64,000 nt of DNA from Cytobacillus firmus. Its GTDB lineage: Bacteria > Bacillota > Bacilli > Bacillales > Cytobacillaceae. The translations under genes were made by a program, and so were the position numbers. Location of the stretch: assembly GCF_023612095.1 (NCBI RefSeq), contig NZ_CP086235.1, forward strand, positions 1,995,501 to 2,059,500, given 5' to 3'. Shown in pieces: positions 1 through 64,000 of the stretch (positions are counted from its first letter, which is position 1; the number at the start of each line of letters is the position of its first letter). Below the pieces are notes generated by a model. The model worked only from the letters and a program-made list of their open reading frames with translations, was not told the origin of the DNA and searched no databases.

Positions 1-237
1 GATAACGGCCCGGAAAACATCCGTCCAAATCATAATTTTCCGCCTGTCATACCGGTCGGCGAGAACCCCTGAGAAAAGGCTGGATAAGACGCCGCCGATT
101 GTCCTGAAGGCCATTGTGGCAGCAAGCCAGGCAGAGCTTCCGGTGGCAACATACATGAGTACATTAATGGCAATCAAGTCCATGAAGGTACCCAGATCAG
201 AAAAGGCTTTTACATACAGAAAAATTTTGCGGTTCAT
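1..237 (-). CDS. MFS transporter, N-terminal part (cut by window edge)
   Basis: The reverse strand from an ATG at 235-237 reads an open frame to the window edge, so only the first 79 residues are present. They hold two hydrophobic segments and, near residues 57-67, the MFS loop 2-3 signature GVLADRYDRRK. This marks a major facilitator superfamily secondary transporter in the cytoplasmic membrane. The substrate cannot be inferred from this piece. It is divergent from the acetyltransferase starting at 400, with about 160 bp of AT-rich sequence between them in which I see no clear operator. Confidence 0.8.
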   Translation of the reverse strand, partial: MNRKIFLYVKAFSDLGTFMDLIAINVLMYVATGSSAWLAATMAFRTIGGVLSSLFSGVLADRYDRRKIMIWTDVFRAVI

Positions 238-399
238 GTGTGTCTCCCTGGTTTTCAAAAATGGTTTCTGTTTTATTTTAAAGATTTTGAATTTAATTCG
301 CAATACGAAATTTCAGAATAATGCTACAAAGGATTTGAAAAAACTCTGTAGAATTAGTAAGAATGCAAGAATTCAAGTGATGAAGGAAGGGGACTGTCG

Positions 400-909
400 A
401 TGGCTGCTCCAGTTATAAAAACAGACAGATTAATTCTAAGAAAAATGAGAAGAACTGATTTGCCCCATCTGATGGAAATCTTTTCTGACCCGGAGGCCAT
501 GAGGTTTTATCGCTCCACAAAAACAATAGAGCAGGCTGAAGATTGGATCAGCTGGACGCTGCGTAATTATCGGACTTATGGTGTTGGCCTTTGGATTGTG
601 GAGGAGAAAGCTTCAGGCAGGTTTTTGGGGCAGTGCGGGATTACTCCGCAGGATACAGGCGGGGTTACGGAAATGGAGATCGGCTACTTGTTTGCCAGGC
701 GTGAATGGGGAAAAGGCTATGCCACGGAAGCGGCACTAGCCTGTAAAGAGTATGGGTTCACCAGCTTAAACTACAGTAAGCTGGTTTCCATTATCAATGT
801 CCATAATCTTGCATCAATCCGTGTTGCAGAGAAGGCAGGCATGAAAAAGGAAAAGACATTACATAGAGCGGGAAATAAGATGTATGTATACTCGATTTCC
901 AAAGGTTAA
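400..909 (+). CDS. GNAT acetyltransferase, RimJ/RimL type
   Basis: A 169-residue protein that opens with TDRLILRKM, the usual start of RimJ/RimL-like GNAT enzymes. These transfer acetyl from acetyl-CoA to a protein N-terminus or a small amine. The acetyl-CoA loop (REWGKGYATEA) lies near residue 105, and the C-terminal half carries the family pattern SVRVAEKAGM in the form ASIRVAEKAGM. An AAGGAAGGGG ribosome site precedes the ATG by about six bases, which settles the start. The substrate is unknown. The stop overlaps the convergent J-domain gene by four bases, so neither gene has room for its own terminator here. Confidence 0.85.
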   Translation: MAAPVIKTDRLILRKMRRTDLPHLMEIFSDPEAMRFYRSTKTIEQAEDWISWTLRNYRTYGVGLWIVEEKASGRFLGQCGITPQDTGGVTEMEIGYLFARREWGKGYATEAALACKEYGFTSLNYSKLVSIINVHNLASIRVAEKAGMKKEKTLHRAGNKMYVYSISKG

Positions 910-1394
910 AAGATGTTTTTATAATGTTCATTAAACACCTTGAAAAGTCTTTCATCTCCACCTCGGTCAGGATGGAGGGCTTTCAATAGTTTTTTGAATT
1001 CTTTTCGGACTAATTGCAGATCTTCATCAGGCTTCAGGTCCAAAAGCTTTGCCGGCTTAATTTCTTCATCGGCAATCAGTTTTTGTGCCTGAATCATTTT
1101 CTTCAATGATTTCACTTTTGATTCCTCTATTTGGACCCTGGTATTCAGGATCTCGATTTGCCCTTTCAGGTCTTTAACTTGAAGCAGGACTCCTTCAAGC
1201 TTTTGGCGATACAGCACTTCTTTTTCCCGGATGATGAAATCAGCGAGATCCTTCATCTTTATGGAGTAGCTGACTTGCCTCCTCGCGCTGCGTTCCGCTG
1301 TTATTTTTCCTTCATTGATCCATCGCTCAACGTCATCACTATTCGCCTTTATTCCAGATTTTTGCAATTGCGCTACAGCATCAGTAATGTTCAT
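906..1394 (-). CDS. J-domain-like protein with central coiled coil
   Basis: A 162-residue soluble protein. Residues 1-55 look like a small helix-turn-helix or MerR-like fold, and residues 55-110 are a charged heptad-rich coiled coil. Residues 125-162 form a C-terminal J-like module with an HPD tripeptide at 141-143 followed by RGGDERLFKVFNEHY. The HPD loop is what J-proteins use to stimulate DnaK ATPase, so a DnaK co-chaperone or adaptor role is inferred. The J-domain is short and C-terminal, unlike DnaJ. The ribosome site is weak (GAGCGAG), so the start is only moderately secure. Confidence 0.7.
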   Translation of the reverse strand: MNITDAVAQLQKSGIKANSDDVERWINEGKITAERSARRQVSYSIKMKDLADFIIREKEVLYRQKLEGVLLQVKDLKGQIEILNTRVQIEESKVKSLKKMIQAQKLIADEEIKPAKLLDLKPDEDLQLVRKEFKKLLKALHPDRGGDERLFKVFNEHYKNIF

Positions 1395-1522
1395 TTTTCT
1401 TGCTCGCTCTCTATAAAATCTATTCAGCAGTCAAAATAATCATATCACTGATCACTTTCAGAAAAATGACAGGAGAATGACATAGTATTAAAGTTTATTT
1501 ACATGAGTGTTTCTGCTAAATG

Positions 1523-1555
1523 AAAAGGAATCACCCGTGAATAGGTGATTCCTTT
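1523..1555 (-). terminator. Rho-independent terminator of the DUF2164 gene
   Basis: On the minus strand, a perfect stem AAAGGAATCACC / GGTGATTCCTTT is followed by TTCATTT, just downstream of the DUF2164 stop codon. Confidence 0.75.
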
Positions 1556-1563
1556 GCTGCACT

Positions 1564-1806
1564 CTACTTTATGGGGCGCTCAAGCGTAAGGATTTCATCC
1601 TCCATTGAAGCATATTGCTGTTCCACCACATGCTTTACATCAGCGATTGCTGCATTGTAGAAATGCGGCGCCAAAGACTCCTTAACAAAATCCAGTACTC
1701 TTTCTGCAGCGAACTCAGATAGATCCTCATCTCTCTCCTCGGAAAAGTAAATCTGGATATCCTCTATCATCTTTTGCTGCTGCTCTTTTGTTATTTTAAT
1801 AAACAC
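1564..1806 (-). CDS. DUF2164 family protein
   Basis: An 80-residue acidic protein starting VFIKITKEQQQKMIEDIQ and containing FSEERDEDLSEFAAERVLDF, a pattern I associate with the DUF2164 family of small Bacillus proteins of unknown function. A longer open frame runs upstream to 1911. However, AAAGGAAG lies seven bases before a GTG at 1804-1806, and the conserved family sequence begins there, so I chose the GTG. It sits 79 bp downstream of a 54-residue small membrane ORF on the same strand, and the two are probably co-transcribed and end at the hairpin at 1523-1555. Confidence 0.7.
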   Translation of the reverse strand: MFIKITKEQQQKMIEDIQIYFSEERDEDLSEFAAERVLDFVKESLAPHFYNAAIADVKHVVEQQYASMEDEILTLERPIK

Positions 1807-1885
1807 AGCATGTCTTCCTTTCGGGTTGGGATACATGATACTATACACGGAAATTTCATAAAATGGGAGGGTGGGATTTTGGCGG

Positions 1886-2050
1886 TTATGCCTCATCCCC
1901 GTAGACATCAAATAAAGAGCTGTAGTAATCTTTTACATGAGTGTTCCTATTTGCCCTCTTTTTCGGATAGAGGGAAATAGGAATAGATGACAGGGCAAGA
2001 ATAGAGCTGCATAATAAAACCAGATAAAATATTCCTGATAGAATGAACAT
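1886..2050 (-). CDS. Small membrane protein, 54 residues
   Basis: The reverse strand has an excellent ribosome site, AAAGGAGGT, six bases before an ATG at 2048-2050, then 54 codons and a TAA. The protein starts MFILSGIFYLVLL with one hydrophobic helix (residues 2-27) and has a basic stretch (PKKRANR) and a polar tail ending in YGDEA. It has the build of a single-pass membrane micro-protein with a cytosolic tail. I do not recognise a family. It is divergent from the LacI regulator at 2140, so that regulator could control it. Confidence 0.65.
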   Translation of the reverse strand: MFILSGIFYLVLLCSSILALSSIPISLYPKKRANRNTHVKDYYSSLFDVYGDEA

Positions 2051-2139
2051 GAAGGAAACCTCCTTTAGTTGTTAAAAAAAGCTTAATGTATGAAACGCAT
2101 TTCATAGCAAGAAAAAACGTGAAAAAAACAGGTGGGTTT

Positions 2140-3102
2140 ATGGCAAATATTAAAGATATCGCTAAAAGGGCAGGAGTGTCGGTTACAACTGTTTCGAGGG
2201 TGCTCAATAATCATCCCTATGTGAGGGAGGATAAGCGGGAAGCGGTCCTGCAGGCGATGGAGGAATTCAATTATCAGCGGAATATCAATGCTGTTCATTT
2301 GAGCAAAGGGGAAACCCTTCTGATTGGAGTGGTTGTTCCTTTTACCAATAATCCTTATTTTGGTCTGCTGGTAGAAGGGATTGCCAATGAAGCCATGAAA
2401 AACAACTATAAACTGGTTCTTTTTCAGACCAATTACGAGGAAGAAAGGGAAATTGAAGCTCTGAAAATGCTGCAGCATAAGCAAATTGATTCCTTAATCA
2501 TTTGTTCAAGAATCTGCGGCTGGGAGGTCATTAACCAGTTTACCGAGTATGGTCCCATTGTCCTCTGTGAAGATGCAAGGAATCAGAATGTGTCCTCAAC
2601 TTTTATCGATCATTATATGACGTTCACTAATGCTTTAGAGTATTTACATAATAAAGGGCATCAGAAAATCGGGTATTGCATTGGAAGAAAATCCGGCGCT
2701 AACAGCAGGCAGCGCGGAAAAGCCTACTCAGATTTTGTAAGGCGGATTGGAGAGTCGTATAATGAAGAAAATATTTTTTATGAGTGTCTGAATTTTGAGC
2801 ATGGCGAAGAAGTGGTTCAGCGGTTATTGAACTTAGATCATCCTCCGACAGCACTGCTGGTAACAAGTGATTTTGCTGCTGCCGGAATCGTCACATCCTG
2901 CAGGGAAAAAGGGATTCGAATCCCTGAGGATCTAGCGATTATGGGATTTGATAACCAGCCGATCGCCAAAATCATGCACATCACCACACTTGAAATCCCG
3001 CTTGTTCAAATGGGGAAAAAGCTGATGCTTCAAGCGATTGATAGGGAAAGCCGTACTCATGAAGAGATAACGGTGAACCTGATTGAGCGTCAAACTGTTT
3101 AG
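2140..3102 (+). CDS. LacI/PurR family transcriptional regulator
   Basis: A 320-residue repressor. Residues 1-50 are the LacI helix-turn-helix and hinge (IKDIAKRAGVSVTTVSRVLN). The rest is a periplasmic-binding-protein-like sensor, beginning LIGVVVPFTNNPYFGLLVEGI and ending with the typical IMGFDN segment near residue 270. The ATG at 2140 is chosen because the HTH starts there and GGTGGG precedes it; an open frame extends upstream to 2086 without a ribosome site. Proteins of this class bind sugars or purines and repress nearby catabolic genes. No such operon follows: downstream is a repeat array, and the divergent neighbour is a 54-residue membrane ORF. Ligand unknown. Confidence 0.9.
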   Translation: MANIKDIAKRAGVSVTTVSRVLNNHPYVREDKREAVLQAMEEFNYQRNINAVHLSKGETLLIGVVVPFTNNPYFGLLVEGIANEAMKNNYKLVLFQTNYEEEREIEALKMLQHKQIDSLIICSRICGWEVINQFTEYGPIVLCEDARNQNVSSTFIDHYMTFTNALEYLHNKGHQKIGYCIGRKSGANSRQRGKAYSDFVRRIGESYNEENIFYECLNFEHGEEVVQRLLNLDHPPTALLVTSDFAAAGIVTSCREKGIRIPEDLAIMGFDNQPIAKIMHITTLEIPLVQMGKKLMLQAIDRESRTHEEITVNLIERQTV

Positions 3103-3109
3103 GATGACG

Positions 3110-3455
3110 GGCGCTGGTGTTGGGCGGAGAACCAGGAGCGGCTTCGGACAGAGAAAGCAGAAGTCACGGTGTTTGAGTCAGAACCTGGCCCAACTTCGGA
3201 CACAGAAAGCAAAAATCACCGTGTTTGAGTCAGAACCGAGCCCAACTTCGGACACAGAAAGCCGAAATCCCGGTGTTTGAGTCAGAACCCAGCCCAGCTT
3301 CGGACACAGAAAGCAGAAAACACGGTGATTGAGTCAGAACCTGCCCCAACTTCGGACACAAAAAACAGAAATCCCGGTGTTTGAGTCAGAACCCGACTCA
3401 ACTTCGGACACAAAAAACAGAAAGCGCAGTGTTTGAGTCAGAACCGAGCCTCGAC
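3110..3455 (+). repeat. Array A: 52-bp tandem repeats
   Basis: Six clear units plus a degraded edge unit. The CTTCGG core recurs at 3142, 3194, 3246, 3298, 3350 and 3402, exactly 52 bp apart each time. Each unit contains GAGTCAGAA, an 11-base spacer, then TTCGGACACAGAA, so the arms GTCnGAA and TTCnGAC are an inverted repeat that could form a hairpin. The remainder (GCAGAAATCACGGTGT-like) varies. Apparent reading frames through it are by-products of the repeat. This is the only array of the set that lies between two same-strand genes. Confidence 0.95.
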
Positions 3456-3535
3456 TATACAGCTAAAGAAAGCCACGACAGAATATTTTTTCCTACCCCG
3501 CAAATACTAACAAAAAAATATGGGGCTGATGTTAT

Positions 3536-4009
3536 ATGGGGTTCGTACTTTTGGTTTTTCTGGCCTGGCTGGTGCTTTTGCTGTTTACTTCGATGAATAA
3601 GAAACTGACGTTTATTGAAAATACCTTTGTTTATCTGTCGGCGATGGTCATTCATATTAATTATACGTGGATTGTTTATGAAGAACTGAATATGGCGGAT
3701 ATTTCCCAGCAGATCTTAGATAATTCCGGCTTTTTAATACATAGGAGCATAACGCTTCCAATCACATTAGCGATCACATTAAATTTAGTAAGGACAGCTC
3801 CTTCGCTGGGTTCAAAGTTAATTAAAGTGGCGGTTTCCGTTGCTTTCCTTGTTTCCGCTGTGATGATTGCCAGGTATTTTGGAATTGTGGATTATAAAAA
3901 ATGGAATATTGGCTATGAAATCATCTATTTATTCCTCCTGCATTTAGTGGTTCAATTTTTACTGAATTATTTTGGACAGCTTAAAACAAGAGGGGTGAAT
4001 GAAGCATGA
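3536..4009 (+). CDS. Polytopic membrane protein, unknown function
   Basis: A 157-residue protein with about five hydrophobic segments (residues 2-20, 28-48, 75-92, 98-118 and 128-148) and few charges outside the loops. It ends KTRGVNEA and overlaps the next gene by four bases (ATGA), so the pair is translationally coupled. The start is the ATG at 3536 behind TGGGG, only a fair ribosome site. I do not recognise a family with certainty; the layout resembles small Bacillus membrane proteins of the CBO0543 type. No catalytic residues are apparent. Confidence 0.6.
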   Translation: MGFVLLVFLAWLVLLLFTSMNKKLTFIENTFVYLSAMVIHINYTWIVYEELNMADISQQILDNSGFLIHRSITLPITLAITLNLVRTAPSLGSKLIKVAVSVAFLVSAVMIARYFGIVDYKKWNIGYEIIYLFLLHLVVQFLLNYFGQLKTRGVNEA

Positions 4010-4515
4010 AATTGTGGAAGGAATTTGGCAACAACGAGCTTTATCTTTTGCTTATGATTGCTGCTGCCTACCTTGTTTACTTTCTCCTTATCAGAAGGCC
4101 GGACAGGCTCGTGAAGCAGATCAGAGTGCTGAGTTTGCTTTGGGGCATTGCTATCGGGATCCTTTATGATTTTACAATAGGCGGAGGCAGAACCGATTTT
4201 TATAAGATTAATGATCTAAATAATTATGAAGTGACAGATATTTTTTACTATATCTTATTTGCACCATTTGGCTACTTCTTTTTTTACCTCTATGAAAAAC
4301 TGAACATCAGCAAAAAAACGTTCATTATTTATGTATTGGTATGGGCATTATTTGGTGTTTTTTTTCAATGGGTTTTAACGGCGGCAGATATTATTACCCT
4401 GCAAAAAGGGTATAAGCTCATTCATTCTTTCCCAATCTTTTTGCTGACTCAGACACTGACAGGTGTTTATATTCAGGTGCTCAAATCAAAGGAATCACTT
4501 ACAGCAGCTAAATAG
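4006..4515 (+). CDS. Polytopic membrane protein coupled to upstream gene
   Basis: A 169-residue protein with an N-terminal helix (MIAAAYLVYFLLI), then helices near 45-60, 80-95, 105-125 and 140-160. A loop with TIGGGRTDFYKINDLNNYE precedes a segment rich in Phe and Tyr. AGAGGGGTG upstream and the ATGA overlap with the previous stop support the start. The pattern of an aromatic motif followed by an FAPFGYFFFYLYEKL helix recalls the CBO0543 group of Bacillus/Clostridium membrane proteins, but this is tentative and no function is known. Confidence 0.6.
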   Translation: MKLWKEFGNNELYLLLMIAAAYLVYFLLIRRPDRLVKQIRVLSLLWGIAIGILYDFTIGGGRTDFYKINDLNNYEVTDIFYYILFAPFGYFFFYLYEKLNISKKTFIIYVLVWALFGVFFQWVLTAADIITLQKGYKLIHSFPIFLLTQTLTGVYIQVLKSKESLTAAK

Positions 4516-4591
4516 GCCGCAATGTTTTCATGAAACCTTTTCCTGCTTCCGGGCGTATGACTTTTTAAAAGAAACGGAAAGGAGAATGAAT

Positions 4592-4783
4592 ATGAAAGCA
4601 GAAATATGTCCAAAGTGCGGATCAAATGAGCTGGGGAAAGGAAAGCATTCAGGTTATGGGGGAATGTTTCCTGTGGATAAGATGAGTCTCGGTTCTGATA
4701 TTGAATACGTTATTTGCACCAGCTGCGGTTTTATCATTGAAGGGTATGTGAAAAAGCCTGAGAAGTTTAAAAATAGAATGTAG
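4592..4783 (+). CDS. Small zinc-ribbon protein
   Basis: 63 residues, with CPKCG at 6-10 and CTSCG at 42-46, which together make a four-cysteine zinc ribbon. The loop between is rich in Gly and Lys. AAAGGAG ends seven bases before this ATG; an ATG six bases earlier would be too close to it. Zinc ribbons of this size bind nucleic acid or another protein, and nothing here identifies the partner. It is followed eight bases later by another small ORF, likely in the same transcript. Confidence 0.65.
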   Translation: MKAEICPKCGSNELGKGKHSGYGGMFPVDKMSLGSDIEYVICTSCGFIIEGYVKKPEKFKNRM

Positions 4784-4790
4784 GAGCATC

Positions 4791-4976
4791 ATGAAAAAAT
4801 TTAAGTTAAAGAATCATTTTAAAGGATTAAAAAAGGGTACGCACTTTTACTTGATTGCGGAATCTGAATTTATTGGCATTAAAGAATATGTACTGCGGAC
4901 AAAAGATTTATCGTATCGGATCTCCATTAATGAGGCCGAGCTGAAGAGGAATTTTATTTTCATACCCAAAGAGTAA
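4791..4976 (+). CDS. Small basic protein, unknown function
   Basis: 61 residues, basic at the N-terminus (MKKFKLKNHFKGLKKG) and with beta-strand-like alternation afterwards (THFYLIAESEFIGIKEYVL). TAGGAG stands four bases before the ATG. It follows the zinc-ribbon gene by seven bases and ends at a bidirectional terminator. I do not recognise it. Confidence 0.5.
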   Translation: MKKFKLKNHFKGLKKGTHFYLIAESEFIGIKEYVLRTKDLSYRISINEAELKRNFIFIPKE

Positions 4977-4978
4977 AA

Positions 4979-5013
4979 AAGAATGCTCAGAGCATGCCGC
5001 CCGGAGCATTCTT
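4979..5013. terminator. Bidirectional terminator
   Basis: A perfect 10-bp inverted repeat, AAGAATGCTC and GAGCATTCTT, with A-rich sequence to the left and a short T run on the other strand. It sits between the convergent genes ending at 4976 and 5024. Confidence 0.8.
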
Positions 5014-5023
5014 AAACATTTTG

Positions 5024-6433
5024 TCACCAAATATCCCCGCGTTCTTTCTTCAGAGCCTTCATTTTTTCAACCCATTCGTCTACTCTCTGTTTAATTTCAG
5101 CACTTTCCGTTTCAGCTGTATTCCGGTTTTTTTCATGAAGTTTCATATACAGATCCTTCATTTGGCCGCTGCGTTCATAGCCCCATTCACGGAGTTCGGA
5201 TCGCTGCTCATCCGTGATCCAGCCGTTATCTCCCATAATGGTGACGGCATCCAGGATTCGATGTGCTTCACGCCTGCCGACTGTAAATAATTGGCGGGGA
5301 TAAACTTCACCGATTTTATACTCATCTATCATCTCCCATGGGCTGGGTGCCATTGTAAAAGCCCATGCGAGATCGCCGGCAGACGGAAGCCACTCATATT
5401 GAATGGTGTCTTTCAGATCGTCGGGATTGTCTGCTTTAAAGTACTCCCCGTTGCCGGCTTCGGCTACTGCTTTTAATTGATCTTCAGCCTTGCCGTCTAC
5501 ATCAAACCCAATGATATTTACAGTATTGCTGCTGTTGTTTTTCACAAGGTTCTTGCTGGCCTGGACGGGGTCGCCGTCACATGTTTCGGCTCCGTCACTG
5601 ACAATGTAGATCGTGGTGGATCCGTCATAGCCGCTGCTCATTTCTGCTGCTTTTTGAATGGCTCCGGCAAGGGGCGTCCAACCTTTGCTTTCAAATGAAT
5701 CAACAGCTTCGTGAAATTCCTTCTTGGAGTATTTGCTCATCGGATAAACTTCCTCCACACCAGAGCAGGAAATTTCTTTATCCGCGTCTGCCTCTGAGCC
5801 TTTATGACCGTATACCACAAGCGATACATCACTGCTTTGGCCAATCGTCTGGGCGAAACTCTTCACTGCACTTTTGGCAATATCCATTTTCACCTTACCG
5901 TCTGCCTGCTGCAGCATGCTTGAACTGGCATCCAGAAGAATAATCGCCTGTTCTGCTGCCTTTTTTTCTTCTTCTGCCTGTACTGACTTGGTGGGATCCG
6001 GCAGGTAAGGTTCTTCAAAATTCGGCTGGTAGGCATTGGACTTTTCAATGATGTCTTTATAATGTGGACTCGCCAGCAGGGAAATTAGCCCTTTTTTAAT
6101 AGAGTCTGTATCTTTGGCTTCCTTCGTCAGTTCTTCCAGTTTGGGAGTCATCTCCCGTAATAGTTCAGGATCCGTTACCGGTGAAACATCAATGGGTTCA
6201 ATGTTTTTTTCGTATGTAAGGTCATCCATTAATGTTCCAGGCGGCAAATTTAACAGGGTTTCTTCAGAGACCTCTAAACTAATATTCTTGGACTCTGCTA
6301 AAATGCTTTCCTGCTTTTCTTCTTTCTTTTGCTCTTCTTTAACAGGTGAATCAGCAGCTGTTTTCTCTTTGTCATTACTGCAGGCGGAAAGAATCAATCC
6401 GGCAGACAGCAGCCATAGACCATATCGTTTCAC
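5024..6433 (-). CDS. VWA-domain lipoprotein (YwmC/YwmD-like)
   Basis: 469 residues. The signal peptide ends in the lipobox LSAC with the lipidated Cys at 18, so the protein is anchored to the outer face of the membrane. An acidic/Lys linker follows. The von Willebrand factor A domain spans about residues 160-350, with the metal-site motif DASSS at 168-172 and SDGAETC in the distal part. The C-terminal 110 residues are helical and charged. VWA lipoproteins of Bacillus (YwmC/YwmD) have poorly defined roles in envelope protein interactions. It stands alone and shares a terminator with the convergent small genes. Confidence 0.85.
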   Translation of the reverse strand: MKRYGLWLLSAGLILSACSNDKEKTAADSPVKEEQKKEEKQESILAESKNISLEVSEETLLNLPPGTLMDDLTYEKNIEPIDVSPVTDPELLREMTPKLEELTKEAKDTDSIKKGLISLLASPHYKDIIEKSNAYQPNFEEPYLPDPTKSVQAEEEKKAAEQAIILLDASSSMLQQADGKVKMDIAKSAVKSFAQTIGQSSDVSLVVYGHKGSEADADKEISCSGVEEVYPMSKYSKKEFHEAVDSFESKGWTPLAGAIQKAAEMSSGYDGSTTIYIVSDGAETCDGDPVQASKNLVKNNSSNTVNIIGFDVDGKAEDQLKAVAEAGNGEYFKADNPDDLKDTIQYEWLPSAGDLAWAFTMAPSPWEMIDEYKIGEVYPRQLFTVGRREAHRILDAVTIMGDNGWITDEQRSELREWGYERSGQMKDLYMKLHEKNRNTAETESAEIKQRVDEWVEKMKALKKERGDIW

Positions 6434-6568
6434 ACAAATTCTCCTCTTTGTTTATTGTTTACTAATTATAGAGTGTAACATGGATAAAGCTGTAATTTCC
6501 AGAAGATAGGATTTTTTTCAGCTATTTGGTATAGTTGAAGATAGTTATCATGCAGAGGAGGCAGTCCC

Positions 6569-7111
6569 TTGGAAAAAGCATTTCCGATTCTTGAAACAGA
6601 AAGATTAATTTTAAGAGAAGCAACCGAAGAAGATGCAAAAGATATGTTTGTATACCTGTCAGATCAGCTGGTTGTGAAGCATATGGGAATCTCAGCCTGT
6701 GAAACGCCCGAAGAGGTGCTTGGAGAAATAGAATGGTATAAATCCATTTATAAAAATGGCACAGGCATTCGCTGGGGCATCACCTTAAAGGATTCAGGGA
6801 AGGTCATAGGGAGCTGCGGTTTCCTGAATAGGAATCCGAAACATCACCGAAGTGAAGTCGGATATGAACTAAGCAGGGAGCAGTGGGGAAAAGGTATAGC
6901 GAATGAAGCCCTTGAGAGGGTGTTGAAATTCGGATTTGAAGACCTTGGGCTTGAAAGGATAGAAGCCTTGATCGAGCCAAAAAACCTCTCATCGCAGAAG
7001 CTGGTTGAAAGGCAAGGCTTTACGCGAGAAGGACTGCTTAGGCATTATGAATATACCAATGGGAAATTTGATGATTTGTATATGTACTCCATTTTAAAAG
7101 GGGATTTATGA
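6569..7111 (+). CDS. GNAT acetyltransferase, RimJ/RimL type
   Basis: 180 residues, starting with ILETERLILREATEEDA, the family N-terminus. The acetyl-CoA loop REQWGKGIANEAL is near residue 108, followed by GLERIEALIEPKNLSSQKLVERQGF. GAGGAGG lies eight bases before a TTG at 6569, which is the only start consistent with that ribosome site, so translation starts at TTG. Acetyl-CoA-dependent N-acetylation is expected; the target is unknown. It is a distinct paralogue of the proteins at 400 and 52058. Confidence 0.85.
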   Translation: MEKAFPILETERLILREATEEDAKDMFVYLSDQLVVKHMGISACETPEEVLGEIEWYKSIYKNGTGIRWGITLKDSGKVIGSCGFLNRNPKHHRSEVGYELSREQWGKGIANEALERVLKFGFEDLGLERIEALIEPKNLSSQKLVERQGFTREGLLRHYEYTNGKFDDLYMYSILKGDL

Positions 7112-7203
7112 ATACTCCCGCGCCTTAATTTACTAATGTAAATTTGAAGTGGGGGTACTCCAGACGGTGTTGATAGATCGATACATACCAGGAGGATATT
7201 TTC

Positions 7204-7545
7204 ATGAACTACAATGGCCGTACCTTTGTTTCTGTGCAAAATACTGCTAATGGTGAAGTCTCATCAAAGACCTTTTTTCATTATAAACAGGAAGGGAATA
7301 TCATTTCTGCTGTTTATGGCGGGGGAGAAATCATTCAGGGGACGCTGATTGGTATTGCCAATGAAGACGGATGTTTGGAATTCAGATATAACCATGTGAA
7401 TAACAAAAATCAGCTGCGCGGCGGAAAATGCCTCTCCACTCCTGAAATATTGGCGGACGGCCGCATCAGGCTGCATGAAAAATGGCAATGGCAGGAAGAT
7501 GAAGGAACTGAAGGACAGTCGATTATCGAGGAAGTAAAAGATTAA
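7204..7545 (+). CDS. Conserved small protein of unknown function
   Basis: 113 residues rich in beta-strand patterns: [44 protein letters not shown] and [10 protein letters not shown]. Proteins of this shape are common in Bacillus and are sometimes labelled n-acetylglutamate synthase without evidence; I see no GNAT acetyl-CoA motif, so I would not repeat that. The start is firm because AGGAGGA is seven bases upstream. It ends at a compound hairpin terminator that runs into the remains of a convergent transporter gene. Confidence 0.65.
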
Positions 7546-7552
7546 GGGTGCC

Positions 7553-7608
7553 AGCCGGAGGGGATTATCCCTCCGCATGCAACTTTAAGCTCTGCCGGCT
7601 TCTTTTTG
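7553..7608 (+). terminator. Compound terminator after the 113-residue gene
   Basis: An outer stem, AGCCGG with CCGGCT, encloses a second stem, GAGGG with CCCTC, and is followed by TCTTTTTG. The 3' part overlaps the degraded end of the transporter fragment on the other strand. Confidence 0.6.
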
Positions 7609-7885
7609 TTTTTTCTTTCGTTAAGGTGAAGAAGAAAACGATGAGAAGGGGTTTTCTTCTTCCATGCGAATCACTGAGCGGTCCGACAATAACCTGTCCA
7701 GCCGCAAGTCCAATCAAACAGGCGGTCAGGCTCATCTGAACAAGTGAAGCACGGGCACCGAAATCATCAGCGATATCTGGAAAGCCCGGCAAATACATAT
7801 CAATATTGAATGGCCCCAATATGCCAAGCATGATGAGAAGGAAAGCCAGCGCAAGCCGCTCTTTTCCAGTCGGATTGTGAATCAT
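7565..7885 (-). pseudogene. Truncated Bcr/CflA-type MFS transporter
   Basis: The first 80 or so residues are a clean Bcr/CflA drug-efflux N-terminus: a hydrophobic helix, GPFNIDMYLPGFPDIADDF, a second helix, and the MFS signature GPLSDSHGRRKPL. After that the frame turns into a Lys/Arg-rich tail (TLTKEKTKRSRQ) with no membrane helices and stops at about 107 residues, where family members have about 400. The ATG at 7885 has TAAGGTG upstream. The break lies near 7640, and the terminator of the facing gene occupies the lost region. This is a deletion remnant and is unlikely to transport anything. Confidence 0.8.
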
Positions 7886-8020
7886 GTTAAACACCTTACT
7901 TTCTATGAAACTGCTATCTTTTACATAAATATCGCTAGTATACGCGAGGAAAAAGGGGATGTCCAGCTGGGAATGCTGTAAATAAAAAAATCCATGGCCA
8001 TCTAGCCACAGATCCTTTCA

Positions 8021-8404
8021 TTAGCAATTGCAGATCATCAATACATTGCCATCCGGGTCCTGAAAATTGAAATAAGCAAAATCTCCAATACGTTCAATTT
8101 CTCTCACAATCGTGGTACCCTGATTTTTAACAAAAGCGTAGGCCTCATCGATATCCTGGGCAAAGAAATTAAATAAAACGTGACCGGAAGGAGTCCATTT
8201 GAAGGATGGATCAAAGGTGTGGTCATCCAGTGTAAGTCCTGTTTGAGAGGTGACCGGAATGTTGTATACCGGCGATTCCACATCATCCGTATTAAAAGGC
8301 AGTCCAAGCAGGCTGCTATACCATTCAGCCGACTTTTTCAGGTCCTTGACATGAATAAACACATTGTTCACTTTACCTGCGATCGGGGAAGCAATTGAAT
8401 TCAT
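8021..8404 (-). CDS. VOC superfamily (glyoxalase-like) protein
   Basis: 127 residues with the paired beta-alpha-beta-beta-beta modules of the vicinal oxygen chelate fold. VNNVFIHVKDLKKSAEWYSSLLG starts the first module, GHVLFNFFAQDIDEAYAFVKNQG starts the second, and the end is FNFQDPDGNVLMICNC. Such proteins are metal-dependent isomerases, dioxygenases or antibiotic-binding proteins; the ligands and substrate cannot be fixed here. It is a single gene, and a weak hairpin with a T run follows it on the minus strand at about 7981-8012. Confidence 0.8.
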   Translation of the reverse strand: MNSIASPIAGKVNNVFIHVKDLKKSAEWYSSLLGLPFNTDDVESPVYNIPVTSQTGLTLDDHTFDPSFKWTPSGHVLFNFFAQDIDEAYAFVKNQGTTIVREIERIGDFAYFNFQDPDGNVLMICNC

Positions 8405-8590
8405 ATACTCACCGCTTTCATTGTGATTATTTTACATATTCTGCACATACGGGAAAATCCCTTTACCCCTTTTAGAATAATTTGTGAATAGGATGAAATT
8501 AAAATATATGTCGAATTATACCCCCATAACATACAGATTCTTATTCGTATTCTATGAATATAGTTAATAACTAGTCATGAGGAGAATATT

Positions 8591-9202
8591 ATGAAATCAC
8601 CAGCTAAGGGAGCCCTTGTCATGGTAATAGCGGGGGCTATAACTTTTTCTGCTGCCAATGGCATTTTGAAAGCAACGGAACTTTTTTCAGCGGAAAATTC
8701 ATCTGTTTTAACAGGTATTCAAAAGAAATCTGAAGCATACATACAACTTGACAAAAAGGCTGAATCAAAAACAGTGGCTGTAAAAAATAAGCTGAAACAA
8801 AAAACGGAGGAAAATACTCTTGTTTCTGCAGAATCCCCAAAAAAGGGAGAGAGCAATAAGGCAATTCCTGCTGTGCAAACGGATACCGAATTATCGAGCC
8901 GGAAACCTGCAGCAAAACCAGTGGTTAAAACGGAATCTGTACCGTCCAAAGAGCCTTCAGTTCCGGAGCCTGCTTCTGCGCCTTCAGGAAATAAGACAAC
9001 AAGTGAACCCGTAAAACCTGTAACCAGCCCAAAAGATTCCCAGACACCAGCATCAGGCACGGGAGGGAATAGTACAGCAAGTCCTGCTGAAAAAGTTCTC
9101 AACCATGGACAGCAGGTTTCTCAGGCTGCTAAAGAAAAAGCTGAGAGCAGAAGGGCGGACAAAGGAAATGAAAATAAAGAAAGCAATGGGAAGAATTCAT
9201 AG
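8591..9202 (+). CDS. Secreted low-complexity Ser/Pro/Lys-rich protein
   Basis: 203 residues. Residues 1-25 are a signal peptide or membrane anchor (ALVMVIAGAITFSAANG). The rest is disordered and compositionally simple, rich in Ser, Pro, Lys, Glu and Thr, with KPAAKPVVK- and PSVPEPASAPSG-like stretches and a charged tail (KEKAESRRADKGNENK). There is no enzymatic domain. GAGGAG before the ATG supports the start. Such proteins span or decorate the cell wall. The order resembles the N-terminal linkers of Bacillus spore or wall proteins, but no binding module is present. Confidence 0.6.
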   Translation: MKSPAKGALVMVIAGAITFSAANGILKATELFSAENSSVLTGIQKKSEAYIQLDKKAESKTVAVKNKLKQKTEENTLVSAESPKKGESNKAIPAVQTDTELSSRKPAAKPVVKTESVPSKEPSVPEPASAPSGNKTTSEPVKPVTSPKDSQTPASGTGGNSTASPAEKVLNHGQQVSQAAKEKAESRRADKGNENKESNGKNS

Positions 9203-9225
9203 ACTTCCTGGATCATGAAAGAATC

Positions 9226-9260
9226 AAAAGGCCTCTCCCGTTATTGGGAAAGGCCTTTTA
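9226..9260. terminator. Bidirectional terminator
   Basis: A stem of AAAAGGCCT-TCCC with GGGA-AGGCCTTTT and T-rich flanks on both strands, lying between the convergent genes ending at 9202 and 9263. Confidence 0.85.
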
Positions 9261-9262
9261 GT

Positions 9263-12200
9263 TTAAAGCGGATGATCTTGTGTCACACTGCCTTTGCGTT
9301 TTAGTTTATTCCAGCCGACAGTTACTCCTTTAATGGCGGAGAAAATCGATTTTACCACCACATAGGTCATCAGCTGTTTATATAAAATTCGCTGTAAAAA
9401 CAATGAGGCAAGTGGTTTAGGGCTTTCTTTCTCCAGCCTGAACGCATATAAGGAGGTAAAGAAATCCATCAGGTAAAATAGAACAAATCCAATGGCTGCT
9501 TTTTCAGGCTTTGTGCTGAAAAGGGCTAAGATAAACAACAGATCGGCAATGGGTGAAATCGTCTGATAAACATATTGAAAGATCCACATGTTTGGAAGGG
9601 CTACATATCCCAATGACTGATGTTTCCTGTTAAATAATGCCTCCCTATGTTTCCAAAGACATTGAAGAGTCCCATATACCCAACGGTAGCGCTGCTTTGC
9701 CAGGCTTTTAATATCTTCCGGAACTTCAGTAAAAGCATAGGCCTTTTCTTCGAATTCAATTTTCTTTCCATTGCGCAATAGGGCAAGCGTGATATCCGTA
9801 TCCTCTGCAAGTGTATCCTCGCTAAAGTATCCTGCTTCTTCAACCGCAGATTTTTTCCATGCACCGATTGCACCTGGTACTACAGTAATACAGTTGAGAG
9901 CGGCGAAGGCTCTTCTTTCGAGGTTAAAGCCTGTCACATATTCAATATGCTGCCAGTTCGTAAGGAGATTCCCTTTATTTCCAACCTTGACATTACCTGA
10001 CACAGCAGCCACCTGTTCATCTTTAAAATGGCTGACAAGCAGTGAAATAGCATTTTCAGCGATAAGCGTATCGGCATCTAAAGCAACCACAATTTCCCCC
10101 TTAGATTCCTTGAATCCAAGGTTTACAGCTGAAGATTTTCCGCCATTGGCTTTTTTAATTAATCTGATGCGGGGATTGTCTGCAAAAGCTTCCTCAACGG
10201 CACGGGCCGTCTGATCCTTTGAGCCATCATCAATAACCAGTATTTCAAAAGCAGAATAGTCACTCGTTAAAATAGAATTTATAGTTTTGCAGATGACCTT
10301 TTCTTCATTATAAGCAGCAATGACCACACTGACATATGGAGTAAATTCAGAGTCAACCTTTGTCTCTTTATACCTCTTTACCTGTTTCCTGGACAGGAAT
10401 ACAAGAAAAATAAGACGCGAAATTCCTAAAAGGATGGCTGAATAAAACAAAAAGCTGATGCTGGTGTTCCAATTTTTAAGGATTTTAAAAACGGCATTAT
10501 CATATACAGAATAAGGGTTTTCCTTATCAGCAAAAGGCATGATCTCACTGTCACTTTTCCCAATTAAGCCGGCAGCAGTTGAAAATGTATAGCCGCGGCT
10601 TTTAAGTGTTTCAATAATAATCGGAAGGGCCTCAACTGTTTTGGAGCGGTCACCCCCGGCATCATGAAGCAAAATGACATTCCCTTCTGACAGCTGATCC
10701 AATGTTTGATTTACAAGATCATCAGCTGTGGCTCCCTGCCAATCTCCAGAGTCAATGGATTGGCCGACCATGGTATAGCCAAGGTTCTGGGCTTCCATTA
10801 TAGGAAGCTGCTCATTCCTTGTGGCCAGTTCCGTATCTGCAATGTATGGAGGCCGGAAAAGAGTCATGGAACGGCCGGTTATGCCTTGAATTAAGCGTTG
10901 TGTTGCATTCAATTCCATCCTCAAACGGGAAGGTGTAATGGATGTAATATCTGGATGTGTAAAGGTATGGTTTCCAATTTCATGCCCCTCATCATAAATT
11001 CTTTTAACAAGCTGAGGATGCATGAGCGCATTTTCTCCTACGACAAAAAAAGTGCCTTTCACCTGGTACCTGTTCAATATATCAAGTATTTCCGGAGTGT
11101 AGTCTGGATCAGGACCGTCATCAAACGTGAGGACGACTTCTTTTTTACTTGAATTTCCATGGCGGATTACTTCAAAAGGCTTCGGATATTTGACATAGGA
11201 TTCCTTTTTGATCATTCCATTGGAATCCATTTCTATTGTCCTTATTCCTTTTTCTGTTTCTGAAGCGATTTTCAATACCTCTCCGCTGCCAGTATGAAGG
11301 GCTGATAAGTGACTATTAAAGGTAGTAAGGACTTGAGATGGTTTTTTTGCTTTATTAGTCTTGCTAAGAAAACTCCAGATCGAAGGATCCTCAGAACCGA
11401 GCCGCCATATGGCAATCCCGGCAGAACCGCTATTTAGGGCAAGGTTCATCTGGTTATAAAAAGTGGCAGCATCCAAAAACCAGACAGTATGATCTTTTCC
11501 ATTCTGTTTATATCGTAAGTAGGGGTTTCCAGATTCCATACTCCAATTGGTGTGGAGGTTTGATTCCCTGCCCATCTTCATGATATTCCCAAAAGTCATT
11601 TCTGCCGCAGGTTCACTTGAATTTTCTTCCCAATTGTAGCAGTATGTCCCCAGCCCTGCAACCAATTTTTCGGAGGGAATATCAGCTTGATTCAGGTTCT
11701 CCTTTACCCAATCTGTTGAAGCGACAGGACCTGGTTTGCTCATGGCATAATGCTGGTCATAGAGCATCACAATGACGCGGTCAGCGTATTTAGTCAAAGA
11801 AGCATAATCATAGCTTTCATCGTTCGGCGGAACATCCAATGTCACCAGTAAATCTACCTTATGAAAGGCTTTGTAGACCTTACTCATGAATTGCGTAAAA
11901 TGTTCCCTGTCAGAAGGTTTAATCGCTTCGAAGTCAATATTAATCCCATCGAAATTATTTGATACCACATAAAAAATCATATCTTCAATAAAGCGGTCTT
12001 CAGCCCCTGGAACAGTAAATAACCTGTGCAGAACATCTGAATCCCATTTGCCGTCTATAAAATTATTGACTAATGGCAAAACCTTGATTTGATTTTCTTT
12101 CGCTTCTTTTACAATGGATGGGTCACTTGAAGACTTGACCTTTAGGTCTGGTGTAACCTGCATCCATTCAGGAACCAAGGTAGTTATTGACTTTTTATTT

Positions 12201-12919
12201 TTCATGAAGGATACTTTACTATTTTCGTCCCAATTGACATAGAATCCATACACTTCTTGATTTTGATTTTCTGGAATTTTGGCATCAAAGTTTGTTTCAA
12301 GATCCAGAGATGCCGAATCCTTTTCATGGAAGGGTGTGTCAATCGGCTCTATCTGAGGGCTTGAAGTGTGCTGCTCCAGAGTCAATGCAGGAACCATGGG
12401 AGCCGTATTTAAGCTCTCAATAAAAAATGCTGATATTACTGCAATTAATAGAACGAAGCCTGCAGTCATTCGTTTGATTAGAGACCAGCGCCGTTTAGCC
12501 GGATCAAGAAATATAGATTCCTGTTTTCCAACATTCGTTTTCAGCCCCAGATTATAAAACCAGTGGAAGAAAAAATAGCAGACTAGTCCAACAATCCCTC
12601 CTAAAATACCTGAAACAACTGAATCGGAAGATAATATTCCGCTTTTAAGGTTTGAAATCAGCCAGAAATCGTCTAATGGGCCAAAATCCATGTAAGGCAG
12701 CTTATGTATGTATGGAATAAAAACAGTTATCAGAGAGCCCAGGAACAAGGCAATAATATTAAGGCGCAGAATCAGTGAACAAGCAAACAATAATGGAATT
12801 CTATAACTATCCAAAGGTAAAAATGCCAGAAAGAAGCCCAGAGTACTGGCAATTGCTCCTGCGGTACCAGACACAGGGGCAAACAGGGATCTGACAATCC
12901 ACCTGAAAAAACGATCCAC
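9263..12919 (-). CDS. Three-domain membrane enzyme: GH18 + polysaccharide deacetylase + GT2
   Basis: About 1218 residues. N-terminal membrane helices (to about 175) lead to a glycosyl hydrolase 18 domain (about 215-520) with the catalytic DGINIDFE near 330. A NodB-type polysaccharide deacetylase (about 590-790) has TFDDGPD near 603 and NHTFTHPD. After a helix comes a family 2 glycosyltransferase (about 865-1100) with VVIAAYNEE, ALDADT, EDTD and QRYRW, then C-terminal helices. GT2 enzymes of this kind polymerise beta-linked sugars, while the outer domains would trim and de-N-acetylate them, so synthesis and editing of an amino-sugar exopolysaccharide by one polypeptide is inferred. GGGAGG before a GTG at 12919 decides the start; the open frame reaches 12934. 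Confidence 0.88.
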   Translation of the reverse strand: MDRFFRWIVRSLFAPVSGTAGAIASTLGFFLAFLPLDSYRIPLLFACSLILRLNIIALFLGSLITVFIPYIHKLPYMDFGPLDDFWLISNLKSGILSSDSVVSGILGGIVGLVCYFFFHWFYNLGLKTNVGKQESIFLDPAKRRWSLIKRMTAGFVLLIAVISAFFIESLNTAPMVPALTLEQHTSSPQIEPIDTPFHEKDSASLDLETNFDAKIPENQNQEVYGFYVNWDENSKVSFMKNKKSITTLVPEWMQVTPDLKVKSSSDPSIVKEAKENQIKVLPLVNNFIDGKWDSDVLHRLFTVPGAEDRFIEDMIFYVVSNNFDGINIDFEAIKPSDREHFTQFMSKVYKAFHKVDLLVTLDVPPNDESYDYASLTKYADRVIVMLYDQHYAMSKPGPVASTDWVKENLNQADIPSEKLVAGLGTYCYNWEENSSEPAAEMTFGNIMKMGRESNLHTNWSMESGNPYLRYKQNGKDHTVWFLDAATFYNQMNLALNSGSAGIAIWRLGSEDPSIWSFLSKTNKAKKPSQVLTTFNSHLSALHTGSGEVLKIASETEKGIRTIEMDSNGMIKKESYVKYPKPFEVIRHGNSSKKEVVLTFDDGPDPDYTPEILDILNRYQVKGTFFVVGENALMHPQLVKRIYDEGHEIGNHTFTHPDITSITPSRLRMELNATQRLIQGITGRSMTLFRPPYIADTELATRNEQLPIMEAQNLGYTMVGQSIDSGDWQGATADDLVNQTLDQLSEGNVILLHDAGGDRSKTVEALPIIIETLKSRGYTFSTAAGLIGKSDSEIMPFADKENPYSVYDNAVFKILKNWNTSISFLFYSAILLGISRLIFLVFLSRKQVKRYKETKVDSEFTPYVSVVIAAYNEEKVICKTINSILTSDYSAFEILVIDDGSKDQTARAVEEAFADNPRIRLIKKANGGKSSAVNLGFKESKGEIVVALDADTLIAENAISLLVSHFKDEQVAAVSGNVKVGNKGNLLTNWQHIEYVTGFNLERRAFAALNCITVVPGAIGAWKKSAVEEAGYFSEDTLAEDTDITLALLRNGKKIEFEEKAYAFTEVPEDIKSLAKQRYRWVYGTLQCLWKHREALFNRKHQSLGYVALPNMWIFQYVYQTISPIADLLFILALFSTKPEKAAIGFVLFYLMDFFTSLYAFRLEKESPKPLASLFLQRILYKQLMTYVVVKSIFSAIKGVTVGWNKLKRKGSVTQDHPL

Positions 12920-13166
12920 ATTTATTCCTCCCAAGATGTAATGTTAATTATGTAAGGAGGGGACGCCTGTAACTCCCAACCCTTCATTCAAAATGACCAT
13001 CAACAAAAATTTAGGCTTTCATTCCTGGATTTTGGGGGTAGGTAAAAATTTTGCGCTGATTTTTTAATGGTAAAACAGGTTAATCATAAAAGAAGCATAT
13101 TGTAAAGCTGTCCGGCAGTATGATGAAGTAATAGCTATTTGTCAGATCGCCGGAAGGAGAATCGGA

Positions 13167-14657
13167 ATGGCCTATTATCGGGATCCGCAGTTATCAGCAG
13201 AAGAAATGCTTTCTATCATCAGAAACGGACTCGGCATTTCACAGGTTCAGAAGAAAATTATTGTTGTTGGAGCAGGTATGTCCGGACTGGTGGCTGCTTC
13301 ACTGCTGAAGGAAGCCGGTCATGATGTAACGGTTTTAGAAGCTACACAACGGGTTGGCGGAAGGATATTTACGATGAGAGAGCCGTTCATGGACGATTTG
13401 TACCTGGATGTGGGCGCCATGCGAATTCCTCATATTCATCCATTAGTTCTTGAATATATTAAAAAATTCCGTTTAAAAGTAAATGAATTCAAAAACACAA
13501 CACCCCAGGACCTGATCTTTGCCAATGGAATAAAAACGAATCGAACTGCCTATAAGAAGAATCCGGATATGCTGGGCTACCCGGTTGCTCCGCATGAAAA
13601 AGGAAAGACCGCGGAAGAACTGCTCATGATGGCAATAAAGCCAGTTGCAGATTTTATTAGGCAAAACCCTGCTCAAAATTGGAATATCGTAGTTAGAGAG
13701 TTTGACAGATATCCTATGAGTTTCTTTCTAAGGTACAACCCGGTGGGCGCCAGTCTGTCTCCCGGTGCCCTTGAAAGCATTAAAGTTCTGCTGGGTCTGG
13801 AAGGGTTTCCGGAGCTGAGCTTTCCGGCCATTCTGCGGGAGCTGCTTCCTTTATTCAGTCCGGACATTCATTTTTATGAAATAGAGGGAGGCAATGATAA
13901 GCTTCCAAATGCTTTTTTGCCTCAGTTAAAAGAAAATCTTTATTTCGGCTATCAGATGACAAAAATAGAACAGGATCAACAGCAGGTTACCATTCATGCC
14001 AGACATACCTTAAGCCAAAGGCCTTTGGCAGTAATGGGTGACCTGGCCATTATCACGATTCCTTTTTCTTTGCTCTCCTTCGTTGAAGTCGTTCCCCGGC
14101 ATTCATTTTCGCATAATAAATGGAAAGCCATTCGGGAACTTCATTATGTTTCATCAACAAAAATCGGACTTCAGTTCAAGCATCGATTCTGGGAACGGGA
14201 AGGGCTGCATGGAGGGAAGCTCATGACAGATCTGCCCATTCGCTTCGCTGCCTACCCGAGCCATCTGATCGGATCTTCAGGTTCGGGGGTTATTATGGCA
14301 AGCTATACCTGGGAAGATGATACGTTATCCTGGGATAACCTTAAGGAAGGGGATCGGATCCGGAATGCCCTCGACAATTTGGCTGTTGTTCATGGCAATC
14401 AGGTCTACGAGCATTTCTTAACAGGAGCTTCCCATAGCTGGTCCCAGTACCCTTTTTCCGGCGGTGCCTTCTCCATGTTCAAGCCGAGCCAGGAAACAGA
14501 GCTGTACCCGTCTATTCCTGTTCCAGAGGGAAGAGTTCATTTCGCCGGGGAACATACTTCCACAGCCCCGGGCTGGATAGAAGGAGCGATTCAATCAGGC
14601 ATAAGGGCTGCAAGGGAAGTGACCGATTTGCCCAGAGGCTATTATAAGTGGTTATAA
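13167..14657 (+). CDS. Flavin amine oxidase (L-amino-acid/monoamine oxidase family)
   Basis: 496 residues. The FAD-binding Rossmann motif VVGAGMSGLVAASLL is near residues 33-47, followed by VLEATQRVGGRI, the hallmark of the flavin amine oxidase family. The C-terminal FAD segment is VHFAGEHTSTAPGWIEGAIQ near 455-475. There is no signal peptide. Family members oxidise amino acids or amines to imines with O2, giving H2O2 and ammonia; the overall layout resembles bacterial L-amino acid oxidases such as B. subtilis YobN. GGAAGGAG stands seven bases before the ATG. It is monocistronic, with a terminator just downstream. Confidence 0.88.
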   Translation: MAYYRDPQLSAEEMLSIIRNGLGISQVQKKIIVVGAGMSGLVAASLLKEAGHDVTVLEATQRVGGRIFTMREPFMDDLYLDVGAMRIPHIHPLVLEYIKKFRLKVNEFKNTTPQDLIFANGIKTNRTAYKKNPDMLGYPVAPHEKGKTAEELLMMAIKPVADFIRQNPAQNWNIVVREFDRYPMSFFLRYNPVGASLSPGALESIKVLLGLEGFPELSFPAILRELLPLFSPDIHFYEIEGGNDKLPNAFLPQLKENLYFGYQMTKIEQDQQQVTIHARHTLSQRPLAVMGDLAIITIPFSLLSFVEVVPRHSFSHNKWKAIRELHYVSSTKIGLQFKHRFWEREGLHGGKLMTDLPIRFAAYPSHLIGSSGSGVIMASYTWEDDTLSWDNLKEGDRIRNALDNLAVVHGNQVYEHFLTGASHSWSQYPFSGGAFSMFKPSQETELYPSIPVPEGRVHFAGEHTSTAPGWIEGAIQSGIRAAREVTDLPRGYYKWL

Positions 14658-14693
14658 AGGCTAAAATGCGACAGAGATGTCTGATTTTGACGT

Positions 14694-14722
14694 TAAAATG
14701 TGCCATTGGATAGGCACTTTTT
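14694..14722 (+). terminator. Terminator after the amine oxidase gene
   Basis: Short stem GTGCC/GGCAC flanked by AAAA and TTTTTA, located 40 bp after the stop at 14657. Confidence 0.6.
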
Positions 14723-14753
14723 AACGATTTTCCAACAAATTGTACAAGACATC

Positions 14754-14767
14754 TGTAAACGCTTTCA
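14754..14767 (+). promoter_or_regulatory. cre box (CcpA site) in a promoter
   Basis: TGTAAACGCTTTCA matches the catabolite-responsive element consensus TGWAARCGYTWNCW at every position. It lies between a -10 TATAAT (14770-14775) and a weak -35 AAGACA (14746-14751, spacer 18) that would drive the 43-residue ORF at 14810. A cre in the spacer normally means CcpA repression on preferred sugars. Confidence 0.7.
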
Positions 14768-14809
14768 TTTATAATTAAAGTATCAGATAGGAAAGGGGGA
14801 TGCGTTCAG

Positions 14810-14941
14810 GTGGAACTTTTAATGGAGCAATGTGAACATGGCCAGCAGGAAGGACCTTGTGAAGAGTGTGCCCCCAATATAGAAGGGGAAGAGACTTTCG
14901 ATACCTCTGATTATGACTATCATAAGAGACTGTGGTTTTAA
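14810..14941 (+). CDS. Small acidic Cys-containing peptide, 43 residues
   Basis: A GTG start ten bases after AAAGGGGG opens 43 codons ending in TAA. The product has the segment CEHGQQEGPCEECA, with three cysteines and one histidine that could hold a metal, then an acidic and aromatic tail (TFDTSDYDYHKRLWF). It has its own promoter containing a cre box and its own terminator, so it is an independently controlled unit. I do not recognise a family. An internal ATG at 14822 is the alternative start. Confidence 0.55.
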   Translation: MELLMEQCEHGQQEGPCEECAPNIEGEETFDTSDYDYHKRLWF

Positions 14942-14948
14942 AGAAAGA

Positions 14949-14981
14949 CGCTTGGGAAGAAATTTCCCAAGCGCTTTTTTT
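14949..14981 (+). terminator. Strong terminator
   Basis: A 10-bp perfect stem, CGCTTGGGAA with TTTCCCAAGCG, and a TTTTTTTA run, between the 43-residue ORF and the convergent hydroxylase gene. Confidence 0.85.
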
Positions 14982-15624
14982 ATAGTTTCTTTCTTCTCAT
15001 CCACTGTGTGGCAGCCCATTTGTCGCCAATGACAACAGGTGCACCGCCATGAAGAGTCAAATCGTTTAAGTTTTGGTCATCGTAAAAATATTCGAAGTAC
15101 ACGGCCATGCCTTTTTGTGGTGAAACGGAAAGGTTAAGCTTTGGGAAATACGTTTCCCCGCCCTGTTCAACATCATTCAGGTACATGACAAGCGTGCTGA
15201 TTCTCGGGTTGCCTGCTGCTCTGCTGGTCGAAGAGAAGAAATCAAAGTGTGCTTTATATTCCTGGCCAATTTTATAATTAAGAATCTGCAGCCCTTCACC
15301 ATGCTCAACTGGAATGTTCATGATTTGGGATACTCTTTTCTCGATTCTGGCGACGAGTTCATTTTCCCCTTCCTCGAAAAACGTGCTGCTGCTTGTTCTG
15401 AGTTCATCCACTTCAAGGGAGTTGGCAACTTTTGAACGCTGCATGCGATCTTTTGACTGTTGAATCAGCTGGTCACATTCTTCATCGCTCAAAACATTTC
15501 CCAGTACCACAATTAATGGTTCTGCGAATTTAGCGATTATTTGAATTTCCCGATCTTCTGTAATAATTTTATTTCCAGCATGATCAAAAATCGTTTGTTC
15601 TTTAATAGATGCATCCATTGCCAT
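14980..15624 (-). CDS. Prolyl 4-hydroxylase-type 2OG-Fe(II) dioxygenase
   Basis: 214 residues from the ATG at 15624, chosen because GAGG stands about eight bases upstream; two earlier in-frame ATGs are too near or lack a site. The iron ligands are visible: H126 and D128 in HFDFF, and H192 in LTLHGGAPV. The 2-oxoglutarate lysine is K202 in GDKWAATQW. Length and motifs match the small bacterial collagen-type prolyl 4-hydroxylases studied in B. anthracis. It would hydroxylate proline using O2, Fe(II) and 2-oxoglutarate in the cytosol; the protein substrate is unknown. Confidence 0.85.
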   Translation of the reverse strand: MAMDASIKEQTIFDHAGNKIITEDREIQIIAKFAEPLIVVLGNVLSDEECDQLIQQSKDRMQRSKVANSLEVDELRTSSSTFFEEGENELVARIEKRVSQIMNIPVEHGEGLQILNYKIGQEYKAHFDFFSSTSRAAGNPRISTLVMYLNDVEQGGETYFPKLNLSVSPQKGMAVYFEYFYDDQNLNDLTLHGGAPVVIGDKWAATQWMRRKKL

Positions 15625-15867
15625 GTACATCAACCTCATTTATTTAGTTTTCTGAAAATTCAATATATTTTTGCGCTGCTTGACGTATTTCTAATTGTGT
15701 TTTTTAACCAGTTGTTCAGCTGGCTGAATTTATTTTACACTTTGATATGAAGGAATTCTATCTTTTTTTTCTGGGAAACTATAAAAAATTAAAAGCAAGC
15801 GTCCGCATTTTATGGATTTGGGGGAATATATTTCAATACATAAGCCAGACTGAACAAAAGGAGATGG

Positions 15868-16491
15868 ATGGTGTATAGAAACAGAGTTCGATACTATTTA
15901 GGCCAGAGTCGAAACGGCACTTTTTCCGCATTTAAAAATGGACTGATTATCATACTCGGGGCAACACTTGTGGCTGTATCCCTGCAATTATTCCTTGTGA
16001 AAAATTATGTCATTGACGGCGGCATTGTCGGATTGAGCATCCTCCTTTCACATGTTTTTCATGTAGATGTAGGTGCCTTGATCCTGCTGTTGAATCTACC
16101 GTTTTTAGCGGCAGGCTTTTTCTTTTTAGGAGGAAGATTTTTGGTGTTAAGCCTGTTTGCCAGTTCCGTGCTGGCAGGGGAGACATACATATTGGCTCCT
16201 TTTGAGGAAGTGACTAACCATCCCTTGCTGATCATTATCCTGGGAGGACTTTTGCTCGGAACGGGAGTGGGGCTCATTATCCGTTTCGGGGCCTGCCTGG
16301 ACGGAACAGAAGTTTTGGCGATTTTATTCAGCGAGCGCTTGCCGTTCACCATCGGGCAATGCATTTTGATTATGAATACCCTGCTCTTTGGAAGTTCGGT
16401 TTTTTTATTCGGAATCACCGAAGCGGCATACTCCCTTGCCACATTTTTGGTTGCTTATAAAACCATAGATACCATTATAATGAAGACTTAA
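15868..16491 (+). CDS. YitT family membrane protein lacking DUF2179
   Basis: 207 residues with about six membrane helices, starting near LIIILGATLVAVSLQLFLV. It includes the family signature NYVIDGGIVGLSILLSH and ends with SLATFLVAYKTIDTIIMKT. Standard YitT proteins of Bacillus continue for about 70 residues into a cytosolic DUF2179 domain; this one stops right after the last helix. The frame closes with a normal TAA and I see no DUF2179-like sequence downstream, so it is either a naturally short member or an old truncation. AAAGGAG precedes the ATG (or GTG at 15871). Function of the family is unknown. Confidence 0.8.
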   Translation: MVYRNRVRYYLGQSRNGTFSAFKNGLIIILGATLVAVSLQLFLVKNYVIDGGIVGLSILLSHVFHVDVGALILLLNLPFLAAGFFFLGGRFLVLSLFASSVLAGETYILAPFEEVTNHPLLIIILGGLLLGTGVGLIIRFGACLDGTEVLAILFSERLPFTIGQCILIMNTLLFGSSVFLFGITEAAYSLATFLVAYKTIDTIIMKT

Positions 16492-16557
16492 ACATTTTCG
16501 GATAATTTGAGGGTCCAAGTGCATCCTAAGCTATAAAAAGCTGAAGGGGATAGTAAA

Positions 16558-16794
16558 GTGAATCCATACGAAATAACCGGCATGATTGTGGATGATGAAT
16601 TTGATGGGGAAGAATATGTGACGGCGGAATTTCGCCATGAACACAATACTTACAGCATCACATTTAAGAAAGCAGATCTTGAGGTGATTAATGCCTGGGT
16701 ATTTACTGATGGCTCGTCGCTTCCAGCAAATTTGTCTGAAGAGATGGTAGGGCTCATTCGCGATGATGTGAAAAATAGAATAGGACTAAAATAG
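16558..16794 (+). CDS. Small acidic protein, unknown function
   Basis: 78 residues, acidic: MNPYEITGMIVDDEFDG, then TAEFRHEHNTYSITFKKADLEV, with beta-strand alternation in the first half and a helical C-terminus (SEEMVGLIRDDVKNRIGLK). It starts at GTG 16558 behind GAAGGGGA. Its stop codon lies inside the left arm of the terminator. I do not recognise it. Confidence 0.6.
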   Translation: MNPYEITGMIVDDEFDGEEYVTAEFRHEHNTYSITFKKADLEVINAWVFTDGSSLPANLSEEMVGLIRDDVKNRIGLK

Positions 16795-16823
16795 AGGACG
16801 TAAAGTGAACCTCTATTTTTTTT
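16788..16823 (+). terminator. Terminator overlapping the stop codon
   Basis: AAATAGAGG pairs with CCTCTATTT and eight T residues follow. The TAG stop of the preceding gene is part of the left arm. Confidence 0.8.
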
Positions 16824-16889
16824 GCATAATAATAGCCATCTCTCAAACAATACTTGTACATACAATTGTATTGGCAGGGAGGGTATTCT

Positions 16890-17456
16890 ATGAGTTATAG
16901 CGAGTACTGGGAACGGATTTATATACATAGTGAAAAGATGAATTCGCTCATTACTTCATATTGGAGGGATTTTTCAGGCCTTTCGACATGGCAGTTTTGG
17001 GTCGTTCTGGCATTGTCGGTGCTGCCGCTGATTGTCGCATATATTGTGGTGGACCGCAGCCGGATTTTTGAAATTTTCTTTTTTGGGTATACCGTGCATA
17101 TGATTTGGACCTACACCGACAGCTTTTTAGAGAGATATAGTTATTTTGTTCACACTTATTTCTTACTGCCCATGTTTCCCTATGCGCTGAACATGACAGC
17201 ATCTGCTTTACCGGTTGGTTTCCTGCTGATTTATCAATACTGCACCAACCACAGGAAAAGCTTTCTGTTTTACACGATTTTAGGAGCAGCGGTATTTGCC
17301 TTTGGATTTGCCACTCTTGAAGAATGGGCCGGTATTGTGCATTTTAATAAGGGAATGAATCAGTTCTATATCTTTCTAATCGATATCGCGATTGCTTATG
17401 CAGCCTACTTTTTGACGATGTTTGTTAAAAGAATGGTTGAGAATGTTAAAAGGTGA
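16890..17456 (+). CDS. Polytopic membrane protein (CBO0543-like)
   Basis: 188 residues with about five membrane helices: 32-55, 60-75, 90-110, 120-145 and 155-178. There is an amphipathic N-terminus and a loop with LERYSYFVHTYFLLPMFPYALN, which resembles the aromatic PxxPY loop of small Bacillus membrane proteins grouped as CBO0543. GGGAGGG ends six bases before the ATG at 16890, which rules out the upstream in-frame start. The gene is followed directly by repeat array B. Function unknown. Confidence 0.65.
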   Translation: MSYSEYWERIYIHSEKMNSLITSYWRDFSGLSTWQFWVVLALSVLPLIVAYIVVDRSRIFEIFFFGYTVHMIWTYTDSFLERYSYFVHTYFLLPMFPYALNMTASALPVGFLLIYQYCTNHRKSFLFYTILGAAVFAFGFATLEEWAGIVHFNKGMNQFYIFLIDIAIAYAAYFLTMFVKRMVENVKR

Positions 17457-17469
17457 GTAGGCCCGGAGC

Positions 17470-17790
17470 TGCCGGTTTGCACCTGGCAAGGAGGTTCTGA
17501 CACAGAATGTGAGGAGAGCCCGTGTTGAGTCTGAAGAGGGGCAGGGTTCGGACACAGAATGCGTGGAAAGCGTGTGTTGAGTCGGAAGAAGGGCTAGGTT
17601 CTGACACAAAATGCGTGAAAAGCTCAGATTGAGTCGGAAGATGGGGTGGATTCGGACACAAAATGCGTGAAAAGTCCAAGTTGAGTCTGAAGAGGGGCTA
17701 GGTTCGGACAAAGAATGCGAGGAAGGTTTGGGTTGAGTCGGAATAAAGGCTGGGTTCAGCCACTGTATGAGAAAAGGCGGAAATCACTCT
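17470..17790 (+). repeat. Array B: 52-bp tandem repeats
   Basis: The TTC at the start of TTCnGACACA recurs at 17495, 17547, 17599, 17651, 17703 and 17755, a constant 52 bp. Units read GAGTCTGAA, 11 bases, TTCGGACACAGAATGCGTG. The arms GTCnGAA and TTCnGAC are again inverted repeats. The array lies in the gap between convergent genes (ends 17456 and 18007). The rest of that gap, 17790-18006, shows nothing I can name. Confidence 0.95.
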
Positions 17791-18006
17791 GAATCAGAAC
17801 TCAACTAATATAATTCTGAATAGGATGGGTATAGCCCAAAATAGTCCCTTCACGAAGCAATGCCTTGCTTAAAAACTGTATGCCTAAATGAGCGTCCACA
17901 GGTACAGATAGCGTGTTTCCCCTTAACCTTATCAAAGGAAAGGAGAACCGCTTCACTGTTTGTTTAATAAGGCTTAATGAATTTTTTATGATTCAAAATG
18001 TATGGA

Positions 18007-18936
18007 TTAAGCCCCTTTTTGCTGCAGACTAATGACATCCTCTTCTTTTTCTTTCATTGATAGGAATAGTACTCCTGCAATAATGAAAACTCCCCCAAGC
18101 AATTGATAGTTTCCGAAGGTTTCTTTTAGCCACAAGAAGGATATCAAAGCTGCTACAAGAGGCTCGATACTGGATAAAAGACTGGTTTCTGTTGGTGACA
18201 AATACTTCAAGCTCCCTATATATAACATGAATGAGAGGGTGCTGATCATAATGATGCCAACTAACATGGATAATGTACCACTAGTAAGGGCTCCTGCCAT
18301 GCTGGCAAAGCTGAATGATGGCATCAGTAAATATAGGAAGAATCCGCCGAGAAGCATACCCCACCCGATGATTGTCATCGTTCCCCAGGTCTTAATGAGA
18401 GAAACAGGCTGCAATGTGTAAAAGGCAAATCCGAGAGCTGTTAGAAACCCGATTAATAAAGCTTTATTCGATAAGAGAATTTGATCCAGGGATCCATTTG
18501 TAATGAGCAGAAAGATTCCTGATAGTGCAGTGACAATGGCAAGCAAATGGATTCTGGCTGGCCATCTTCTGGACTCAATGGCCACATATATCGTAATCAG
18601 TACCGGACCAGCAAATTGAAACAGGGTTGCTGTAACGGCATTGCTCACCTGAATGGTTTCAATGAAGGCATACTGCCCTCCAAGCATCCCCAAAACAGCA
18701 AAAAGAAGAAGCTGTATCCAGTGGCGTGGATATTTCCATATCGCAAATACATTTACTTTCCGGCATGATAGGAAAATGAGCGTGAAAATACCTGCCGTAA
18801 TCAATCTAATCACTAAATAATCGCTTGATGATAAGCGGGTTTCCTGAAAAAACCACTGCAGCATTGGACCTGATAATCCCCATAATGATGCTCCGCTTAT
18901 GATCATAGCCAATCCCAGTCTGCGTGAATTGCTCAT
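18007..18936 (-). CDS. EamA/DMT family exporter
   Basis: 309 residues with ten hydrophobic helices in two EamA halves, beginning GLAMIISGASLWGLSGPMLQWF and with the second half near residue 155. A charged tail follows (SMKEKEEDVISLQQKGA). Drug/metabolite transporters of this kind export amino acids or small metabolites by antiport. AAGGAG is ten bases before the ATG. It is divergent from a MocR-type regulator 101 bp away, an arrangement in which the regulator often controls the transporter, so export of an amino acid or vitamin B6-related compound is a reasonable inference. Confidence 0.85.
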   Translation of the reverse strand: MSNSRRLGLAMIISGASLWGLSGPMLQWFFQETRLSSSDYLVIRLITAGIFTLIFLSCRKVNVFAIWKYPRHWIQLLLFAVLGMLGGQYAFIETIQVSNAVTATLFQFAGPVLITIYVAIESRRWPARIHLLAIVTALSGIFLLITNGSLDQILLSNKALLIGFLTALGFAFYTLQPVSLIKTWGTMTIIGWGMLLGGFFLYLLMPSFSFASMAGALTSGTLSMLVGIIMISTLSFMLYIGSLKYLSPTETSLLSSIEPLVAALISFLWLKETFGNYQLLGGVFIIAGVLFLSMKEKEEDVISLQQKGA

Positions 18937-19037
18937 GTTGTGTGTCTCCTTACTGTTTTTATTATTATCATGTATTATAGATAATAACTGATATTGTTAA
19001 AAGGGTCAGATTTTTAATATTGAAGGGGGTCAGATTA

Positions 19038-20429
19038 ATGTCGGAGTTAACACCAAATCTAGACTTTACAAGCGGTGAGCCACTATATGTGCAATTATAT
19101 AAATATATTAAAAATGAAATTAAGACAGGCAATCTGACAGTAATGGCAAAGCTCCCTTCCAAAAGGAAATTTGCCAGATATCTTTTGGTCAGTGAGAACA
19201 CAATTGAATCTGCATATGAACAGCTTATGGCTGAAGGATACATCGAATCAAAGGCGCGCAAAGGATATTTTGTGTGTGAAGTTGAACAGAACCATTTTGC
19301 TTCAGAAAATGAAGAGCCTTTCGCTGAAGAGAAGCAGAATATAGAGGGTAAGTACCTCTATCATTTTACCCATTCCGGAGTGGATATTAGGACGTTCCCA
19401 TTTTCTGTGTTCCGGAAATTAACAAATCAAGTTCTGACAAAGGATAATGGAGAGGTTCTTTTGCTTGGCCATCCTCAAGGAGAGCTGGAGCTGCGGAACC
19501 AGATTGCGAAGTATCTTTATAAATCCAGGGGTGTAAACTGTTCCTCCAGCCAAATCATTCTTGGATCTGGAACCCAATATTTAATGAAAAATTTATTGGA
19601 GTTGCTGGATGGAAGTATTTTTGCTGTGGAAAATCCGGGATATCACCGCAAGCTCGTCATCTTTGAAAAAAGGATGGCCAATGTGAGGGACATTCCTCTC
19701 GATAAAGATGGACTTATATTATCAAAACTGAAAAAATCAGGAGCAAACATCGTCTTTGTCACCCCATCTCACCAATTCCCATGCGGAATGATTATGCCTA
19801 TTGCCAGAAGAATGCAGCTTTTAAAATGGGCCAAAGATAAGCCAGGCCGTTATATCATTGAAGATGATTATGACAGTGAATTCCGCTACTCAGGCAAGCC
19901 GATTCCTGCCCTGCAGGGGTTGGATAAGGATGAAAAAGTAATTTATATGGGCACATTCTCGAAAGCCCTGCTTCCCTCTCTAAGGATAAGTTATATGGTC
20001 CTTCCAAGGCCATTGCTAAAAATTTATCAGGAAGATTATTTCTTTTATGCGCAAACTGTTTCCCGGACAGATCAGGAGGTCTTGGTAAAATTTCTTCAGG
20101 AGGGTTACTGGGATAAGCATATCCAGAAAATGAGGGTCGTTTATCGTAAAAAACGCGACAGTCTCATGTCAGCTATTTCGAAGTATTTTCCACCTTGTGC
20201 TGAAGTAATTGGACAGGATTCAGGCTTGCACATCCTAGTCCGTCCGAATAATGCGATGACCGAACAAGAACTTATTAAGAAAGCTGCTGATGCAGGGATC
20301 AAAGTATATCCAGTATCGCAATTTGGAATGAATGACGGCCATACCATACTGCTGGGGTTTGCACTGATGACTGAGGAAGAGCTGGAAATGGCCGTGCGGC
20401 ATCTTTCGGACGCCTGGTATAGCAGTTGA
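19038..20429 (+). CDS. MocR/PdxR-type GntR regulator with aminotransferase domain
   Basis: 463 residues. Residues 10-75 form a GntR winged helix (PLYVQLYKYIKNEIKTGNL, KLPSKRKFARYLLVSENTIESAYEQL). Residues 110-460 are a fold-type I aminotransferase domain, with EDDYDSEFRY near 280 and the PLP-lysine motif GTFSKALLPSLRISY near 306. In this family PLP or an amino-acid adduct is the effector. AAGGGGGT lies seven bases before the ATG at 19038; an in-frame ATG at 19020 has no site. It is divergent from the DMT exporter, its probable target. Confidence 0.88.
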   Translation: MSELTPNLDFTSGEPLYVQLYKYIKNEIKTGNLTVMAKLPSKRKFARYLLVSENTIESAYEQLMAEGYIESKARKGYFVCEVEQNHFASENEEPFAEEKQNIEGKYLYHFTHSGVDIRTFPFSVFRKLTNQVLTKDNGEVLLLGHPQGELELRNQIAKYLYKSRGVNCSSSQIILGSGTQYLMKNLLELLDGSIFAVENPGYHRKLVIFEKRMANVRDIPLDKDGLILSKLKKSGANIVFVTPSHQFPCGMIMPIARRMQLLKWAKDKPGRYIIEDDYDSEFRYSGKPIPALQGLDKDEKVIYMGTFSKALLPSLRISYMVLPRPLLKIYQEDYFFYAQTVSRTDQEVLVKFLQEGYWDKHIQKMRVVYRKKRDSLMSAISKYFPPCAEVIGQDSGLHILVRPNNAMTEQELIKKAADAGIKVYPVSQFGMNDGHTILLGFALMTEEELEMAVRHLSDAWYSS

Positions 20430-20514
20430 AGCATTTCTGCAGCCGGCAGCTCCCTATCAATATAGTTATCAGAGGATAAGGCTGAGCCAGCGGCAGGTTT
20501 GGACGAAATTAGTG

Positions 20515-20975
20515 TGGTAGAGTCTGAACCCGAGTCAACTTCGGCCACAGAAAGGAGGAAAACCTGGATTTGAGTCCGAACCCGAGTCAACTTCGGATAC
20601 AAACAGCAGGAAAATCTGGAATTGAGTCCGAACCCGAGTCAACTTCGGATACAACGGCAGGAAAACCTGGATCAGAGTCCGAACCCGAGTCAACTTCGGA
20701 TACAACGGCAGGAAAACCTGGATCAGAGTCTGAACCCGAGTCTGAACCCGAGTCAACTTCGGACACAGACAGCAGGAAAACCTGGATCAGAGTCTGAACT
20801 TGAGTCAACTTCGGACACAGACAGCAGGAAAACCTGGGTCAGAGTCCGAACCCGAGTCAACTTCGGACACAGACAGCAGGAAAACCTGGATCAGAGTCAG
20901 AACCCGAGTCAACTTCGGACACAGAAAGCAGAAAAACGTAGATCTGAGTCAGAACCCGGTCCAGCTTCGGAACGA
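20515..20975 (+). repeat. Array C: 52-bp tandem repeats, nine units
   Basis: CTTCGG-type cores recur with AACTTCGG at 20537, 20589, 20641, 20692, 20755, 20807, 20859, 20911 and a variant at 20963. Steps are 52 or 51 bp except one of 63, where the 12-bp sequence TCTGAACCCGAG is duplicated inside a unit. The dyad is perfect here: GTCCGAA, 11 bases, TTCGGAC. It lies in the gap between convergent genes (ends 20429 and 20994). Six-frame translation gives repetitive pseudo-ORFs on both strands that I treat as artefacts. Confidence 0.96.
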
Positions 20976-20993
20976 ATTGTAAGATTACTAGTA

Positions 20994-22220
20994 TTAAGCA
21001 ATGGTTGAAGCGGTCTTTTTCTGTTTTTGGTCTCTTTCTTGCAAAACAAATTGATCACGCCCCGCCCCGATCCCGGAAATCGTAAAGATGGCAGTTATGA
21101 CCAAAAGCAAGGCCAGCGGAATGGTCCATGACTGGAACAGGTCATATAATGAGCCGATGAGAATCGGTCCAGCTGCGGCGAGAAGGTAGCCGACGGATTG
21201 CGCCATTCCTGAAAGACTGGCAGCCTGTTTCGCATTTTCAGCACGAAGTCCGATAAGGGTTAAGGAATGGCTGATCGCAGCGCCCAGCCCAATTCCGATT
21301 AAAACGATACTGATGTTTGTGATGATGCCATTAACATTTAAAAGCAGACCTGTAAGGCCGGCAAAAGTGAAAATGCCGATTCCAAGAGCAATCCCTTTTT
21401 GGTTAGGAAGCCGGGCGGCAAGAACAGGGATAATAAAATTAACAGGAAGTCCTGAAAACTGGAGAACCGTTACCATCCATCCAGCTTCGGCGATTTCCCG
21501 TCCCTGGCTATGAAGAATTTCAGGGAGCCAGGTAGTAGCGCTGAAATAGACCATTGATTGCAATCCCATAAACAGTGTGACCTGCCAGGCGATGGGAGAG
21601 GTCCACATGGAAGACTTTGGTGCAGAAACCGCAGATACTTCCGTTTTTTTCTTCGCCATTCTGAGCTGAGGAAGCCAGACAATGATGGCAATTATGATCA
21701 GGACGGCCCATGCTCCGAGCGAGAGCCTCCAGCCCACACCAAGACCCTCAGCAAGCGGGACACTGAAACCTGGCGCAAGTCCCGCACAAATTCCCATTGA
21801 AAATGTATAAATTCCTGTCAGGAGGCCAACCTTCTGCGGGAATTTTTCCTTGACCATTCCCGGAAGAAGGACATTGCAAAGACCTACCCCTAATCCTATT
21901 AAAATAGTTCCTATGTACAGCGGAGGCAGCATTCCTGCAGAACGTGCCACAATGCCGGCTCCTAAAATCGTTAACCCCAAAAGAATGCTCCATTCACTGC
22001 CAAGCCTTTGGGCGATCCTCGGCACAAAAGGGGAGAGCAGAGCGAAGGCGACGAGCGGCAAGGTGGTCAGAAGACCTGCTGCACCATTGGAAATTCCTGT
22101 CTCATCCCGTATAGCCCCAATCAATGGCCCGACGGATGTAATCGCTGGCCGTAAATTAAATGCCACAAAGATAATGCCAGCCATTAGTAAAAGGTTTTTT
22201 GATTCCATTTTTGCTCTCAA
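20994..22220 (-). CDS. MFS transporter, CynX/NimT type
   Basis: 408 residues with 12 helices. The opening LLMAGIIFVAFNLRPAITSVGPLIGAIRDETG is typical of the CynX/NimT (cyanate or 2-nitroimidazole) branch of the major facilitator superfamily, as in B. subtilis YycB. The start is TTG 22220, six bases after GGGAGGG; the open frame extends to 22298 without a site. The true substrate is not evident. It is divergent from the marR gene at 22483, with the candidate MarR operator at 22434 in the shared region. Confidence 0.85.
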   Translation of the reverse strand: MRAKMESKNLLLMAGIIFVAFNLRPAITSVGPLIGAIRDETGISNGAAGLLTTLPLVAFALLSPFVPRIAQRLGSEWSILLGLTILGAGIVARSAGMLPPLYIGTILIGLGVGLCNVLLPGMVKEKFPQKVGLLTGIYTFSMGICAGLAPGFSVPLAEGLGVGWRLSLGAWAVLIIIAIIVWLPQLRMAKKKTEVSAVSAPKSSMWTSPIAWQVTLFMGLQSMVYFSATTWLPEILHSQGREIAEAGWMVTVLQFSGLPVNFIIPVLAARLPNQKGIALGIGIFTFAGLTGLLLNVNGIITNISIVLIGIGLGAAISHSLTLIGLRAENAKQAASLSGMAQSVGYLLAAAGPILIGSLYDLFQSWTIPLALLLVITAIFTISGIGAGRDQFVLQERDQKQKKTASTIA

Positions 22221-22433
22221 TGCGGACCCTCCCTTAAAGGTAGAACTTTCGGATAACGAAAGACAATATTCAAAATAGTATAATAGTTTTTTAGACAAAA
22301 GTACATAGGTTTAAGTTTTACGGACATATTTTTTGAAGCTAATTTACACATTTTAAAATGGAGGAGCTTTTTTAAGGAGATTGCAAAATTTTTCCTGGAT
22401 GTAAAAGAAATCCAATGTTAACTAAAAATATAG

Positions 22434-22450
22434 TTGTAAATTACAAGTAA
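22434..22450 (+). promoter_or_regulatory. Candidate MarR operator 1
   Basis: TTGTAAATTACAAGTAA contains the palindrome TTGTAA-A-TTACAA and sits 33 bp before marR, next to a TATACT -10-like box. The same pattern recurs at 22952, before the flavoprotein gene. Confidence 0.55.
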
Positions 22451-22482
22451 TTAAACTATACTATAACCAAGAGGTGAAAATA

Positions 22483-22932
22483 ATGGAAAATCTTCGCAGT
22501 TTGTTTCAAGTAATGACGCGCCGTTTTGGCTTACTTAATAAAAATTGCTGCAGTGTAGGCGGTTGCGATATTTCCCTCATTCAAAGCCATATTCTTTATG
22601 AGATTGACAATCAGCATAATCCGTCCATGCAGCAGATTGCAGATTCGTTAGGGACGGATATTACAACTTTCAGCAGGCAGGTTCAATCTTTAGTGAAAAT
22701 GAACTTAGTTAAGAAAACGCCGGATCCTGCTGATAAGAGAATCAGTATTCTTTCGCTGACTGCTGAAGGAAAATATATTGCAGGTTCAATAGACCAGCAG
22801 ATGAATGCATTTTTACAAGAGGTTTTTTCACAAATGAATGAGTTTGAAAAAGAAACAGTCATCCGCTCAATTCATTTGTTAAATAATGCAATGGCAAAAT
22901 CCAATGCATGCTGTAAACCGTTTCAGGGGTAA
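22483..22932 (+). CDS. MarR family regulator with cysteine pairs
   Basis: 149 residues. The winged helix spans about 30-115: PSMQQIADSLGTDITTFSRQVQSLVKMNLV, then DPADKRISILSLT, the MarR wing. Unusual are NCCSVGGCD at 21-29 and a C-terminal NACCKP. Clustered thiols in a repressor beside arsenic genes suggest it senses trivalent arsenicals or another soft metal; this is inference. GAGGTG is seven bases before the ATG at 22483. The following ArsO-like gene shares a putative operator motif with the region upstream of this gene, so marR and arsO-like probably form one regulated unit. Confidence 0.82.
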   Translation: MENLRSLFQVMTRRFGLLNKNCCSVGGCDISLIQSHILYEIDNQHNPSMQQIADSLGTDITTFSRQVQSLVKMNLVKKTPDPADKRISILSLTAEGKYIAGSIDQQMNAFLQEVFSQMNEFEKETVIRSIHLLNNAMAKSNACCKPFQG

Positions 22933-22951
22933 ATGCCTCTGAGGTGAGTAC

Positions 22952-22968
22952 TTGTATTTTGCAAGTAA
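22952..22968 (+). promoter_or_regulatory. Candidate MarR operator 2
   Basis: TTGTATTTTGCAAGTAA differs from the site at 22434 at only three of 17 positions and keeps the dyad ACTTG/CAAGT. It lies 28 bp before the ArsO-like start, in the 63-bp gap after marR. Confidence 0.5.
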
Positions 22969-22995
22969 AATTTAATGGAGAAAAGGGGAGAAAGC

Positions 22996-24369
22996 ATGAC
23001 TAATCAGAATGATCTTGTAAAAGGATGCTGCACGCCTAAGAAAAGCGAATTAGAAAAGAATTCACAAAACAAGGGGAATGCAAGAGCGCTGCCTGTAGCT
23101 ATAATTGGCGCCGGACCGGTGGGACTGGCAGCTGCTGCACACCTGGCAAGCATGGGGCAATCATTTATTCTGCTCGAAGCGGGGAAACAAGCGGGAGCCA
23201 ATATTAAAAGCTGGGGACATATTCGATTATTCTCACCATGGCGATACAATATTGACAAAGCTGCTGCCAGTTTATTAAGCGCAAATGGCTGGGTAAAGCC
23301 GCAAATGGAAGCTTTGCCTACCGGGGAGGAACTTGTTGAACACTATCTAAAGCCACTGTCCAGTTTACCTGAAATAAAGCCTTTCATTCATCTGAATACG
23401 AAGGTTTTGTCAGTCGGCAGAAAAGATACGGATAAAATGAAAACGGCAAACCGGGACGATATACCTTTTGTTATTCATACTGAGCAGAATGGAGAGTACA
23501 AAACATTCGAATCGAGAGCAGTCATAGATGCTGCAGGTACCTGGGGAAATCCAAATCCGGCTTCATCAAGCGGAATTTGGCTGGCTGATGAGAGGGAACT
23601 GAAGGAAAAGATATTTTATGGAATACCCGATGTATTAGGGAGTGAGCAGCAGCGCTACCGGAATAAGCGCATTGCAGTTGTCGGCGGAGGCCATTCAGCG
23701 ATCAATGCCTTGCTGGATTTAGCCGAATTGAAAGAGTTCTATCCCGAAACGGAGATTCTATGGATTATGAGAAGAAATCAGGTTGAGGATGCTTACGGAG
23801 GAGAAGAAAAAGATGCACTTGAAGCAAGGGGCCGCCTCGGAAGCAAGATCCATCAATTGGTTGATAAAGGGCAAGTGGAGGCTGTTACTCCATTTCGTAT
23901 TCAGCTGGTCAAAGAGTCGGAAAGGGGAATCGAGTTAATAGGCAGCCAAAACGGGAAGCAGAGAAGCCTGGATGGAATCGATGAAATGATTGTCAATACA
24001 GGAAACCGTCCGGATTTTTCAATCATAAGTGAACTTCGTACTTCCATTGATTCTGCAACTGAAAGTGCTGGTTCATTGGCACCATTAATTGATCCAAATA
24101 TTCATAGCTGCGGAACGGTTCGTCCCCATGGAGAAAAGGAATTAAGACAGCCTGAGAAGAACTTTTATATTGTGGGTTCCAAAAGCTATGGCCGTGCTCC
24201 AACCTTTTTGATGGCGACAGGCTATGAGCAGGTTAGGTCTGTGGCTGCTTATTTGAGCGGTGATTTCACTGCTGCAGAAAAAGTGGAGCTGGACTTGCCC
24301 GAAACGGGTGTATGCAGCGTTAATATTAAAAGTTCAATTAAAGAGTCTGTATCATCTTGCTGCAATTGA
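22996..24369 (+). CDS. ArsO-like FAD/NAD(P)-dependent oxidoreductase
   Basis: 457 residues. FAD site IIGAGPVGLAAAAHL near residue 40; second nucleotide-binding site IAVVGGGHSAINALLDL near 235. The protein belongs to the flavin-dependent monooxygenase-like group called ArsO in arsenic operons. Two features are notable: CC near the N-terminus (KGCCTPKKS) and CC at the very end (SSCCN), possible As(III)-binding thiols. The reaction is unproven; oxidation or reduction of an organoarsenical is the usual suggestion. AAAGGGGAG precedes the ATG at 22996. It is downstream of the Cys-rich MarR and upstream of ArsN1. Confidence 0.75.
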   Translation: MTNQNDLVKGCCTPKKSELEKNSQNKGNARALPVAIIGAGPVGLAAAAHLASMGQSFILLEAGKQAGANIKSWGHIRLFSPWRYNIDKAAASLLSANGWVKPQMEALPTGEELVEHYLKPLSSLPEIKPFIHLNTKVLSVGRKDTDKMKTANRDDIPFVIHTEQNGEYKTFESRAVIDAAGTWGNPNPASSSGIWLADERELKEKIFYGIPDVLGSEQQRYRNKRIAVVGGGHSAINALLDLAELKEFYPETEILWIMRRNQVEDAYGGEEKDALEARGRLGSKIHQLVDKGQVEAVTPFRIQLVKESERGIELIGSQNGKQRSLDGIDEMIVNTGNRPDFSIISELRTSIDSATESAGSLAPLIDPNIHSCGTVRPHGEKELRQPEKNFYIVGSKSYGRAPTFLMATGYEQVRSVAAYLSGDFTAAEKVELDLPETGVCSVNIKSSIKESVSSCCN

Positions 24370-24408
24370 TTCGCTGCGCCTTAAAATGTAATTGAATAGG
24401 TGATAATA

Positions 24409-24621
24409 ATGACGATAAATCATGCTGGAGCTCTCAAAAAAGAATATTTTATATCCTATATGAAATTAATCATGAATGCTTTTGGGTGTTCTGTTGAGGA
24501 AGCAAAAGATAAAACATTTGAAAGGCTGTTTCGATTGCGGGAAAGTGAAATGGGGCAGGAGACGTATACACAATTTATTTTGGCTTATCGGGATTTAACA
24601 AATGAAACTGATGATGAATAG
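24409..24621 (+). CDS. Small helical protein in the arsenic island
   Basis: 70 residues, mainly helical and charged: KEYFISYMKLIMNAFGCSVEEAKDKTF, then ESEMGQETYTQFILAYRDL. One cysteine. AGGTG is near the ATG at 24409, and the gene follows the flavoprotein by 39 bp on the same strand. I do not recognise a family and see no metal motif. Confidence 0.5.
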   Translation: MTINHAGALKKEYFISYMKLIMNAFGCSVEEAKDKTFERLFRLRESEMGQETYTQFILAYRDLTNETDDE

Positions 24622-24686
24622 CTATGCGTCTATTAATGGGTAAAGGCTTAATATGGTAGACGCCGCTTTTATTGGAGGGACCTGCA

Positions 24687-25184
24687 ATGAGAAATGAGAT
24701 ATCTGTTCGTGAAGCCCGAGAGACAGATTTAGAGGCGATTGCCGAGATTTACAATCAGGGAATAGAAGATCGCATAGCTACATTGGAAACAGAGGCAAAA
24801 GATCTTTCCTATATGACAAAATGGTTTGATCAGCATCAAGGGCGATATTGTGTGCTTGCTGCAGAAAAAGGGGGTCAATTAATCGGCTGGGCTTCTCTGA
24901 ATCCGTACAGCAGCCGCTGTGCATACGATGGAGTGGCAGATCTATCAGTCTATGTCGCAAGGGAGTTCAGAGGCAAGGGGGCAGGTTGGAAGCTGCTTTC
25001 TACACTCGAAAAGAAAGCAAGAGAAAACAAGTTTCATAAGCTGGTTTTGTTTACTTTTCCATTTAATGGACTGGGACAGAGTCTGTATAAAAAAATGGGG
25101 TTTCGTGAAGTAGGTGTATTTCAAAACCAGGGTGTGCTGGACGGAGAATTTGTGGTCGTTATGGCTATGGAAAAACTTCTGTAA
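24687..25184 (+). CDS. arsN1: ArsN1-type N-acetyltransferase (arsinothricin/phosphinothricin)
   Basis: 165 residues of GNAT fold with the features of the ArsN1/phosphinothricin acetyltransferase group: IAEIYNQGIEDRIATLETE near residue 20, LIGWASLNPYSSRCAYDGVADLSVYV near 65-90, acetyl-CoA loop REFRGKGAGWKLL, and the tail GFREVGVFQNQGVLDGEFVVVMAMEKLL. ArsN1 enzymes acetylate the alpha-amine of the arsenic antibiotic arsinothricin. The related phosphinothricin cannot be excluded as substrate. GGAGG lies eight bases before the ATG at 24687. Neighbouring arsenic genes favour the arsinothricin reading. Confidence 0.75.
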   Translation: MRNEISVREARETDLEAIAEIYNQGIEDRIATLETEAKDLSYMTKWFDQHQGRYCVLAAEKGGQLIGWASLNPYSSRCAYDGVADLSVYVAREFRGKGAGWKLLSTLEKKARENKFHKLVLFTFPFNGLGQSLYKKMGFREVGVFQNQGVLDGEFVVVMAMEKLL

Positions 25185-25288
25185 ATATTGTGCTTGCGGC
25201 TAAAGTTTTTAGCCGTTTTTTGTGTGGTATGACGTTGAAAAAACAGCAGCTCACCCAAAAATAGATGCCATAGTTTCACAAAAAACCA

Positions 25289-25318
25289 TTTACTTATATA
25301 AGCAAATCATTATATATT
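25289..25318 (+). promoter_or_regulatory. Probable ars operon promoter/operator
   Basis: TTTACT and TATATT are separated by 18 bp, 32 bp upstream of the arsR start. The spacer contains the AT-rich imperfect dyad ATATAAGCAAATCATTATAT, which resembles ArsR/SmtB operators. Confidence 0.5.
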
Positions 25319-25349
25319 AATATACGTGCAAAGCGGAGGTGATGAGATC

Positions 25350-25694
25350 ATGATAGGATCCACAGTCGAAATCGGCAAGGCAGCATCCATTTTAAAATTA
25401 TTAGGCGATAAAACTCGGCTCACAATGGTGAAGCTATTAAATAACCATGATTGCTGTGTATGTGAATTTGTGGAGATATTTAAAATGAGCCAGCCAGCCA
25501 TTAGCCAGCATCTCCGGAAATTGAAAGATGCCGGTGTGGTCAGGGAAAACAGGAGGGGTCAGTGGATTATTTATTCATTGAATCAGGAAAGTGACTATTA
25601 CCCGCTGGTTCAGACTGTGCTTGATCACCTTCCAAGCCAGGATTATTTATTAACAGAATTGGAAGAACAGGGACTGCGAATTTCCTGTGAGTAA
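25350..25694 (+). CDS. arsR: ArsR arsenical-responsive repressor
   Basis: 114 residues. ArsR/SmtB winged helix: [18 protein letters not shown], then the metal site CCVCEF with Cys at 35, 36 and 38, then recognition helix [17 protein letters not shown] and the wing GQWIIYSLN. As(III) or Sb(III) binding at the thiols releases DNA in this family. The ATG at 25350 follows GGAGGTGATG. It heads arsR-arsB-arsC-hesB-like, a compact same-strand operon with gaps of 14, 16 and 23 bp. Confidence 0.9.
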
Positions 25695-25708
25695 GAGGGG
25701 GCAACACA

Positions 25709-27004
25709 TTGACTCAAATAATTTTAGCATCGGTGATTTTCTTAGTCACCCTCATATTAGTCATTTGGCAGCCAAAAGGCCTGTCCATAGGCTGGTCCGC
25801 ATGCGGCGGAGCAATCCTCGCCTTAATAGCCGGTGTGGTGGATTTCAATGATGTCATAGATGTTACATCCATTGTCTGGAATGCCACATTAACCTTTATT
25901 GCCATCATCATTATATCGCTGATTTTAGATGAAATCGGGTTTTTCGAATGGGCCGCTTTACATATGGCAAGAGCGGCAAAGGGCAGCGGAGTGAAGATGT
26001 TCATTTATGTTTCCATTTTGGGAGCGGTAGTCGCAGCATTCTTTGCGAATGATGGAGCGGCACTCATTCTCACGCCAATTGTCCTTGCGATGGTGCGAAA
26101 CCTCCAATTTGAAGAAAAATTGGTTTTTCCGTTTATTATCGCAAGCGGATTTATTGCGGATACAACGTCACTGCCATTGGTCGTCAGCAACCTGGTCAAT
26201 ATCGTCTCCGCTGATTTCTTTGGCATCGGCTTTGTGGAATATGCGTCCCGCATGATTATTCCGAACTTCTTTTCACTGGGTGCCAGCATTTTGGTTTTAT
26301 TCTTATTCTTTAGAAAAAGCATACCAAAGAATTATGATTTATCTCATTTGAAAAAACCAGCAGAAGCAGTAAAAGACAGCAAAATGTTCCGATTGTCATG
26401 GCTTGTTTTAGGTATCTTATTAATGGGCTACTTTGCCAGTGAGTGGATTGGTGTCCCAGTTTCATTCATCGCAGGCATTGTAACAGTGTTCTTTCTGTTC
26501 ATGGCGCGAAGAAGCCCTGCCGTGAATACACGCACTGTCATCAAGGGTGCACCATGGGCTATCGTTTTCTTTTCGATAGGCATGTATGTAGTGGTTTACG
26601 GACTTCGAAACGCTGGTCTTACAAATGTTTTGGCAGATGTAATTCAAATGACAGCTGACCAGGGACTATTTGCAGCAACAATTGGAATGGGATTCATTGC
26701 GGCCATCCTTTCTTCTGTCATGAACAATATGCCAACCGTGATGATTGACGCTCTGGCCATTGCTGAAACCGATACAAGCGGAATCATCCGTGAAGCCCTT
26801 ATCTATGCAAACGTGATTGGATCGGATCTAGGCCCGAAAATTACGCCGATTGGGTCCCTCGCAACTTTACTGTGGCTTCATGTCTTGTCCCTGAAGGGAG
26901 TAAAAATCTCATGGGGAACGTACTTTAAAACTGGGATCATCCTAACGATTCCAACACTGTTCATCACATTAACCGGATTGTACATTTGGCTAATGATTAT
27001 CTAA
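25709..27004 (+). CDS. arsB: ArsB arsenite efflux permease
   Basis: 431 residues with about 12 helices. Diagnostic ArsB stretches include [52 protein letters not shown] and [21 protein letters not shown], close to the E. coli ArsB pattern and unlike the Acr3 type found in the B. subtilis skin element. It exports arsenite or antimonite by proton antiport. It starts at TTG 25709 after AGAGGGGG. Confidence 0.93.
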
Positions 27005-27020
27005 AAAGGAGAATCTCAAC

Positions 27021-27440
27021 ATGACTAAAAAAACGATCTACTTCCTATGCACAGGCAACTCATGCCGCAGCCAGATGGCAGAAGGATGGGCAAAACAGCA
27101 TTTAGGTGAAGAATGGAATGTTTATAGTGCAGGGATTGAAGCACATGGCTTGAATCCGAACGCTGTAAAAGCAATGAAGGAAGCTGGAATTGACATCTCG
27201 AATCAGACTTCTGATATCATTGATCCTGAGATTCTAAATAATGCCGACTTGGTTGTAACGCTTTGCGGCGATGCAGCGGATAAATGCCCAATGACACCTC
27301 CACATGTAAAGCGCGAGCATTGGGGATTTGATGATCCTGCGAAAGCAGAAGGGACAGAAGAAGAAAAATGGGCTTTCTTCCAGCGTGTACGGGATGAAAT
27401 CGGCGGCAGGATTAAATCATTTGCCGAAACGGGAAAATAA
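27021..27440 (+). CDS. arsC: Arsenate reductase, thioredoxin-coupled
   Basis: 139 residues. The low-molecular-weight phosphatase-like loop CTGNSCRS places the catalytic Cys at 10. The redox relay cysteines are C82 and C89 in [11 protein letters not shown], as in S. aureus pI258 and B. subtilis ArsC. It reduces arsenate to arsenite for ArsB with electrons from thioredoxin. AAAAGGAG is seven bases before the ATG. Confidence 0.95.
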
Positions 27441-27463
27441 ACATTTAAAGGGAGGGAACAGAT

Positions 27464-27742
27464 TTGATTATCACAGATAATGCGCGTGACGAATTAAGAA
27501 AAATGCTGGAAGAGCAAAATGCCAGCTGCGTCCGCATCTTTTTTGAAGGCTATGGCTGAGGACAGCCAAGAATAGGACTGGCTCTGGATGAGCCGGAAGC
27601 AGATGATATTATTGTCACAATCAATGAAATCAAAGTAGCAATCGACCCGATTATTGAACCAAACACCGAAGACCTTGTTTTAGAGCGGAGCGGTAACGGA
27701 AGCGGGATCTCGATGATCGGGAATACAGGAAGATGCTGTTAG
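27464..27742 (+). CDS. HesB-like protein with in-frame UGA, candidate selenoprotein
   Basis: A TTG at 27464 follows AAAGGGAGGG by seven bases and opens 31 codons to a TGA at 27557-27559. The same frame then continues for 60 codons to a TAG at 27740. Around the TGA the protein reads IFFEGYG-U-GQPRIGLALDEPE. In HesB-like selenoproteins the Sec, or Cys in homologues, sits exactly in such a GYG-x-G-P-x-x-GLAL context. Other cysteines are C22 and a terminal C91-C92. A hairpin with a G-containing apical loop lies 18-37 bases after the UGA. Read through, it is a 92-residue IscA/HesB-type protein in the ars operon. If UGA is not decoded, the gene is a pseudogene. Confidence 0.72.
27578..27596 (+). 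promoter_or_regulatory. Candidate bacterial SECIS hairpin
   Basis: The bases after the UGA fold into a 7-bp stem (CTGGCTC with GAGCCGG, one G-U pair) closing the loop TGGAT. The loop begins 26 bases after the UGA and has G at positions two and three, as expected of bacterial SelB-binding elements. The stem also encodes the conserved LALDEP, so part of the pairing could be coincidence. Confidence 0.5.
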
Positions 27743-27770
27743 GAAAAGGCCTTTAGGGGTCTTTTTATTT
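27743..27770 (+). terminator. Terminator of the ars operon
   Basis: AAAAGGCC pairs with GGGTCTTTT (one G-U) around TTTA, and a T-rich stretch follows. It stands right after the HesB-like TAG, which supports that stop as the true gene end. Confidence 0.65.
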
Positions 27771-27835
27771 TGATCAAGTCCATGCTCCTAAAAAAAACAT
27801 TCACATACATTATGGTATCTGGCATGGAGAGGTGA

Positions 27836-28204
27836 ATGTTGTTGTATTACACTTATACTCCTTATGGGCATCACTTTAACAGAGGACATGTGAATCATCA
27901 GGCTTTTCCAAATACCAGCAGACAGAGAGCAGGCTTTTCCAAAGAAGAGGCCGCAGCCATTGCGCTGCTATTGGGAATCGATTTTACGAAAACCCGGTTT
28001 GATCTGAATGAATTCTGGATGGGCGTTAATACAGAACTGGAGCATGGAAAACGATCAAGCCAAACGAATGTTACTGGCGATGATCCGCTACTTACAGGGA
28101 AAATTGCCATGGCACATCTTAACGAGTTTCCTGACTATTATAAGCGATTAAAAGTTTTGGAAGCGGAAGCTAAGGCCTATTGGAATACATTGCAGCAAGG
28201 CTGA
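27836..28204 (+). CDS. DUF5661-like protein
   Basis: 122 residues. The segment GFSKEEAAAIALLLGIDFTKTRFDLNEFWMGVNTELEHG, followed by TNVTGDDPLLTGKIAMAHLNEFPDYYKRL, matches what I know of DUF5661, a small family of unknown function. The N-terminus (YYTYTPYGHHFNRGHVNH) is rich in His and Tyr. GGAGAGG stands close to the ATG; TTG at 27839 is an equal candidate start. Monocistronic, with a terminator behind it. Confidence 0.65.
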   Translation: MLLYYTYTPYGHHFNRGHVNHQAFPNTSRQRAGFSKEEAAAIALLLGIDFTKTRFDLNEFWMGVNTELEHGKRSSQTNVTGDDPLLTGKIAMAHLNEFPDYYKRLKVLEAEAKAYWNTLQQG

Positions 28205-28238
28205 ATAAAACAATGCCGGAGATATTTTCTTGAAATGT

Positions 28239-28267
28239 AAGCCCTTTGATAGGGGCTTTTTTTATTT
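28239..28267 (+). terminator. Terminator
   Basis: AAGCCC and GGGGCTT around TTTGATA, followed by seven T residues and more T-rich sequence. Confidence 0.8.
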
Positions 28268-28310
28268 TTATGCTGCCGGGGCGGCTGGGATGGCGCGTGC
28301 TTGAGGTTTG

Positions 28311-28600
28311 GCGTTTTATCTAACAGGTTTTGGAGTTTATCTAGCATGTTGTGAGTTTTATCTAACAGGATTATGAATTTATCTAACAGGTTTTTTGATT
28401 TTCTTGCATGTTTTGGAGTTTATCTTACATTTAGAACAATTCGTCTTTACGGAGAAGAAATCGACTATGAAAACAGAGGGCGAGATGAGGAATGTTGCAT
28501 ATAATTTGATTCTGGCGCATATAGCATGAAAGTGACGCATATCTGTGCCAAAGTGAAGCATATCCAGAAAAAGTGACGCATAACTGCAATTTTCAATAAA
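28311..28600 (+). repeat. Array E: short repeats with ~21-bp spacing
   Basis: Two runs. TTTATCT (unit like TTTATCTAACAGGTTTTGGAG) recurs at 28315, 28336, 28357, 28378, a degenerate copy near 28399, and 28419, giving steps of 20-21 bp. Then GCAT of AGTGACGCATA-like units recurs at 28517, 28537, 28558 and 28578, steps of 20-21 bp. It lies in the gap between the convergent genes ending at 28204 and 28742. No gene is visible between 28267 and 28637. Confidence 0.85.
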
Positions 28601-28637
28601 AAGAAGAGTCCAACTGATTCAGCTACCTATAATTACA

Positions 28638-28671
28638 CACAAAAAAGAGCACCCATCAGGTGCTCTTTCAT
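28638..28671 (-). terminator. rrn-type terminator on the minus strand
   Basis: On the minus strand, AAAGAGCACC and GGTGCTCTTT pair around TGAT and six T residues follow. It stands just after the 3' end of a 5S rRNA remnant, where terminators of rRNA operons normally lie, and would now end the operon that starts at 33375. Confidence 0.85.
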
Positions 28672-28673
28672 GT

Positions 28674-28714
28674 GCCCGGCAACGTCCTACTCTCACAGGG
28701 GGACAGCCCCAAAC
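28674..28714 (-). pseudogene. 5S rRNA 3'-end remnant
   Basis: Read on the minus strand, the segment ends with CCCCCTGTGAGAGTAGGACG followed by TTGCCGGGC, which is the conserved 3' end of Bacillus 5S rRNA. The homology covers about 40 bases; the 5' two thirds of the gene are missing and are replaced by the end of the small membrane gene at 28742. It is not a functional 5S gene, but it still carries a terminator behind it. Confidence 0.85.
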
Positions 28715-28741
28715 CAAAGAGGACTGCATTGCTTTTTTAGC

Positions 28742-29140
28742 TTACTGTTCCGATGTTTTCTCCGTTAAAAAGGTAATCGCTACAAAAAGTGCAAAGGCAA
28801 GCAATAGCAGTGTTCCGCCGACGATAAAGAAGACCAGTACGAAGGTATCCCCTAAATTAAACGGATTTAAAGTATACATCCACATGCCGATTGTCAGCCC
28901 CAGCGACCCTGCCATTCCTAGGATGCTGTGAATAGAAACGAGTTTTTTGTATTTTACGCGGTAGACTTTATAAAAGATTCCCCATGCAAATACGGAAAGC
29001 CATCCTACGAGCAGGATGTGGGCGTGAATGGGCCTTAACGAATAATCCATCTGCCCGGACATATGCGACCCAAGGTAGGTTCCGATAATGCCGAAGATAG
29101 CTGCAAACCTTATTAATCTAATACTCCATTTTTGTTCCAT
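28742..29140 (-). CDS. Small membrane protein resembling heme-copper oxidase helices
   Basis: 132 residues with four hydrophobic helices (about 9-28, 38-60, 68-90 and 98-124). RPIHAHILLVGWLSVFAWGIFY resembles the HAH-type helix seen in subunit I of heme-copper oxidases and NorB. It is far too short to be an oxidase, and the full ligand set is absent. Relatives of this size occur in Bacillus as unassigned membrane proteins. It is the last gene of the operon MMPL-RR-HK-this gene, five bases after the kinase stop, which suggests a link to the membrane stress that the two-component pair senses. Confidence 0.6.
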   Translation of the reverse strand: MEQKWSIRLIRFAAIFGIIGTYLGSHMSGQMDYSLRPIHAHILLVGWLSVFAWGIFYKVYRVKYKKLVSIHSILGMAGSLGLTIGMWMYTLNPFNLGDTFVLVFFIVGGTLLLLAFALFVAITFLTEKTSEQ

Positions 29141-29145
29141 AATAG

Positions 29146-30540
29146 TTATTCCTCCCGTTGTTTCTCCCTGAAAAATGTAATGGTAAAGGTGGTGCCTTTG
29201 CCAGCCTGGCTGTCTGCCTTGATTTCCCCATTATGCAGCTCAATGATTTGTTTTACAATCGATAGCCCGAGTCCTGTGCCATCATTTTTCCTGGCCGAGT
29301 CCACCCGGTAAAAGCGCTCGAAAATCTGGCTGATCGCATCCTTTGAAATTCCAATCCCGGTGTCTTTAAAAACAACTTCAACCGCTGTTTGGGTTTGAGC
29401 CAGGCTGATCAGAATGCTGCCGCCATGCGAGTTATATTTTATCGCATTCGTCAGCAGGTTGTCCCAGATATTCACCAAAAGCTCCGGGTCCCCCTTAAAA
29501 AAGACGGGCGCGAGCTTATATGAAATCTCAATTTCTTTTTCCTCCAGCCGCCATTGATGTCTGCGGATGGTTTCCTTGATCTGATCGTCCAATTTCACCT
29601 CCGAGAGCTTCATCGGATAAGAATTCTGGTCAAGGGAAGTCAATAGCAGAAGCTGTTTGGTCAGATTGGACAGCCGCTTCGATTCCTGATCGATAATCTC
29701 CACGTATTCGAAATGTTCTTCATCTGACAGTTTCTGTGTCTGCAGAAGCTCCGCATACCCCTGAATATTCATGAGAGGGGACTGAAAGTCATGGGACACA
29801 TTGTTGATGAATGATTTGCGGGCCTCATCATTATGCTGCAGCTGAGCCTGCATGCGGCTGAAGCTTTCCGCGAGCTGTCCGATTTCATCCCGTCGTTCAA
29901 TGTTCAATGGGAAGTTGAAATTCTCACGGGTAATTTCCTTTGTCGCCTCCGTCAGCTTCGTGATCGGTTTGATTAGATGTTTGGCGAACCAGATCACCCC
30001 GGTAATGCTGACAACGGCAATGGCGACAAAGAACCACGCGAAGATCATGTGAATGTCCGAGAAAAGCAGCTTATTATCCGGCCGGAGAAATAGCGCGTAA
30101 TTCTGATTATCCATGGTAAAAGGGACGCCGACCGTATTTTCAAGGTCGTTTGAAAAATGGCCCATCATCAGAAATTGGCCCGCAAAGCTATCCATCCCAT
30201 GATAAACCTTCTGATCAGTCAGCACCTTTTCAGCTTCTTCAGGCAGATCTGTCTTATTGAAAGGCTGCCCGAAGAATTCTCCATCTCCGGACTCACTGAC
30301 GATATATAGCTGATAGCCGAGCTTGCTCATCGAATTTAAGTACGTTTCATAAGTGGAGCCAGAAGAATGCATATGTTGAAGGCCATTCGCGATTTCCTCT
30401 GCAATTACTACATTGTGTCTGTCGATTTTCCCTTTTGTAGAAGCCATATAGACCCAGTTGGTCAAAAAGAAGGAAAGCAGGATACTTATGGCTAAAATCA
30501 CAAGTGTGGCTGCAATGAATTTCCGGTAGAGCCTCTTCAT
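29146..30540 (-). CDS. Sensor histidine kinase
   Basis: 464 residues. Membrane helices at about 10-32 and 163-187 bracket an extracytoplasmic sensor of about 130 residues. Then come HAMP (about 187-240) and HisKA with FINNVSHDFQSPLMN, phospho-His at 250. The HATPase segment contains WDNLLTNAIKYNS (N-box), DTGIGI, FERFYR and GTGLGLSIVK. The protein phosphorylates the OmpR-type regulator encoded just upstream, with which it overlaps by four bases. The sensed signal is unknown; the operon's MMPL pump suggests lipophilic or antimicrobial compounds. Confidence 0.92.
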   Translation of the reverse strand: MKRLYRKFIAATLVILAISILLSFFLTNWVYMASTKGKIDRHNVVIAEEIANGLQHMHSSGSTYETYLNSMSKLGYQLYIVSESGDGEFFGQPFNKTDLPEEAEKVLTDQKVYHGMDSFAGQFLMMGHFSNDLENTVGVPFTMDNQNYALFLRPDNKLLFSDIHMIFAWFFVAIAVVSITGVIWFAKHLIKPITKLTEATKEITRENFNFPLNIERRDEIGQLAESFSRMQAQLQHNDEARKSFINNVSHDFQSPLMNIQGYAELLQTQKLSDEEHFEYVEIIDQESKRLSNLTKQLLLLTSLDQNSYPMKLSEVKLDDQIKETIRRHQWRLEEKEIEISYKLAPVFFKGDPELLVNIWDNLLTNAIKYNSHGGSILISLAQTQTAVEVVFKDTGIGISKDAISQIFERFYRVDSARKNDGTGLGLSIVKQIIELHNGEIKADSQAGKGTTFTITFFREKQREE

Positions 30541-31208
30541 TTTGTTTCCTCAAGCTTATACCCGATGCCGCGGATGGTCTGAATCTCAACGGATGCCCCG
30601 TATTTTTTTAACCGGTCGCGTATCCGGTTGATGTGGGTATTCAATGTCTGCTCGCTGCCTTCATAATCCGCACCCCACGCCTGTTCAATCAATGCGGCCC
30701 TCTGTGTTATTTTATTTTTGCGGGCCGAGAGCAGGCTCAGAAGCTCAAATTCCTTTAATGGAAAAAGGATGGTCTCCTGATTGATTTCCACTTCAAAGCT
30801 TTTTCTGTCAATGGATAGATTACCGGCTTTAACGACTGTTTCCATTGCCCGCTCGGCTCTTCTTAACACAACGGCTATCCGGAAAAGCAGTTCCTTCACC
30901 TCAAACGGTTTGACAATATAATCTTCAGATCCTGATAGGAAGCCCTGTTCTTTATCACTGAGCTGCCCCTTTGCCGTCAGTAGAATAACAGGGATTCCGA
31001 AGTCACCGGTTAATATCCTTGTAAGCTCAAAACCATTCATGCCGGGCATCATGACATCTACAACGGCTAAATCTGCCGTTTGCTCTTCCAGGAGCGTTAA
31101 TGCTTCTTGAGCATTATTTGCCCGCAGCACCTGATAGCCTTCATGATTCAGATGAATCGTAACAAGCTTCTGTATATGAACATCATCGTCTACGACTAGT
31201 ATTTTCAT
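30537..31208 (-). CDS. OmpR/PhoB-family response regulator
   Basis: 223 residues. Receiver domain with the acidic pair at 7-9 (VVDDD), phospho-acceptor D51 (VVDVMMPGMNG) and the conserved Lys in VKPFEV. The C-terminal winged helix has LFPLKEFELLSLLSARKNKIT and QTLNTHINRIRDRLKKYGASVEIQTIRGIGYKLE. Its operon lies downstream of the MMPL transporter gene (40-bp gap) and overlaps the kinase gene. It probably regulates its own operon. Confidence 0.93.
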   Translation of the reverse strand: MKILVVDDDVHIQKLVTIHLNHEGYQVLRANNAQEALTLLEEQTADLAVVDVMMPGMNGFELTRILTGDFGIPVILLTAKGQLSDKEQGFLSGSEDYIVKPFEVKELLFRIAVVLRRAERAMETVVKAGNLSIDRKSFEVEINQETILFPLKEFELLSLLSARKNKITQRAALIEQAWGADYEGSEQTLNTHINRIRDRLKKYGASVEIQTIRGIGYKLEETK

Positions 31209-31248
31209 AGCAGGGCCTCCTTAAAGGGAATAGGGAGGGACCCTCACT

Positions 31249-33375
31249 CTATTCCGAAATTTTTTCCCGGGAAGTTTCCTTATCTTTTTCGAAAAATAAG
31301 ATCAATGCCGGAAGCAGCATTCCTCTCACAAGGAAGGTATCAATCAATATTCCCATGGCAACGATGAAGCCAAAGACGAATAAATCTGCGATTGGCATGG
31401 TCATAAGGGCAGCAAAGGTAGCAGCCAGAATGAGGCCTGCCGAAGAAATAACGCCGCCCGTATTGCGGATGCTAATTTCAAGAGCGTCCTTCACCCGGTG
31501 TTTCTTCCTTTCCTCCATAAAACGCGAAACCAGGATGATGTTGTAATCAATCCCCAATGCTACAAGGAAAATAAATGAATAGACAGGAACACGGGAACTG
31601 ATGGCTTCAAAGCCGAATAATACATCAACCAGGAAGATCCCAAGCCCTAAAGCCGAAACAAATGAAAGCAAAATAGTTGCCATCATGTAGATCGGCATCC
31701 TGATGGATTTCGTAAGCGCAAATAACAGCGCAAGAATCAGGACCGTTTCAAGCAGGACAATTTTCATTATATCATCGCTGTTAACATCCTGTTCGTCCAC
31801 TATTTTCGGAGTGACCCCGCTATAGTAGGACTCGGCTTCCACACCGATTTCTTCTAATAGTTCAGGTGTGTCGTCACGCAAATCTTTCATGAAGGATATG
31901 GCTTCATTTGAATATGGGTTGATGGATAATGCCACACTCATTTTTGCCGCCTTGCCGTCTTCTGATAGGGCAGACAGGCGGACAGAGGCAACTTCATCAA
32001 ATTCCTGCAGGTTTTCACTTATCGCTGCTGTATCGTTTTCAGCCAGCTTCTGATCACTGACAACCAGAAGTGTCGAAGGAGCCAGCTCGCCTTTGTCATA
32101 TCTGGCTTCGACTATTTCATAGCCGACCCGCGATGGCAGATCCTCCGGGAATTTCTTGACGGTGTCGAATTCATAATCAAGGTTGAAAATATTAAACGCT
32201 GTGATGAGCATGAAAATGCCGACAATTCCGCCTGAGATGCCGGGCTTGTTCACAACGACTCTGGCAATGGGTCCCCAGACACTATGTTTAACTTCTGTTT
32301 CAGCACCATATTTAGGAACCTTCGGCCAGAACGCCTTGCGTCCGAACAGGGTGAATAAAGCTGGTACCAGCGTAACGGAAGCCAGCATGATAAAAAACAT
32401 CGCTGTTCCAAAAATCGGGGCAAAGTTCTGATAATCACGGAAATCAGCGAAGAACAGAACCAGCATGGCAGCAAGAACCGTTCCGCCCGCAAAGAAAACA
32501 GGCTCTCCTGTGGCCCGCATGGCATGTTTCATGGCTTCATATTTGTTTTCAAAATGGTTAAGCTCCTCGCGGTAACGGGAGAAAACAAATAAAGAATAAT
32601 CAATCACGGCAGCAAACAGCAAAATGCTCATGATGGAAGTGGTCTGGTTATTGATCTCAAGTCCGCCGGCACCCATTAAAGCAACACTCTGGTTCACGAC
32701 CTGGTAAACAATCACCGTCGCGAGAAGCGGAATGATGGCAAGCAATGGTGAACGGTAAATGGCTATAAGCAGGACAAGGATAATGACAACAGTCGCAATC
32801 AGGAGAACAAAGTCAGCCTGTTCGAACAGCTTGACTGTATCTCCTGCAATACCAGCAGGGCCTGTGATATAAAAGGAAGTGCTTTCGAGATCCTCCGCAA
32901 TTTTATTGCCGACTTTTGAGACATGATCATTGATCTCTGCATACTGATCATTGCCAAGTCCCTGTTCAAGCTCCATTGGCACAATCATGGTGGACTTGTC
33001 CTCAGAAATGAAAGAACCGAGTGCTTGCGGCGGAAGCTTGCTGATATCGATAATTGTCTTGATTCCATCGATATCTTCTTTCATGATTCCTTCCAGAATC
33101 TGTTTAGCTTCTTCGATTTGAACCTCGCCATTTTCATTATGGAAAACCAGAATGCCTGGAGTTCCTTGTTTGTTTGGAAAATATTCTTCTGTTTTATTCT
33201 GGGCAATAATGGATTTCGCGTCATCAGGAAGTGACTGGAAGTTGTTTGTTTTATAATCTCCAAGCATCGGACCTGCACTTAAGCCGATCATCAGCACAAG
33301 CCAGCCGATAATCGTGATCCACATTCCCCGTTTGGTGGAAACCCAATCTGTTACCCCATGCAGCAGTTTTTTCAC
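31249..33375 (-). CDS. MMPL/RND-family transporter (YdfJ-like)
   Basis: 708 residues with the MMPL layout: one helix (about 18-36), a large external loop, five helices (about 180-330), then helix, loop and five helices again (about 530-690). Recognisable elements include FAAVIDYSLFVFSRYREEL and the twin ALGIDYNIILVSRFMEERKKHRVKDALEIS, whose Asp-Tyr pairs are proton-relay residues in this family. B. subtilis YdfJ is a comparable MMPL protein beside a two-component pair. Lipid or antimicrobial export is inferred. The start at 33375 follows GGAGGC on the minus strand. Confidence 0.88.
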   Translation of the reverse strand: MKKLLHGVTDWVSTKRGMWITIIGWLVLMIGLSAGPMLGDYKTNNFQSLPDDAKSIIAQNKTEEYFPNKQGTPGILVFHNENGEVQIEEAKQILEGIMKEDIDGIKTIIDISKLPPQALGSFISEDKSTMIVPMELEQGLGNDQYAEINDHVSKVGNKIAEDLESTSFYITGPAGIAGDTVKLFEQADFVLLIATVVIILVLLIAIYRSPLLAIIPLLATVIVYQVVNQSVALMGAGGLEINNQTTSIMSILLFAAVIDYSLFVFSRYREELNHFENKYEAMKHAMRATGEPVFFAGGTVLAAMLVLFFADFRDYQNFAPIFGTAMFFIMLASVTLVPALFTLFGRKAFWPKVPKYGAETEVKHSVWGPIARVVVNKPGISGGIVGIFMLITAFNIFNLDYEFDTVKKFPEDLPSRVGYEIVEARYDKGELAPSTLLVVSDQKLAENDTAAISENLQEFDEVASVRLSALSEDGKAAKMSVALSINPYSNEAISFMKDLRDDTPELLEEIGVEAESYYSGVTPKIVDEQDVNSDDIMKIVLLETVLILALLFALTKSIRMPIYMMATILLSFVSALGLGIFLVDVLFGFEAISSRVPVYSFIFLVALGIDYNIILVSRFMEERKKHRVKDALEISIRNTGGVISSAGLILAATFAALMTMPIADLFVFGFIVAMGILIDTFLVRGMLLPALILFFEKDKETSREKISE

Positions 33376-33639
33376 ACAAATGCCTCCTAAAACTTATTTC
33401 AAGGATTATCTTACAAAATGAAAATAAACTGAACCTCAACTTCCGTTTACAATTAGCCCGATGCATGAAAGAAGTGGTTTATATAGAAAATATAATCATA
33501 TTAACATGTGGAGAGACAAGGATGAAGACAGCGCCAGTGTGACGGCTGAAGTATGTTGACCTAAGATTGTGGATTGGCTGTATGGCTTCAGGGAGGTTAT
33601 AAGCCTCTTTTAAAATTTTGAAAGGTGTGTGTGTTAAGT

Positions 33640-34329
33640 ATGCCGGTTCAGGAAACGATCCTCCGTGTAACCATTTCATTTTTAGTGTTATTTCTGCTGG
33701 CGAGGCTGATGGGGCGCAAGGAAATCGGACAAATGACCTTTTTTAACTGGGCCTCAGCCATAGGTGTCGGGTCTATCGCCGGGAACCTTGCTGTGAACGA
33801 AAGCACCCGAATCAAGGATGGAGTCATCGCACTGGTTTTTTGGACGCTTTTCACCATTGCAATGGATATGATCGACCTTAAATCAAAACAGGGACGGTCA
33901 GTCACAACAGGGGATCCCCTAATTGTCATAAAAGCAGGCAGAATCATGGAATCCGCTCTTAAAGCAGCGAGAGTGGATCTGGATGAGCTTCAGGCGCTAT
34001 TACGGCAAAAGGATATCTTTTCTTTTAAGGATGTCGATTACGCCATCCTCGAGACAAATGGAGACCTGTCTGTGTTAAAAAATGCCAGCCAACAGGCTGT
34101 GACAAAAACGGATCTAAACATCAGCAGTCCAAACAGGCCTCTGTTTCCTTTACCGACAGAAGTTATTGCTGATGGAAAAGTCAATACGGAAAACCTGACG
34201 AAATTAGAATTAGATGAAAACTGGCTTGAACTTGAACTGAAAAAAGCGGGTATCCGTTCTGTTGAAGATGTATTTTTTGCACAAGTCCAGCAGGACGGCA
34301 CTCTTTATTTTGATTTAAAAGATAAATAG
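33640..34329 (+). CDS. YetF/DUF421 family membrane protein
   Basis: About 229 residues. Three helices in the first 95 residues, with RLMGRKEIGQMTFFNWASAIGVGSIAGNLAVNES being the DUF421 signature. A cytosolic part follows with GDPLIVIKAGRIMESALKAARVDLDELQALLRQKDIFSFKDVDYAILETNGDLSVL. YetF and YrbG-type proteins of Bacillus have a spore- or membrane-related role that is not settled. AAAGG at 33621 would fit GTG 33631 better than the only ATG at 33640, so the protein may be three residues longer. Confidence 0.85.
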   Translation: MPVQETILRVTISFLVLFLLARLMGRKEIGQMTFFNWASAIGVGSIAGNLAVNESTRIKDGVIALVFWTLFTIAMDMIDLKSKQGRSVTTGDPLIVIKAGRIMESALKAARVDLDELQALLRQKDIFSFKDVDYAILETNGDLSVLKNASQQAVTKTDLNISSPNRPLFPLPTEVIADGKVNTENLTKLELDENWLELELKKAGIRSVEDVFFAQVQQDGTLYFDLKDK

Positions 34330-34368
34330 AGGACAGAAATCGGATTCTGTCCTTCTATTTATTAAAAT
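34326..34368 (+). terminator. Terminator after the yetF-like gene
   Basis: GGACAGAA and TTCTGTCC around TCGGA, with AATAG/CTATT extending the stem and a T-rich tail. It begins at the stop codon. Confidence 0.75.
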
Positions 34369-34373
34369 TAAAT

Positions 34374-34398
34374 GTTTATTCAACTAAAGAAAGGGTAT
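34374..34398 (+). promoter_or_regulatory. Candidate SigB promoter
   Basis: GTTTAT, 13 bases, GGGTAT. The SigB consensus is GTTTAA, 12-15 bases, GGGTAT. It is 71 bp upstream of the RsbR-type gene, itself part of the SigB signalling pathway. Confidence 0.6.
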
Positions 34399-34469
34399 TG
34401 AAATATGTTTGGGTATAGAATGAAGCGTTCTCATATTTAAAGTTAAATCCAGGTGCTATAGGGGAGAAC

Positions 34470-35312
34470 ATGAATAATCAAATGCTTCTTTTAGGGGAAA
34501 CGATATTAAAAGAGAAGGACACAATAGCGAAAAAACTGCATAAGGATCGAATGAGCGACGTCGAGATGACTGATACAGAAAGATCACAGGCTGAGAAACT
34601 GGAAGCGCACATTGTTCAGATTCGTGCTGAGTTTATTGAATTGTTTGGTTTAGCATTGCTGAATCATGAGGACAAAGATCAATCATTAGAAAAGATTGAG
34701 AAATGGTGCAAAGGGACAGGCGAGTATTTCTTCAAGCTTGGGATCCCTTTGGATGAAGCTTTAAAGGATGCGGGATATTACCGAAAATATATCTGGAATG
34801 AACTTGAAGAAACGATGATGGAGCATAAAATGACTGCATCAGAGATTATAAAGGTAGTCTATTTGATAGACCCCTTACTTGATCATTCCATTCATTGTTT
34901 CAGCATGTCTTATGTCAAATTTCATCAGGTAACTCTCGAGAATGCAAAGCAGGCTTTCCTTGAGCTATCTGTCCCGGTTGTTCCACTCTCGAAAGGGGTA
35001 GGCATCCTGCCGCTAATCGGGAATATTGATACAGGGAGAGCCCGGCTGTTAATGGAAGAAACATTAAAACAATCTGCACACCTGAAGCTGTCTCATTTAA
35101 TTTTAGACCTTTCCGGTGTCATGATTGTCGATACCATGGTGGCAGATCAGCTGTTTAAAGTGATTGAAGCCTTGTCGCTTGTCGGCGTTAAAACCATCAT
35201 TACAGGAATCCGCCCGGAAGTGGCCCAGACAATCGTCACGCTCGGCATTAATCTGAATGGCATTCAGGTAAGAGCCAATGTGTATCAGGCTTTTGAAGAA
35301 CTGCATGGGTAA
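34470..35312 (+). CDS. RsbR-family stressosome protein (STAS)
   Basis: 280 residues. The N-terminal half is a helical globin-like sensor, as in RsbR paralogues. The C-terminal STAS domain (about 165-278) contains the RsbR signature GVGILPLIGNIDTGRARLLMEETL and DLSGVMIVDTMVADQLFKVIEAL, then ITGIRPEVAQTIVTLG, whose Ser/Thr positions match RsbT phosphorylation sites in the family. It would assemble with RsbS and RsbT into stressosomes and relay environmental stress to SigB. It is an orphan paralogue, with no rsbS or rsbT nearby, behind a SigB-like promoter. Confidence 0.88.
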   Translation: MNNQMLLLGETILKEKDTIAKKLHKDRMSDVEMTDTERSQAEKLEAHIVQIRAEFIELFGLALLNHEDKDQSLEKIEKWCKGTGEYFFKLGIPLDEALKDAGYYRKYIWNELEETMMEHKMTASEIIKVVYLIDPLLDHSIHCFSMSYVKFHQVTLENAKQAFLELSVPVVPLSKGVGILPLIGNIDTGRARLLMEETLKQSAHLKLSHLILDLSGVMIVDTMVADQLFKVIEALSLVGVKTIITGIRPEVAQTIVTLGINLNGIQVRANVYQAFEELHG

Positions 35313-35323
35313 AATTGAACATA

Positions 35324-35363
35324 GCAGAGGAATTCAGTTATGAATTTACTCTGCTTTTTTTTG
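35324..35363 (+). terminator. Terminator after the RsbR-type gene
   Basis: GCAGAG and CTCTGC with a long loop (AATTCAGTTATGAATTTA), followed by TTTTTTTT. Confidence 0.75.
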
Positions 35364-35487
35364 TTTTAAGCCCTTTTTGCCGTGGTTATCCATTCAATTT
35401 TTCCGCAGATGAACCGTGTTAATTTTCCCAACCGTGAATACAATGAATCAAACAGCACTTCAATGAATATTGAGGGGTGATGACATC

Positions 35488-36204
35488 ATGTTTTCGGTAA
35501 CGGGAATGCAGGGGTTTGAAATCTTTTCGCTTATGCATCTGGTTACGTTGTTTCTTTTCTTTTTTACAGCCTGGTGGCTGGTGTATTACAGACAGGCGCT
35601 CAGGGCTTATCAGAAAATCATTAAATGGACGCTGTTTTTTACGCTGCTTGCCTGTGAAGTGACATATCATGTATGGCTGGTCCTGACAAATCAGTGGGAT
35701 GTGTCAAATCTGCCTCTCCAGCTATGTTCCTTGAGCACGTTCATTGCACTTTTCCTATTTTTAAGGCCTAATAAAAAGGCTTTTTGGCTGCTGTATTTTA
35801 TTGGTGCGATTCCTCCCATTTTAAGCATGGTGACACCTGATATGGTTTACCTATTTCCTCATTTCCGCTACATCAAATATTTTCTTCATCATTCAGCCAT
35901 TCCATTAGCCGTACTATATTTTATTTTGTTTGAAGGATACAGGGTGCCGAAAAAAGCGGTTCTGACCGGCTTTTTAACACTTAACGTGATTGCGGTGCCA
36001 GTCTTCTTTTTAAATCTGCTGCTGGGAACTAATTTCTTCTATTTGGCGAGCCCGACAGAAACCAAAACCCTGCTGTCATTTTTCGGGAATGGTGTCTGGT
36101 ATTATGTAACGCTTGAAGCAGCTGCGTTAGTTGTCTTTTTCATCACTTATTTACCGATGCATTATGTGCATAGAGCCGAACAAAAAAGAGTCCGGGGCAA
36201 TTAA
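35488..36204 (+). CDS. TIGR02206/YwaF-like integral membrane protein
   Basis: 238 residues with about seven helices. LFFTLLACEVTYHVWLVLTNQWDVSNLPLQLCSLSTFIALF is the strongly conserved centre of the YwaF (TIGR02206) family, and FPHFRYIKYFLHHSAIPLAVLY follows. The conserved His and acidic residues inside the helices suggest a transport or enzymatic role, but none is established. GAGGGGTGATG precedes the ATG at 35488. Monocistronic, with its own terminator. Confidence 0.82.
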   Translation: MFSVTGMQGFEIFSLMHLVTLFLFFFTAWWLVYYRQALRAYQKIIKWTLFFTLLACEVTYHVWLVLTNQWDVSNLPLQLCSLSTFIALFLFLRPNKKAFWLLYFIGAIPPILSMVTPDMVYLFPHFRYIKYFLHHSAIPLAVLYFILFEGYRVPKKAVLTGFLTLNVIAVPVFFLNLLLGTNFFYLASPTETKTLLSFFGNGVWYYVTLEAAALVVFFITYLPMHYVHRAEQKRVRGN

Positions 36205-36246
36205 AAGCCGTAATCCTGTTTAACGGGCAGGATTACGGCTTTTTTA
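36203..36246 (+). terminator. Strong terminator
   Basis: A 15-bp stem, AAAGCCGTAATCCTG with CAGGATTACGGCTTT, and a T run. It overlaps the stop of the YwaF-like gene. Confidence 0.9.
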
Positions 36247-36249
36247 TCG

Positions 36250-36400
36250 CAGTCTAACGGGCGCCAGTAAGACCCCCACTTCAAGATTCAGAAGAATCAA
36301 AGGAAGATAAGCGGGGTCAAACTGCCCGTAAAGGCCCGATTTGTTCAACTAACAATCAGTAGGAAGAAAAGCACTCCCCACTGATTGAAGTTTCACTTTA
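36250..36400 (-). other. Structured intergenic element, possibly a dispersed Bacillus repeat
   Basis: Read on the minus strand, the region contains CAATCAGT...ACTGATTG (8-bp arms around 19 bases), a GC-rich part with CGGGCCTTTACGGGCAG and ACCCCGC, then GATTC-TTCT-GAATC, and then TGAAGTGGGGGTC. Several consecutive hairpins without an open frame suggest a non-coding RNA or a bcr-like dispersed repeat. A related piece (TTTGAAGTGGGGGTACT) lies at 7144-7160 before another gene. It is just downstream of the small minus-strand ORF at 36405. Confidence 0.45.
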
Positions 36401-36404
36401 TCGT

Positions 36405-36557
36405 TTATTCTGTTCCTTTTCTTTTTTCGTACTGCCGCTGCGGGGTCATTTTGGAAATGGCATCATCCACAACTTCCTGGGCTTTCTTTGCTTCCCGGTC
36501 CTGTTTTTGGGCTTCCTCCTGAATACGGTTTACGTCCTTCGGGGTATTTTCGGTCAT
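36405..36557 (-). CDS. Small charged helical protein, 50 residues
   Basis: GGGAGGG on the minus strand, seven bases before an ATG at 36555-36557, opens 50 codons. The product is hydrophilic and helical: MTENTPKDVNRIQEEAQKQD, a Lys/Glu-rich middle, and MTPQRQYEKRKGTE at the end. No hydrophobic segment or cysteine. It is too short for general gene finders but has a strong ribosome site. I do not recognise a family. Confidence 0.6.
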   Translation of the reverse strand: MTENTPKDVNRIQEEAQKQDREAKKAQEVVDDAISKMTPQRQYEKRKGTE

Positions 36558-36677
36558 AAATAAACCCTCCCTATTTGTTATATGTAATTAATGTTTCCGA
36601 ATTTCAGTGAATTAAACAAATTGGAGTCATGAAACCTTTTGAATACTGAATCGTATTATAGTAAAGGGGATGAGAAG

Positions 36678-36917
36678 ATGGCAGATTTTATTGTGATTTT
36701 TTTCTTATTTATTCCTGTGTACGGAGTATTGCTATGGAGTTATTTTGATCCGGAAGAAAGCCTGCTTTGGGGAAGGCGGGGGATGTATAAGGAGGAGCCC
36801 GAGATTACGGAAGGAGCGAAAAAATACACGAAAATTTTATCGCTCGTCCTAATGATCCTGATAACATTGATATTTGCTATTGTATTCTTTAATCTAATAG
36901 CAGAAAAGTTCAGTTAA
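36678..36917 (+). CDS. Small two-helix membrane protein
   Basis: 79 residues. Helix one spans 4-22 (IVIFFLFIPVYGVLLWSYF), a polar loop runs from DPEESLLWGRRGMYKEEPE to KKYTK, and helix two (LSLVLMILITLIFAIVFF) is at the C-terminus. AAAGGGGATG precedes the ATG at 36678. It ends 19 bp before cutC and may share its transcript. Function unknown. Confidence 0.65.
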   Translation: MADFIVIFFLFIPVYGVLLWSYFDPEESLLWGRRGMYKEEPEITEGAKKYTKILSLVLMILITLIFAIVFFNLIAEKFS

Positions 36918-36936
36918 GTATTTGTAAGAAGGAGTA

Positions 36937-37641
36937 ATGCGGAAAATGATAATTGAAGTGATCGCAGACACACTCAGTGATGCGCGAATTGCCGAACAGG
37001 CCGGGGCAAGCAGAATTGAACTGGTAACCGGGCTGGCTGAAGGCGGTCTAACGCCAAGCTATGGAGTTATTGAAAGTGTATGCAGAGAATTGACAATTCC
37101 GGTGAATGTGATGATCCGCCCGCACAGCCGCGGGTTTTGCTATTCGGAAGAGGACATAGAAATCATGATTGGGGATATTAAGGTCTGCAAGAAGCTTGGT
37201 GCAGCAGGTGCAGTATTTGGCGTTCTCACACCTGACCACAAAGTACATAACGAACATTTGAAACGGCTAATTCATGCTGCAGACGGACTGGATATTACCT
37301 TCCACCGGGCATTTGATGTGACTGATGACCAATTTGCGGCTCTGGAAGTGATCAAGGAGTATCCGCAGATTTCAAGAATCCTTACATCCGGCGGCAAGAG
37401 TAGTGCTGCAGATGCAGCAGAAAGGTTGAAGCGTCTCCATGAGCTTACGGCAGATAGCCATTTAAAAATTATGGCTGGGGCCGGTCTGTCAGTTGATAAT
37501 ATAAAAGCATTTTTGGTTGAGGTGCCTGTCACTGAAGTTCATTTTGGTTCAGGTGTACGTTTCCAATCCAGCTATGAGAATGTCATTGATCCTGAGAAGG
37601 TGCAGGCGTTAAAGAAGATTATCGGCAGCAGAGGTTTATAG
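36937..37641 (+). CDS. cutC: CutC family protein
   Basis: About 234 residues. TIM-barrel CutC pattern: IIEVIADTLSDARIAEQAGASRIELVTGLAEGGLTPS, MIRPHSRGFCYSEEDIEIM, GAVFGVLTPD, ITFHRAFDVT, ILTSGGKSSA, IMAGAGLSVDNI and VHFGSG. CutC was first described as a copper-homeostasis factor; its enzymatic role is still uncertain. AAGGAG is two bases before ATG 36937 and 11 before ATG 36946, so the second may be the real start. Confidence 0.88.
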   Translation: MRKMIIEVIADTLSDARIAEQAGASRIELVTGLAEGGLTPSYGVIESVCRELTIPVNVMIRPHSRGFCYSEEDIEIMIGDIKVCKKLGAAGAVFGVLTPDHKVHNEHLKRLIHAADGLDITFHRAFDVTDDQFAALEVIKEYPQISRILTSGGKSSAADAAERLKRLHELTADSHLKIMAGAGLSVDNIKAFLVEVPVTEVHFGSGVRFQSSYENVIDPEKVQALKKIIGSRGL

Positions 37642-37728
37642 AAAAGAGCATCAAATATTTGGATTCTGTTTCCGAAATTCTTCATTGATAACTACTTATG
37701 TTATTAATTCCAATTTTCAGAATGAAGA

Positions 37729-37758
37729 TTGACTGGACTGGCAGTTCCATGCTACATT
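37729..37758 (+). promoter_or_regulatory. Promoter of the MutS2-like gene
   Basis: TTGACT and TACATT are separated by 18 bp. A start of transcription near 37765 would give a leader of about 315 nt before the MutS2-like ATG. Confidence 0.55.
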
Positions 37759-37789
37759 AATTTCATATTATTAAAAGGTGTGGTGAAGT

Positions 37790-37813
37790 ATGTCGATTGC
37801 AGGTGTCAACTAA
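37790..37813 (+). CDS. Putative leader peptide, 7 residues
   Basis: AAAAGGTGTGG and an ATG open MSIAGVN and a stop, about 25 bases after the predicted transcription start. The stop codon lies in a hairpin, CAACTAA-TTGT-TTAGTTG. Short leader peptides placed like this often control downstream resistance genes through ribosome stalling; no experiment is implied. Confidence 0.45.
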   Translation: MSIAGVN

Positions 37814-37997
37814 TTGTTTAGTTGAATAAGGTACTAATTTTCTGGTTTTCGCCAGTTTATTAAGAATGCCTTTTTTCAAACATGTTTTGTTTGAATACCT
37901 GCCATCAGACTGCTTCCATTTCTATATATTCGTATAGCTTTAGACACTATGCCTGTTTTAGGGTTAAGTTTGTTTATGCCTGTTCGAAAAGTAGAAC

Positions 37998-38063
37998 GCC
38001 CGCGGAAGCTTTCTGCCCAATTTACATTGGGGCGGGGAAGGCTTTTGCGGGCTATTTTATTTG
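37998..38063 (+). terminator. Terminator-like attenuator before the MutS2-like gene
   Basis: GCCCGC at 37998 pairs with GCGGGC at 38047, with an inner stem of CCCAAT and ATTGGG and further GC pairs, followed by TATTTTATTT. It is 17-82 bp upstream of the start codon and would stop transcription before the gene unless the leader folds differently. Confidence 0.6.
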
Positions 38064-38079
38064 GAATGAGGCAGAGAGA

Positions 38080-39984
38080 ATGAATGGAATGACCTTTGAA
38101 AAATTACAATACCACGAATTGAAAAATAAAGTGAAACAGCATTGCGTCAGCAGTTTAGGGAAAGCGCTGATCGATAAGCTGGAGCCGAGCTCAAATATAA
38201 AAGCCGTCCGCAATCGCTTAAACGAAACAAGCGAGGCGAGAAGGCTGCTGGACGCCGAAAAGCATTTGCCATTAACCGGCATTTCCAATATAACAGGCAT
38301 TATTGAAAAAGTGGAAAAAGGAATCATTTTAACTCCATCAGAGTTAAACGCTGTATCCGATTTTCTTAGGGGCTGCCGGAAAATCAAAAAATTTATGGCA
38401 GATAAAGAATTTTTTGCGCCAGTTCTCTACACGTATGCGTTATCTATGACGGAATTCAGGAATATTGAAGAAGAAATCTTATATGCAATCAAAGGAAACA
38501 TGGTTGATTCGGGTGCCAGCAAAGAGCTGAAACGGATTAGAAATCATATTGCCAAAAGCGAAGAGAAAATTGAAGAACGATTGAATAAATTCTTGCGCAG
38601 CAGTGCTAATAAGGAATATATTCAAGAATTTTATATCAGCAAAAAGGATGACCGTTTTACGATTCCGATTAAAGCATCCTTTAAAAATCAGGTTGCCGGA
38701 ACAGTGGTTGAATCCTCTTCAAAAGGCTCGACTGTTTTTATGGAGCCTGATGCCGTTTCAAAGCTTAATGTGGAATTGTCCATGCTGAAATCGGAGGAGT
38801 CGGTAGAGGAATATCAAATACTCGCCACACTTTCAGGAGCCATTCTTGAATCCATTCATGAGATCCGCATCAATATTGAATGCATCAGCCAGTACGACAT
38901 GATTTTTGCAAAAGCGAAGTACAGCAAAAGTACGGACGGTATTGAACCAGCGATAAATAATCATGGGTATATCAAATTGGTAAACAGCAAGCATCCTTTA
39001 TTGGAAGGGAACGTTGTCCCGCTGGATTTTGAAATCGGGAAGGACTATAGAAGCTTAGTCATAACTGGCCCCAATGCGGGCGGAAAAACCGTGGTCTTAA
39101 AGACAATCGGACTCCTCACTCTGGCTGTCATGTCCGGGTTTCATATTAAGGCGAAGCCGGGAAGTGATATCGCCATTTTTGACAATGTATTTGTTGATAT
39201 TGGCGATAATCAGAGCATCGAGAATGCCCTAAGTACGTTTTCTTCCCATATGATGAACATTTCCGAAATCATGAGTGCTTCCACTAATAATACTCTGCTT
39301 TTATTCGATGAGATTGGCAGCGGAACAGAGCCGAATGAAGGGGCTGCATTGGCAATTGCGATTCTCGAAGAGTTTTATCATATGGGATGCATCACGATTG
39401 CCACTACTCATTATGGTGAGATTAAACGTTATTCTGAAATGCATGATGATTTTATGAACGCTGCCATGCTATTCGATAGTGCGGAATTGAGGCCGATGTA
39501 TAAGCTTTTAATAGGTGAATCTGGAGAGAGCAATGCACTTTGGATTTCCAGGAAAATGAATATCCGCGAACATGTTCTGAAGCGCGCGCAATTGTATATT
39601 GAAAATAAGGAATATAATCTGGAAGCAGTAAGAGAGAACAAAATAAAGAAGCCAGTGATTGAAGTGGAACAGACCGAAGATGTGTATCAATATGAAATTG
39701 GTGACCGGGTAAAAGTGATTAGCCAGGATGATTACGCCATTGTGTATGAGCCAATAGATAAATTCAATAACATCAAGCTGTTTTATAAAAATGAAATAGT
39801 GGAAGTAAACAGCAAGCGGATTGAATTGGACATAAAGGCAAGCGAACTATATCCAGAAGGGTATGACAGGAATACCTTATTTACCAATTACCACGAACGG
39901 AAGCTGCAGCATGACCTGGAGAGAGGATCGAAAAAGGCGCTGCGAAAGGTTGAAAAGGAGATTCGGAATAGGAAGCAGGAATGA
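38080..39984 (+). CDS. MutS2-like ATPase without Smr domain
   Basis: 634 residues. MutS core and clamp helices fill 1-310. The ABC-type ATPase has Walker A GPNAGGKTVVLK near 330, Walker B LLLFDEIGSGTEPNEGAALA near 405 and IATTHYGEIK. A beta-rich piece follows (YEIGDRVKVISQDDYAIVYEP), then a charged tail. Full MutS2 is about 780 residues and ends in an Smr nuclease domain that is absent here. B. subtilis MutS2 is reported to split collided ribosomes, so an accessory paralogue behind a leader-peptide attenuator may act in ribosome rescue or antibiotic tolerance (inference). The open frame runs to 37882, but no ribosome site supports that start. Confidence 0.85.
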   Translation: MNGMTFEKLQYHELKNKVKQHCVSSLGKALIDKLEPSSNIKAVRNRLNETSEARRLLDAEKHLPLTGISNITGIIEKVEKGIILTPSELNAVSDFLRGCRKIKKFMADKEFFAPVLYTYALSMTEFRNIEEEILYAIKGNMVDSGASKELKRIRNHIAKSEEKIEERLNKFLRSSANKEYIQEFYISKKDDRFTIPIKASFKNQVAGTVVESSSKGSTVFMEPDAVSKLNVELSMLKSEESVEEYQILATLSGAILESIHEIRINIECISQYDMIFAKAKYSKSTDGIEPAINNHGYIKLVNSKHPLLEGNVVPLDFEIGKDYRSLVITGPNAGGKTVVLKTIGLLTLAVMSGFHIKAKPGSDIAIFDNVFVDIGDNQSIENALSTFSSHMMNISEIMSASTNNTLLLFDEIGSGTEPNEGAALAIAILEEFYHMGCITIATTHYGEIKRYSEMHDDFMNAAMLFDSAELRPMYKLLIGESGESNALWISRKMNIREHVLKRAQLYIENKEYNLEAVRENKIKKPVIEVEQTEDVYQYEIGDRVKVISQDDYAIVYEPIDKFNNIKLFYKNEIVEVNSKRIELDIKASELYPEGYDRNTLFTNYHERKLQHDLERGSKKALRKVEKEIRNRKQE

Positions 39985-39986
39985 AA

Positions 39987-40022
39987 CGAGGCGATTCTCC
40001 GGGTGGAGGATCGCCTTTTTTA
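39987..40022 (+). terminator. Terminator after the MutS2-like gene
   Basis: AGGCGAT-CTCC and GGAG-ATCGCCT with a T run. Confidence 0.8.
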
Positions 40023-40034
40023 CTGTGTATTTTT

Positions 40035-40365
40035 GTCTGAAGCTGAGAGGGTTCTGACACAGAACCGGGGTTTTCAGCAATTTGAGTCGGAAGTTGGCCC
40101 AGGTTCTGACACAGAACTGGGGTTTTCAACATTTTGAGTCAGAAGTTGGCCCGGGTTCTGACACAAAACCGGGGTTTTCAGCTATTTGAGTCGGAAGTTG
40201 GCCCAGGTTCTGACACAGAACCGGGGTTTTCAACATTTTGAGTCAGAAGTTGGCCCGGGTTCTGACGCAAAACGGCAATTTTCTGTAATTTGAGTCAGAA
40301 GTTAGCTCGGGTTCTGACACAAAACCATGATTTCTTGCTTTCTTTGTCCGAAGTGTCCCGCGGAA
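40035..40365 (+). repeat. Array D: 52-bp tandem repeats
   Basis: TTCTGAC recurs at 40052, 40104, 40156, 40208, 40260 and 40312, always 52 bp apart. Units read GAGTCGGAA, 11 bases (GTTGGCCCAGG), TTCTGACACAGAACCGGGG. Two unit types alternate (GTCGGAA/AGCAATTT and GTCAGAA/AACATTTT), so the array may have grown in 104-bp steps. It lies between the convergent genes ending at 39984 and 40408. Confidence 0.96.
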
Positions 40366-40407
40366 TCTTTGTCCGGATAACTGCCATGATGGAGTTTTAA
40401 GCAAAAT

Positions 40408-41847
40408 CTATGAAATCAAAAACCCTGCCGCAATAAATAATGCAGCAGCAATTACAGCCCCGATGGCTGAAACCTTCAATTTATATCGCGCATAGTCCAC
40501 GAGATCCATATCCAGGATCGAAGCAGTGGTAATGGTGGTATCGCCAAGTGGTGAGGTAAGCGCTCCGAATGCCCCGCTTGCGAACACGGCTCCAACGGTA
40601 AGTGGAATGGAGGCGCCGGTTGAAACCGCGAGGGTAATTCCGAGCGGCATGAACAATCCCCATGTTCCCCATGAGCTCCCAATAAAGTAGCCGACCACTG
40701 AACCGAGCACAAAGATGGCAGCTGGTGTCAGATAAGCTGGTAGAAAGCTTCCGAGTGAGCTCCCGATAAAATCTGAAAAACCAAGATCCTCCGCCGCCAG
40801 TGTCAGCGCCCAAATCAGAATGAGCAGGCTGATCGCCTCCATCATCTGATTGCCTCCATCGTAAAAATGATAAAGAATTTCGTTCATTTTCTCCCGCCTG
40901 ATTATGTAGAAAATAAAGGTTAAGACAAGGGTGATAAAAACAGCCAGCAGCATCACAAATGTAGCGTCGGCCATGGAGAATGCCTCGAAAACCGTACTTG
41001 CACCCTGCGACATTCCATCCTGCCATAACAGGAACAGAGAAAAGGCAAGCAATAAAACGACAGGGAAAATCAAATGCCATGGCTGGGCTTTTACAAGCGA
41101 TAGTTCCTTCTTAATTCCCATCCGGTGGAATTCATGCTCTTTTTCCTCCAGATCGGTATGGGCTTCAGCTTTTTGCTCTCCTGTCTTTTTCCGGCGCCAG
41201 AACGTCTGCACAATCCCAATCAGCAGCATAATGATCGCGTAAAAGTTAAACAGGATGCTCAATAAAAAAATCTCATATGCGGACATATTCAGATCCAGCC
41301 CGCTGATGCCGCCTTCAACAAGGGAGACCATGAAGCCCACAAAAGCTGTCGCAACCGGAAGCAGCACAATTACGGATTCAGTTGATATATCGAGAGTCAT
41401 GCCGACTTTCTGTTTGGAGAGATTCATTTTTTTAATCAACGATTTGATAATGGGTCCGATCATCATAATCCGAAACATCGGCATCATGAAGGTGAACGGG
41501 AGAGTGATCCAAATGAACACAAGAAGACCGCGTTCTGAACGGATCCGTCTGCCGGCCCATTCGGAAAACCCCTTAATGCCGCCCGCAATATTCATCATCC
41601 CGACGAGCCCGCCGAAAAGATATAGAAATCCGACTATCTTGATATTCGTTTCATCGGAAAGCGTAGTCACAATATAAGTGACCGACTTCTCCGTCCCCGC
41701 CAGCAGGTCCGCGGACACCAGTATGGAGCCAACAAGGATACCCACCACCAATCCCGGCAGGATATTCTTCAGCCAGATGGACATGCCGATTACGATTATA
41801 AATGGTATGAGCGATAGCCAGGTGATGTTCAAGTTTGTGCCCTCCAA
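40408..41847 (-). CDS. NhaC-type Na+/H+ antiporter family protein
   Basis: 479 residues with about 11 helices. Recognisable NhaC-superfamily elements are LPFTFMMPMFRIMMIGPIIKSL, the re-entrant-type GSSWGTWGLFMPLGITLAV near 400 and FGALTSPLGDTTITTASI. A cytosolic charged loop (KKTGEQKAEAHTDLEEKEHE) separates the halves. It probably exchanges sodium or an organic anion for protons; the ion is not proven. It is monocistronic and meets the MutS2-like gene across array D. Confidence 0.82.
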   Translation of the reverse strand: MEGTNLNITWLSLIPFIIVIGMSIWLKNILPGLVVGILVGSILVSADLLAGTEKSVTYIVTTLSDETNIKIVGFLYLFGGLVGMMNIAGGIKGFSEWAGRRIRSERGLLVFIWITLPFTFMMPMFRIMMIGPIIKSLIKKMNLSKQKVGMTLDISTESVIVLLPVATAFVGFMVSLVEGGISGLDLNMSAYEIFLLSILFNFYAIIMLLIGIVQTFWRRKKTGEQKAEAHTDLEEKEHEFHRMGIKKELSLVKAQPWHLIFPVVLLLAFSLFLLWQDGMSQGASTVFEAFSMADATFVMLLAVFITLVLTFIFYIIRREKMNEILYHFYDGGNQMMEAISLLILIWALTLAAEDLGFSDFIGSSLGSFLPAYLTPAAIFVLGSVVGYFIGSSWGTWGLFMPLGITLAVSTGASIPLTVGAVFASGAFGALTSPLGDTTITTASILDMDLVDYARYKLKVSAIGAVIAAALFIAAGFLIS

Positions 41848-42121
41848 TAAAAATGCCGTTACTTATTTAGTATGGCCAGGGAAGGGAGGTAAATTCCCTG
41901 ACATCATACAATAATACTTCATTTCCTTTGGATTGCCTGCTATTAGAAGGTGCAACCTTTTTCGCTTTAACTCATTAATATGGGTGTTTGATTCAGTAAC
42001 AATCCCCCATCCTGACACATATTTTGATGGAGAGAGTAAACGAAGGACTCACAATGCTGTTCTTCATTATGCCCCTTGATGCTGCTTGCACATCTTATTA
42101 ATAAATTACGGAGGTATGAAC

Positions 42122-42391
42122 ATGAATGATTTCCAAAACGAATTGCAAATGTTGAATGTTGGTGATTTCCATGCGAACGAGGCGGTTCCTTGGGATCAAC
42201 ACCAGGTCTATAGTGATCAGTCGAGGTTATGCGCTGGTTTTGGTATTGGCCTGGGCTTTAGCTGCTTTTTCTTTAACTGCTTCAATTGCTTTAACTGCTT
42301 TAACTGTTTCAATTGTTTCCGTTGCTCTAACTGTTTTAGATGCGGAGGCCGCTGTGGCGGGCGCTGTGGAGGACGTTGCGGCGGACGCTAG
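42122..42391 (+). CDS. Azole-peptide bacteriocin precursor (heterocycloanthracin/sonorensin family)
   Basis: 89 residues. The leader NDFQNELQMLNVGDFHANEAVPWDQHQVY is typical of this precursor family. The core after residue 35 has 13 cysteines spaced mostly three apart: FNC repeated, then FRC-SNC-FRC, then GGRC three times. Cyclodehydration and oxidation of the cysteines would give thiazoles. GGAGGT is six bases before the ATG at 42122; the ATG at 42116 abuts it. It sits directly upstream of its modification genes, whereas in the B. cereus group the precursor is often elsewhere. Confidence 0.9.
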   Translation: MNDFQNELQMLNVGDFHANEAVPWDQHQVYSDQSRLCAGFGIGLGFSCFFFNCFNCFNCFNCFNCFRCSNCFRCGGRCGGRCGGRCGGR

Positions 42392-42412
42392 CCTATTCGA
42401 TGTGTTCAGTTT

Positions 42413-42438
42413 AGCCCCTGAGTATGCAGGGGCTTTTC
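42413..42438 (+). terminator. Hairpin between precursor and modification genes
   Basis: AGCCCCTG and CAGGGGCT around AGTATG, followed by a short TTTC. The weak U-tract suggests partial termination, giving more precursor mRNA than enzyme mRNA. Confidence 0.65.
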
Positions 42439-42536
42439 ATCTGAAGGTCTGACATATGAGACAAATCCCAATACATAGAATGAGAGAGAAAGTATGTTTC
42501 TTAATTAGGCATAGTTTACGGGTAAGGAGGCGCGAA

Positions 42537-44471
42537 ATGAAAAAATTGATCCCTTCTGTGCGGCTGAAAATGAAAAGGGACACGTTTTTTATCCCTGATC
42601 CGGCCAAAGGTGTGTATTTTCGGAATAATGTAAGCTCCTTCCGCATGGAAGGCAGTATGATCGATCAGTGGGTTCAAAAGCTGATGCCGATGTTTAATGG
42701 TGAATATTCACTTGAGGAATTGACGGCCGGCTTGCCGGGCCCGCATAGGGATCGGGTGTTTGAAATTGCGGAAGTGCTGTACCGTAACGGCTTTGCGCGG
42801 GATGTTAGCGGGGATCATCCACACCAATTGGAAGAGCATGTCCTTAAAAAGTATTCCTCCCAGATCGAATTTTTGGAAAGCTTCGGTGATTCGGGTGCAT
42901 ACCGTTTCCAGGCATACCGGCAGGCAAAAGTGCTGGCAGCAGGATCTGGCCCTTTTTTCGTTTCGCTGGTTTCTGCGCTGATTGAGTCCGGATTGCCAAA
43001 GGTTCATATGGTCATTACAGACCCTGAATCGACTAACACAAAGAGGCTGAAGGAGATTGTCGCACATGCCCGGCAAACAGATCCCGAAGTTTCTGCAGAG
43101 GAGGTAACAAGAGAGAGTGAAGAGGATTGTTCCTGGGAGGAATTGATCCAGCCGTATGATTCAATTCTATATATATCGGAAGCAGGGAATGTAGAGGAAC
43201 TGCAGGTTATACATGCAGCTTGCCGGAAAGAGAAGAAGATATTACTTCCTGCTATTATCTACAAACAGGCTGGTATGGCAGGTCCTCTCGTGCATCCGGA
43301 ATCAGAAGGATGCTGGGAGACTGCCTGGCACCGCGTACATCAGTCCGCATTTTGCAAAGACAAGCAATTGCATACTTCCTCCGCCACGGCAGGAGCCATG
43401 CTCGCTAATTTGATCGTGTTTGAACTGTTTAAAGAGGTTACTGGATTGACCAGTGCTGAACAGAGAAATCACTTTTTCCTGCTTGATCTGGAGACGCTTG
43501 AAGGAAATTGGCATTCCTTCTTGCCACATTCGATGCTGTCAGGAAATACAGCTGTGGAATGGATTCAAGATGTAGATCAGAGAATAGGGCAAGATTCAGA
43601 AAGAAATAATTCTGACAGTTTGTTTCTTTTTTTCAGTCAATTGACTTCCAAGGAATCTGGGATTTTTCATATATGGGAGGAAGGGGATTTAAAGCAGCTT
43701 CCGCTGGCACAATGTGAAGTGCAGGCAGCAGATCCGCTGTCAAAGGGACCGGCCGAGCTTCTGCCAGCTTTAATTTGTACAGAATTGAGGCATGATGAAG
43801 CACGCAGGGAAGCAGGTTTGACCGGAATTGAATCGTATGTGTCGCGGATGGCTGAAAAGCTCGCCGCAGATCTGCTTGCACCTAGCGAATTTGTTGGTGT
43901 GGGAGCAGGAGAATCATTTGCAGAAGGGGTATTACGCGGGCTGGATAAATGTTTGGAAGAGAAGCTGCTGGCTAAAAGTCAAGCAGACCAGAGAACAGTT
44001 TCACCTTTGCATTTGAATGCAGTAGAAGATGAACGGTGCAGGTTTTATTTAGACGCGTTGACAACGATGAAGGGAGCACCAAAAATCTGCCAGGGTGAAG
44101 GAGTGTCCGGCTTCCCTGTGGTCTGGGTCGGCACGGACGATCGCTGGTTTGGCAGTGTTGGCATTAATAGAACATTGGCGCTGAGGAAAGCGCTGCAGCA
44201 TGCGATTGCACAGTCGCAAAAGCAAAGGGGGAGACATAGAGCAACTGCAGTGGAGGCATCATCTGTGCTTGTGGAGGAAAAGGAGCCTCAGCGTCTGGTC
44301 ATACCTACTTGTAATGAGAAGGAACAATCCCAGCTATTGCAGTCTGCCAGACAGGTTCTGGAAGAGAACAGCATGCAGCTCTTAGTGTGTGAATTTTCGT
44401 TCGAGCCATTTTTGAAAGAGAGTCTGGCAGGGGTGTTTGGGGTGTTCATACGGGAGGGGGAATCTCAGTGA
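42537..44471 (+). CDS. TOMM leader-peptide-binding (ocin-ThiF-like) protein
   Basis: 644 residues from the ATG at 42537, which TAAGGAGG precedes by six bases; an upstream in-frame ATG at 42456 has no site. The N-terminus (PSVRLKMKRDTFFIPDPAKGVYFRNN) is a RiPP-recognition-like region. The middle has ThiF/E1-like alpha/beta sequence (KVLAAGSGPFFVSLVSALIESG), and the C-terminus is YcaO-neighbour-like. In this class the protein binds the precursor leader and presents it to the YcaO cyclodehydratase. It overlaps the next gene by four bases. Confidence 0.82.
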   Translation: MKKLIPSVRLKMKRDTFFIPDPAKGVYFRNNVSSFRMEGSMIDQWVQKLMPMFNGEYSLEELTAGLPGPHRDRVFEIAEVLYRNGFARDVSGDHPHQLEEHVLKKYSSQIEFLESFGDSGAYRFQAYRQAKVLAAGSGPFFVSLVSALIESGLPKVHMVITDPESTNTKRLKEIVAHARQTDPEVSAEEVTRESEEDCSWEELIQPYDSILYISEAGNVEELQVIHAACRKEKKILLPAIIYKQAGMAGPLVHPESEGCWETAWHRVHQSAFCKDKQLHTSSATAGAMLANLIVFELFKEVTGLTSAEQRNHFFLLDLETLEGNWHSFLPHSMLSGNTAVEWIQDVDQRIGQDSERNNSDSLFLFFSQLTSKESGIFHIWEEGDLKQLPLAQCEVQAADPLSKGPAELLPALICTELRHDEARREAGLTGIESYVSRMAEKLAADLLAPSEFVGVGAGESFAEGVLRGLDKCLEEKLLAKSQADQRTVSPLHLNAVEDERCRFYLDALTTMKGAPKICQGEGVSGFPVVWVGTDDRWFGSVGINRTLALRKALQHAIAQSQKQRGRHRATAVEASSVLVEEKEPQRLVIPTCNEKEQSQLLQSARQVLEENSMQLLVCEFSFEPFLKESLAGVFGVFIREGESQ

Positions 44472-46411
44472 GTGCTGTCGTGGTAGTTGTCGGAGAGGGG
44501 CTGCTGGCGGACAGCGTATGCAAAGAACTGCCTGTCGGATTTAAGGTAATCCATCATTTGAATTTCGATCCTGAACTGCCGGATGGAACGAATTTGTTTC
44601 TGGTGCTGCACGATACCTGGATGCCTTCAGTCCATAAAAAGGCGGAAGAGGTATCCCGATCATCAGGTATTCCCTGGCTGCGGGGCTTTGTATCATTTGG
44701 AGAAGGCGTGATCGGCCCAATCGTTCACCCGTCTGCACCGGGATGCTCTCAGTGTGCGGACACTCGGAAACTCCTGGCAGGGCGTGACCGGGAAGAGATG
44801 TGGAAGCTGCAGCAGAAATTCGAAGGGAACAGCGGATTAGAAAGTGACGCCTGGGCATCTCGCACGGGGCTTTTACAGATGACACACCTGCTTGTGTCCG
44901 AGGTACAAAGGGTCCTTGAGGGCAGCTTAACGGACTTGGAAAGACGAATGTATCTGGTCAGTCTGAAAACAATGAAAACCTCTCGCCACCTCATTCTGCC
45001 GGATTCATTGTGCCCCGTGTGCAGCTCTCTGCCTGAAGATTCACAGGAAGCTGCAAGAATTACCCTTAACCCAAGCTTGAAAGTTAGCTCAGACAGTTAC
45101 CGCTGCCGCTCATTGGAGGATTTAGATCAAACGCTCATCAGCAATTATCTGGATCCGCGGACTGGTTTACTAAATGGGAAAATGTATGATTTCAAACCGC
45201 CTTTTGCAGATGTAGTTGTAAACCTGCCGTTGTTTGGAGGGGATGAAGGCGTGGCAGGCCGCACTCATTCCTATAAGGTGAGCGAGCTGACAGCCATTCT
45301 GGAGGGGCTTGAACGTTCCTGCGGCATATCGCCACGTGGAAAGAGGACAGCAGTCTATGACAGTTACCGCAACCTGGAAGACCGGGCTTTTAATCCTCTA
45401 AAAGCAGGTGTGCATGCAGATGAACAGTATGCACGGCAGAACTTTCCTTTTAATAAATTTAATCCTGATTTCCCGATGAATTGGGTATGGGGTTATTCGT
45501 TTTTGCAGGAGCGCCCGATTTTGGTTCCTGAGCTGCTTGCATATTACAGCTTGGGCTGCGGGAATGGGTTTGTCTATGAAACGTCCAACGGATGCGCACT
45601 GGGCGGCAGCCTGGAAGAAGCGATTTTCTACGGTATTTTAGAAGTAGTGGAGCGTGATTCATTCCTGATGGCCTGGTACGGCCAGCTTGCCCTTCCGCGT
45701 CTTGATCCCTCTTCCTCCAATGACGAGGAATTGCAGCTGATGATTGAGAGGGTGAGGACAGTGGCGGGATATGATCTCTATCTGTATAACGCGACAATGG
45801 AGCATGGGATACCAAGTGTCTGGGCGATGGCGAAGAACAGGAAGAAAAAAGGGCTGAATCTCATTTGTGCGGCCGGAGCTCATCCTGACCCGGTTCGGGC
45901 GGTAAAAAGCGCAGTCCATGAGTTAGCTGGAATGATGGGGACAATGGACGATGATTTTGAAGCGAACAAGACGAATTTACGGCAAATGCTTAAGGATTCT
46001 TCCCTTGTCAGGAAAATGGATGACCATGGGATGCTTTACGGTTTGCCGGAAGCGGAGGAGCGGCTGGCGTTTTTGCTGGATGAAAACCGTCCGCTGCGAT
46101 CGTTTTCCGAAGAATTCAAGCGGGGAAGGAGACATGCAGACCTGACAGATGATCTGCAGGACCTTCTTCAGGCCTTGCACAGGCAAAAGCTTGATGTCAT
46201 AGTGGTGGATCAGACGACACCGGAAATAAAGAGGAGCGGATTGCATTGTGTCAAGGTGCTGATTCCGGGGATGCTGCCCATGACATTTGGACACCACCTG
46301 ACACGTGTAACAGGACTGGAAAGGGTGCTGGAGGTTCCAAAGAAACTCGGATATGCTAAAGAACCGCTTAAAGTTGAACAGCTTAATCCACATCCCCATC
46401 CATTTCCATAA
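44468..46411 (+). CDS. TOMM cyclodehydratase, YcaO domain
   Basis: 647 residues. The N-terminal ThiF-like part carries a four-cysteine zinc site: C93 and C96 (GCSQC) with C181 and C184 (CPVC). The YcaO domain (about 215-640) has the ATP/Mg signature SNGCALGGSLEEAIFYGILEVVERD at 372-396. It ends PHPHPFP, the C-terminal PxPxP motif needed for activity in azoline-forming YcaO enzymes. It would convert core cysteines to thiazolines with ATP. GTG start, four-base overlap with the upstream gene, so the two are coupled. Confidence 0.92.
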   Translation: MSAVVVVVGEGLLADSVCKELPVGFKVIHHLNFDPELPDGTNLFLVLHDTWMPSVHKKAEEVSRSSGIPWLRGFVSFGEGVIGPIVHPSAPGCSQCADTRKLLAGRDREEMWKLQQKFEGNSGLESDAWASRTGLLQMTHLLVSEVQRVLEGSLTDLERRMYLVSLKTMKTSRHLILPDSLCPVCSSLPEDSQEAARITLNPSLKVSSDSYRCRSLEDLDQTLISNYLDPRTGLLNGKMYDFKPPFADVVVNLPLFGGDEGVAGRTHSYKVSELTAILEGLERSCGISPRGKRTAVYDSYRNLEDRAFNPLKAGVHADEQYARQNFPFNKFNPDFPMNWVWGYSFLQERPILVPELLAYYSLGCGNGFVYETSNGCALGGSLEEAIFYGILEVVERDSFLMAWYGQLALPRLDPSSSNDEELQLMIERVRTVAGYDLYLYNATMEHGIPSVWAMAKNRKKKGLNLICAAGAHPDPVRAVKSAVHELAGMMGTMDDDFEANKTNLRQMLKDSSLVRKMDDHGMLYGLPEAEERLAFLLDENRPLRSFSEEFKRGRRHADLTDDLQDLLQALHRQKLDVIVVDQTTPEIKRSGLHCVKVLIPGMLPMTFGHHLTRVTGLERVLEVPKKLGYAKEPLKVEQLNPHPHPFP

Positions 46412-46431
46412 GCCCTCACAGGGAGGTGAAA

Positions 46432-48005
46432 ATGATGAATCCAGATACATTTCTGCACAATTTGCATTTTGATATCGATCAAATAACCCCGCCGGATTGG
46501 GAGGTGGATTGGGAAGATGCTCCGCTTGCCTATAAGCTTTACCGGGGCTTGCCAGTTTTCCCCTGTCCCTGGAGGTTCCCCTTTCTCTTGAAGAATGGGA
46601 GGAACCCGCAAAGCCTGACCTTAGGAGAATTGGGGATTTTCTTTGGTACACATTCGGCCTGAATCAATTTTCCCAGTCTGTCTCTCCAGTGGGTTCGGAT
46701 GAGCAAGGGGATTTTATGCAGTCGTTTCGGCGGTCTGTGCCTTCTGGCGGAGCGCTGTATCCGAACGAACTATACATGTTTTTGAAAATAGATGATGTGC
46801 CGGAAGGGATCTACCATTATGATGTGCTGCGCCACCGCCTGGTGCTGCTGCGCAGGGGGAATTTCGATTCGTATATAGCCCGTGCTCTTGGCAGTCGGTG
46901 TGATGTGCCAACTTGTTTTGGGACTGTGTTCGTGACGACCATGTTCTGGAAAAATTATTATAAATACAACAACTTTGCTTATCGTCTGCAGGGCTTGGAT
47001 GCAGGGGGAGTAATTGGACAGTTATTGGAGGTTACAAAGAGGTTTGGTTTTGCAGCTGGGGTTTACTTCCAATTTCTTGATCGTGCCCTCAACCATCTCC
47101 TTGGACTGTCTGAAGAGGAGGAGAGCGTTTATGCTGTGATCCCGCTGTCAGTTGAACCGACCAGCTGGGCTGAAAACAGAACCAGCAAGGACGGAATGGC
47201 CTCTGCCTCCGAATTGTGCGGGGAAATAACCCAGATTCAGACTAAAACCTTAGTCAGATCTAACAAAGTTAAAGAATTTCCGATGTTAACCAGCGTCAAT
47301 AAAGCGTCCATGCAGGAATCCGCTGATTCGTTTCGTCAAATCATTCCTCAAGAGTCCCACTGTGAGGGCCGGCCTGTGACTCTTCCTCCTGTAAACAGGA
47401 TATCGTATGATTTGGCGGCAGTCTGCCGGGAGCGCTTTTCACCGGAAATGGATTTCACTTTAGGAAAAGTCAGCCTGGAGCAGCTTGCTGCCATTCTTCA
47501 TGAGGCGACTGAATCCTGCCTGTATCGAAACGATTTAGATATGGCACTTGAAAAGCGCGCGTCACGTGTAACTCTATATGTGTGTTTGAATAATGTCGAT
47601 GGGATTCCGGATGGAGCTTATTATTACGACAGCGATGCCCATTCACTAAGGGAGATTAGTCTTGGCGACCATCGGCTTGTGCTTCAATCCGGAATGCCTG
47701 CAGGCAATGTGAATCTGTTTCAAGTCCCGCTCTGCTTTCATATAGCCGGGGATAGAGCTTACCATAAAACGGAGTTGAACTATAGAGGCTACCGCATTCA
47801 GCAAATGGAAGCGGGAATGCTTATGCAGCGATTACTTATAGCAGCAACAGCGCTTGGAATGGGCGGACATCCGCTGCTCGGGTTTGATGCAAAGATGAGT
47901 GATGAAATCTACGGAACCGAATCACTGGGAAAAACCAGCCTCATCCAAATCCCAATTGGCTTCTACCGGGCCCGTCCATGGCTGAAGGGGAATTTAATTA
48001 GCTAG
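46432..48005 (+). pseudogene. SagB-type dehydrogenase, interrupted by one frameshift
   Basis: Frame one, from ATG 46432 behind GGGAGGTG, gives MNPDTFLHNLHFDIDQ to YRGLPVF. After the CCCC run at 46560-46563 the family sequence continues in the next frame: LSLEEWEEPAKPDLRRIGDF, then SVPSGGALYPNELY and two nitroreductase-like halves to 48005. Restoring one C joins them into about 525 residues. SagB enzymes use FMN to oxidise azolines to azoles. As sequenced the gene is split, so the cluster either makes azolines only, uses the downstream frame from a new start, or the indel is a sequencing error. Confidence 0.82.
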
Positions 48006-48029
48006 ATTAGAAGATGAATCTGGTTGAAG

Positions 48030-48355
48030 TTTAGGGATGGTTGGGCGCTTAGCGACCATAATAAGAGTGGAGAAGAATATCGTCGTTAATAGAGTTGATT
48101 AACTCCCAAAAGTCAGGTAGCAGAGAAGAGATGGTCGTTAAAGCTCCCGATTAACGACCATTTAGAGGAGTAGAGAAGAAGAATAGTACTTAATGAAGAT
48201 GAATAACTCCCGAAAAACAGGAAACAGTGTTGAAATGGTCGTTGAAGCTCCTGATTAACGACCATTTCAAGGAGTGGAGAAGAAATATCGTCGTTAATGG
48301 AGATGATTAATTCCCGAAAGTCAGGAAGCAGTGAAGAAATAGTCGTTAAACTATG
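48030..48355 (+). repeat. Array F: hairpin repeats with 52-bp half-units
   Basis: TCGTTAA or its variant recurs at 48083, 48135, 48187 (degenerate), 48239, 48291 and 48343, always 52 bp apart. Two half-units alternate, giving a 104-bp period. One half carries a long dyad, AATGGTCGTTAA with TTAACGACCATT. The sequence is unrelated to arrays A-D. It lies between the convergent genes ending at 48005 and 48434. Confidence 0.9.
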
Positions 48356-48389
48356 CAGCTTTCAAAAACAATCTATCTATAAAACTACC

Positions 48390-48433
48390 TTTTAAAAAGG
48401 CCCCAGCTGTTATTAAGCCGGCGCCTTTTTAAT
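48390..48433 (-). terminator. Terminator of the cyclase gene
   Basis: AAAAAGGC and GCGCCTTTTT arms separated by about 20 bases, T-rich on the minus-strand exit. It overlaps the gene's 3' end. Confidence 0.6.
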
Positions 48434-50305
48434 TCATTCCCCGAACTTCCCCCGATAATGAGCTAAAGCCATAAGAGGAAAGATATAACGATAGCTATGA
48501 TAATGAATGTAAAAGCTTCCGGCCAGAGCTTGCCCTTTTGGATAGACAGTCGTCCAATCCTCTTTATCAATTGAGTTCAGCAAGTAGTGAATTCCTTTTT
48601 GAATCTGTTCAGTTGGCTGGTCTTCCGCTGCAATTAGAGCATCAACCGCCCACGCCGTGTCTGTAAGTGTGCTTGCATTCAAGGGAACATAAGATTTTTG
48701 GCTGTCGCTCAGGCAGGATTCTCCCCAGCCGCCATCCTCGTTTTGGATTTTCTTCAGCCAGTCACAAGCCTTCCTGACAGAAGGATGGGTTGAATGGCCT
48801 GCCGCAACAAGCCCTGTTACTGCCGCCCATGTCCCGTAAATATAGCAAATGCCCCATCTCCCATACCAGGTGCCATCCTGCTCCTGATTTTCCACCAGCC
48901 AGTTTACTGCGTTTTTAATCAAAGGGTCTGCAGATGGCAGATTCGTATAGTTCCCCAAAAACTCCAGCGTTCTCCCGGTCAGATCGGCTGAGGTGGGGTC
49001 TCCAAACATATATTCACCCTTTTCAAACGGAAGGAAGGCGAGCCATGGATTTTCGGTGTTTCTTTCAAAGGAAGGCCAGCCTCCATCATCATTTTGCATG
49101 GATAAAAGCCACTGAATGCCGCGATCCCAGGCATCCTGATATTCTGAACTGTCCTCGACACTTATGGCGATCGCCCTCAAAGAAGCGGTAGTATCATCGA
49201 CATCCGGGTTGAGGGTGTTGACATCGGAAAATCCCCATCCGCCAGGCTTTCCATGGGGGTTATGGATCGCCCAGTCCCCCAGCTGATCATGCTGGCGCTT
49301 TAGCAAATAGGTGTTTGCTTTCCTTACTGCAGGGTCATTCGAAGAAACACCCGCTAATTGGAGTGCTGTGTTTATGAGAGATGTATTCCATACACTGGCG
49401 TTTGCGTATTGGATATGAGGGAGGCCGTCTATATCAGTCCGGAGCGATTTTAGCCCCTCAACTGCATTCTTTATTACGGGCTCTTCTTTGGAATAGCCAA
49501 GAGACAGGAGCGCAAAAATCATTAAAAAGGTTGAGCTGAAATAACTATAGAAGGTCCCATCCGGCTCAATCCGCTCAAGCATATATTCCATTGCCCGGTC
49601 CATTGCCAATGAGTGAAGCTGTTCAGGCAGCCCCAAAAGCTCTTCAACACCTTCTTTGATCAATGATAAAAATGATCGGTATTCGGGCTGGACCTCCCAC
49701 TGGGCTCTTGTTGTTAGCAAGTCAGAAAGGTCAGGGCTGTTTTTCGTTTGGATGCTGAATTTTTTCTCGGAAAGAATCAGGATCGGGGCCAGATTCACAC
49801 GCCCATACACCGAAAACTGATAAAAGTTGAAAGGGAAGGACAGGGGCAGAAGCATGATCTCGATGGGAATCGGAAAGGATTCCGGCCATGGGTATTGTCC
49901 CGTAGAGGCTAACATAATTTTGGTGAAAACATTTGCGCTCTCCATTCCGCCATGCTCCCGTATAAACTTCTTGGCAGCTTGCATTCTAGGGTCTTCCTTC
50001 TCGATATAGCCAGAATAAAGTAGTCCGTAATAGGCCTCCAGCGTGGCATTTGCATTTCCATCCGGTTCATCCCGGAAAAGCTTCCAGGTGCCATTCTCTT
50101 CCTGCAAGCTCAGGATTCTTGCAGCCAGTCCCTGGATTAATTTTTCATCATGTATCTCCAGTGTCCTTAATAAAATGATCATATAAGCGTCTGTAGAAAT
50201 GCCGGTTTCAAAAGGATAATTCCATGAACCATCAGGGGACTGGTCTTTTCTTAATGCGGCAATGAGACGTTTCATGCCAGCAGCGGTTTTGGTCATGTCA
50301 TGCAC
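48434..50305 (-). CDS. sqhC: Squalene-hopene/sporulenol-type terpene cyclase
   Basis: 623 residues, close to B. subtilis SqhC (about 630). The acidic catalytic motif is DVDDTT at 368-373. Repeated QW motifs are present, including SPDGSWNYP, LSLQEENGTWKL, SMQNDDGGWPSF, ENQEQDGTWYGRW and IQNEDGGWGES. Such cyclases protonate a linear triterpene, or in Bacillus tetraprenyl-beta-curcumene, to form a polycyclic lipid of membranes or spores. A prenyl-transferring partner is not adjacent. The start is GTG 50305 or ATG 50296; GGAGAGG lies between usable distances for both. Confidence 0.88.
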   Translation of the reverse strand: MHDMTKTAAGMKRLIAALRKDQSPDGSWNYPFETGISTDAYMIILLRTLEIHDEKLIQGLAARILSLQEENGTWKLFRDEPDGNANATLEAYYGLLYSGYIEKEDPRMQAAKKFIREHGGMESANVFTKIMLASTGQYPWPESFPIPIEIMLLPLSFPFNFYQFSVYGRVNLAPILILSEKKFSIQTKNSPDLSDLLTTRAQWEVQPEYRSFLSLIKEGVEELLGLPEQLHSLAMDRAMEYMLERIEPDGTFYSYFSSTFLMIFALLSLGYSKEEPVIKNAVEGLKSLRTDIDGLPHIQYANASVWNTSLINTALQLAGVSSNDPAVRKANTYLLKRQHDQLGDWAIHNPHGKPGGWGFSDVNTLNPDVDDTTASLRAIAISVEDSSEYQDAWDRGIQWLLSMQNDDGGWPSFERNTENPWLAFLPFEKGEYMFGDPTSADLTGRTLEFLGNYTNLPSADPLIKNAVNWLVENQEQDGTWYGRWGICYIYGTWAAVTGLVAAGHSTHPSVRKACDWLKKIQNEDGGWGESCLSDSQKSYVPLNASTLTDTAWAVDALIAAEDQPTEQIQKGIHYLLNSIDKEDWTTVYPKGQALAGSFYIHYHSYRYIFPLMALAHYRGKFGE

Positions 50306-50375
50306 ATTCCTCTCCGGTTAAATTGCTCCTATAGATACATATTCATATCACAGAGAGAGAATTCATGGAGGAGGG

Positions 50376-51487
50376 ATGCTTATCTTTTTTCAAAAGAAAC
50401 AACCAATGAACTGGTTAAAAGAAGAATTAAAGAAAAAAGTTCAAAAGCAGATAAACCTATCAGATGAAGATAAGAGGATTCTGAGCGAGGTAAAAAGTGA
50501 GACAAAGAAATGGAATCTAAATAATGTCACCCGGACAAAGGCCTACCTAGACTTCTACCGACAGCATCCCGAAATCCATTGGGCCTTTTTGGGGCATATG
50601 GTTTCCCGCAATGGTGGCTGGAATATGACCGATTTAAAAGGAGAGCTCCTGTCCAGATTACTATCAAATCGGGAAAAGCAATCCTTCTTTTCTTTTTTGG
50701 AAAGAGGGAACTGGCTCATTTTTCAGGATGCGTATCCTCAATTTTTGATTTACAGGGAAAGCCTGAAGCGAAACAAGCCCTTATTTTATCTTTTTCCGTT
50801 CCTTAATATCTCGGTTTTTATGGAAACAGTCTGGAATAGTTTTTGGAGGAAGCCTGATCCCTATCTGCTCACCATTGCCCTTATCATCAATGAACAAAGC
50901 TATTTAGAACAAAGGGTGATTCAAAATCCGCAATATAAGCTCGAGGTTTTTCAAAAGCTTGAATTTAAGCTGCAGGAGCTGCTGTCCTTGAATCACATCC
51001 TTTTCCCTTATCAAAAGAAGGGTGTTCTCCATCTGAAAGGCCAGACATTGAATCATTTTGAATCGCTGCACGAGCGGATTACATTAGGGAAAAGGCTGTA
51101 CGATGTTCTATTTAAGGACAAAGAGGTCCTTGCCCTAACGGAACAATGGGCGAATGCACATCCCCATACCGGCTCAAGAAAGGATTATTGGCCGCATATT
51201 TTCAATGATGTCCATGAAGGGGTGCCAGGCGAGCAATATCAATTTCAGCTAAAGTCGTGCCAGCTCCGGCCGGGGGAAGGAGGATTTTTAGCCCAAGCCT
51301 TGAAATCGCCTGGAAAAATGCAAGCCAGCCTGAAGCAGAATTAGGAGATTGGTATAAAAGTGATCACGTATTGGAGTATTTTTTGGAGTCAGACGATATG
51401 ATTAATGGAGAGATCAGGCATGCATACTGTCAAACACTTGAAAGGCTCGAGCTCGCAGCCCTTGCCAAAAAGGCCGTCTGGAATTAA
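50376..51487 (+). pseudogene. DUF2515 (YppC-like) gene, interrupted by one frameshift
   Basis: Frame one gives a 322-residue product: helical, with LFPFLNISVFMETVWNSFWRKPDPYLLTIALIINEQSYLEQRVI, a DUF2515 feature. At the GGGGG run near 51270 the frame goes wrong, and the expected C-terminus (RRIFSPSLEIAWKN, then GDWYKSDHVLEYFLESDDM) appears in another frame ending at 51487. One extra G restores a protein of about 370 residues. Function of the family is unknown. GGAGG stands four bases before the ATG. As with SagB, the lesion is a single-base loss in a G/C homopolymer. Confidence 0.78.
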
Positions 51488-51863
51488 AGCCTATATACCG
51501 GCCATGCTGCTGGCATCGCTGTTAGGAACATATTTAGATTTGTATTTTATCGGGAAGGGGATGTATGCTTTCCCAATACGCCCATTCTCAGACATCTTTA
51601 CGATCAATATTTTATTCACCCTGGCCGTCCTTCCGATTTTAATGATTTCTTTATTAAAAATAATGGAAAGCTTAAGGGGCCGGTTCCGGTGGATGTTTGT
51701 ATTGGCCATCAGTATAGCGATGGCAGCTGCAGAAAAAATGGCAGAGAGTATCGGAATATTTGTTCATGCCGAAAACTGGCATCATCTTTATACCTTCATT
51801 GGCTACTGCCTATTTATTGGATTGATCGCTGCCTTTCATGGATGGATGAATGGAAATCGCTGA
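51420..51863 (+). CDS. Small polytopic membrane protein
   Basis: 147 residues from ATG 51420, seven bases after GGAGAG. It overlaps the 3' end of the DUF2515 gene. Four helices: about 25-45, 60-80, 90-108 and 115-137. The motifs YLDLYFIGKGMYAFPIRPFSD and HHLYTFIGYCLFIG recall the CBO0543-type membrane proteins, with an FP-rich loop between helices one and two. Function unknown. Confidence 0.6.
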   Translation: MHTVKHLKGSSSQPLPKRPSGIKAYIPAMLLASLLGTYLDLYFIGKGMYAFPIRPFSDIFTINILFTLAVLPILMISLLKIMESLRGRFRWMFVLAISIAMAAAEKMAESIGIFVHAENWHHLYTFIGYCLFIGLIAAFHGWMNGNR

Positions 51864-52057
51864 AAAAAGCCTATTTCAATAGTGTAAAAGCTTCCGTTTT
51901 CTGAAAAAGTTTAGTTGAAGGAATTTAAACGATGACTGAAGAAGTTGTAATAGTACCTAAAGTATATTTTAAGGTTAATATATTTCTTATTGCGGAGGGG
52001 ATTTAGTGCAAACACTTTTTAAATATTATAACTGGATGATATTAAAGTGGTGAATTC

Positions 52058-52615
52058 ATGAATATTATAGAACAATTTGGTGATGTGCCAAAACTAGAAA
52101 CGGAACATCTCGTCCTTAGAAAAATCACATTAGATGATGCAGAAGAAATGTACTTATATGCTTCGAATGAAGAAGTAACAAGATATGTAACTTGGGATAC
52201 TCATTCTTCAATATCCGATACAATTGAATTTATAAATTCATTTTTACCTAAATATGATGCTCCATGGGGGATTGAGCTTAAAGAAAATGGAAAATTTATA
52301 GGAACAGTTCATTTTGTTTGGTGGCATCCAGAACACAATAGTGCTGAAATTGGATATGTCCTATCTAAGGAATACTGGGGCAAAGGGTTAATTACCGAAG
52401 CAGCAAGGGCAATTATCTCTTTTGGTTTCGAAAGTATGAACTTAGTTCGCATTCAGGCGAGATGCTTTTTAGAAAACAAAGGATCAGAGCGTGTTATGGA
52501 AAAGTTAGGTATGTCTTTTGAAGGGATAAATAGAAAAGTTTTGTATGTTAAAGGGGAACATAAAGATTTAAAGATGTATTCCATTTTAAAATTAATTGAT
52601 AACCATTGCGTCTAA
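52058..52615 (+). CDS. GNAT acetyltransferase, RimJ/RimL type
   Basis: 185 residues. PKLETEHLVLRKITLDDAEEMYLYASNEEVTRYVTWD is the family start, then FIGTVHFVWWHPEHNSAEIGYVLSKEYWGKGLITEAA with the acetyl-CoA loop, then SERVMEKLGMSFEG. AT content is higher than in the neighbouring genes, which hints at separate origin. The ribosome site is poor (AAAGTGG). Substrate unknown. The gene stands alone. Confidence 0.82.
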   Translation: MNIIEQFGDVPKLETEHLVLRKITLDDAEEMYLYASNEEVTRYVTWDTHSSISDTIEFINSFLPKYDAPWGIELKENGKFIGTVHFVWWHPEHNSAEIGYVLSKEYWGKGLITEAARAIISFGFESMNLVRIQARCFLENKGSERVMEKLGMSFEGINRKVLYVKGEHKDLKMYSILKLIDNHCV

Positions 52616-52686
52616 TAGAGTTGTGAAGATCTGCACTTAAACTATCGTTTGCACAAGTTTAAGAAGGGACGGAATTCATACCAAAG

Positions 52687-52722
52687 AAAACTCGCCAGTT
52701 TTTGGGCGAGTTTTGCTTTTTT
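52687..52722 (+). terminator. Terminator
   Basis: AAAACTCGCC and GGGCGAGTTTT around AGTTTTT, with a T run after it. It lies 72 bp after the GNAT gene. The stretch 52723-52945 that follows holds nothing I can name. Confidence 0.8.
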
Positions 52723-52980
52723 ATAAGCCATTTGAGATGTCAAAAGGACTGTCATTTTGGTGAATGCTTTTAGAAAAGCACCTCAAAACGGAACCTCAAA
52801 ATCTATGGAGATAGGCTTTTTTCTGGTGGGAAATTCATTTCCTGTTTTGCATTTATAAAACAAACATGTCCTTTTATTAAAGAAAGGTAACACTCTATTT
52901 ACAAATCGGTAAAGCTCCAATTGTTCGACATTTTTTTAATAATCACTTGATATAATGACATTATTTTAGAAGGAAGGGAG

Positions 52981-53058
52981 ATGAATTCAGGTCAGTCCTT
53001 AGCAGCGAGTATAAACCTATCTAAAAAAATAACAAAATCATTGGGGGAGGAATCATGA
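52981..53058 (+). CDS. Micro-ORF, 25 residues, coupled to the next
   Basis: GGAAGGGAG directly precedes the ATG; the product is polar and begins MNSGQSLAASINLSKK. Its TGA overlaps the ATG of the next micro-ORF (ATGA). An extended -10, TGATATAAT, at 52948-52956 could start the transcript close by. It could be a leader peptide; no family is known to me. Confidence 0.4.
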   Translation: MNSGQSLAASINLSKKITKSLGEES

Positions 53059-53150
53059 CGGAGGTTTTGCTTTATGTCGGTACATATATTTCCCTTACAT
53101 TTGCTCTTGGCTGGCTGATTACGGTCGCTTTTAATCTATTTTTAAAATGA
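53055..53150 (+). CDS. Single-helix micro-protein, 31 residues
   Basis: GGGGGAGG is four to five bases before the ATG. The product is almost entirely one membrane helix, ISLTFALGWLITVAFNLFL, with a lysine at the end. It overlaps the upstream micro-ORF by four bases. Tiny hydrophobic proteins of this kind act as membrane-complex regulators or as toxins; nothing here decides which. Confidence 0.5.
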   Translation: MTEVLLYVGTYISLTFALGWLITVAFNLFLK

Positions 53151-53296
53151 AGACCTTTGTAAAAAAGCTATTAAAGTCCTTTTCCTCTGAATGCACTCAG
53201 GACGCTGCGGCTCGTGCTCATCTATAAGGAATCTTATTATCCAGGGAGGAATTAGATATGTGGATTTAAACACTATTTTTACAGGACCGGATCCAA

Positions 53297-53404
53297 ATGT
53301 TTGAGTATGAGAACAGGGAAGAAGCAAGAATTGAGCTAAAGAAAGCAAAAGGATGCAAAATTCTATTTGAGATCATTCACTATAGGGATTTTGAAAATAA
53401 ATAA
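53297..53404 (+). CDS. Small charged protein, 35 residues (tentative)
   Basis: An ATG opens 35 codons (MFEYENREEARIELKKAKGC, then KILFEIIHYRDFENK). Its own ribosome site is weak. A 14-codon ORF (GTG at 53261, AGGGAGGA upstream) ends on TGA overlapping this start, so it may be read by coupling. The terminator 34 bp downstream supports a transcript ending here. Confidence 0.35.
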   Translation: MFEYENREEARIELKKAKGCKILFEIIHYRDFENK

Positions 53405-53437
53405 AATTCTCTTGGACAGCCGGTATACTAATCTGGG

Positions 53438-53471
53438 AAAAGACCTTCTTCCATTGAAGGTCTTTTTTTTA
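53438..53471 (+). terminator. Terminator after the micro-ORF cluster
   Basis: AAAGACCTTC and GAAGGTCTTT around TTCCATT, followed by eight T residues. Confidence 0.85.
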
Positions 53472-53626
53472 TTAGATAAACAGCTGCCTATTTTGATTAG
53501 AATTAAGAAAACAAAGATAAAATCCGTTTAAGAACTATTGACTAACATCAAACGTTAGTTTAATATGTTTGTTATAAAACAAACAAATTTTTATTTTGTT
53601 TAGAAAAATTAGGGTGTGTTTAACCG

Positions 53627-54382
53627 ATGGAATTTTCAAATCAATTCTGGGACGCTTCTTTAGAGGAGCTAAAACAGGGTTACATGGAAGAAAAAGAGAC
53701 ATACACTTGCCTGTTATGCGGGGAAAAGACGGAAAAAGGGATTGTATACCCATATAAAGATCGATTTTACGAAGCGGAGCGGTATATACGCATTCATATT
53801 GAAACGGAGCATATATCGGTTTTTGACTATCTGCTTTCGATGGATAAGAAGCTTACAGGGCTTACGGATCATCAGAAAAGTCTTCTGCAGCTTTTTTATC
53901 AGGGGAAAAGCGATAAGGATATTCAGAAGAAGCTGGACATGGGGAGTACCTCGACCATTCGCCATCACCGTTTTGCCTTAAAAGAAAAGGAACGTCAGGC
54001 GAAGACTTTCCTTGCAATCATGGAATTGCTGAAGGAAAAGGATGAGCACGCACCAGCATTCCTGCCGGTCCATAAAACAGCCACGATGGTGGATGAACGC
54101 TACAACATTACAGAGGGGGAACAGGAGAAAATCCTAAAGAAATACTTTCCCGAGGGTGCCGATAAACCCCTTGCAAAGTTTCCGCCAAGAGAGAAGCAAA
54201 GGCTTATTGTGCTGCGGGAAATTGCCGGCAGACTGAAGGCCGAACACACATATGGCGAGAAAGAGTTAAATCAGGCACTAGAGGCCATTTATGAGGACTA
54301 TGCGTTGATCAGAAGGTATTTGATCGATTATGGATTTTTAGACCGAAAGCCAGATGGCAGCGAGTATTGGCTTAAAAAATAG
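53627..54382 (+). CDS. DUF2087 transcription-regulator-like protein
   Basis: 251 residues. An N-terminal zinc-finger-like region has CLLCGEKTEKG at 26-36 and a later HIETEH. A LuxR-like helix-turn-helix follows near 80-125 (LTDHQKSLLQLFYQGKSDKDIQKKLDMGSTSTIRHHRFALKEK). The DUF2087 domain (about 165-250) contains FPPREKQRLIVLREIAGRL and IYEDYALIRRYLIDYGFLDRKPDGSEYWL. Such proteins are probable DNA-binding regulators; the target is unknown. A GIY-YIG protein follows 17 bp later. Confidence 0.8.
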   Translation: MEFSNQFWDASLEELKQGYMEEKETYTCLLCGEKTEKGIVYPYKDRFYEAERYIRIHIETEHISVFDYLLSMDKKLTGLTDHQKSLLQLFYQGKSDKDIQKKLDMGSTSTIRHHRFALKEKERQAKTFLAIMELLKEKDEHAPAFLPVHKTATMVDERYNITEGEQEKILKKYFPEGADKPLAKFPPREKQRLIVLREIAGRLKAEHTYGEKELNQALEAIYEDYALIRRYLIDYGFLDRKPDGSEYWLKK

Positions 54383-54399
54383 AAAAACGGGGGATTACC

Positions 54400-54783
54400 A
54401 TGGAACGCAAACGAGAATTAAAGCAGCAGTTTAAAGAAACGCCCATTGAAGCTGGGGTTTATCAAATTAAAAATACAGTGAACAATAAAATCTTCATTGG
54501 AAGCACCAATAATTTAAAAAGCTTGAACGGGGTCAGATTCTCACTCGAAACAAACACCTACATGCCTAATCGGGAGCTGCAGGACGAATGGAATCAGTTT
54601 GGGAAAGAGGCTTTTGAAATTGACATTCTTGAAAAGCTGAAAAAGAAGGATGATCCGTATTTCAACGAGAAGGAAGCGCTGGAGAAGCTTGAGGAAAAGT
54701 GGCTGGAGGAGCTGCAGCCGTTTGGGAAAAAGGGTATAACACGAAAAAATGACGTGTGGGGTTCCCACACGTCATTTCTTTAG
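54400..54783 (+). CDS. GIY-YIG domain protein
   Basis: 127 residues. AGVYQIKNTVNNKIFIGSTNNLKSLNGVRFSLE is a GIY-YIG-like N-terminus with VYQI and FIGS in the two signature places, and ELQDEWNQFGKEAFEIDILEKL is typical of this Bacillus group, which often sits beside DUF2087 genes. Catalytic Tyr is partly replaced (FIG for YIG), so nuclease activity is uncertain. The last codons (NDVWGSHTSFL) are made by the terminator hairpin itself. Confidence 0.78.
   Translation: MERKRELKQQFKETPIEAGVYQIKNTVNNKIFIGSTNNLKSLNGVRFSLETNTYMPNRELQDEWNQFGKEAFEIDILEKLKKKDDPYFNEKEALEKLEEKWLEELQPFGKKGITRKNDVWGSHTSFL
54747..54782. terminator. Bidirectional terminator inside coding ends
   Basis: AAATGACGTGTGGG pairs perfectly with CCCACACGTCATTT around a GTT loop. 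It lies within the last codons of the GIY-YIG gene and next to the stop of the symporter on the other strand (stop codons overlap by four bases). Confidence 0.88.
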
Positions 54784-56042
54784 GCTTGTTTAGCCAGCAA
54801 GGATTCCTTCAGCCAATTCTTCCCCTCAACAATCCGGCTGACCATCATGGCCGATACCGTGTTGCCGGCTGAATTCAGGAGGGTAGCCGGTGCATCAATG
54901 ATCGTAGAGATAACTGCGATGATCGGCAGCACTTCTGGCGGGAATCCGAACACGCTCAAGATGAGCATTTCGCCAATCATTCCGCCGCCAGGGATTGCGC
55001 CCATTACAGCTCCGACCAGGAACGAAACAGCCAGGATAGTAAGAATGCTGGTCATACTCGACATGTCTTTCCCAAATAAGCTGAACAGGAACACAATCTT
55101 AAACACTCCGCCAAGAACAGAGCCATCTTTATGCGTGTTAGCCCCAAGCGGGATCATGGTTTCAGCAATATCCTGCGGAACACCCATTTTTCTGACAGCA
55201 GCAAGGTTAATCGGAATACAGGCTGCACTCGAGCATGTGGCAATCGCACTGACAGAAGGAGTGATTGCATTTTTCCAGAACACCTTGACGCCATTTTTTC
55301 CGCCAGCCGCAAAGGCATACAGCGTAAAGAAACCAAAGAAGTAAATAAGAGTTAAAACAAGATAAAGAACAAACACACGTACATATCCGCCGAGAATCTG
55401 CGGGCCAAGCTCACCAATGATTGTAGCGAAGTAACAGCCAAGACCAATTGGCGCATAGTACATCACAAATCCAACGATCTTCATCATGATGGCTGATCCG
55501 GATGAAAGAAGGTTGGCAATCGGCTTGCCTTTTTCACCGGACATCGCTGTCGCCAGTCCGAATAAAATCGAGAACACAATCAGCTGAAGCATGTTATTCT
55601 TCGAGAAAAGCATTTGGAAATCAGGAACCGTGAAGGCCTGAACCAGCTGCCCAAGGAACGTGACTTCTTCTGTCTCAGGATCGATGGACGCATCTGTCAT
55701 GATGCTCTTAATGGCAGAGACGTCTGTATTTTTCAGGGGATCCACAATGGAAATCCCGATGAATCCCAGAATCGCGGAAATGACAGCCGTAATAAAAAAC
55801 ACGGTGAAAATCCCGGCCATGATCTTCCCAAGCCTTTTCATTCCGCCCATATTCGCAAGGCTCGATGCGATGCTGAAAAAGACAAGCGGCACAATGATCA
55901 TAAACAATAAATTTAAAAATAAATCCCCAAACGGCTTCACAACCGCAGTCTTCGGGCCAAAAACCACTCCCGCAACTCCACCGATTAGGATGGAGAGGAG
56001 CAGGAAGATGGTTAGTTTGTAATTTGCAAAAACCTTTTTCAT
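54780..56042 (-). CDS. Dicarboxylate/amino acid:cation symporter (DAACS)
   Basis: 420 residues with about eight helices and two re-entrant hairpins. Signature stretches are ATCSSAACIPINLAAVRKMGVPQD (serine-rich hairpin), MIPLGANTHKDGSVLGGVFK, and GGGMIGEMLILSVFGFPPEVLPIIAVISTIIDAPATLLNSAGNT with the conserved D and N of the substrate site. Family members co-transport glutamate, aspartate, serine/threonine or dicarboxylates with Na+ or H+. The hairpin sequence resembles the SstT/GltT side, but the substrate is not certain. Monocistronic. Confidence 0.88.
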   Translation of the reverse strand: MKKVFANYKLTIFLLLSILIGGVAGVVFGPKTAVVKPFGDLFLNLLFMIIVPLVFFSIASSLANMGGMKRLGKIMAGIFTVFFITAVISAILGFIGISIVDPLKNTDVSAIKSIMTDASIDPETEEVTFLGQLVQAFTVPDFQMLFSKNNMLQLIVFSILFGLATAMSGEKGKPIANLLSSGSAIMMKIVGFVMYYAPIGLGCYFATIIGELGPQILGGYVRVFVLYLVLTLIYFFGFFTLYAFAAGGKNGVKVFWKNAITPSVSAIATCSSAACIPINLAAVRKMGVPQDIAETMIPLGANTHKDGSVLGGVFKIVFLFSLFGKDMSSMTSILTILAVSFLVGAVMGAIPGGGMIGEMLILSVFGFPPEVLPIIAVISTIIDAPATLLNSAGNTVSAMMVSRIVEGKNWLKESLLAKQA

Positions 56043-56350
56043 GATGTCTCAACCTTTCTGTGTAATTCAACACTCTATTATATAATTAAATCGTATCTTA
56101 AAAGAAGGCTGATGGAAAAATTCTTTATATTCTGTCTGATTCGCCTTTATTGGCCAAGCACCATTTGAAAAACGCTTCTCTATTCGAATAGTCTATTTAA
56201 GTCTATGATGGTGCCGCACTGCCTACTGTTTCGGAAAGTAGAGACTGGAGGCTTTTTGTTTGGAAAGATTTTAGTATTCTGGGGGAGCTTGATGGAATGT
56301 AAATTACTTTTTTGAGGGAAACTGATTCAACCTTTTTTGGTACTAATTAG
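56043..56350. other. Intergenic gap upstream of the toxin locus
   Basis: No open frame with a ribosome site and no clear RNA. It contains AT-rich sequence upstream of the symporter gene, some 10-bp arms near 56180-56260, and nothing I can name. Confidence 0.4.
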
Positions 56351-56357
56351 GGGAAAA

Positions 56358-56386
56358 TAGAACATACGTACCAATTATGGTATAAT
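56358..56386 (+). promoter_or_regulatory. Promoter of the type I toxin locus
   Basis: TGGTATAAT is an extended -10 (TGn-TATAAT) at 56378-56386, with TAGAAC 17 bp upstream as a poor -35. The transcript would start near 56393. Confidence 0.6.
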
Positions 56387-56392
56387 ATAGAA

Positions 56393-56690
56393 TAGCTACA
56401 AGGCAGGGTATGGGAGCGGTGGCTACCCCCGAGGTCAGAAAGGGGGTGCTGTCGTGTACGTAACGAATGATGATCTAAGTATTATGATTGCTTTCGCTAC
56501 TCTAGTCGTCACAATTATTGTCGCAGCACAATCGGGCAAAAATAAAAACGACTAGCCCACCCTGATTTGGCCGTCGGGTCGTGGAACTAGTCATTTCATA
56601 TCGCGACCTCAGCCACCGCAAACTTATACTGCGGAGTAGCTAAGATGAAGACTTGGGTGTGACAGCACCTGAGTCTTTATTTTATGTTGT
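56393..56690 (+). ncRNA. Toxin mRNA with 5'-3' pairing and hidden ribosome site
   Basis: Arm GCGGTGGCT (56416-56424) pairs with AGCCACCGC (56611-56619), and GAGGTC (56431-56436) pairs with GACCTC (56605-56610), leaving ACCCCC bulged. ACCCCC can instead pair with the ribosome site GGGGGT at 56442-56447, hiding it. The end is a hairpin AAGACTTGGGTG / CACCTGAGTCTT at 56648-56684 followed by TATTTTAT. This is how type I toxin messages are held inactive before processing or antisense pairing. I could not identify the antisense promoter with confidence. Confidence 0.6.
56454..56555 (+). CDS. Holin-like type I toxin peptide
   Basis: 33 residues from a GTG seven bases after AAAGGGGGTG: polar start VYVTNDDLS, one helix (IMIAFATLVVTIIVAA), charged tail (QSGKNKND). 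This is the layout of Bacillus holin-like type I toxins such as TxpA/BsrG-type peptides, which damage the membrane when their antisense RNA fails. The mRNA has the features described in the neighbouring RNA entry. Confidence 0.75.
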   Translation: MYVTNDDLSIMIAFATLVVTIIVAAQSGKNKND

Positions 56691-56960
56691 GTTCTTATTT
56701 TAATAATATACTAATAAATTCTATTCATCAAGTGTTCTGACTATTCAAGCTCTCCCGCTTCCCATGCCTCCTGCTTCATAATTGCCCTCATTAATGAAAA
56801 TTGATATTTGTATTTTATAAAACATTTGTTCGTATTTTTCAAAAATTTAGTTAGAAATGTTACGAAATTTTCACAATTCATTCGACAATATTCGCGCGAA
56901 ACTGGCCGCTGATTTCTTTATAGTGAAAAGTGTTACGTTTTGAAAGATTGGGGTGTAAAG

Positions 56961-58013
56961 ATGAGAACTTTAAAGATAAAAGACTTAACCCTGGACGCGC
57001 TGGAAGAACTGGAACATGACCTTCATGAAAACGGGGAAAAAAGCAATTACAGCTATTACATGCAATTGGTGATCATTTATGAAACGATGTACAAAAGGCT
57101 TACAAATCTTGCTAGAAATAATGGCCCCTATTATGATTACGCACTAAAGGAAACAAAAAAACTGCTGGTATCGTATCTTATTAAATATGGAACCTACTTA
57201 AAAATGAATCACTTCAGGGACGACAGTGATGAAGTAGAGTCACTGCTCAAGGCGATTAGACTAGAACAAAAGCTGCCGATTGCCTATTACCGTCTTGGCT
57301 GCCTCGCTTATAAACATGGCAAATACGGTTCAGCTGTCCGCTATTTCCAGCAGTCCCTGAGTAAGCAGCTCTTAGGTGACCCAAGCTACAGCCTCAATCA
57401 GCAGCAGGAACTCCATGCCCACATATATTTGGCCAACTGCGGGCTGCATGTTGCGGGCGAGTCCTTTGAATCGATGGAAAAACTCCCATCTCCGGATCAG
57501 CTGCCGAGCGCAGAGCTGTCCCCATTACTTGAAGCATCATCAGCCAATGAAACCTACTTACATAACCATGCCTTCTACAAAATAACCAAAAATAAAACGG
57601 AGACATGTTCAAAGGATGTTTGCGAACATCTATTTGAAAACAGTGAAGAAGGTGAGATGGTTCTGTACTTTAACGACCGGGAAAATATTCTATTATTTAA
57701 TGGTCAGGATGCCATCATCACGCCAACCGATGCGAATATGATCAGACATTTCATGCTGTGCTCCAGCAGGGAAAATCCAAGTACGAGAATCACAATGCGC
57801 GATTTTTTCGGAAGAACGGGGCGTGATGGGGAGGTAAAAAAGAGCACCTTCACCAAATCCATAGAAAGACTCAGGGCAAAATTACGGGATATGCCTGAGA
57901 TGATTGATGTAACCGAAGACAGGGGAGAGACTGCCTATTATTATAATGGAGCCCATCCATTTACCATCCTCTTCAGGGTCGATGATGCTTTTGCGAATCT
58001 GTATGTGAACTGA
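56961..58013 (+). CDS. TPR-containing protein with C-terminal DNA-binding-like domain
   Basis: 350 residues from ATG 56961 (GGGGTG upstream; the earlier start at 56940 lacks a site). A helical TPR-like region spans about 30-190 with a clear repeat IAYYRLGCLAYKHGKYGSAVRYFQQSL near 105-130. The end (about 250-350) has a winged-helix feel: DFFGRTGRDGEVKKSTFTKSIERLRAKLRDMPEMIDV, like OmpR-type domains. It may be a peptide-responsive or stress regulator. I do not recognise the exact family. Confidence 0.65.
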   Translation: MRTLKIKDLTLDALEELEHDLHENGEKSNYSYYMQLVIIYETMYKRLTNLARNNGPYYDYALKETKKLLVSYLIKYGTYLKMNHFRDDSDEVESLLKAIRLEQKLPIAYYRLGCLAYKHGKYGSAVRYFQQSLSKQLLGDPSYSLNQQQELHAHIYLANCGLHVAGESFESMEKLPSPDQLPSAELSPLLEASSANETYLHNHAFYKITKNKTETCSKDVCEHLFENSEEGEMVLYFNDRENILLFNGQDAIITPTDANMIRHFMLCSSRENPSTRITMRDFFGRTGRDGEVKKSTFTKSIERLRAKLRDMPEMIDVTEDRGETAYYYNGAHPFTILFRVDDAFANLYVN

Positions 58014-58026
58014 AAATGAACGAATG

Positions 58027-58075
58027 AGGAGCCAAATCAGCGGTTTTTATAACCAGTCAATTAGGCTCCTTTGCA
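58027..58075. terminator. Bidirectional terminator
   Basis: AGGAGCC and GGCTCCT, 30 bases apart, with short T-rich ends, between the convergent genes ending at 58013 and 58093. Confidence 0.55.
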
Positions 58076-58092
58076 TTACAGCCCCTTTTTCA

Positions 58093-59154
58093 TTATAAAA
58101 GGGTCTGCTTCGTATTATTTAGTAAATCTTCTATTGCGAGATCCAGGGTGGAATGATTCTCAGCGTCCAGCCAGTTTTCTGGAATGATGAGATAAGAGCA
58201 GCTGCCGCTGTGTAAATAACGGTAAATAATATGGGCTGCATCGATTTCATGTCTGGTAATCTCACCGGGTGGATTTTCATCTTTATTAAAATAAGCTAAA
58301 ATGTTCTCTTTTATTTTTTTACTAATATTACCGTTTGCTCCATAGCTCTGGCTGAACAGAATCTCCGTCCTTTTCATAAGGTACAGTTTAATCGATGAAT
58401 CCGTTAATCTTTCGATTGCAGCGATACTATGGTTTTCTTCGGTGAATTCGATGACTTTTTCTTTTTTTAACAGGGAGCTTACTGCCTGTATATGATCCCG
58501 ATAGGTGGAGGCCGCTTCAAAATCAAAGATTTCAGAGGCGTCCAGCATCATTTGAGTCATGTCCTCTAAGATACTCATGTCCGTGCCTTTCAGAAAACCG
58601 ATAAACCTGTCCAGGATGTCATTGTACTGCTGTTCGGCAGGACCGCCAATACACCGGCCAAGGCAGGAGCCTAAGGAATAATTCAGGCAGGCGGAGTTCG
58701 ATCCATTGGGATTGCTGCAATTTAGCTTAAAGCATTCCTTTAACCCCCGGATAGCTTCTTCCACTCTTCTTCGGCTTGTAAAAGGGCCAAAATAAACTTT
58801 GCTGTCATTTTCACTGGGATCAAAGGCAATATCAATCTTACGGTGATGGCCGGTAAGGCCGATTGAGATATATATGAATGTCTGCGGACTCTTCATCATC
58901 CGATTATAGAGCGGCTTAATGCTTTTTATTAATTGGCATTCAAGCATAAAAGCCTCGAATTCGGTATCTGTCAGGATATAGTCAAGATCTCTTAAGTGTT
59001 TGACCAGCTTTTTAATCTTTGGTGAATGGTTCGTAGAGTTCCGGAAATAAGACTGAACCCGATTCTTAAGATTCTTCGCCTTCCCCACATACAGAACTTG
59101 GCCCTGCGAATCCTTCATCAGATAGACGCCTGGAGTTAAGGGCAGGTTTTTCAC
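58093..59154 (-). CDS. UvrC-like GIY-YIG nuclease, no C-terminal endonuclease
   Basis: 353 residues. The GIY-YIG domain (8-85) has GVYLMKDSQGQVLYVGKAKNLKNRVQSYF, with DTEFEAFMLECQLIKSIKPLYN after it, as in UvrC. A Cys-rich middle follows (CFKLNCSNPNGSNSACLNYSLGSCLGRCIG), matching the UvrC iron-sulfur-type region. A UVR-like helix pair follows near 195-225. UvrC has about 590 residues with an RNase H-like second nuclease and HhH domains; these are missing here. This is the size of a Cho-type accessory nuclease, likely making a 3' incision. Confidence 0.82.
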   Translation of the reverse strand: MKNLPLTPGVYLMKDSQGQVLYVGKAKNLKNRVQSYFRNSTNHSPKIKKLVKHLRDLDYILTDTEFEAFMLECQLIKSIKPLYNRMMKSPQTFIYISIGLTGHHRKIDIAFDPSENDSKVYFGPFTSRRRVEEAIRGLKECFKLNCSNPNGSNSACLNYSLGSCLGRCIGGPAEQQYNDILDRFIGFLKGTDMSILEDMTQMMLDASEIFDFEAASTYRDHIQAVSSLLKKEKVIEFTEENHSIAAIERLTDSSIKLYLMKRTEILFSQSYGANGNISKKIKENILAYFNKDENPPGEITRHEIDAAHIIYRYLHSGSCSYLIIPENWLDAENHSTLDLAIEDLLNNTKQTLL

Positions 59155-59585
59155 CTTTTCTGGGAGATTAATAGCTATTCATTCCTTTACTAGAATATAT
59201 ATTTAGTATTTTATCATGGGAGGGGATTCTGCAGCTATTTCCCTGATTTGGGTATTGTATGGACCACTTGTGTCTATTTATTAGGCAGGTTGTGATAGAG
59301 GTTTTCTTGCTGTTAAAAATACAAGAAGAAGTATTTGGGCTTGAAGAGATTAAACAGGGTCTGTATCAACAGAAGCAATGTAACTATGGTAATAAATAGG
59401 CTAGCGGTGAGTTGCTGTGTTTAATCGGATGATAGGCAATAAATCCGTCATTTTAATAGAAATGTGCCTTTTCTCTCCTTTTTAAAATAATCCTTTCTTT
59501 TTTTATATCCCAGGAATTAGTCCATAAGTATAATTATTTGAAAATTACAAAAAATTTATTGATTTTGTAAAATTCTAAAAATAAA
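59155..59585. other. Intergenic gap of about 430 bp without a gene
   Basis: No supported open frame or repeat on either strand. The left end holds the AT-rich upstream region of the UvrC-like gene. The right end is A/T-rich and leads into the operator at 59586. Confidence 0.45.
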
Positions 59586-59630
59586 ATGTAGTAAAGCTAC
59601 ATAGATTTGTAATGCTGAAGAAGTTTTACT
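59586..59630 (+). promoter_or_regulatory. Candidate MurR/RpiR operators
   Basis: ATGTAG-TAAAG-CTACAT is a perfect 6-bp dyad at 59586-59602, and a related inverted half-site (AGTTTTACTACAT) lies at 59614-59626. Both are 24-68 bp upstream of the RpiR gene. Dyads of the TGTAGTAAA type suit the RpiR family. Confidence 0.55.
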
Positions 59631-59653
59631 ACATAAAAAGGAAGGAGAGGGCG

Positions 59654-60532
59654 ATGCAAAAAGGATTGGATCGTATTCGGCAGGGGATTGGGATATTGAA
59701 TCCCTCGGAGAAAAAAGTGGCAGAGTTTATCTTGAAAAATCCGCAGAAAATTTTGGACATGCCGATTGCGACGTTATCGAAAAAGACAAATACAAGCGAA
59801 GCTACGATAATTCGAATGTGTCGTTCGCTGCATTTTAAAGGATTTCGTGAGTTAAAGATCAGTATTTCTGCTTATATTAGCCAGGAGGATCAGAAAGGCA
59901 ATAAATACCAGGATATATCAGAAGGTGCGTCTCTTACAGAAATCATTAAGTCCATTTCTAATAATAATATGTATTCGATTAATAGTACGCTTGCTATTTT
60001 AAATCCTAAATCAATAGAAGAGGCGATTACCATATTAGATAGAGCCAAGCGAATAATCGTCATTGGCGTTGGGGCGTCTGGGATTGTAGCGTGTGACTTT
60101 GAGCAAAAATTAAAACGAATCAATAAATGGTGTGAAGCAGTAACGGATAGCCATTACATGCTAACAACTTCGGTCCACCTTCAGGAAGACGATGTAGTGT
60201 TAGCCGTTTCCTATTCGGGAGAGACAAAAGAAATCATTGATGCCCTTAAAATTGCTTGTGCCAATGGAGCAGCTGTTATCTCGTTAACAGGCTATTCGAC
60301 GAACACGGTGCAAAAAATGGCAGATATTAATTTGTTTGTATCTATAAGTGAACAGAGTATTCGAAGCGGAGCCACAGCTTCCAGAATTGCGCAGTTAAAT
60401 GTGATTGATATCTTGTTTACAGGGCTGGCGTCCCTCAATTACGAACAGTCTGTAGATTATTTAGAAAAAACCAGGAAAGTGATTCAAGACAGATTTACGG
60501 GCTCCAGAAGCAAGTTTTTACCCAATGTATGA
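59654..60532 (+). CDS. MurR/RpiR family regulator (SIS domain)
   Basis: 292 residues. The RpiR helix-turn-helix region (1-80) contains RIRQGIGILNPSEKKVAEFILKNP and IATLSKKTNTSEATIIRMCRSLHFKGFREL. The SIS domain (about 125-260) contains IIVIGVGASGIVACDFEQKLKRIN and VLAVSYSGETKEIIDALKIACANGAAVISLTG, which binds phosphosugars such as N-acetylmuramic acid 6-phosphate in MurR. AAGGAGAGG decides ATG 59654. The next gene follows by 56 bp. It probably represses the ABC operon. Confidence 0.9.
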   Translation: MQKGLDRIRQGIGILNPSEKKVAEFILKNPQKILDMPIATLSKKTNTSEATIIRMCRSLHFKGFRELKISISAYISQEDQKGNKYQDISEGASLTEIIKSISNNNMYSINSTLAILNPKSIEEAITILDRAKRIIVIGVGASGIVACDFEQKLKRINKWCEAVTDSHYMLTTSVHLQEDDVVLAVSYSGETKEIIDALKIACANGAAVISLTGYSTNTVQKMADINLFVSISEQSIRSGATASRIAQLNVIDILFTGLASLNYEQSVDYLEKTRKVIQDRFTGSRSKFLPNV

Positions 60533-60588
60533 GGTCTAATAACATTCACATGCATTGGTTGAATAATAAACTAAAGGGGTGTCAAAGC

Positions 60589-61962
60589 ATGAATGGAAAA
60601 GCAATGATGAAAGGGAAAAGAATGCTGATCATGGCTCTTATTCTAGTAATGGGGATGCTGTCAGCATGTACCTCTGATTCTTCATCAGGAGACGGCAAAG
60701 AAGAAGGAAAGAAAAAATCAGGCGGTGCGGATGGTGAAATCGCTGGAGAATTAGAAATCCAATACTTTGTTGGCGGATATGGTGACGGATGGTGGAAATC
60801 AGTAATTGAAGGATTCAAAGAAAAATATCCGAATGTTGAAATTGTTGAACATGCTGGGCCAGATATCAATACAGAGATGAAAACACGCTGGATTTCCAAT
60901 AATCCGCCGGATGTTGTCTATATTGATGGAAATGGTTCAAGTGAAACACAAATGATTAGTGATGGACAGCTCATGGACCTGAGTGATTGGGCAAAGGCTC
61001 TTAAACTAGAAGATGGAAGTCCACTGCTCGAAAGCTTTATATCACCCGCTGAAGAATTAGATGGCGGAGCGATTTACACATTGCCGCTTGTGTTTGATAC
61101 GTGGGGAGTCTGGTATGACAATGCGTGGTTCCAAGAGAAAGGATGGGAGGCGCCAAAAGATTTTGATAGCTGGCTGGCTTCCATGAAACAAATCAAGAAA
61201 GACACTGGCATTGCTCCATTCATAACAACGGGTCAATATCCGCAGTACTTCCAGCGTGGCGTGTTAAATCCTGCCTTTGCAGCTGCTGGCGGGGAAGAGC
61301 TATTAAATGATTTATCTGATGGAGTTGTGGAAGCTTGGGAAAGTGAAGAAGTGATGGAAGTCATGAAAAAAGTCGAAGCAATGGTCGATGCAGGGATGGT
61401 GGATAAAGGTTTTGCCGCCCGCAGTCATACACAGACGCAAATGAATTTTATTATGCATGAAAATGCTTATATTCCTGTAGGATTCTGGCTGCCAACCGAG
61501 ATGAAAGCTGATACACCGGAGGACTTCGAATATGGCTTTATGCCAACTCCTATGAATGATGATGGAGATGCAATGGCACTGGTACCAGACATTCGTCCTG
61601 TGGCGATTGCCAAAGAAGCTGAAAATCCAGAAGCAGCCAAAGCGTTCGTAGAATACCTCTTTACCGAAGAAAATGCACAAAAATTTGCAGAATCAACTGG
61701 TGCAATTATGAACTTAAAAAATGTAGATCTTTCCAAAAATGAACAGGTGCCTGAATTCTTAAAAGGAATCAATGACATGATCAATAACCCAGGTTCGATT
61801 GAAATTTATAACAGAAATACACCTGAAGGCAAAGACCAAAAAATTTCGATTGAGATGACGGATGAATTGCATGTTCAAATCGTTGAGCTATTAATGGGCC
61901 GAATTGATGCTGAAAAGTTTGTCCAAACCATGCGGGATAAAGCAAAAGAATTGCGAAATTAA
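60589..61962 (+). CDS. Sugar ABC transporter substrate-binding lipoprotein
   Basis: 457 residues. A lipoprotein signal ends in LSAC with Cys at 27; a Ser/Gly/Lys linker follows. The rest is a family 1 extracellular solute-binding protein: EIQYFVGGYGDGWWKSVIEGFKEKYPNVEIVEHAG, WISNNPPDVVYIDGNG, LPLVFDTWGVWYDNAWFQEKGWEAPKDFDSWL and ALVPDIRPVAIAKEAENPEAAKAFVEYLF. The WGVWYDN segment is frequent in carbohydrate importers of amino sugars and disaccharides. AAAGGGGTG is eight bases before ATG 60589. The likely ligand is a muropeptide sugar, by context. Confidence 0.88.
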   Translation: MNGKAMMKGKRMLIMALILVMGMLSACTSDSSSGDGKEEGKKKSGGADGEIAGELEIQYFVGGYGDGWWKSVIEGFKEKYPNVEIVEHAGPDINTEMKTRWISNNPPDVVYIDGNGSSETQMISDGQLMDLSDWAKALKLEDGSPLLESFISPAEELDGGAIYTLPLVFDTWGVWYDNAWFQEKGWEAPKDFDSWLASMKQIKKDTGIAPFITTGQYPQYFQRGVLNPAFAAAGGEELLNDLSDGVVEAWESEEVMEVMKKVEAMVDAGMVDKGFAARSHTQTQMNFIMHENAYIPVGFWLPTEMKADTPEDFEYGFMPTPMNDDGDAMALVPDIRPVAIAKEAENPEAAKAFVEYLFTEENAQKFAESTGAIMNLKNVDLSKNEQVPEFLKGINDMINNPGSIEIYNRNTPEGKDQKISIEMTDELHVQIVELLMGRIDAEKFVQTMRDKAKELRN

Positions 61963-62020
61963 TCGCAAAAGCCTGGTGCTGCAGAATGCAGCAGAAAGCA
62001 TCTCTTTTTCATGATTTAAG

Positions 62021-62058
62021 GAGAATGGAAAGCTGCTGAATGCTTTTCATTCTCTTTT
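62021..62058 (+). terminator. Hairpin between binding protein and permeases
   Basis: GAGAATG-AAAGC and GCTTT-CATTCTC around TGCTGAAT, with a TTTT tract. Such internal attenuators give more binding protein than permease message. Confidence 0.7.
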
Positions 62059-62109
62059 ATACATAAACGATGACAATCTATATTCTGTTTTCCAGGAAGG
62101 AGTGATGGG

Positions 62110-63003
62110 ATGGTACAGTCGAAAACGCAAAAACATCTTTTTCTGGCATTTTGTTTGCTGCCTACTTTTATCTTGTTTCTTGTCTTTACAGTATATCCTG
62201 CTGTCAATGGCCTTTATTTATCCTTTTTTGAATGGTCGGGAACAAGTGCGGTTAAAGATTTTATAGGGCTAGAACATTATAAAAAATTATTCAATGACTC
62301 TGTCATTCTGAAATCTATATTCAATGATTATTTTTTCGTGTTTACGAAAGTAATAGGGATTATGATTTTATCCTTGTTTTTTGCTGTTGCTCTAACACAG
62401 CTTCGAATTAAAGAGGCACCGTTTTATCGGGTTGTATTCTTCTTTCCCAATATCATGTCTGTTGTGGTGATCGGGATCTTATGGCAATTTATCTTTGATC
62501 CGGATATTGGGCTTATCAATGGGCTGCTTACAGCGATCGGTCTGGAAAGCTGGACGAGACCCTGGCTTGGTTCCATGGAATGGGCGCTTCCCAGTCTGGT
62601 ATTGCCAGCCGTATGGGCTGGCATCGGACTGTTTATGCTTTTATTAATGGGCGGAATCATGAATGTGTCGAAAAGTCTCTATGAATCTGCTGAAATCGAT
62701 GGAGCAAGCGAATGGCAGCAATTCTGGAACATAACCGTACCACTCATTTGGCCGCAGATTAAGACATCCATTATTTATATTGTGATTACCTCCTTAAATG
62801 GATCCTTTGTCATTGTTCAGATTATGACAAATGGCGGACCAGGGAATGCGACAGAGGTAATGGGTTCTTATCTGTATGAAAAGGCCTTTGAAGACTTTCA
62901 ATTCGGCTATGGTGCAGCCATAGGTGTTTTAATTTTAGCGGTATCATTGGTTACCGTACTGATCCTGCAATATATTTTAAAAAGAGAAAAAGTAGAATAT
63001 TAA
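62110..63003 (+). CDS. Sugar ABC permease, MalF type
   Basis: 297 residues with six helices. It starts HLFLAFCLLPTFILFLVFTVYPAVNGLYLSFFEWSG. The EAA loop (SLYESAEIDGASEWQQFWNITVPLIWPQ) contacts the ATPase. AAGGAGTGATG precedes the ATG at 62110. It would form the transport channel with the next protein. No ATPase gene is in this window; a shared MsmX-type ATPase is usual in Bacillus. Confidence 0.9.
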   Translation: MVQSKTQKHLFLAFCLLPTFILFLVFTVYPAVNGLYLSFFEWSGTSAVKDFIGLEHYKKLFNDSVILKSIFNDYFFVFTKVIGIMILSLFFAVALTQLRIKEAPFYRVVFFFPNIMSVVVIGILWQFIFDPDIGLINGLLTAIGLESWTRPWLGSMEWALPSLVLPAVWAGIGLFMLLLMGGIMNVSKSLYESAEIDGASEWQQFWNITVPLIWPQIKTSIIYIVITSLNGSFVIVQIMTNGGPGNATEVMGSYLYEKAFEDFQFGYGAAIGVLILAVSLVTVLILQYILKREKVEY

Positions 63004-63020
63004 GGGGAGAGGGGTTTATT

Positions 63021-63857
63021 TTGGGTTATGTCCGATTTTTATCAGCGCTTGCCGTTCGAATTCCATTAATCCTTTGGTCTGTTGTGGTTATTTATCCCAT
63101 TCTCTGGATGTTTATCGGTTCCTTTAAATCCAATGCAGAAATATACGCTTCACCATGGTCCCTGCCAAAAACATTTAACTTTGAAAACTTTGTCCTGGCT
63201 TGGACTGATTTCAATATCGGCACCGCATTTATAAACAGTATTTTCGTCACGATCCTTGGGACCTTCTTATGTTTGGTCCTGGCAATTCCCACTTCTTACG
63301 CACTTGAAAGGCTCCGGTTTAAAGGGAGTGACATTTTATTTAATACGTACCTCTCAACGATGATGATTCCGTCTGTTCTTGGCTGGATTCCCTTATTCTT
63401 TTTATTAATGCGGATGAATTTATTGGATAACCTATGGGCTTTATCCATTGTATACGCGATCTCGCATGTTCCGTTCACGATTTTTATATTAACCAGCTTT
63501 ATGGGAAATGTTCCGCGGGAATTAGAAGAAGCAGCCGCTATCGACGGGATGTCACAATATGGTGTTCTGTTAAAAATAGTTACCCCTTTAGTAAAATCAG
63601 GGATCATTACGGCATCCATCTTAAATGCCGTTTCATTCTGGAATGAATATTTTATGGCACTCATTCTTTTACAAACCGATAGCAAAAATACGCTTGGTGT
63701 GCAAATGGACCTGCTGGCTACACATGCACAATACAATAGTGCTTGGGGAGTATTGTTTGCAGGCCTGACCATAGCTGTCGTCCCGGTAATCATCTTTTAT
63801 GCTCTTTTCCAGCGTCATGTGGTTAAAGGGATGACGGAAGGTGCAGTGAAAGGATAA
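63021..63857 (+). CDS. Sugar ABC permease, MalG type
   Basis: 278 residues with six helices. The EAA loop reads ELEEAAAIDGMSQYGVLLKIVTPLVKSG, and MIPSVLGWIPLFFLLMRMNLLDN is typical of MalG. It starts at TTG 63021 behind GAGAGGGG. It pairs with the permease 17 bp upstream. Confidence 0.9.
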   Translation: MGYVRFLSALAVRIPLILWSVVVIYPILWMFIGSFKSNAEIYASPWSLPKTFNFENFVLAWTDFNIGTAFINSIFVTILGTFLCLVLAIPTSYALERLRFKGSDILFNTYLSTMMIPSVLGWIPLFFLLMRMNLLDNLWALSIVYAISHVPFTIFILTSFMGNVPRELEEAAAIDGMSQYGVLLKIVTPLVKSGIITASILNAVSFWNEYFMALILLQTDSKNTLGVQMDLLATHAQYNSAWGVLFAGLTIAVVPVIIFYALFQRHVVKGMTEGAVKG

Positions 63858-63886
63858 GCAGTAATAGAAAAAGGTGGTTACATATC

Positions 63887-64000
63887 ATGAAGAATACATT
63901 TTCCAAGGTTACATCTTTTATTGATCAATCAGTACAGGAAAAACAGATACCTGGTGCCGTGGTAGGGGTTGTAACTCCTAATGCTATGCCCTATATTCAC
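63887..64000 (+). CDS. Beta-lactamase-family serine hydrolase, N-terminal part (cut by window edge)
   Basis: 38 residues are visible from ATG 63887 (AAGGTGG upstream): KVTSFIDQSVQEKQIPGAVVGVVTPN, the standard opening of class C beta-lactamase-like hydrolases such as AmiE/YbbE (N-acetylmuramyl-L-alanine amidase), EstB and AmpH. The active-site SxxK lies beyond the window. In B. subtilis such a gene is part of the murR/amiE/nagZ muropeptide operon, which supports a muropeptide role here. Confidence 0.7.
   Translation, partial: MKNTFSKVTSFIDQSVQEKQIPGAVVGVVTPNAMPYIH

Follow-up and report, generated by a model that had tools for sequence, protein, structure and literature searches.

A predicted HesB-like selenoprotein gene closes an arsRBC operon of Cytobacillus firmus and may take part in arsenite handling

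The window analysed here (a stretch of 64,000 nucleotides from Cytobacillus firmus contig NZ_CP086235.1) contains an arsRBC operon whose fourth gene, hesB(U), carries an in-frame UGA. This codon very likely specifies selenocysteine (Sec), because related species keep the UGA in place together with a conserved hairpin sequence. The complete reading, which we regard as an even bet, is that of a protein of 92 residues, IscA-like in its predicted fold, that holds arsenite through the selenocysteine at position 32 (U32) and two C-terminal cysteines; arsenite binding, considered by itself, is possible but commands rather less than even confidence. HesB-like selenoproteins, and the presence of a HesB-like gene among the ars genes of a Bacillus, are each already on record. 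What looks new is their combination in a divergent Sec protein that has a predicted IscA fold and a Cys-Cys end and recurs in the ars operons of Bacillaceae in two arrangements. Annotation is prone to miss this gene, since gene callers end the reading frame at its UGA.

hesB(U) starts with a TTG at 27464 behind AAAGGGAGGG, reaches the TGA at codon 32 (27557-27559), continues for 60 codons and ends with a TAG (27740-27742), just as the preliminary description had it (Table 1). Its placement in an arsR-arsB-arsC operon, also proposed there, is borne out: the three genes lie upstream on the same strand, their products all score above curated cut-offs (ArsC being of the thioredoxin-dependent type according to the profile scores), and 23 nt separate arsC from hesB(U). 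The gene thus has the features expected of a member of the ars operon, namely same strand, short gaps and a terminator after it. Terminator-like sites number 5 in the region against a shuffle mean of 2.6. Promoter-like sites number 10 against a shuffle mean of 6.7, and the operator and promoter, identified from consensus and repeat matches only, are weak candidates. Beyond the terminator-like site lies a DUF5661 gene (PF18905, 61 bits; 27836-28204), which follows hesB in 9 of 14 close Cytobacillus loci, one of these loci stopping at a contig edge.

Table 1. Features of the ars operon and of hesB(U), in window coordinates
Feature	Position	Strand	Basis or remark
Imperfect palindrome, candidate ArsR operator	25275..25320	.	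71% complementary; overlaps the weak promoter-like site
Promoter-like site TTTACT-18-TATATT, weak	25289-25318		Consensus match only
arsR, metalloregulator	25350..25694	+	NF033788, 95.1 bits (cut-off 55); start codon is the analyst's choice, longest ORF begins at 25326
arsB, arsenite efflux permease	25709..27004	+	TIGR00935, 752.6 bits (cut-off 415)
arsC, thioredoxin-type arsenate reductase	27021..27440	+	TIGR02691, 242.1 bits (cut-off 174.3)
Ribosome-binding site (Shine-Dalgarno) AAAGGGAGGG	27447..27456	+	Similar purine-rich stretches precede the start in most genes compared
hesB(U), predicted 92-codon IscA/HesB-like selenoprotein gene, last of the operon	27464..27742	+	
UGA codon 32, predicted Sec	27557..27559	+	Motif GYG-U-GQPRIGLAL; TGA in 59/63 distinct genes
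Bacterial SECIS-type hairpin CUGGCUC-UGGAU-GAGCCGG	27578..27596	+	7-bp stem, UGGAU loop
Codons for C-terminal Cys91-Cys92	27734..27739	+	56/59 TGA-type genes end in CC
Terminator-like hairpin	27743..27766	+	10 pairs and T tail, directly 3' of the hesB stop

Codon 32 was compared in 63 distinct genes, hesB(U) included, taken from loci L026-L129 without L056-L059 (best matches and chosen places), after removal of matches spanning <=55 query residues, among them a split gene of genome G008, and merging of identical sequences. It is TGA in 59 genes, TGC in two (L050, L051), TGT in one (L048) and TAA in one. A cysteine also occupies the Sec position of a Priestia plasmid copy. Comparison with homologues of the same genus had been suggested as a check, and it came out in favour of Sec: across 36 genomes of the window's genus, which constitute all Cytobacillus comparisons below, each of the 14 full-length close copies (hesB(U) included) has exactly one TGA, at codon 32, and none has a Cys codon there. 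The codons beyond the UGA are, judged from these sequences, under purifying selection: in a set of 38 close genes, all exactly 92 codons long, dN/dS comes to 0.171 before the UGA, 0.104 for codons +1 to +45 and 0.072 for codons +17 to +45, beyond the hairpin. Of the 118 genomes in the family that match HesB at E <= 1e-18 (one of them with a Cys form, G004, and one with a TAA form, G045), 117 have a detected tRNA-Sec, versus 54 of the 75 without such a match (p 5e-9, without correction for relatedness). Results outside the family are mixed: of the 72 matches listed, 58 contain one TGA and 14 contain no stop. Six database proteins of 92-94 residues show a tryptophan at the UGA; these were taken as code-4 gene calls, and a reading of the codon as Trp was rejected. 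The copy of G045 (L126 near 5088) has a TAA at the Sec codon and an intact hairpin; arsD and arsA of its ars cluster are shortened, and it represents either decay caught midway or a sequence error. That of G171 (L131 4901-5320) is cut N-terminally but keeps UGA and hairpin in a genome where no tRNA-Sec was detected, and is likely a relic of lost Sec use.

The 7-bp hairpin with a G-bearing loop announced in the preliminary description was found at nt 19-37 past the UGA and is kept by compensating changes. According to the legend of Fig. 2 of a 2026 review (PMC13188914), bacterial SECIS elements have an apical loop of 3-9 nt, an upper stem of 4-16 bp, a G at one or both of the first two loop positions, a UGA-to-apical-loop distance of 16-37 nt and a minimum free energy <= -7.5 kcal/mol. 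The hesB(U) hairpin lies within all four limits of this model, with a 5-nt loop on a 7-bp stem, a loop G, 25 nt between UGA and loop and -12.2 kcal/mol for the 25-nt piece that contains it, an energy matched by none of 200 shuffles. The finer loop pattern of most SECIS members (an N1-N2 pair flanking G[G/U]N) is not fully matched, the two positions being U and U, and the 60-nt stretch from the UGA onward does not, taken whole, fold unusually well (z -0.97). Among 52 distinct sequences, 97.5% of 364 cells are paired, versus 16-44% in registers slid by 1-3 nt. Four of the seven stem pairs have changed on both sides, giving a covariation score reached by no shuffle; the compensating double changes come from only three of the 52 sequences (L071, L072 and L076), two of them tree sisters.

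That part of the hairpin encodes conserved residues had been raised as a caveat. Residues and pairing are separable: L071, L072 and L076 replace LALDEP by LRLDGV, LRLNGV and LSLDGS and keep all seven pairs (G-U counted), while the UGT gene L048 retains the LDEP residues with a helix reduced to 4 pairs. The hairpin as a by-product of the protein sequence was rejected on these grounds. The TGC genes have 2 pairs, and among the TGA genes with an incomplete helix five have 6 pairs and two have 5. Synonymous choice within the helix is frozen (GCT 56/56, CTG 59/59, GAG 55/55), whereas most codons outside vary. Some outside codons are nevertheless frozen (GGC before the UGA 58/58, +2 CAG 42/42, -2 TTT 31/31, +58 AGA 31/31), and the frozen block is therefore not the helix alone. 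Considered one by one, 5 of the 59 genes have a number of pairs that is not uncommon under the codon null (probability 0.17-0.35). No SECIS family of Rfam matched up to E 10; a CsrB match (22.6 bits, cut-off 71, E 0.00018) was taken as chance.

The search for sel genes, the other check put forward at the outset, was answered in part. The genome has a tRNA-Sec (59.7 bits vs cut-off 47; called SeC by ARAGORN), SelA (544.7 bits) and SelD (422 bits). SelB scores above its cut-off but is split into two frames of 388 and 238 codons (L023 4207-4215; G000:C1, ~2690.2 kb). The selB coding region differs from that of relative G007 by one single-base gap, and SelB has no stop in any of the 32 other Cytobacillus genomes with a SelB match. 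The break is either a sequencing error or a real loss. Since selB is frame-broken in this assembly, the isolate may not make the hesB(U) protein; if the break is real, it does not. SelD is itself a predicted selenoprotein: the one in-frame TGA of its gene (L019 from 1501) falls at codon 11 of the SelD match and is followed by a hairpin. Four Cytobacillus genomes have no tRNA-Sec match, and one of these (G022) has an unbroken SelB, which may reflect a missed tRNA-Sec, a draft gap or partial loss.

The best NCBIfam model for HesB(U) is TIGR01911 (HesB_rel_seleno), at 48.1 bits below its cut-off of 66.35. This HesB-like selenoprotein model matches all 13 members scanned, and a 78% identical database protein (P0003) is already called 'HesB-like selenoprotein' by its JGI source. 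HesB-like selenoproteins are an established family (PMC13188914, PMC9312934, PMC1794560, as far as their available text goes), also represented by NF038090 (IscA_HesB_Se), and HesB(U) shares with them an in-frame UGA and a downstream SECIS-type hairpin. It differs by its sub-threshold score, by its occurrence in ars operons and by its motif: the Sec motif given in the available part of the 2026 review is UxGP (PMC13188914), whereas HesB(U) has UGQP. The preliminary description was loose in placing Sec in exactly the context known from the family.

The predicted fold (structure model) is IscA/SufA-like, as in A-type carriers, and in the alignment with the IscA relative 1nwb, U32 falls on the cysteine of GGCSG. 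Pfam at 1e-3 gives no match for HesB(U); Fe-S_biosyn (PF01521), the sole Pfam match up to E 1, reaches 19.0 bits, below its cut-off of 26.3, and is above cut-off in two UGA-type paralogues. A-type Fe-S carriers (IscA/SufA/ErpA) hold their cluster with three cysteines, the last two arranged as CxC. HesB(U) has U32, C91 and C92 instead, with an adjacent CC at the very end and no CxC.

The ars neighbourhood of these genes is a recurrent one: it comes in two arrangements and with either of two permease families, is found on chromosomes as well as plasmids, and surrounds Sec as well as Cys forms. Type 1 comprises 43 genes of the family whose products are 63-99% identical to HesB(U), a count that leaves out the split G008 gene (also after arsC), a partial copy in G158 and the probable relic in G171. 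A same-strand arsC lies upstream of 29 of them (13 in Cytobacillus, 16 elsewhere), arsC remnants upstream of 2, and neither upstream of 12. Two of the 29 are variants, with a phosphatase gene between arsC and hesB (G107) or with arsC in two pieces (G141). In the 16 type 1 clusters outside Cytobacillus the permease is ACR3 in 7, ArsB in 5 and assigned to neither in 4. Type 2 genes (~50-58% identity) follow arsD-arsA in many of the fetched loci, some of which also carry trxB and a dual-specificity phosphatase gene; others of such identity have no ars neighbours. Outside the family, no ars genes were found in the 1.5 kb upstream of three relatives of 65-67% identity (L144-L146).

Seen from arsC (43 genes at E <= 1e-55 in 35 Cytobacillus genomes), an intact UGA-type copy lies within 6 kb downstream of 24 genes, at <=150 nt for 13 of them and farther for 11; a split copy accounts for one gene, Cys forms for 3, and the remaining 15 lack a copy. 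Of the arsC genes, 5 belong to the four genomes in which tRNA-Sec had no match, 4 of them without a HesB gene and 1 with a Cys form. Another 11 arsC genes have no such HesB gene although their genomes have a tRNA-Sec, and hesB is therefore not essential to ars operons. Conversely, 21 of the 49 Cytobacillus HesB genes lie outside intact arsC clusters, one of the 21 beside arsB/arsC remnants. In G006 (L122 / L065), hesB(U) is intact although the upstream arsB and arsC are present only in pieces. On plasmid pBO1 of C. oceanisediminis 2691 a UGA gene follows arsR-B-C-D-A-trxB-phosphatase (L181 5444-5851); the gene table, incomplete by design, lists no gene over it, nor at the UGA-type HesB in any of the 5 matching Cytobacillus plasmid records. 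The genome of the window has a second UGA-type HesB (L119 5007-5276, minus strand; G000:C1:3540024-3540296; L054 in the codon comparison), 54% identical to the first and with a UGGP motif. It is not in an ars cluster; its neighbours appear, from their sequences, to be rhodanese and TusA genes.

Among the closest described systems is the ars1 operon of Bacillus sp. CDB3 (arsRYCDATorf7orf8), in which the HesB-like orf7 stands beside a dual-specificity phosphatase gene (PMC4562236, PMC5481582). Both are ars operons with a HesB homologue, and the CDB3 gene set resembles the longer clusters found here. The window operon differs in being of the short arsRBC-hesB form, and orf7 is not called a selenoprotein in the available text of these two papers. 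In the open-licence PMC literature, as far as its text was available (subscription journals lay outside the search), no paper joining a HesB selenoprotein with an ars operon was found. Other arsenic-linked selenoproteins comprise arsenite methyltransferases (NF041536/NF041537), ArsC-type proteins and SaoC with a Cys-Cys-COOH end; they share with HesB(U) the use of selenium in metalloid-related proteins but, by the description given in the available part of PMC13188914, form separate families. A Cys-type HesB of a Priestia ars plasmid (WP_047751966.1, named 'adhesin'; L182 4495-4779) is 39% identical, follows arsC-D-A-phosphatase and also ends in CC; it differs by its GCCGP motif, with cysteine in place of Sec. 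Another small ars-operon protein is the metallochaperone ArsD (NF033727), which holds As(III) with three soft ligands, as is proposed here for HesB(U). The likeness is one of proposed role, with no sequence relation claimed. ArsD and hesB(U) occur together in the longer clusters, and hesB(U) is therefore no simple replacement for ArsD.

The link of hesB(U) to arsenic handling is supported by this recurring operon position. As(III) from ArsC would most likely be held by the selenolate together with the terminal cysteine pair; strong binding of As(III) by selenolate is general chemistry. Arsenite would relieve repression by ArsR and the four genes would be co-transcribed; SelB would read the hairpin, so that codon 32 is decoded as Sec; in the folded protein Se32, S91 and S92 would meet to form a soft As(III) site of three ligands; and arsenite from ArsC would be handed, as by a metallochaperone, to ArsB or, in the longer operons, to ArsA/ArsD. 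The three-ligand site is not visible in the structure model because the modelled tail has a pLDDT <50 and only 2 of 5 models are above 70.

The main rival, unlikely in our estimate, is an A-type-like Fe-S carrier whose task under arsenite stress would be the replacement or repair of iron-sulfur clusters and not the handling of arsenic. The predicted IscA/SufA fold, the position of U32 at a conserved cysteine of the IscA family and the Fe-S_biosyn matches of the two paralogues all suit such a carrier, but the terminal CC takes the place of the A-type CxC, HesB(U) itself stays below the Pfam cut-off, and the remaining genes of the operon are arsR, arsB and arsC. Decidedly less probable is a HesB of general sulfur/selenium or metal handling, carried into ars operons by chance and having no role in arsenic. 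Such a passenger would fit the second UGA-type HesB among presumed rhodanese/TusA-like genes and the 12 close-type genes of 43 without ars neighbours. Against it stands the diversity of the ars context (arrangements, permeases, replicons, Sec and Cys forms), together with the small number of label changes on the tree, 9 for arsC-adjacent and 4 for ars-cluster versus shuffled means of 20.9 and 11.3, although this tree is poorly resolved and near-copies favour such clustering.

A Sec-based reductant, in which a selenosulfide between U32 and the Cys tail substitutes for thioredoxin, or acts next to it, in the reduction of ArsC or arsenate, appears very improbable: the ArsC found here is of the thioredoxin-dependent type and most uncharacterized selenoproteins are likely redox proteins (PMC13188914, available text), but the fold matches are IscA-like and not thioredoxin-like, and HesB(U) has no UxxC or CxxU motif. 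Finally, a plain nonsense mutation of a Cys codon with a dead downstream frame, the alternative left standing in the preliminary description, has a negligible probability and is rejected at the family level by the TGA conservation (59/63), the purifying selection past the UGA and the covarying hairpin. In its favour stand the broken selB of this assembly, the TAA relative (L126) beside shortened arsD/arsA and the N-terminally cut copy in a genome with no detected tRNA-Sec; the decayed copies are exceptions.

If the arsenite-holding reading is true, selenium supply would be tied to a textbook arsenic detoxification operon, and the hesB(U)-bearing ars operons of Cytobacillus, Neobacillus and relatives would be fully working only with selenium. 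A further extension, tentative and somewhat unlikely, is a selenium-dependent branch of arsenic efflux in Bacillaceae, in which an IscA-fold selenoprotein with a selenolate and a C-terminal Cys-Cys would hand the ArsC product to ArsB/ACR3 or ArsA pumps, and which would have been overlooked as gene callers stop at UGA. Copies located away from ars clusters, including the one near the rhodanese/TusA-like genes of this genome, speak for a more general thiophilic-ligand role, recruited into ars operons. The natural Sec and Cys versions in ars operons offer material for asking what selenium adds to metalloid binding.

Repeats were observed at two other places in the window. Between two genes, at 20535-21008, both strands have ORFs in which short phrases recur (SPNPSQLRIQ / ESEPEST-like). 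The segments 28300-28600 and 28673-28710 comprise TTTATCTAACAGG and GTGACGCATATC phrases in several copies and then a stretch which we take to resemble the reverse complement of the end of a 5S rRNA.
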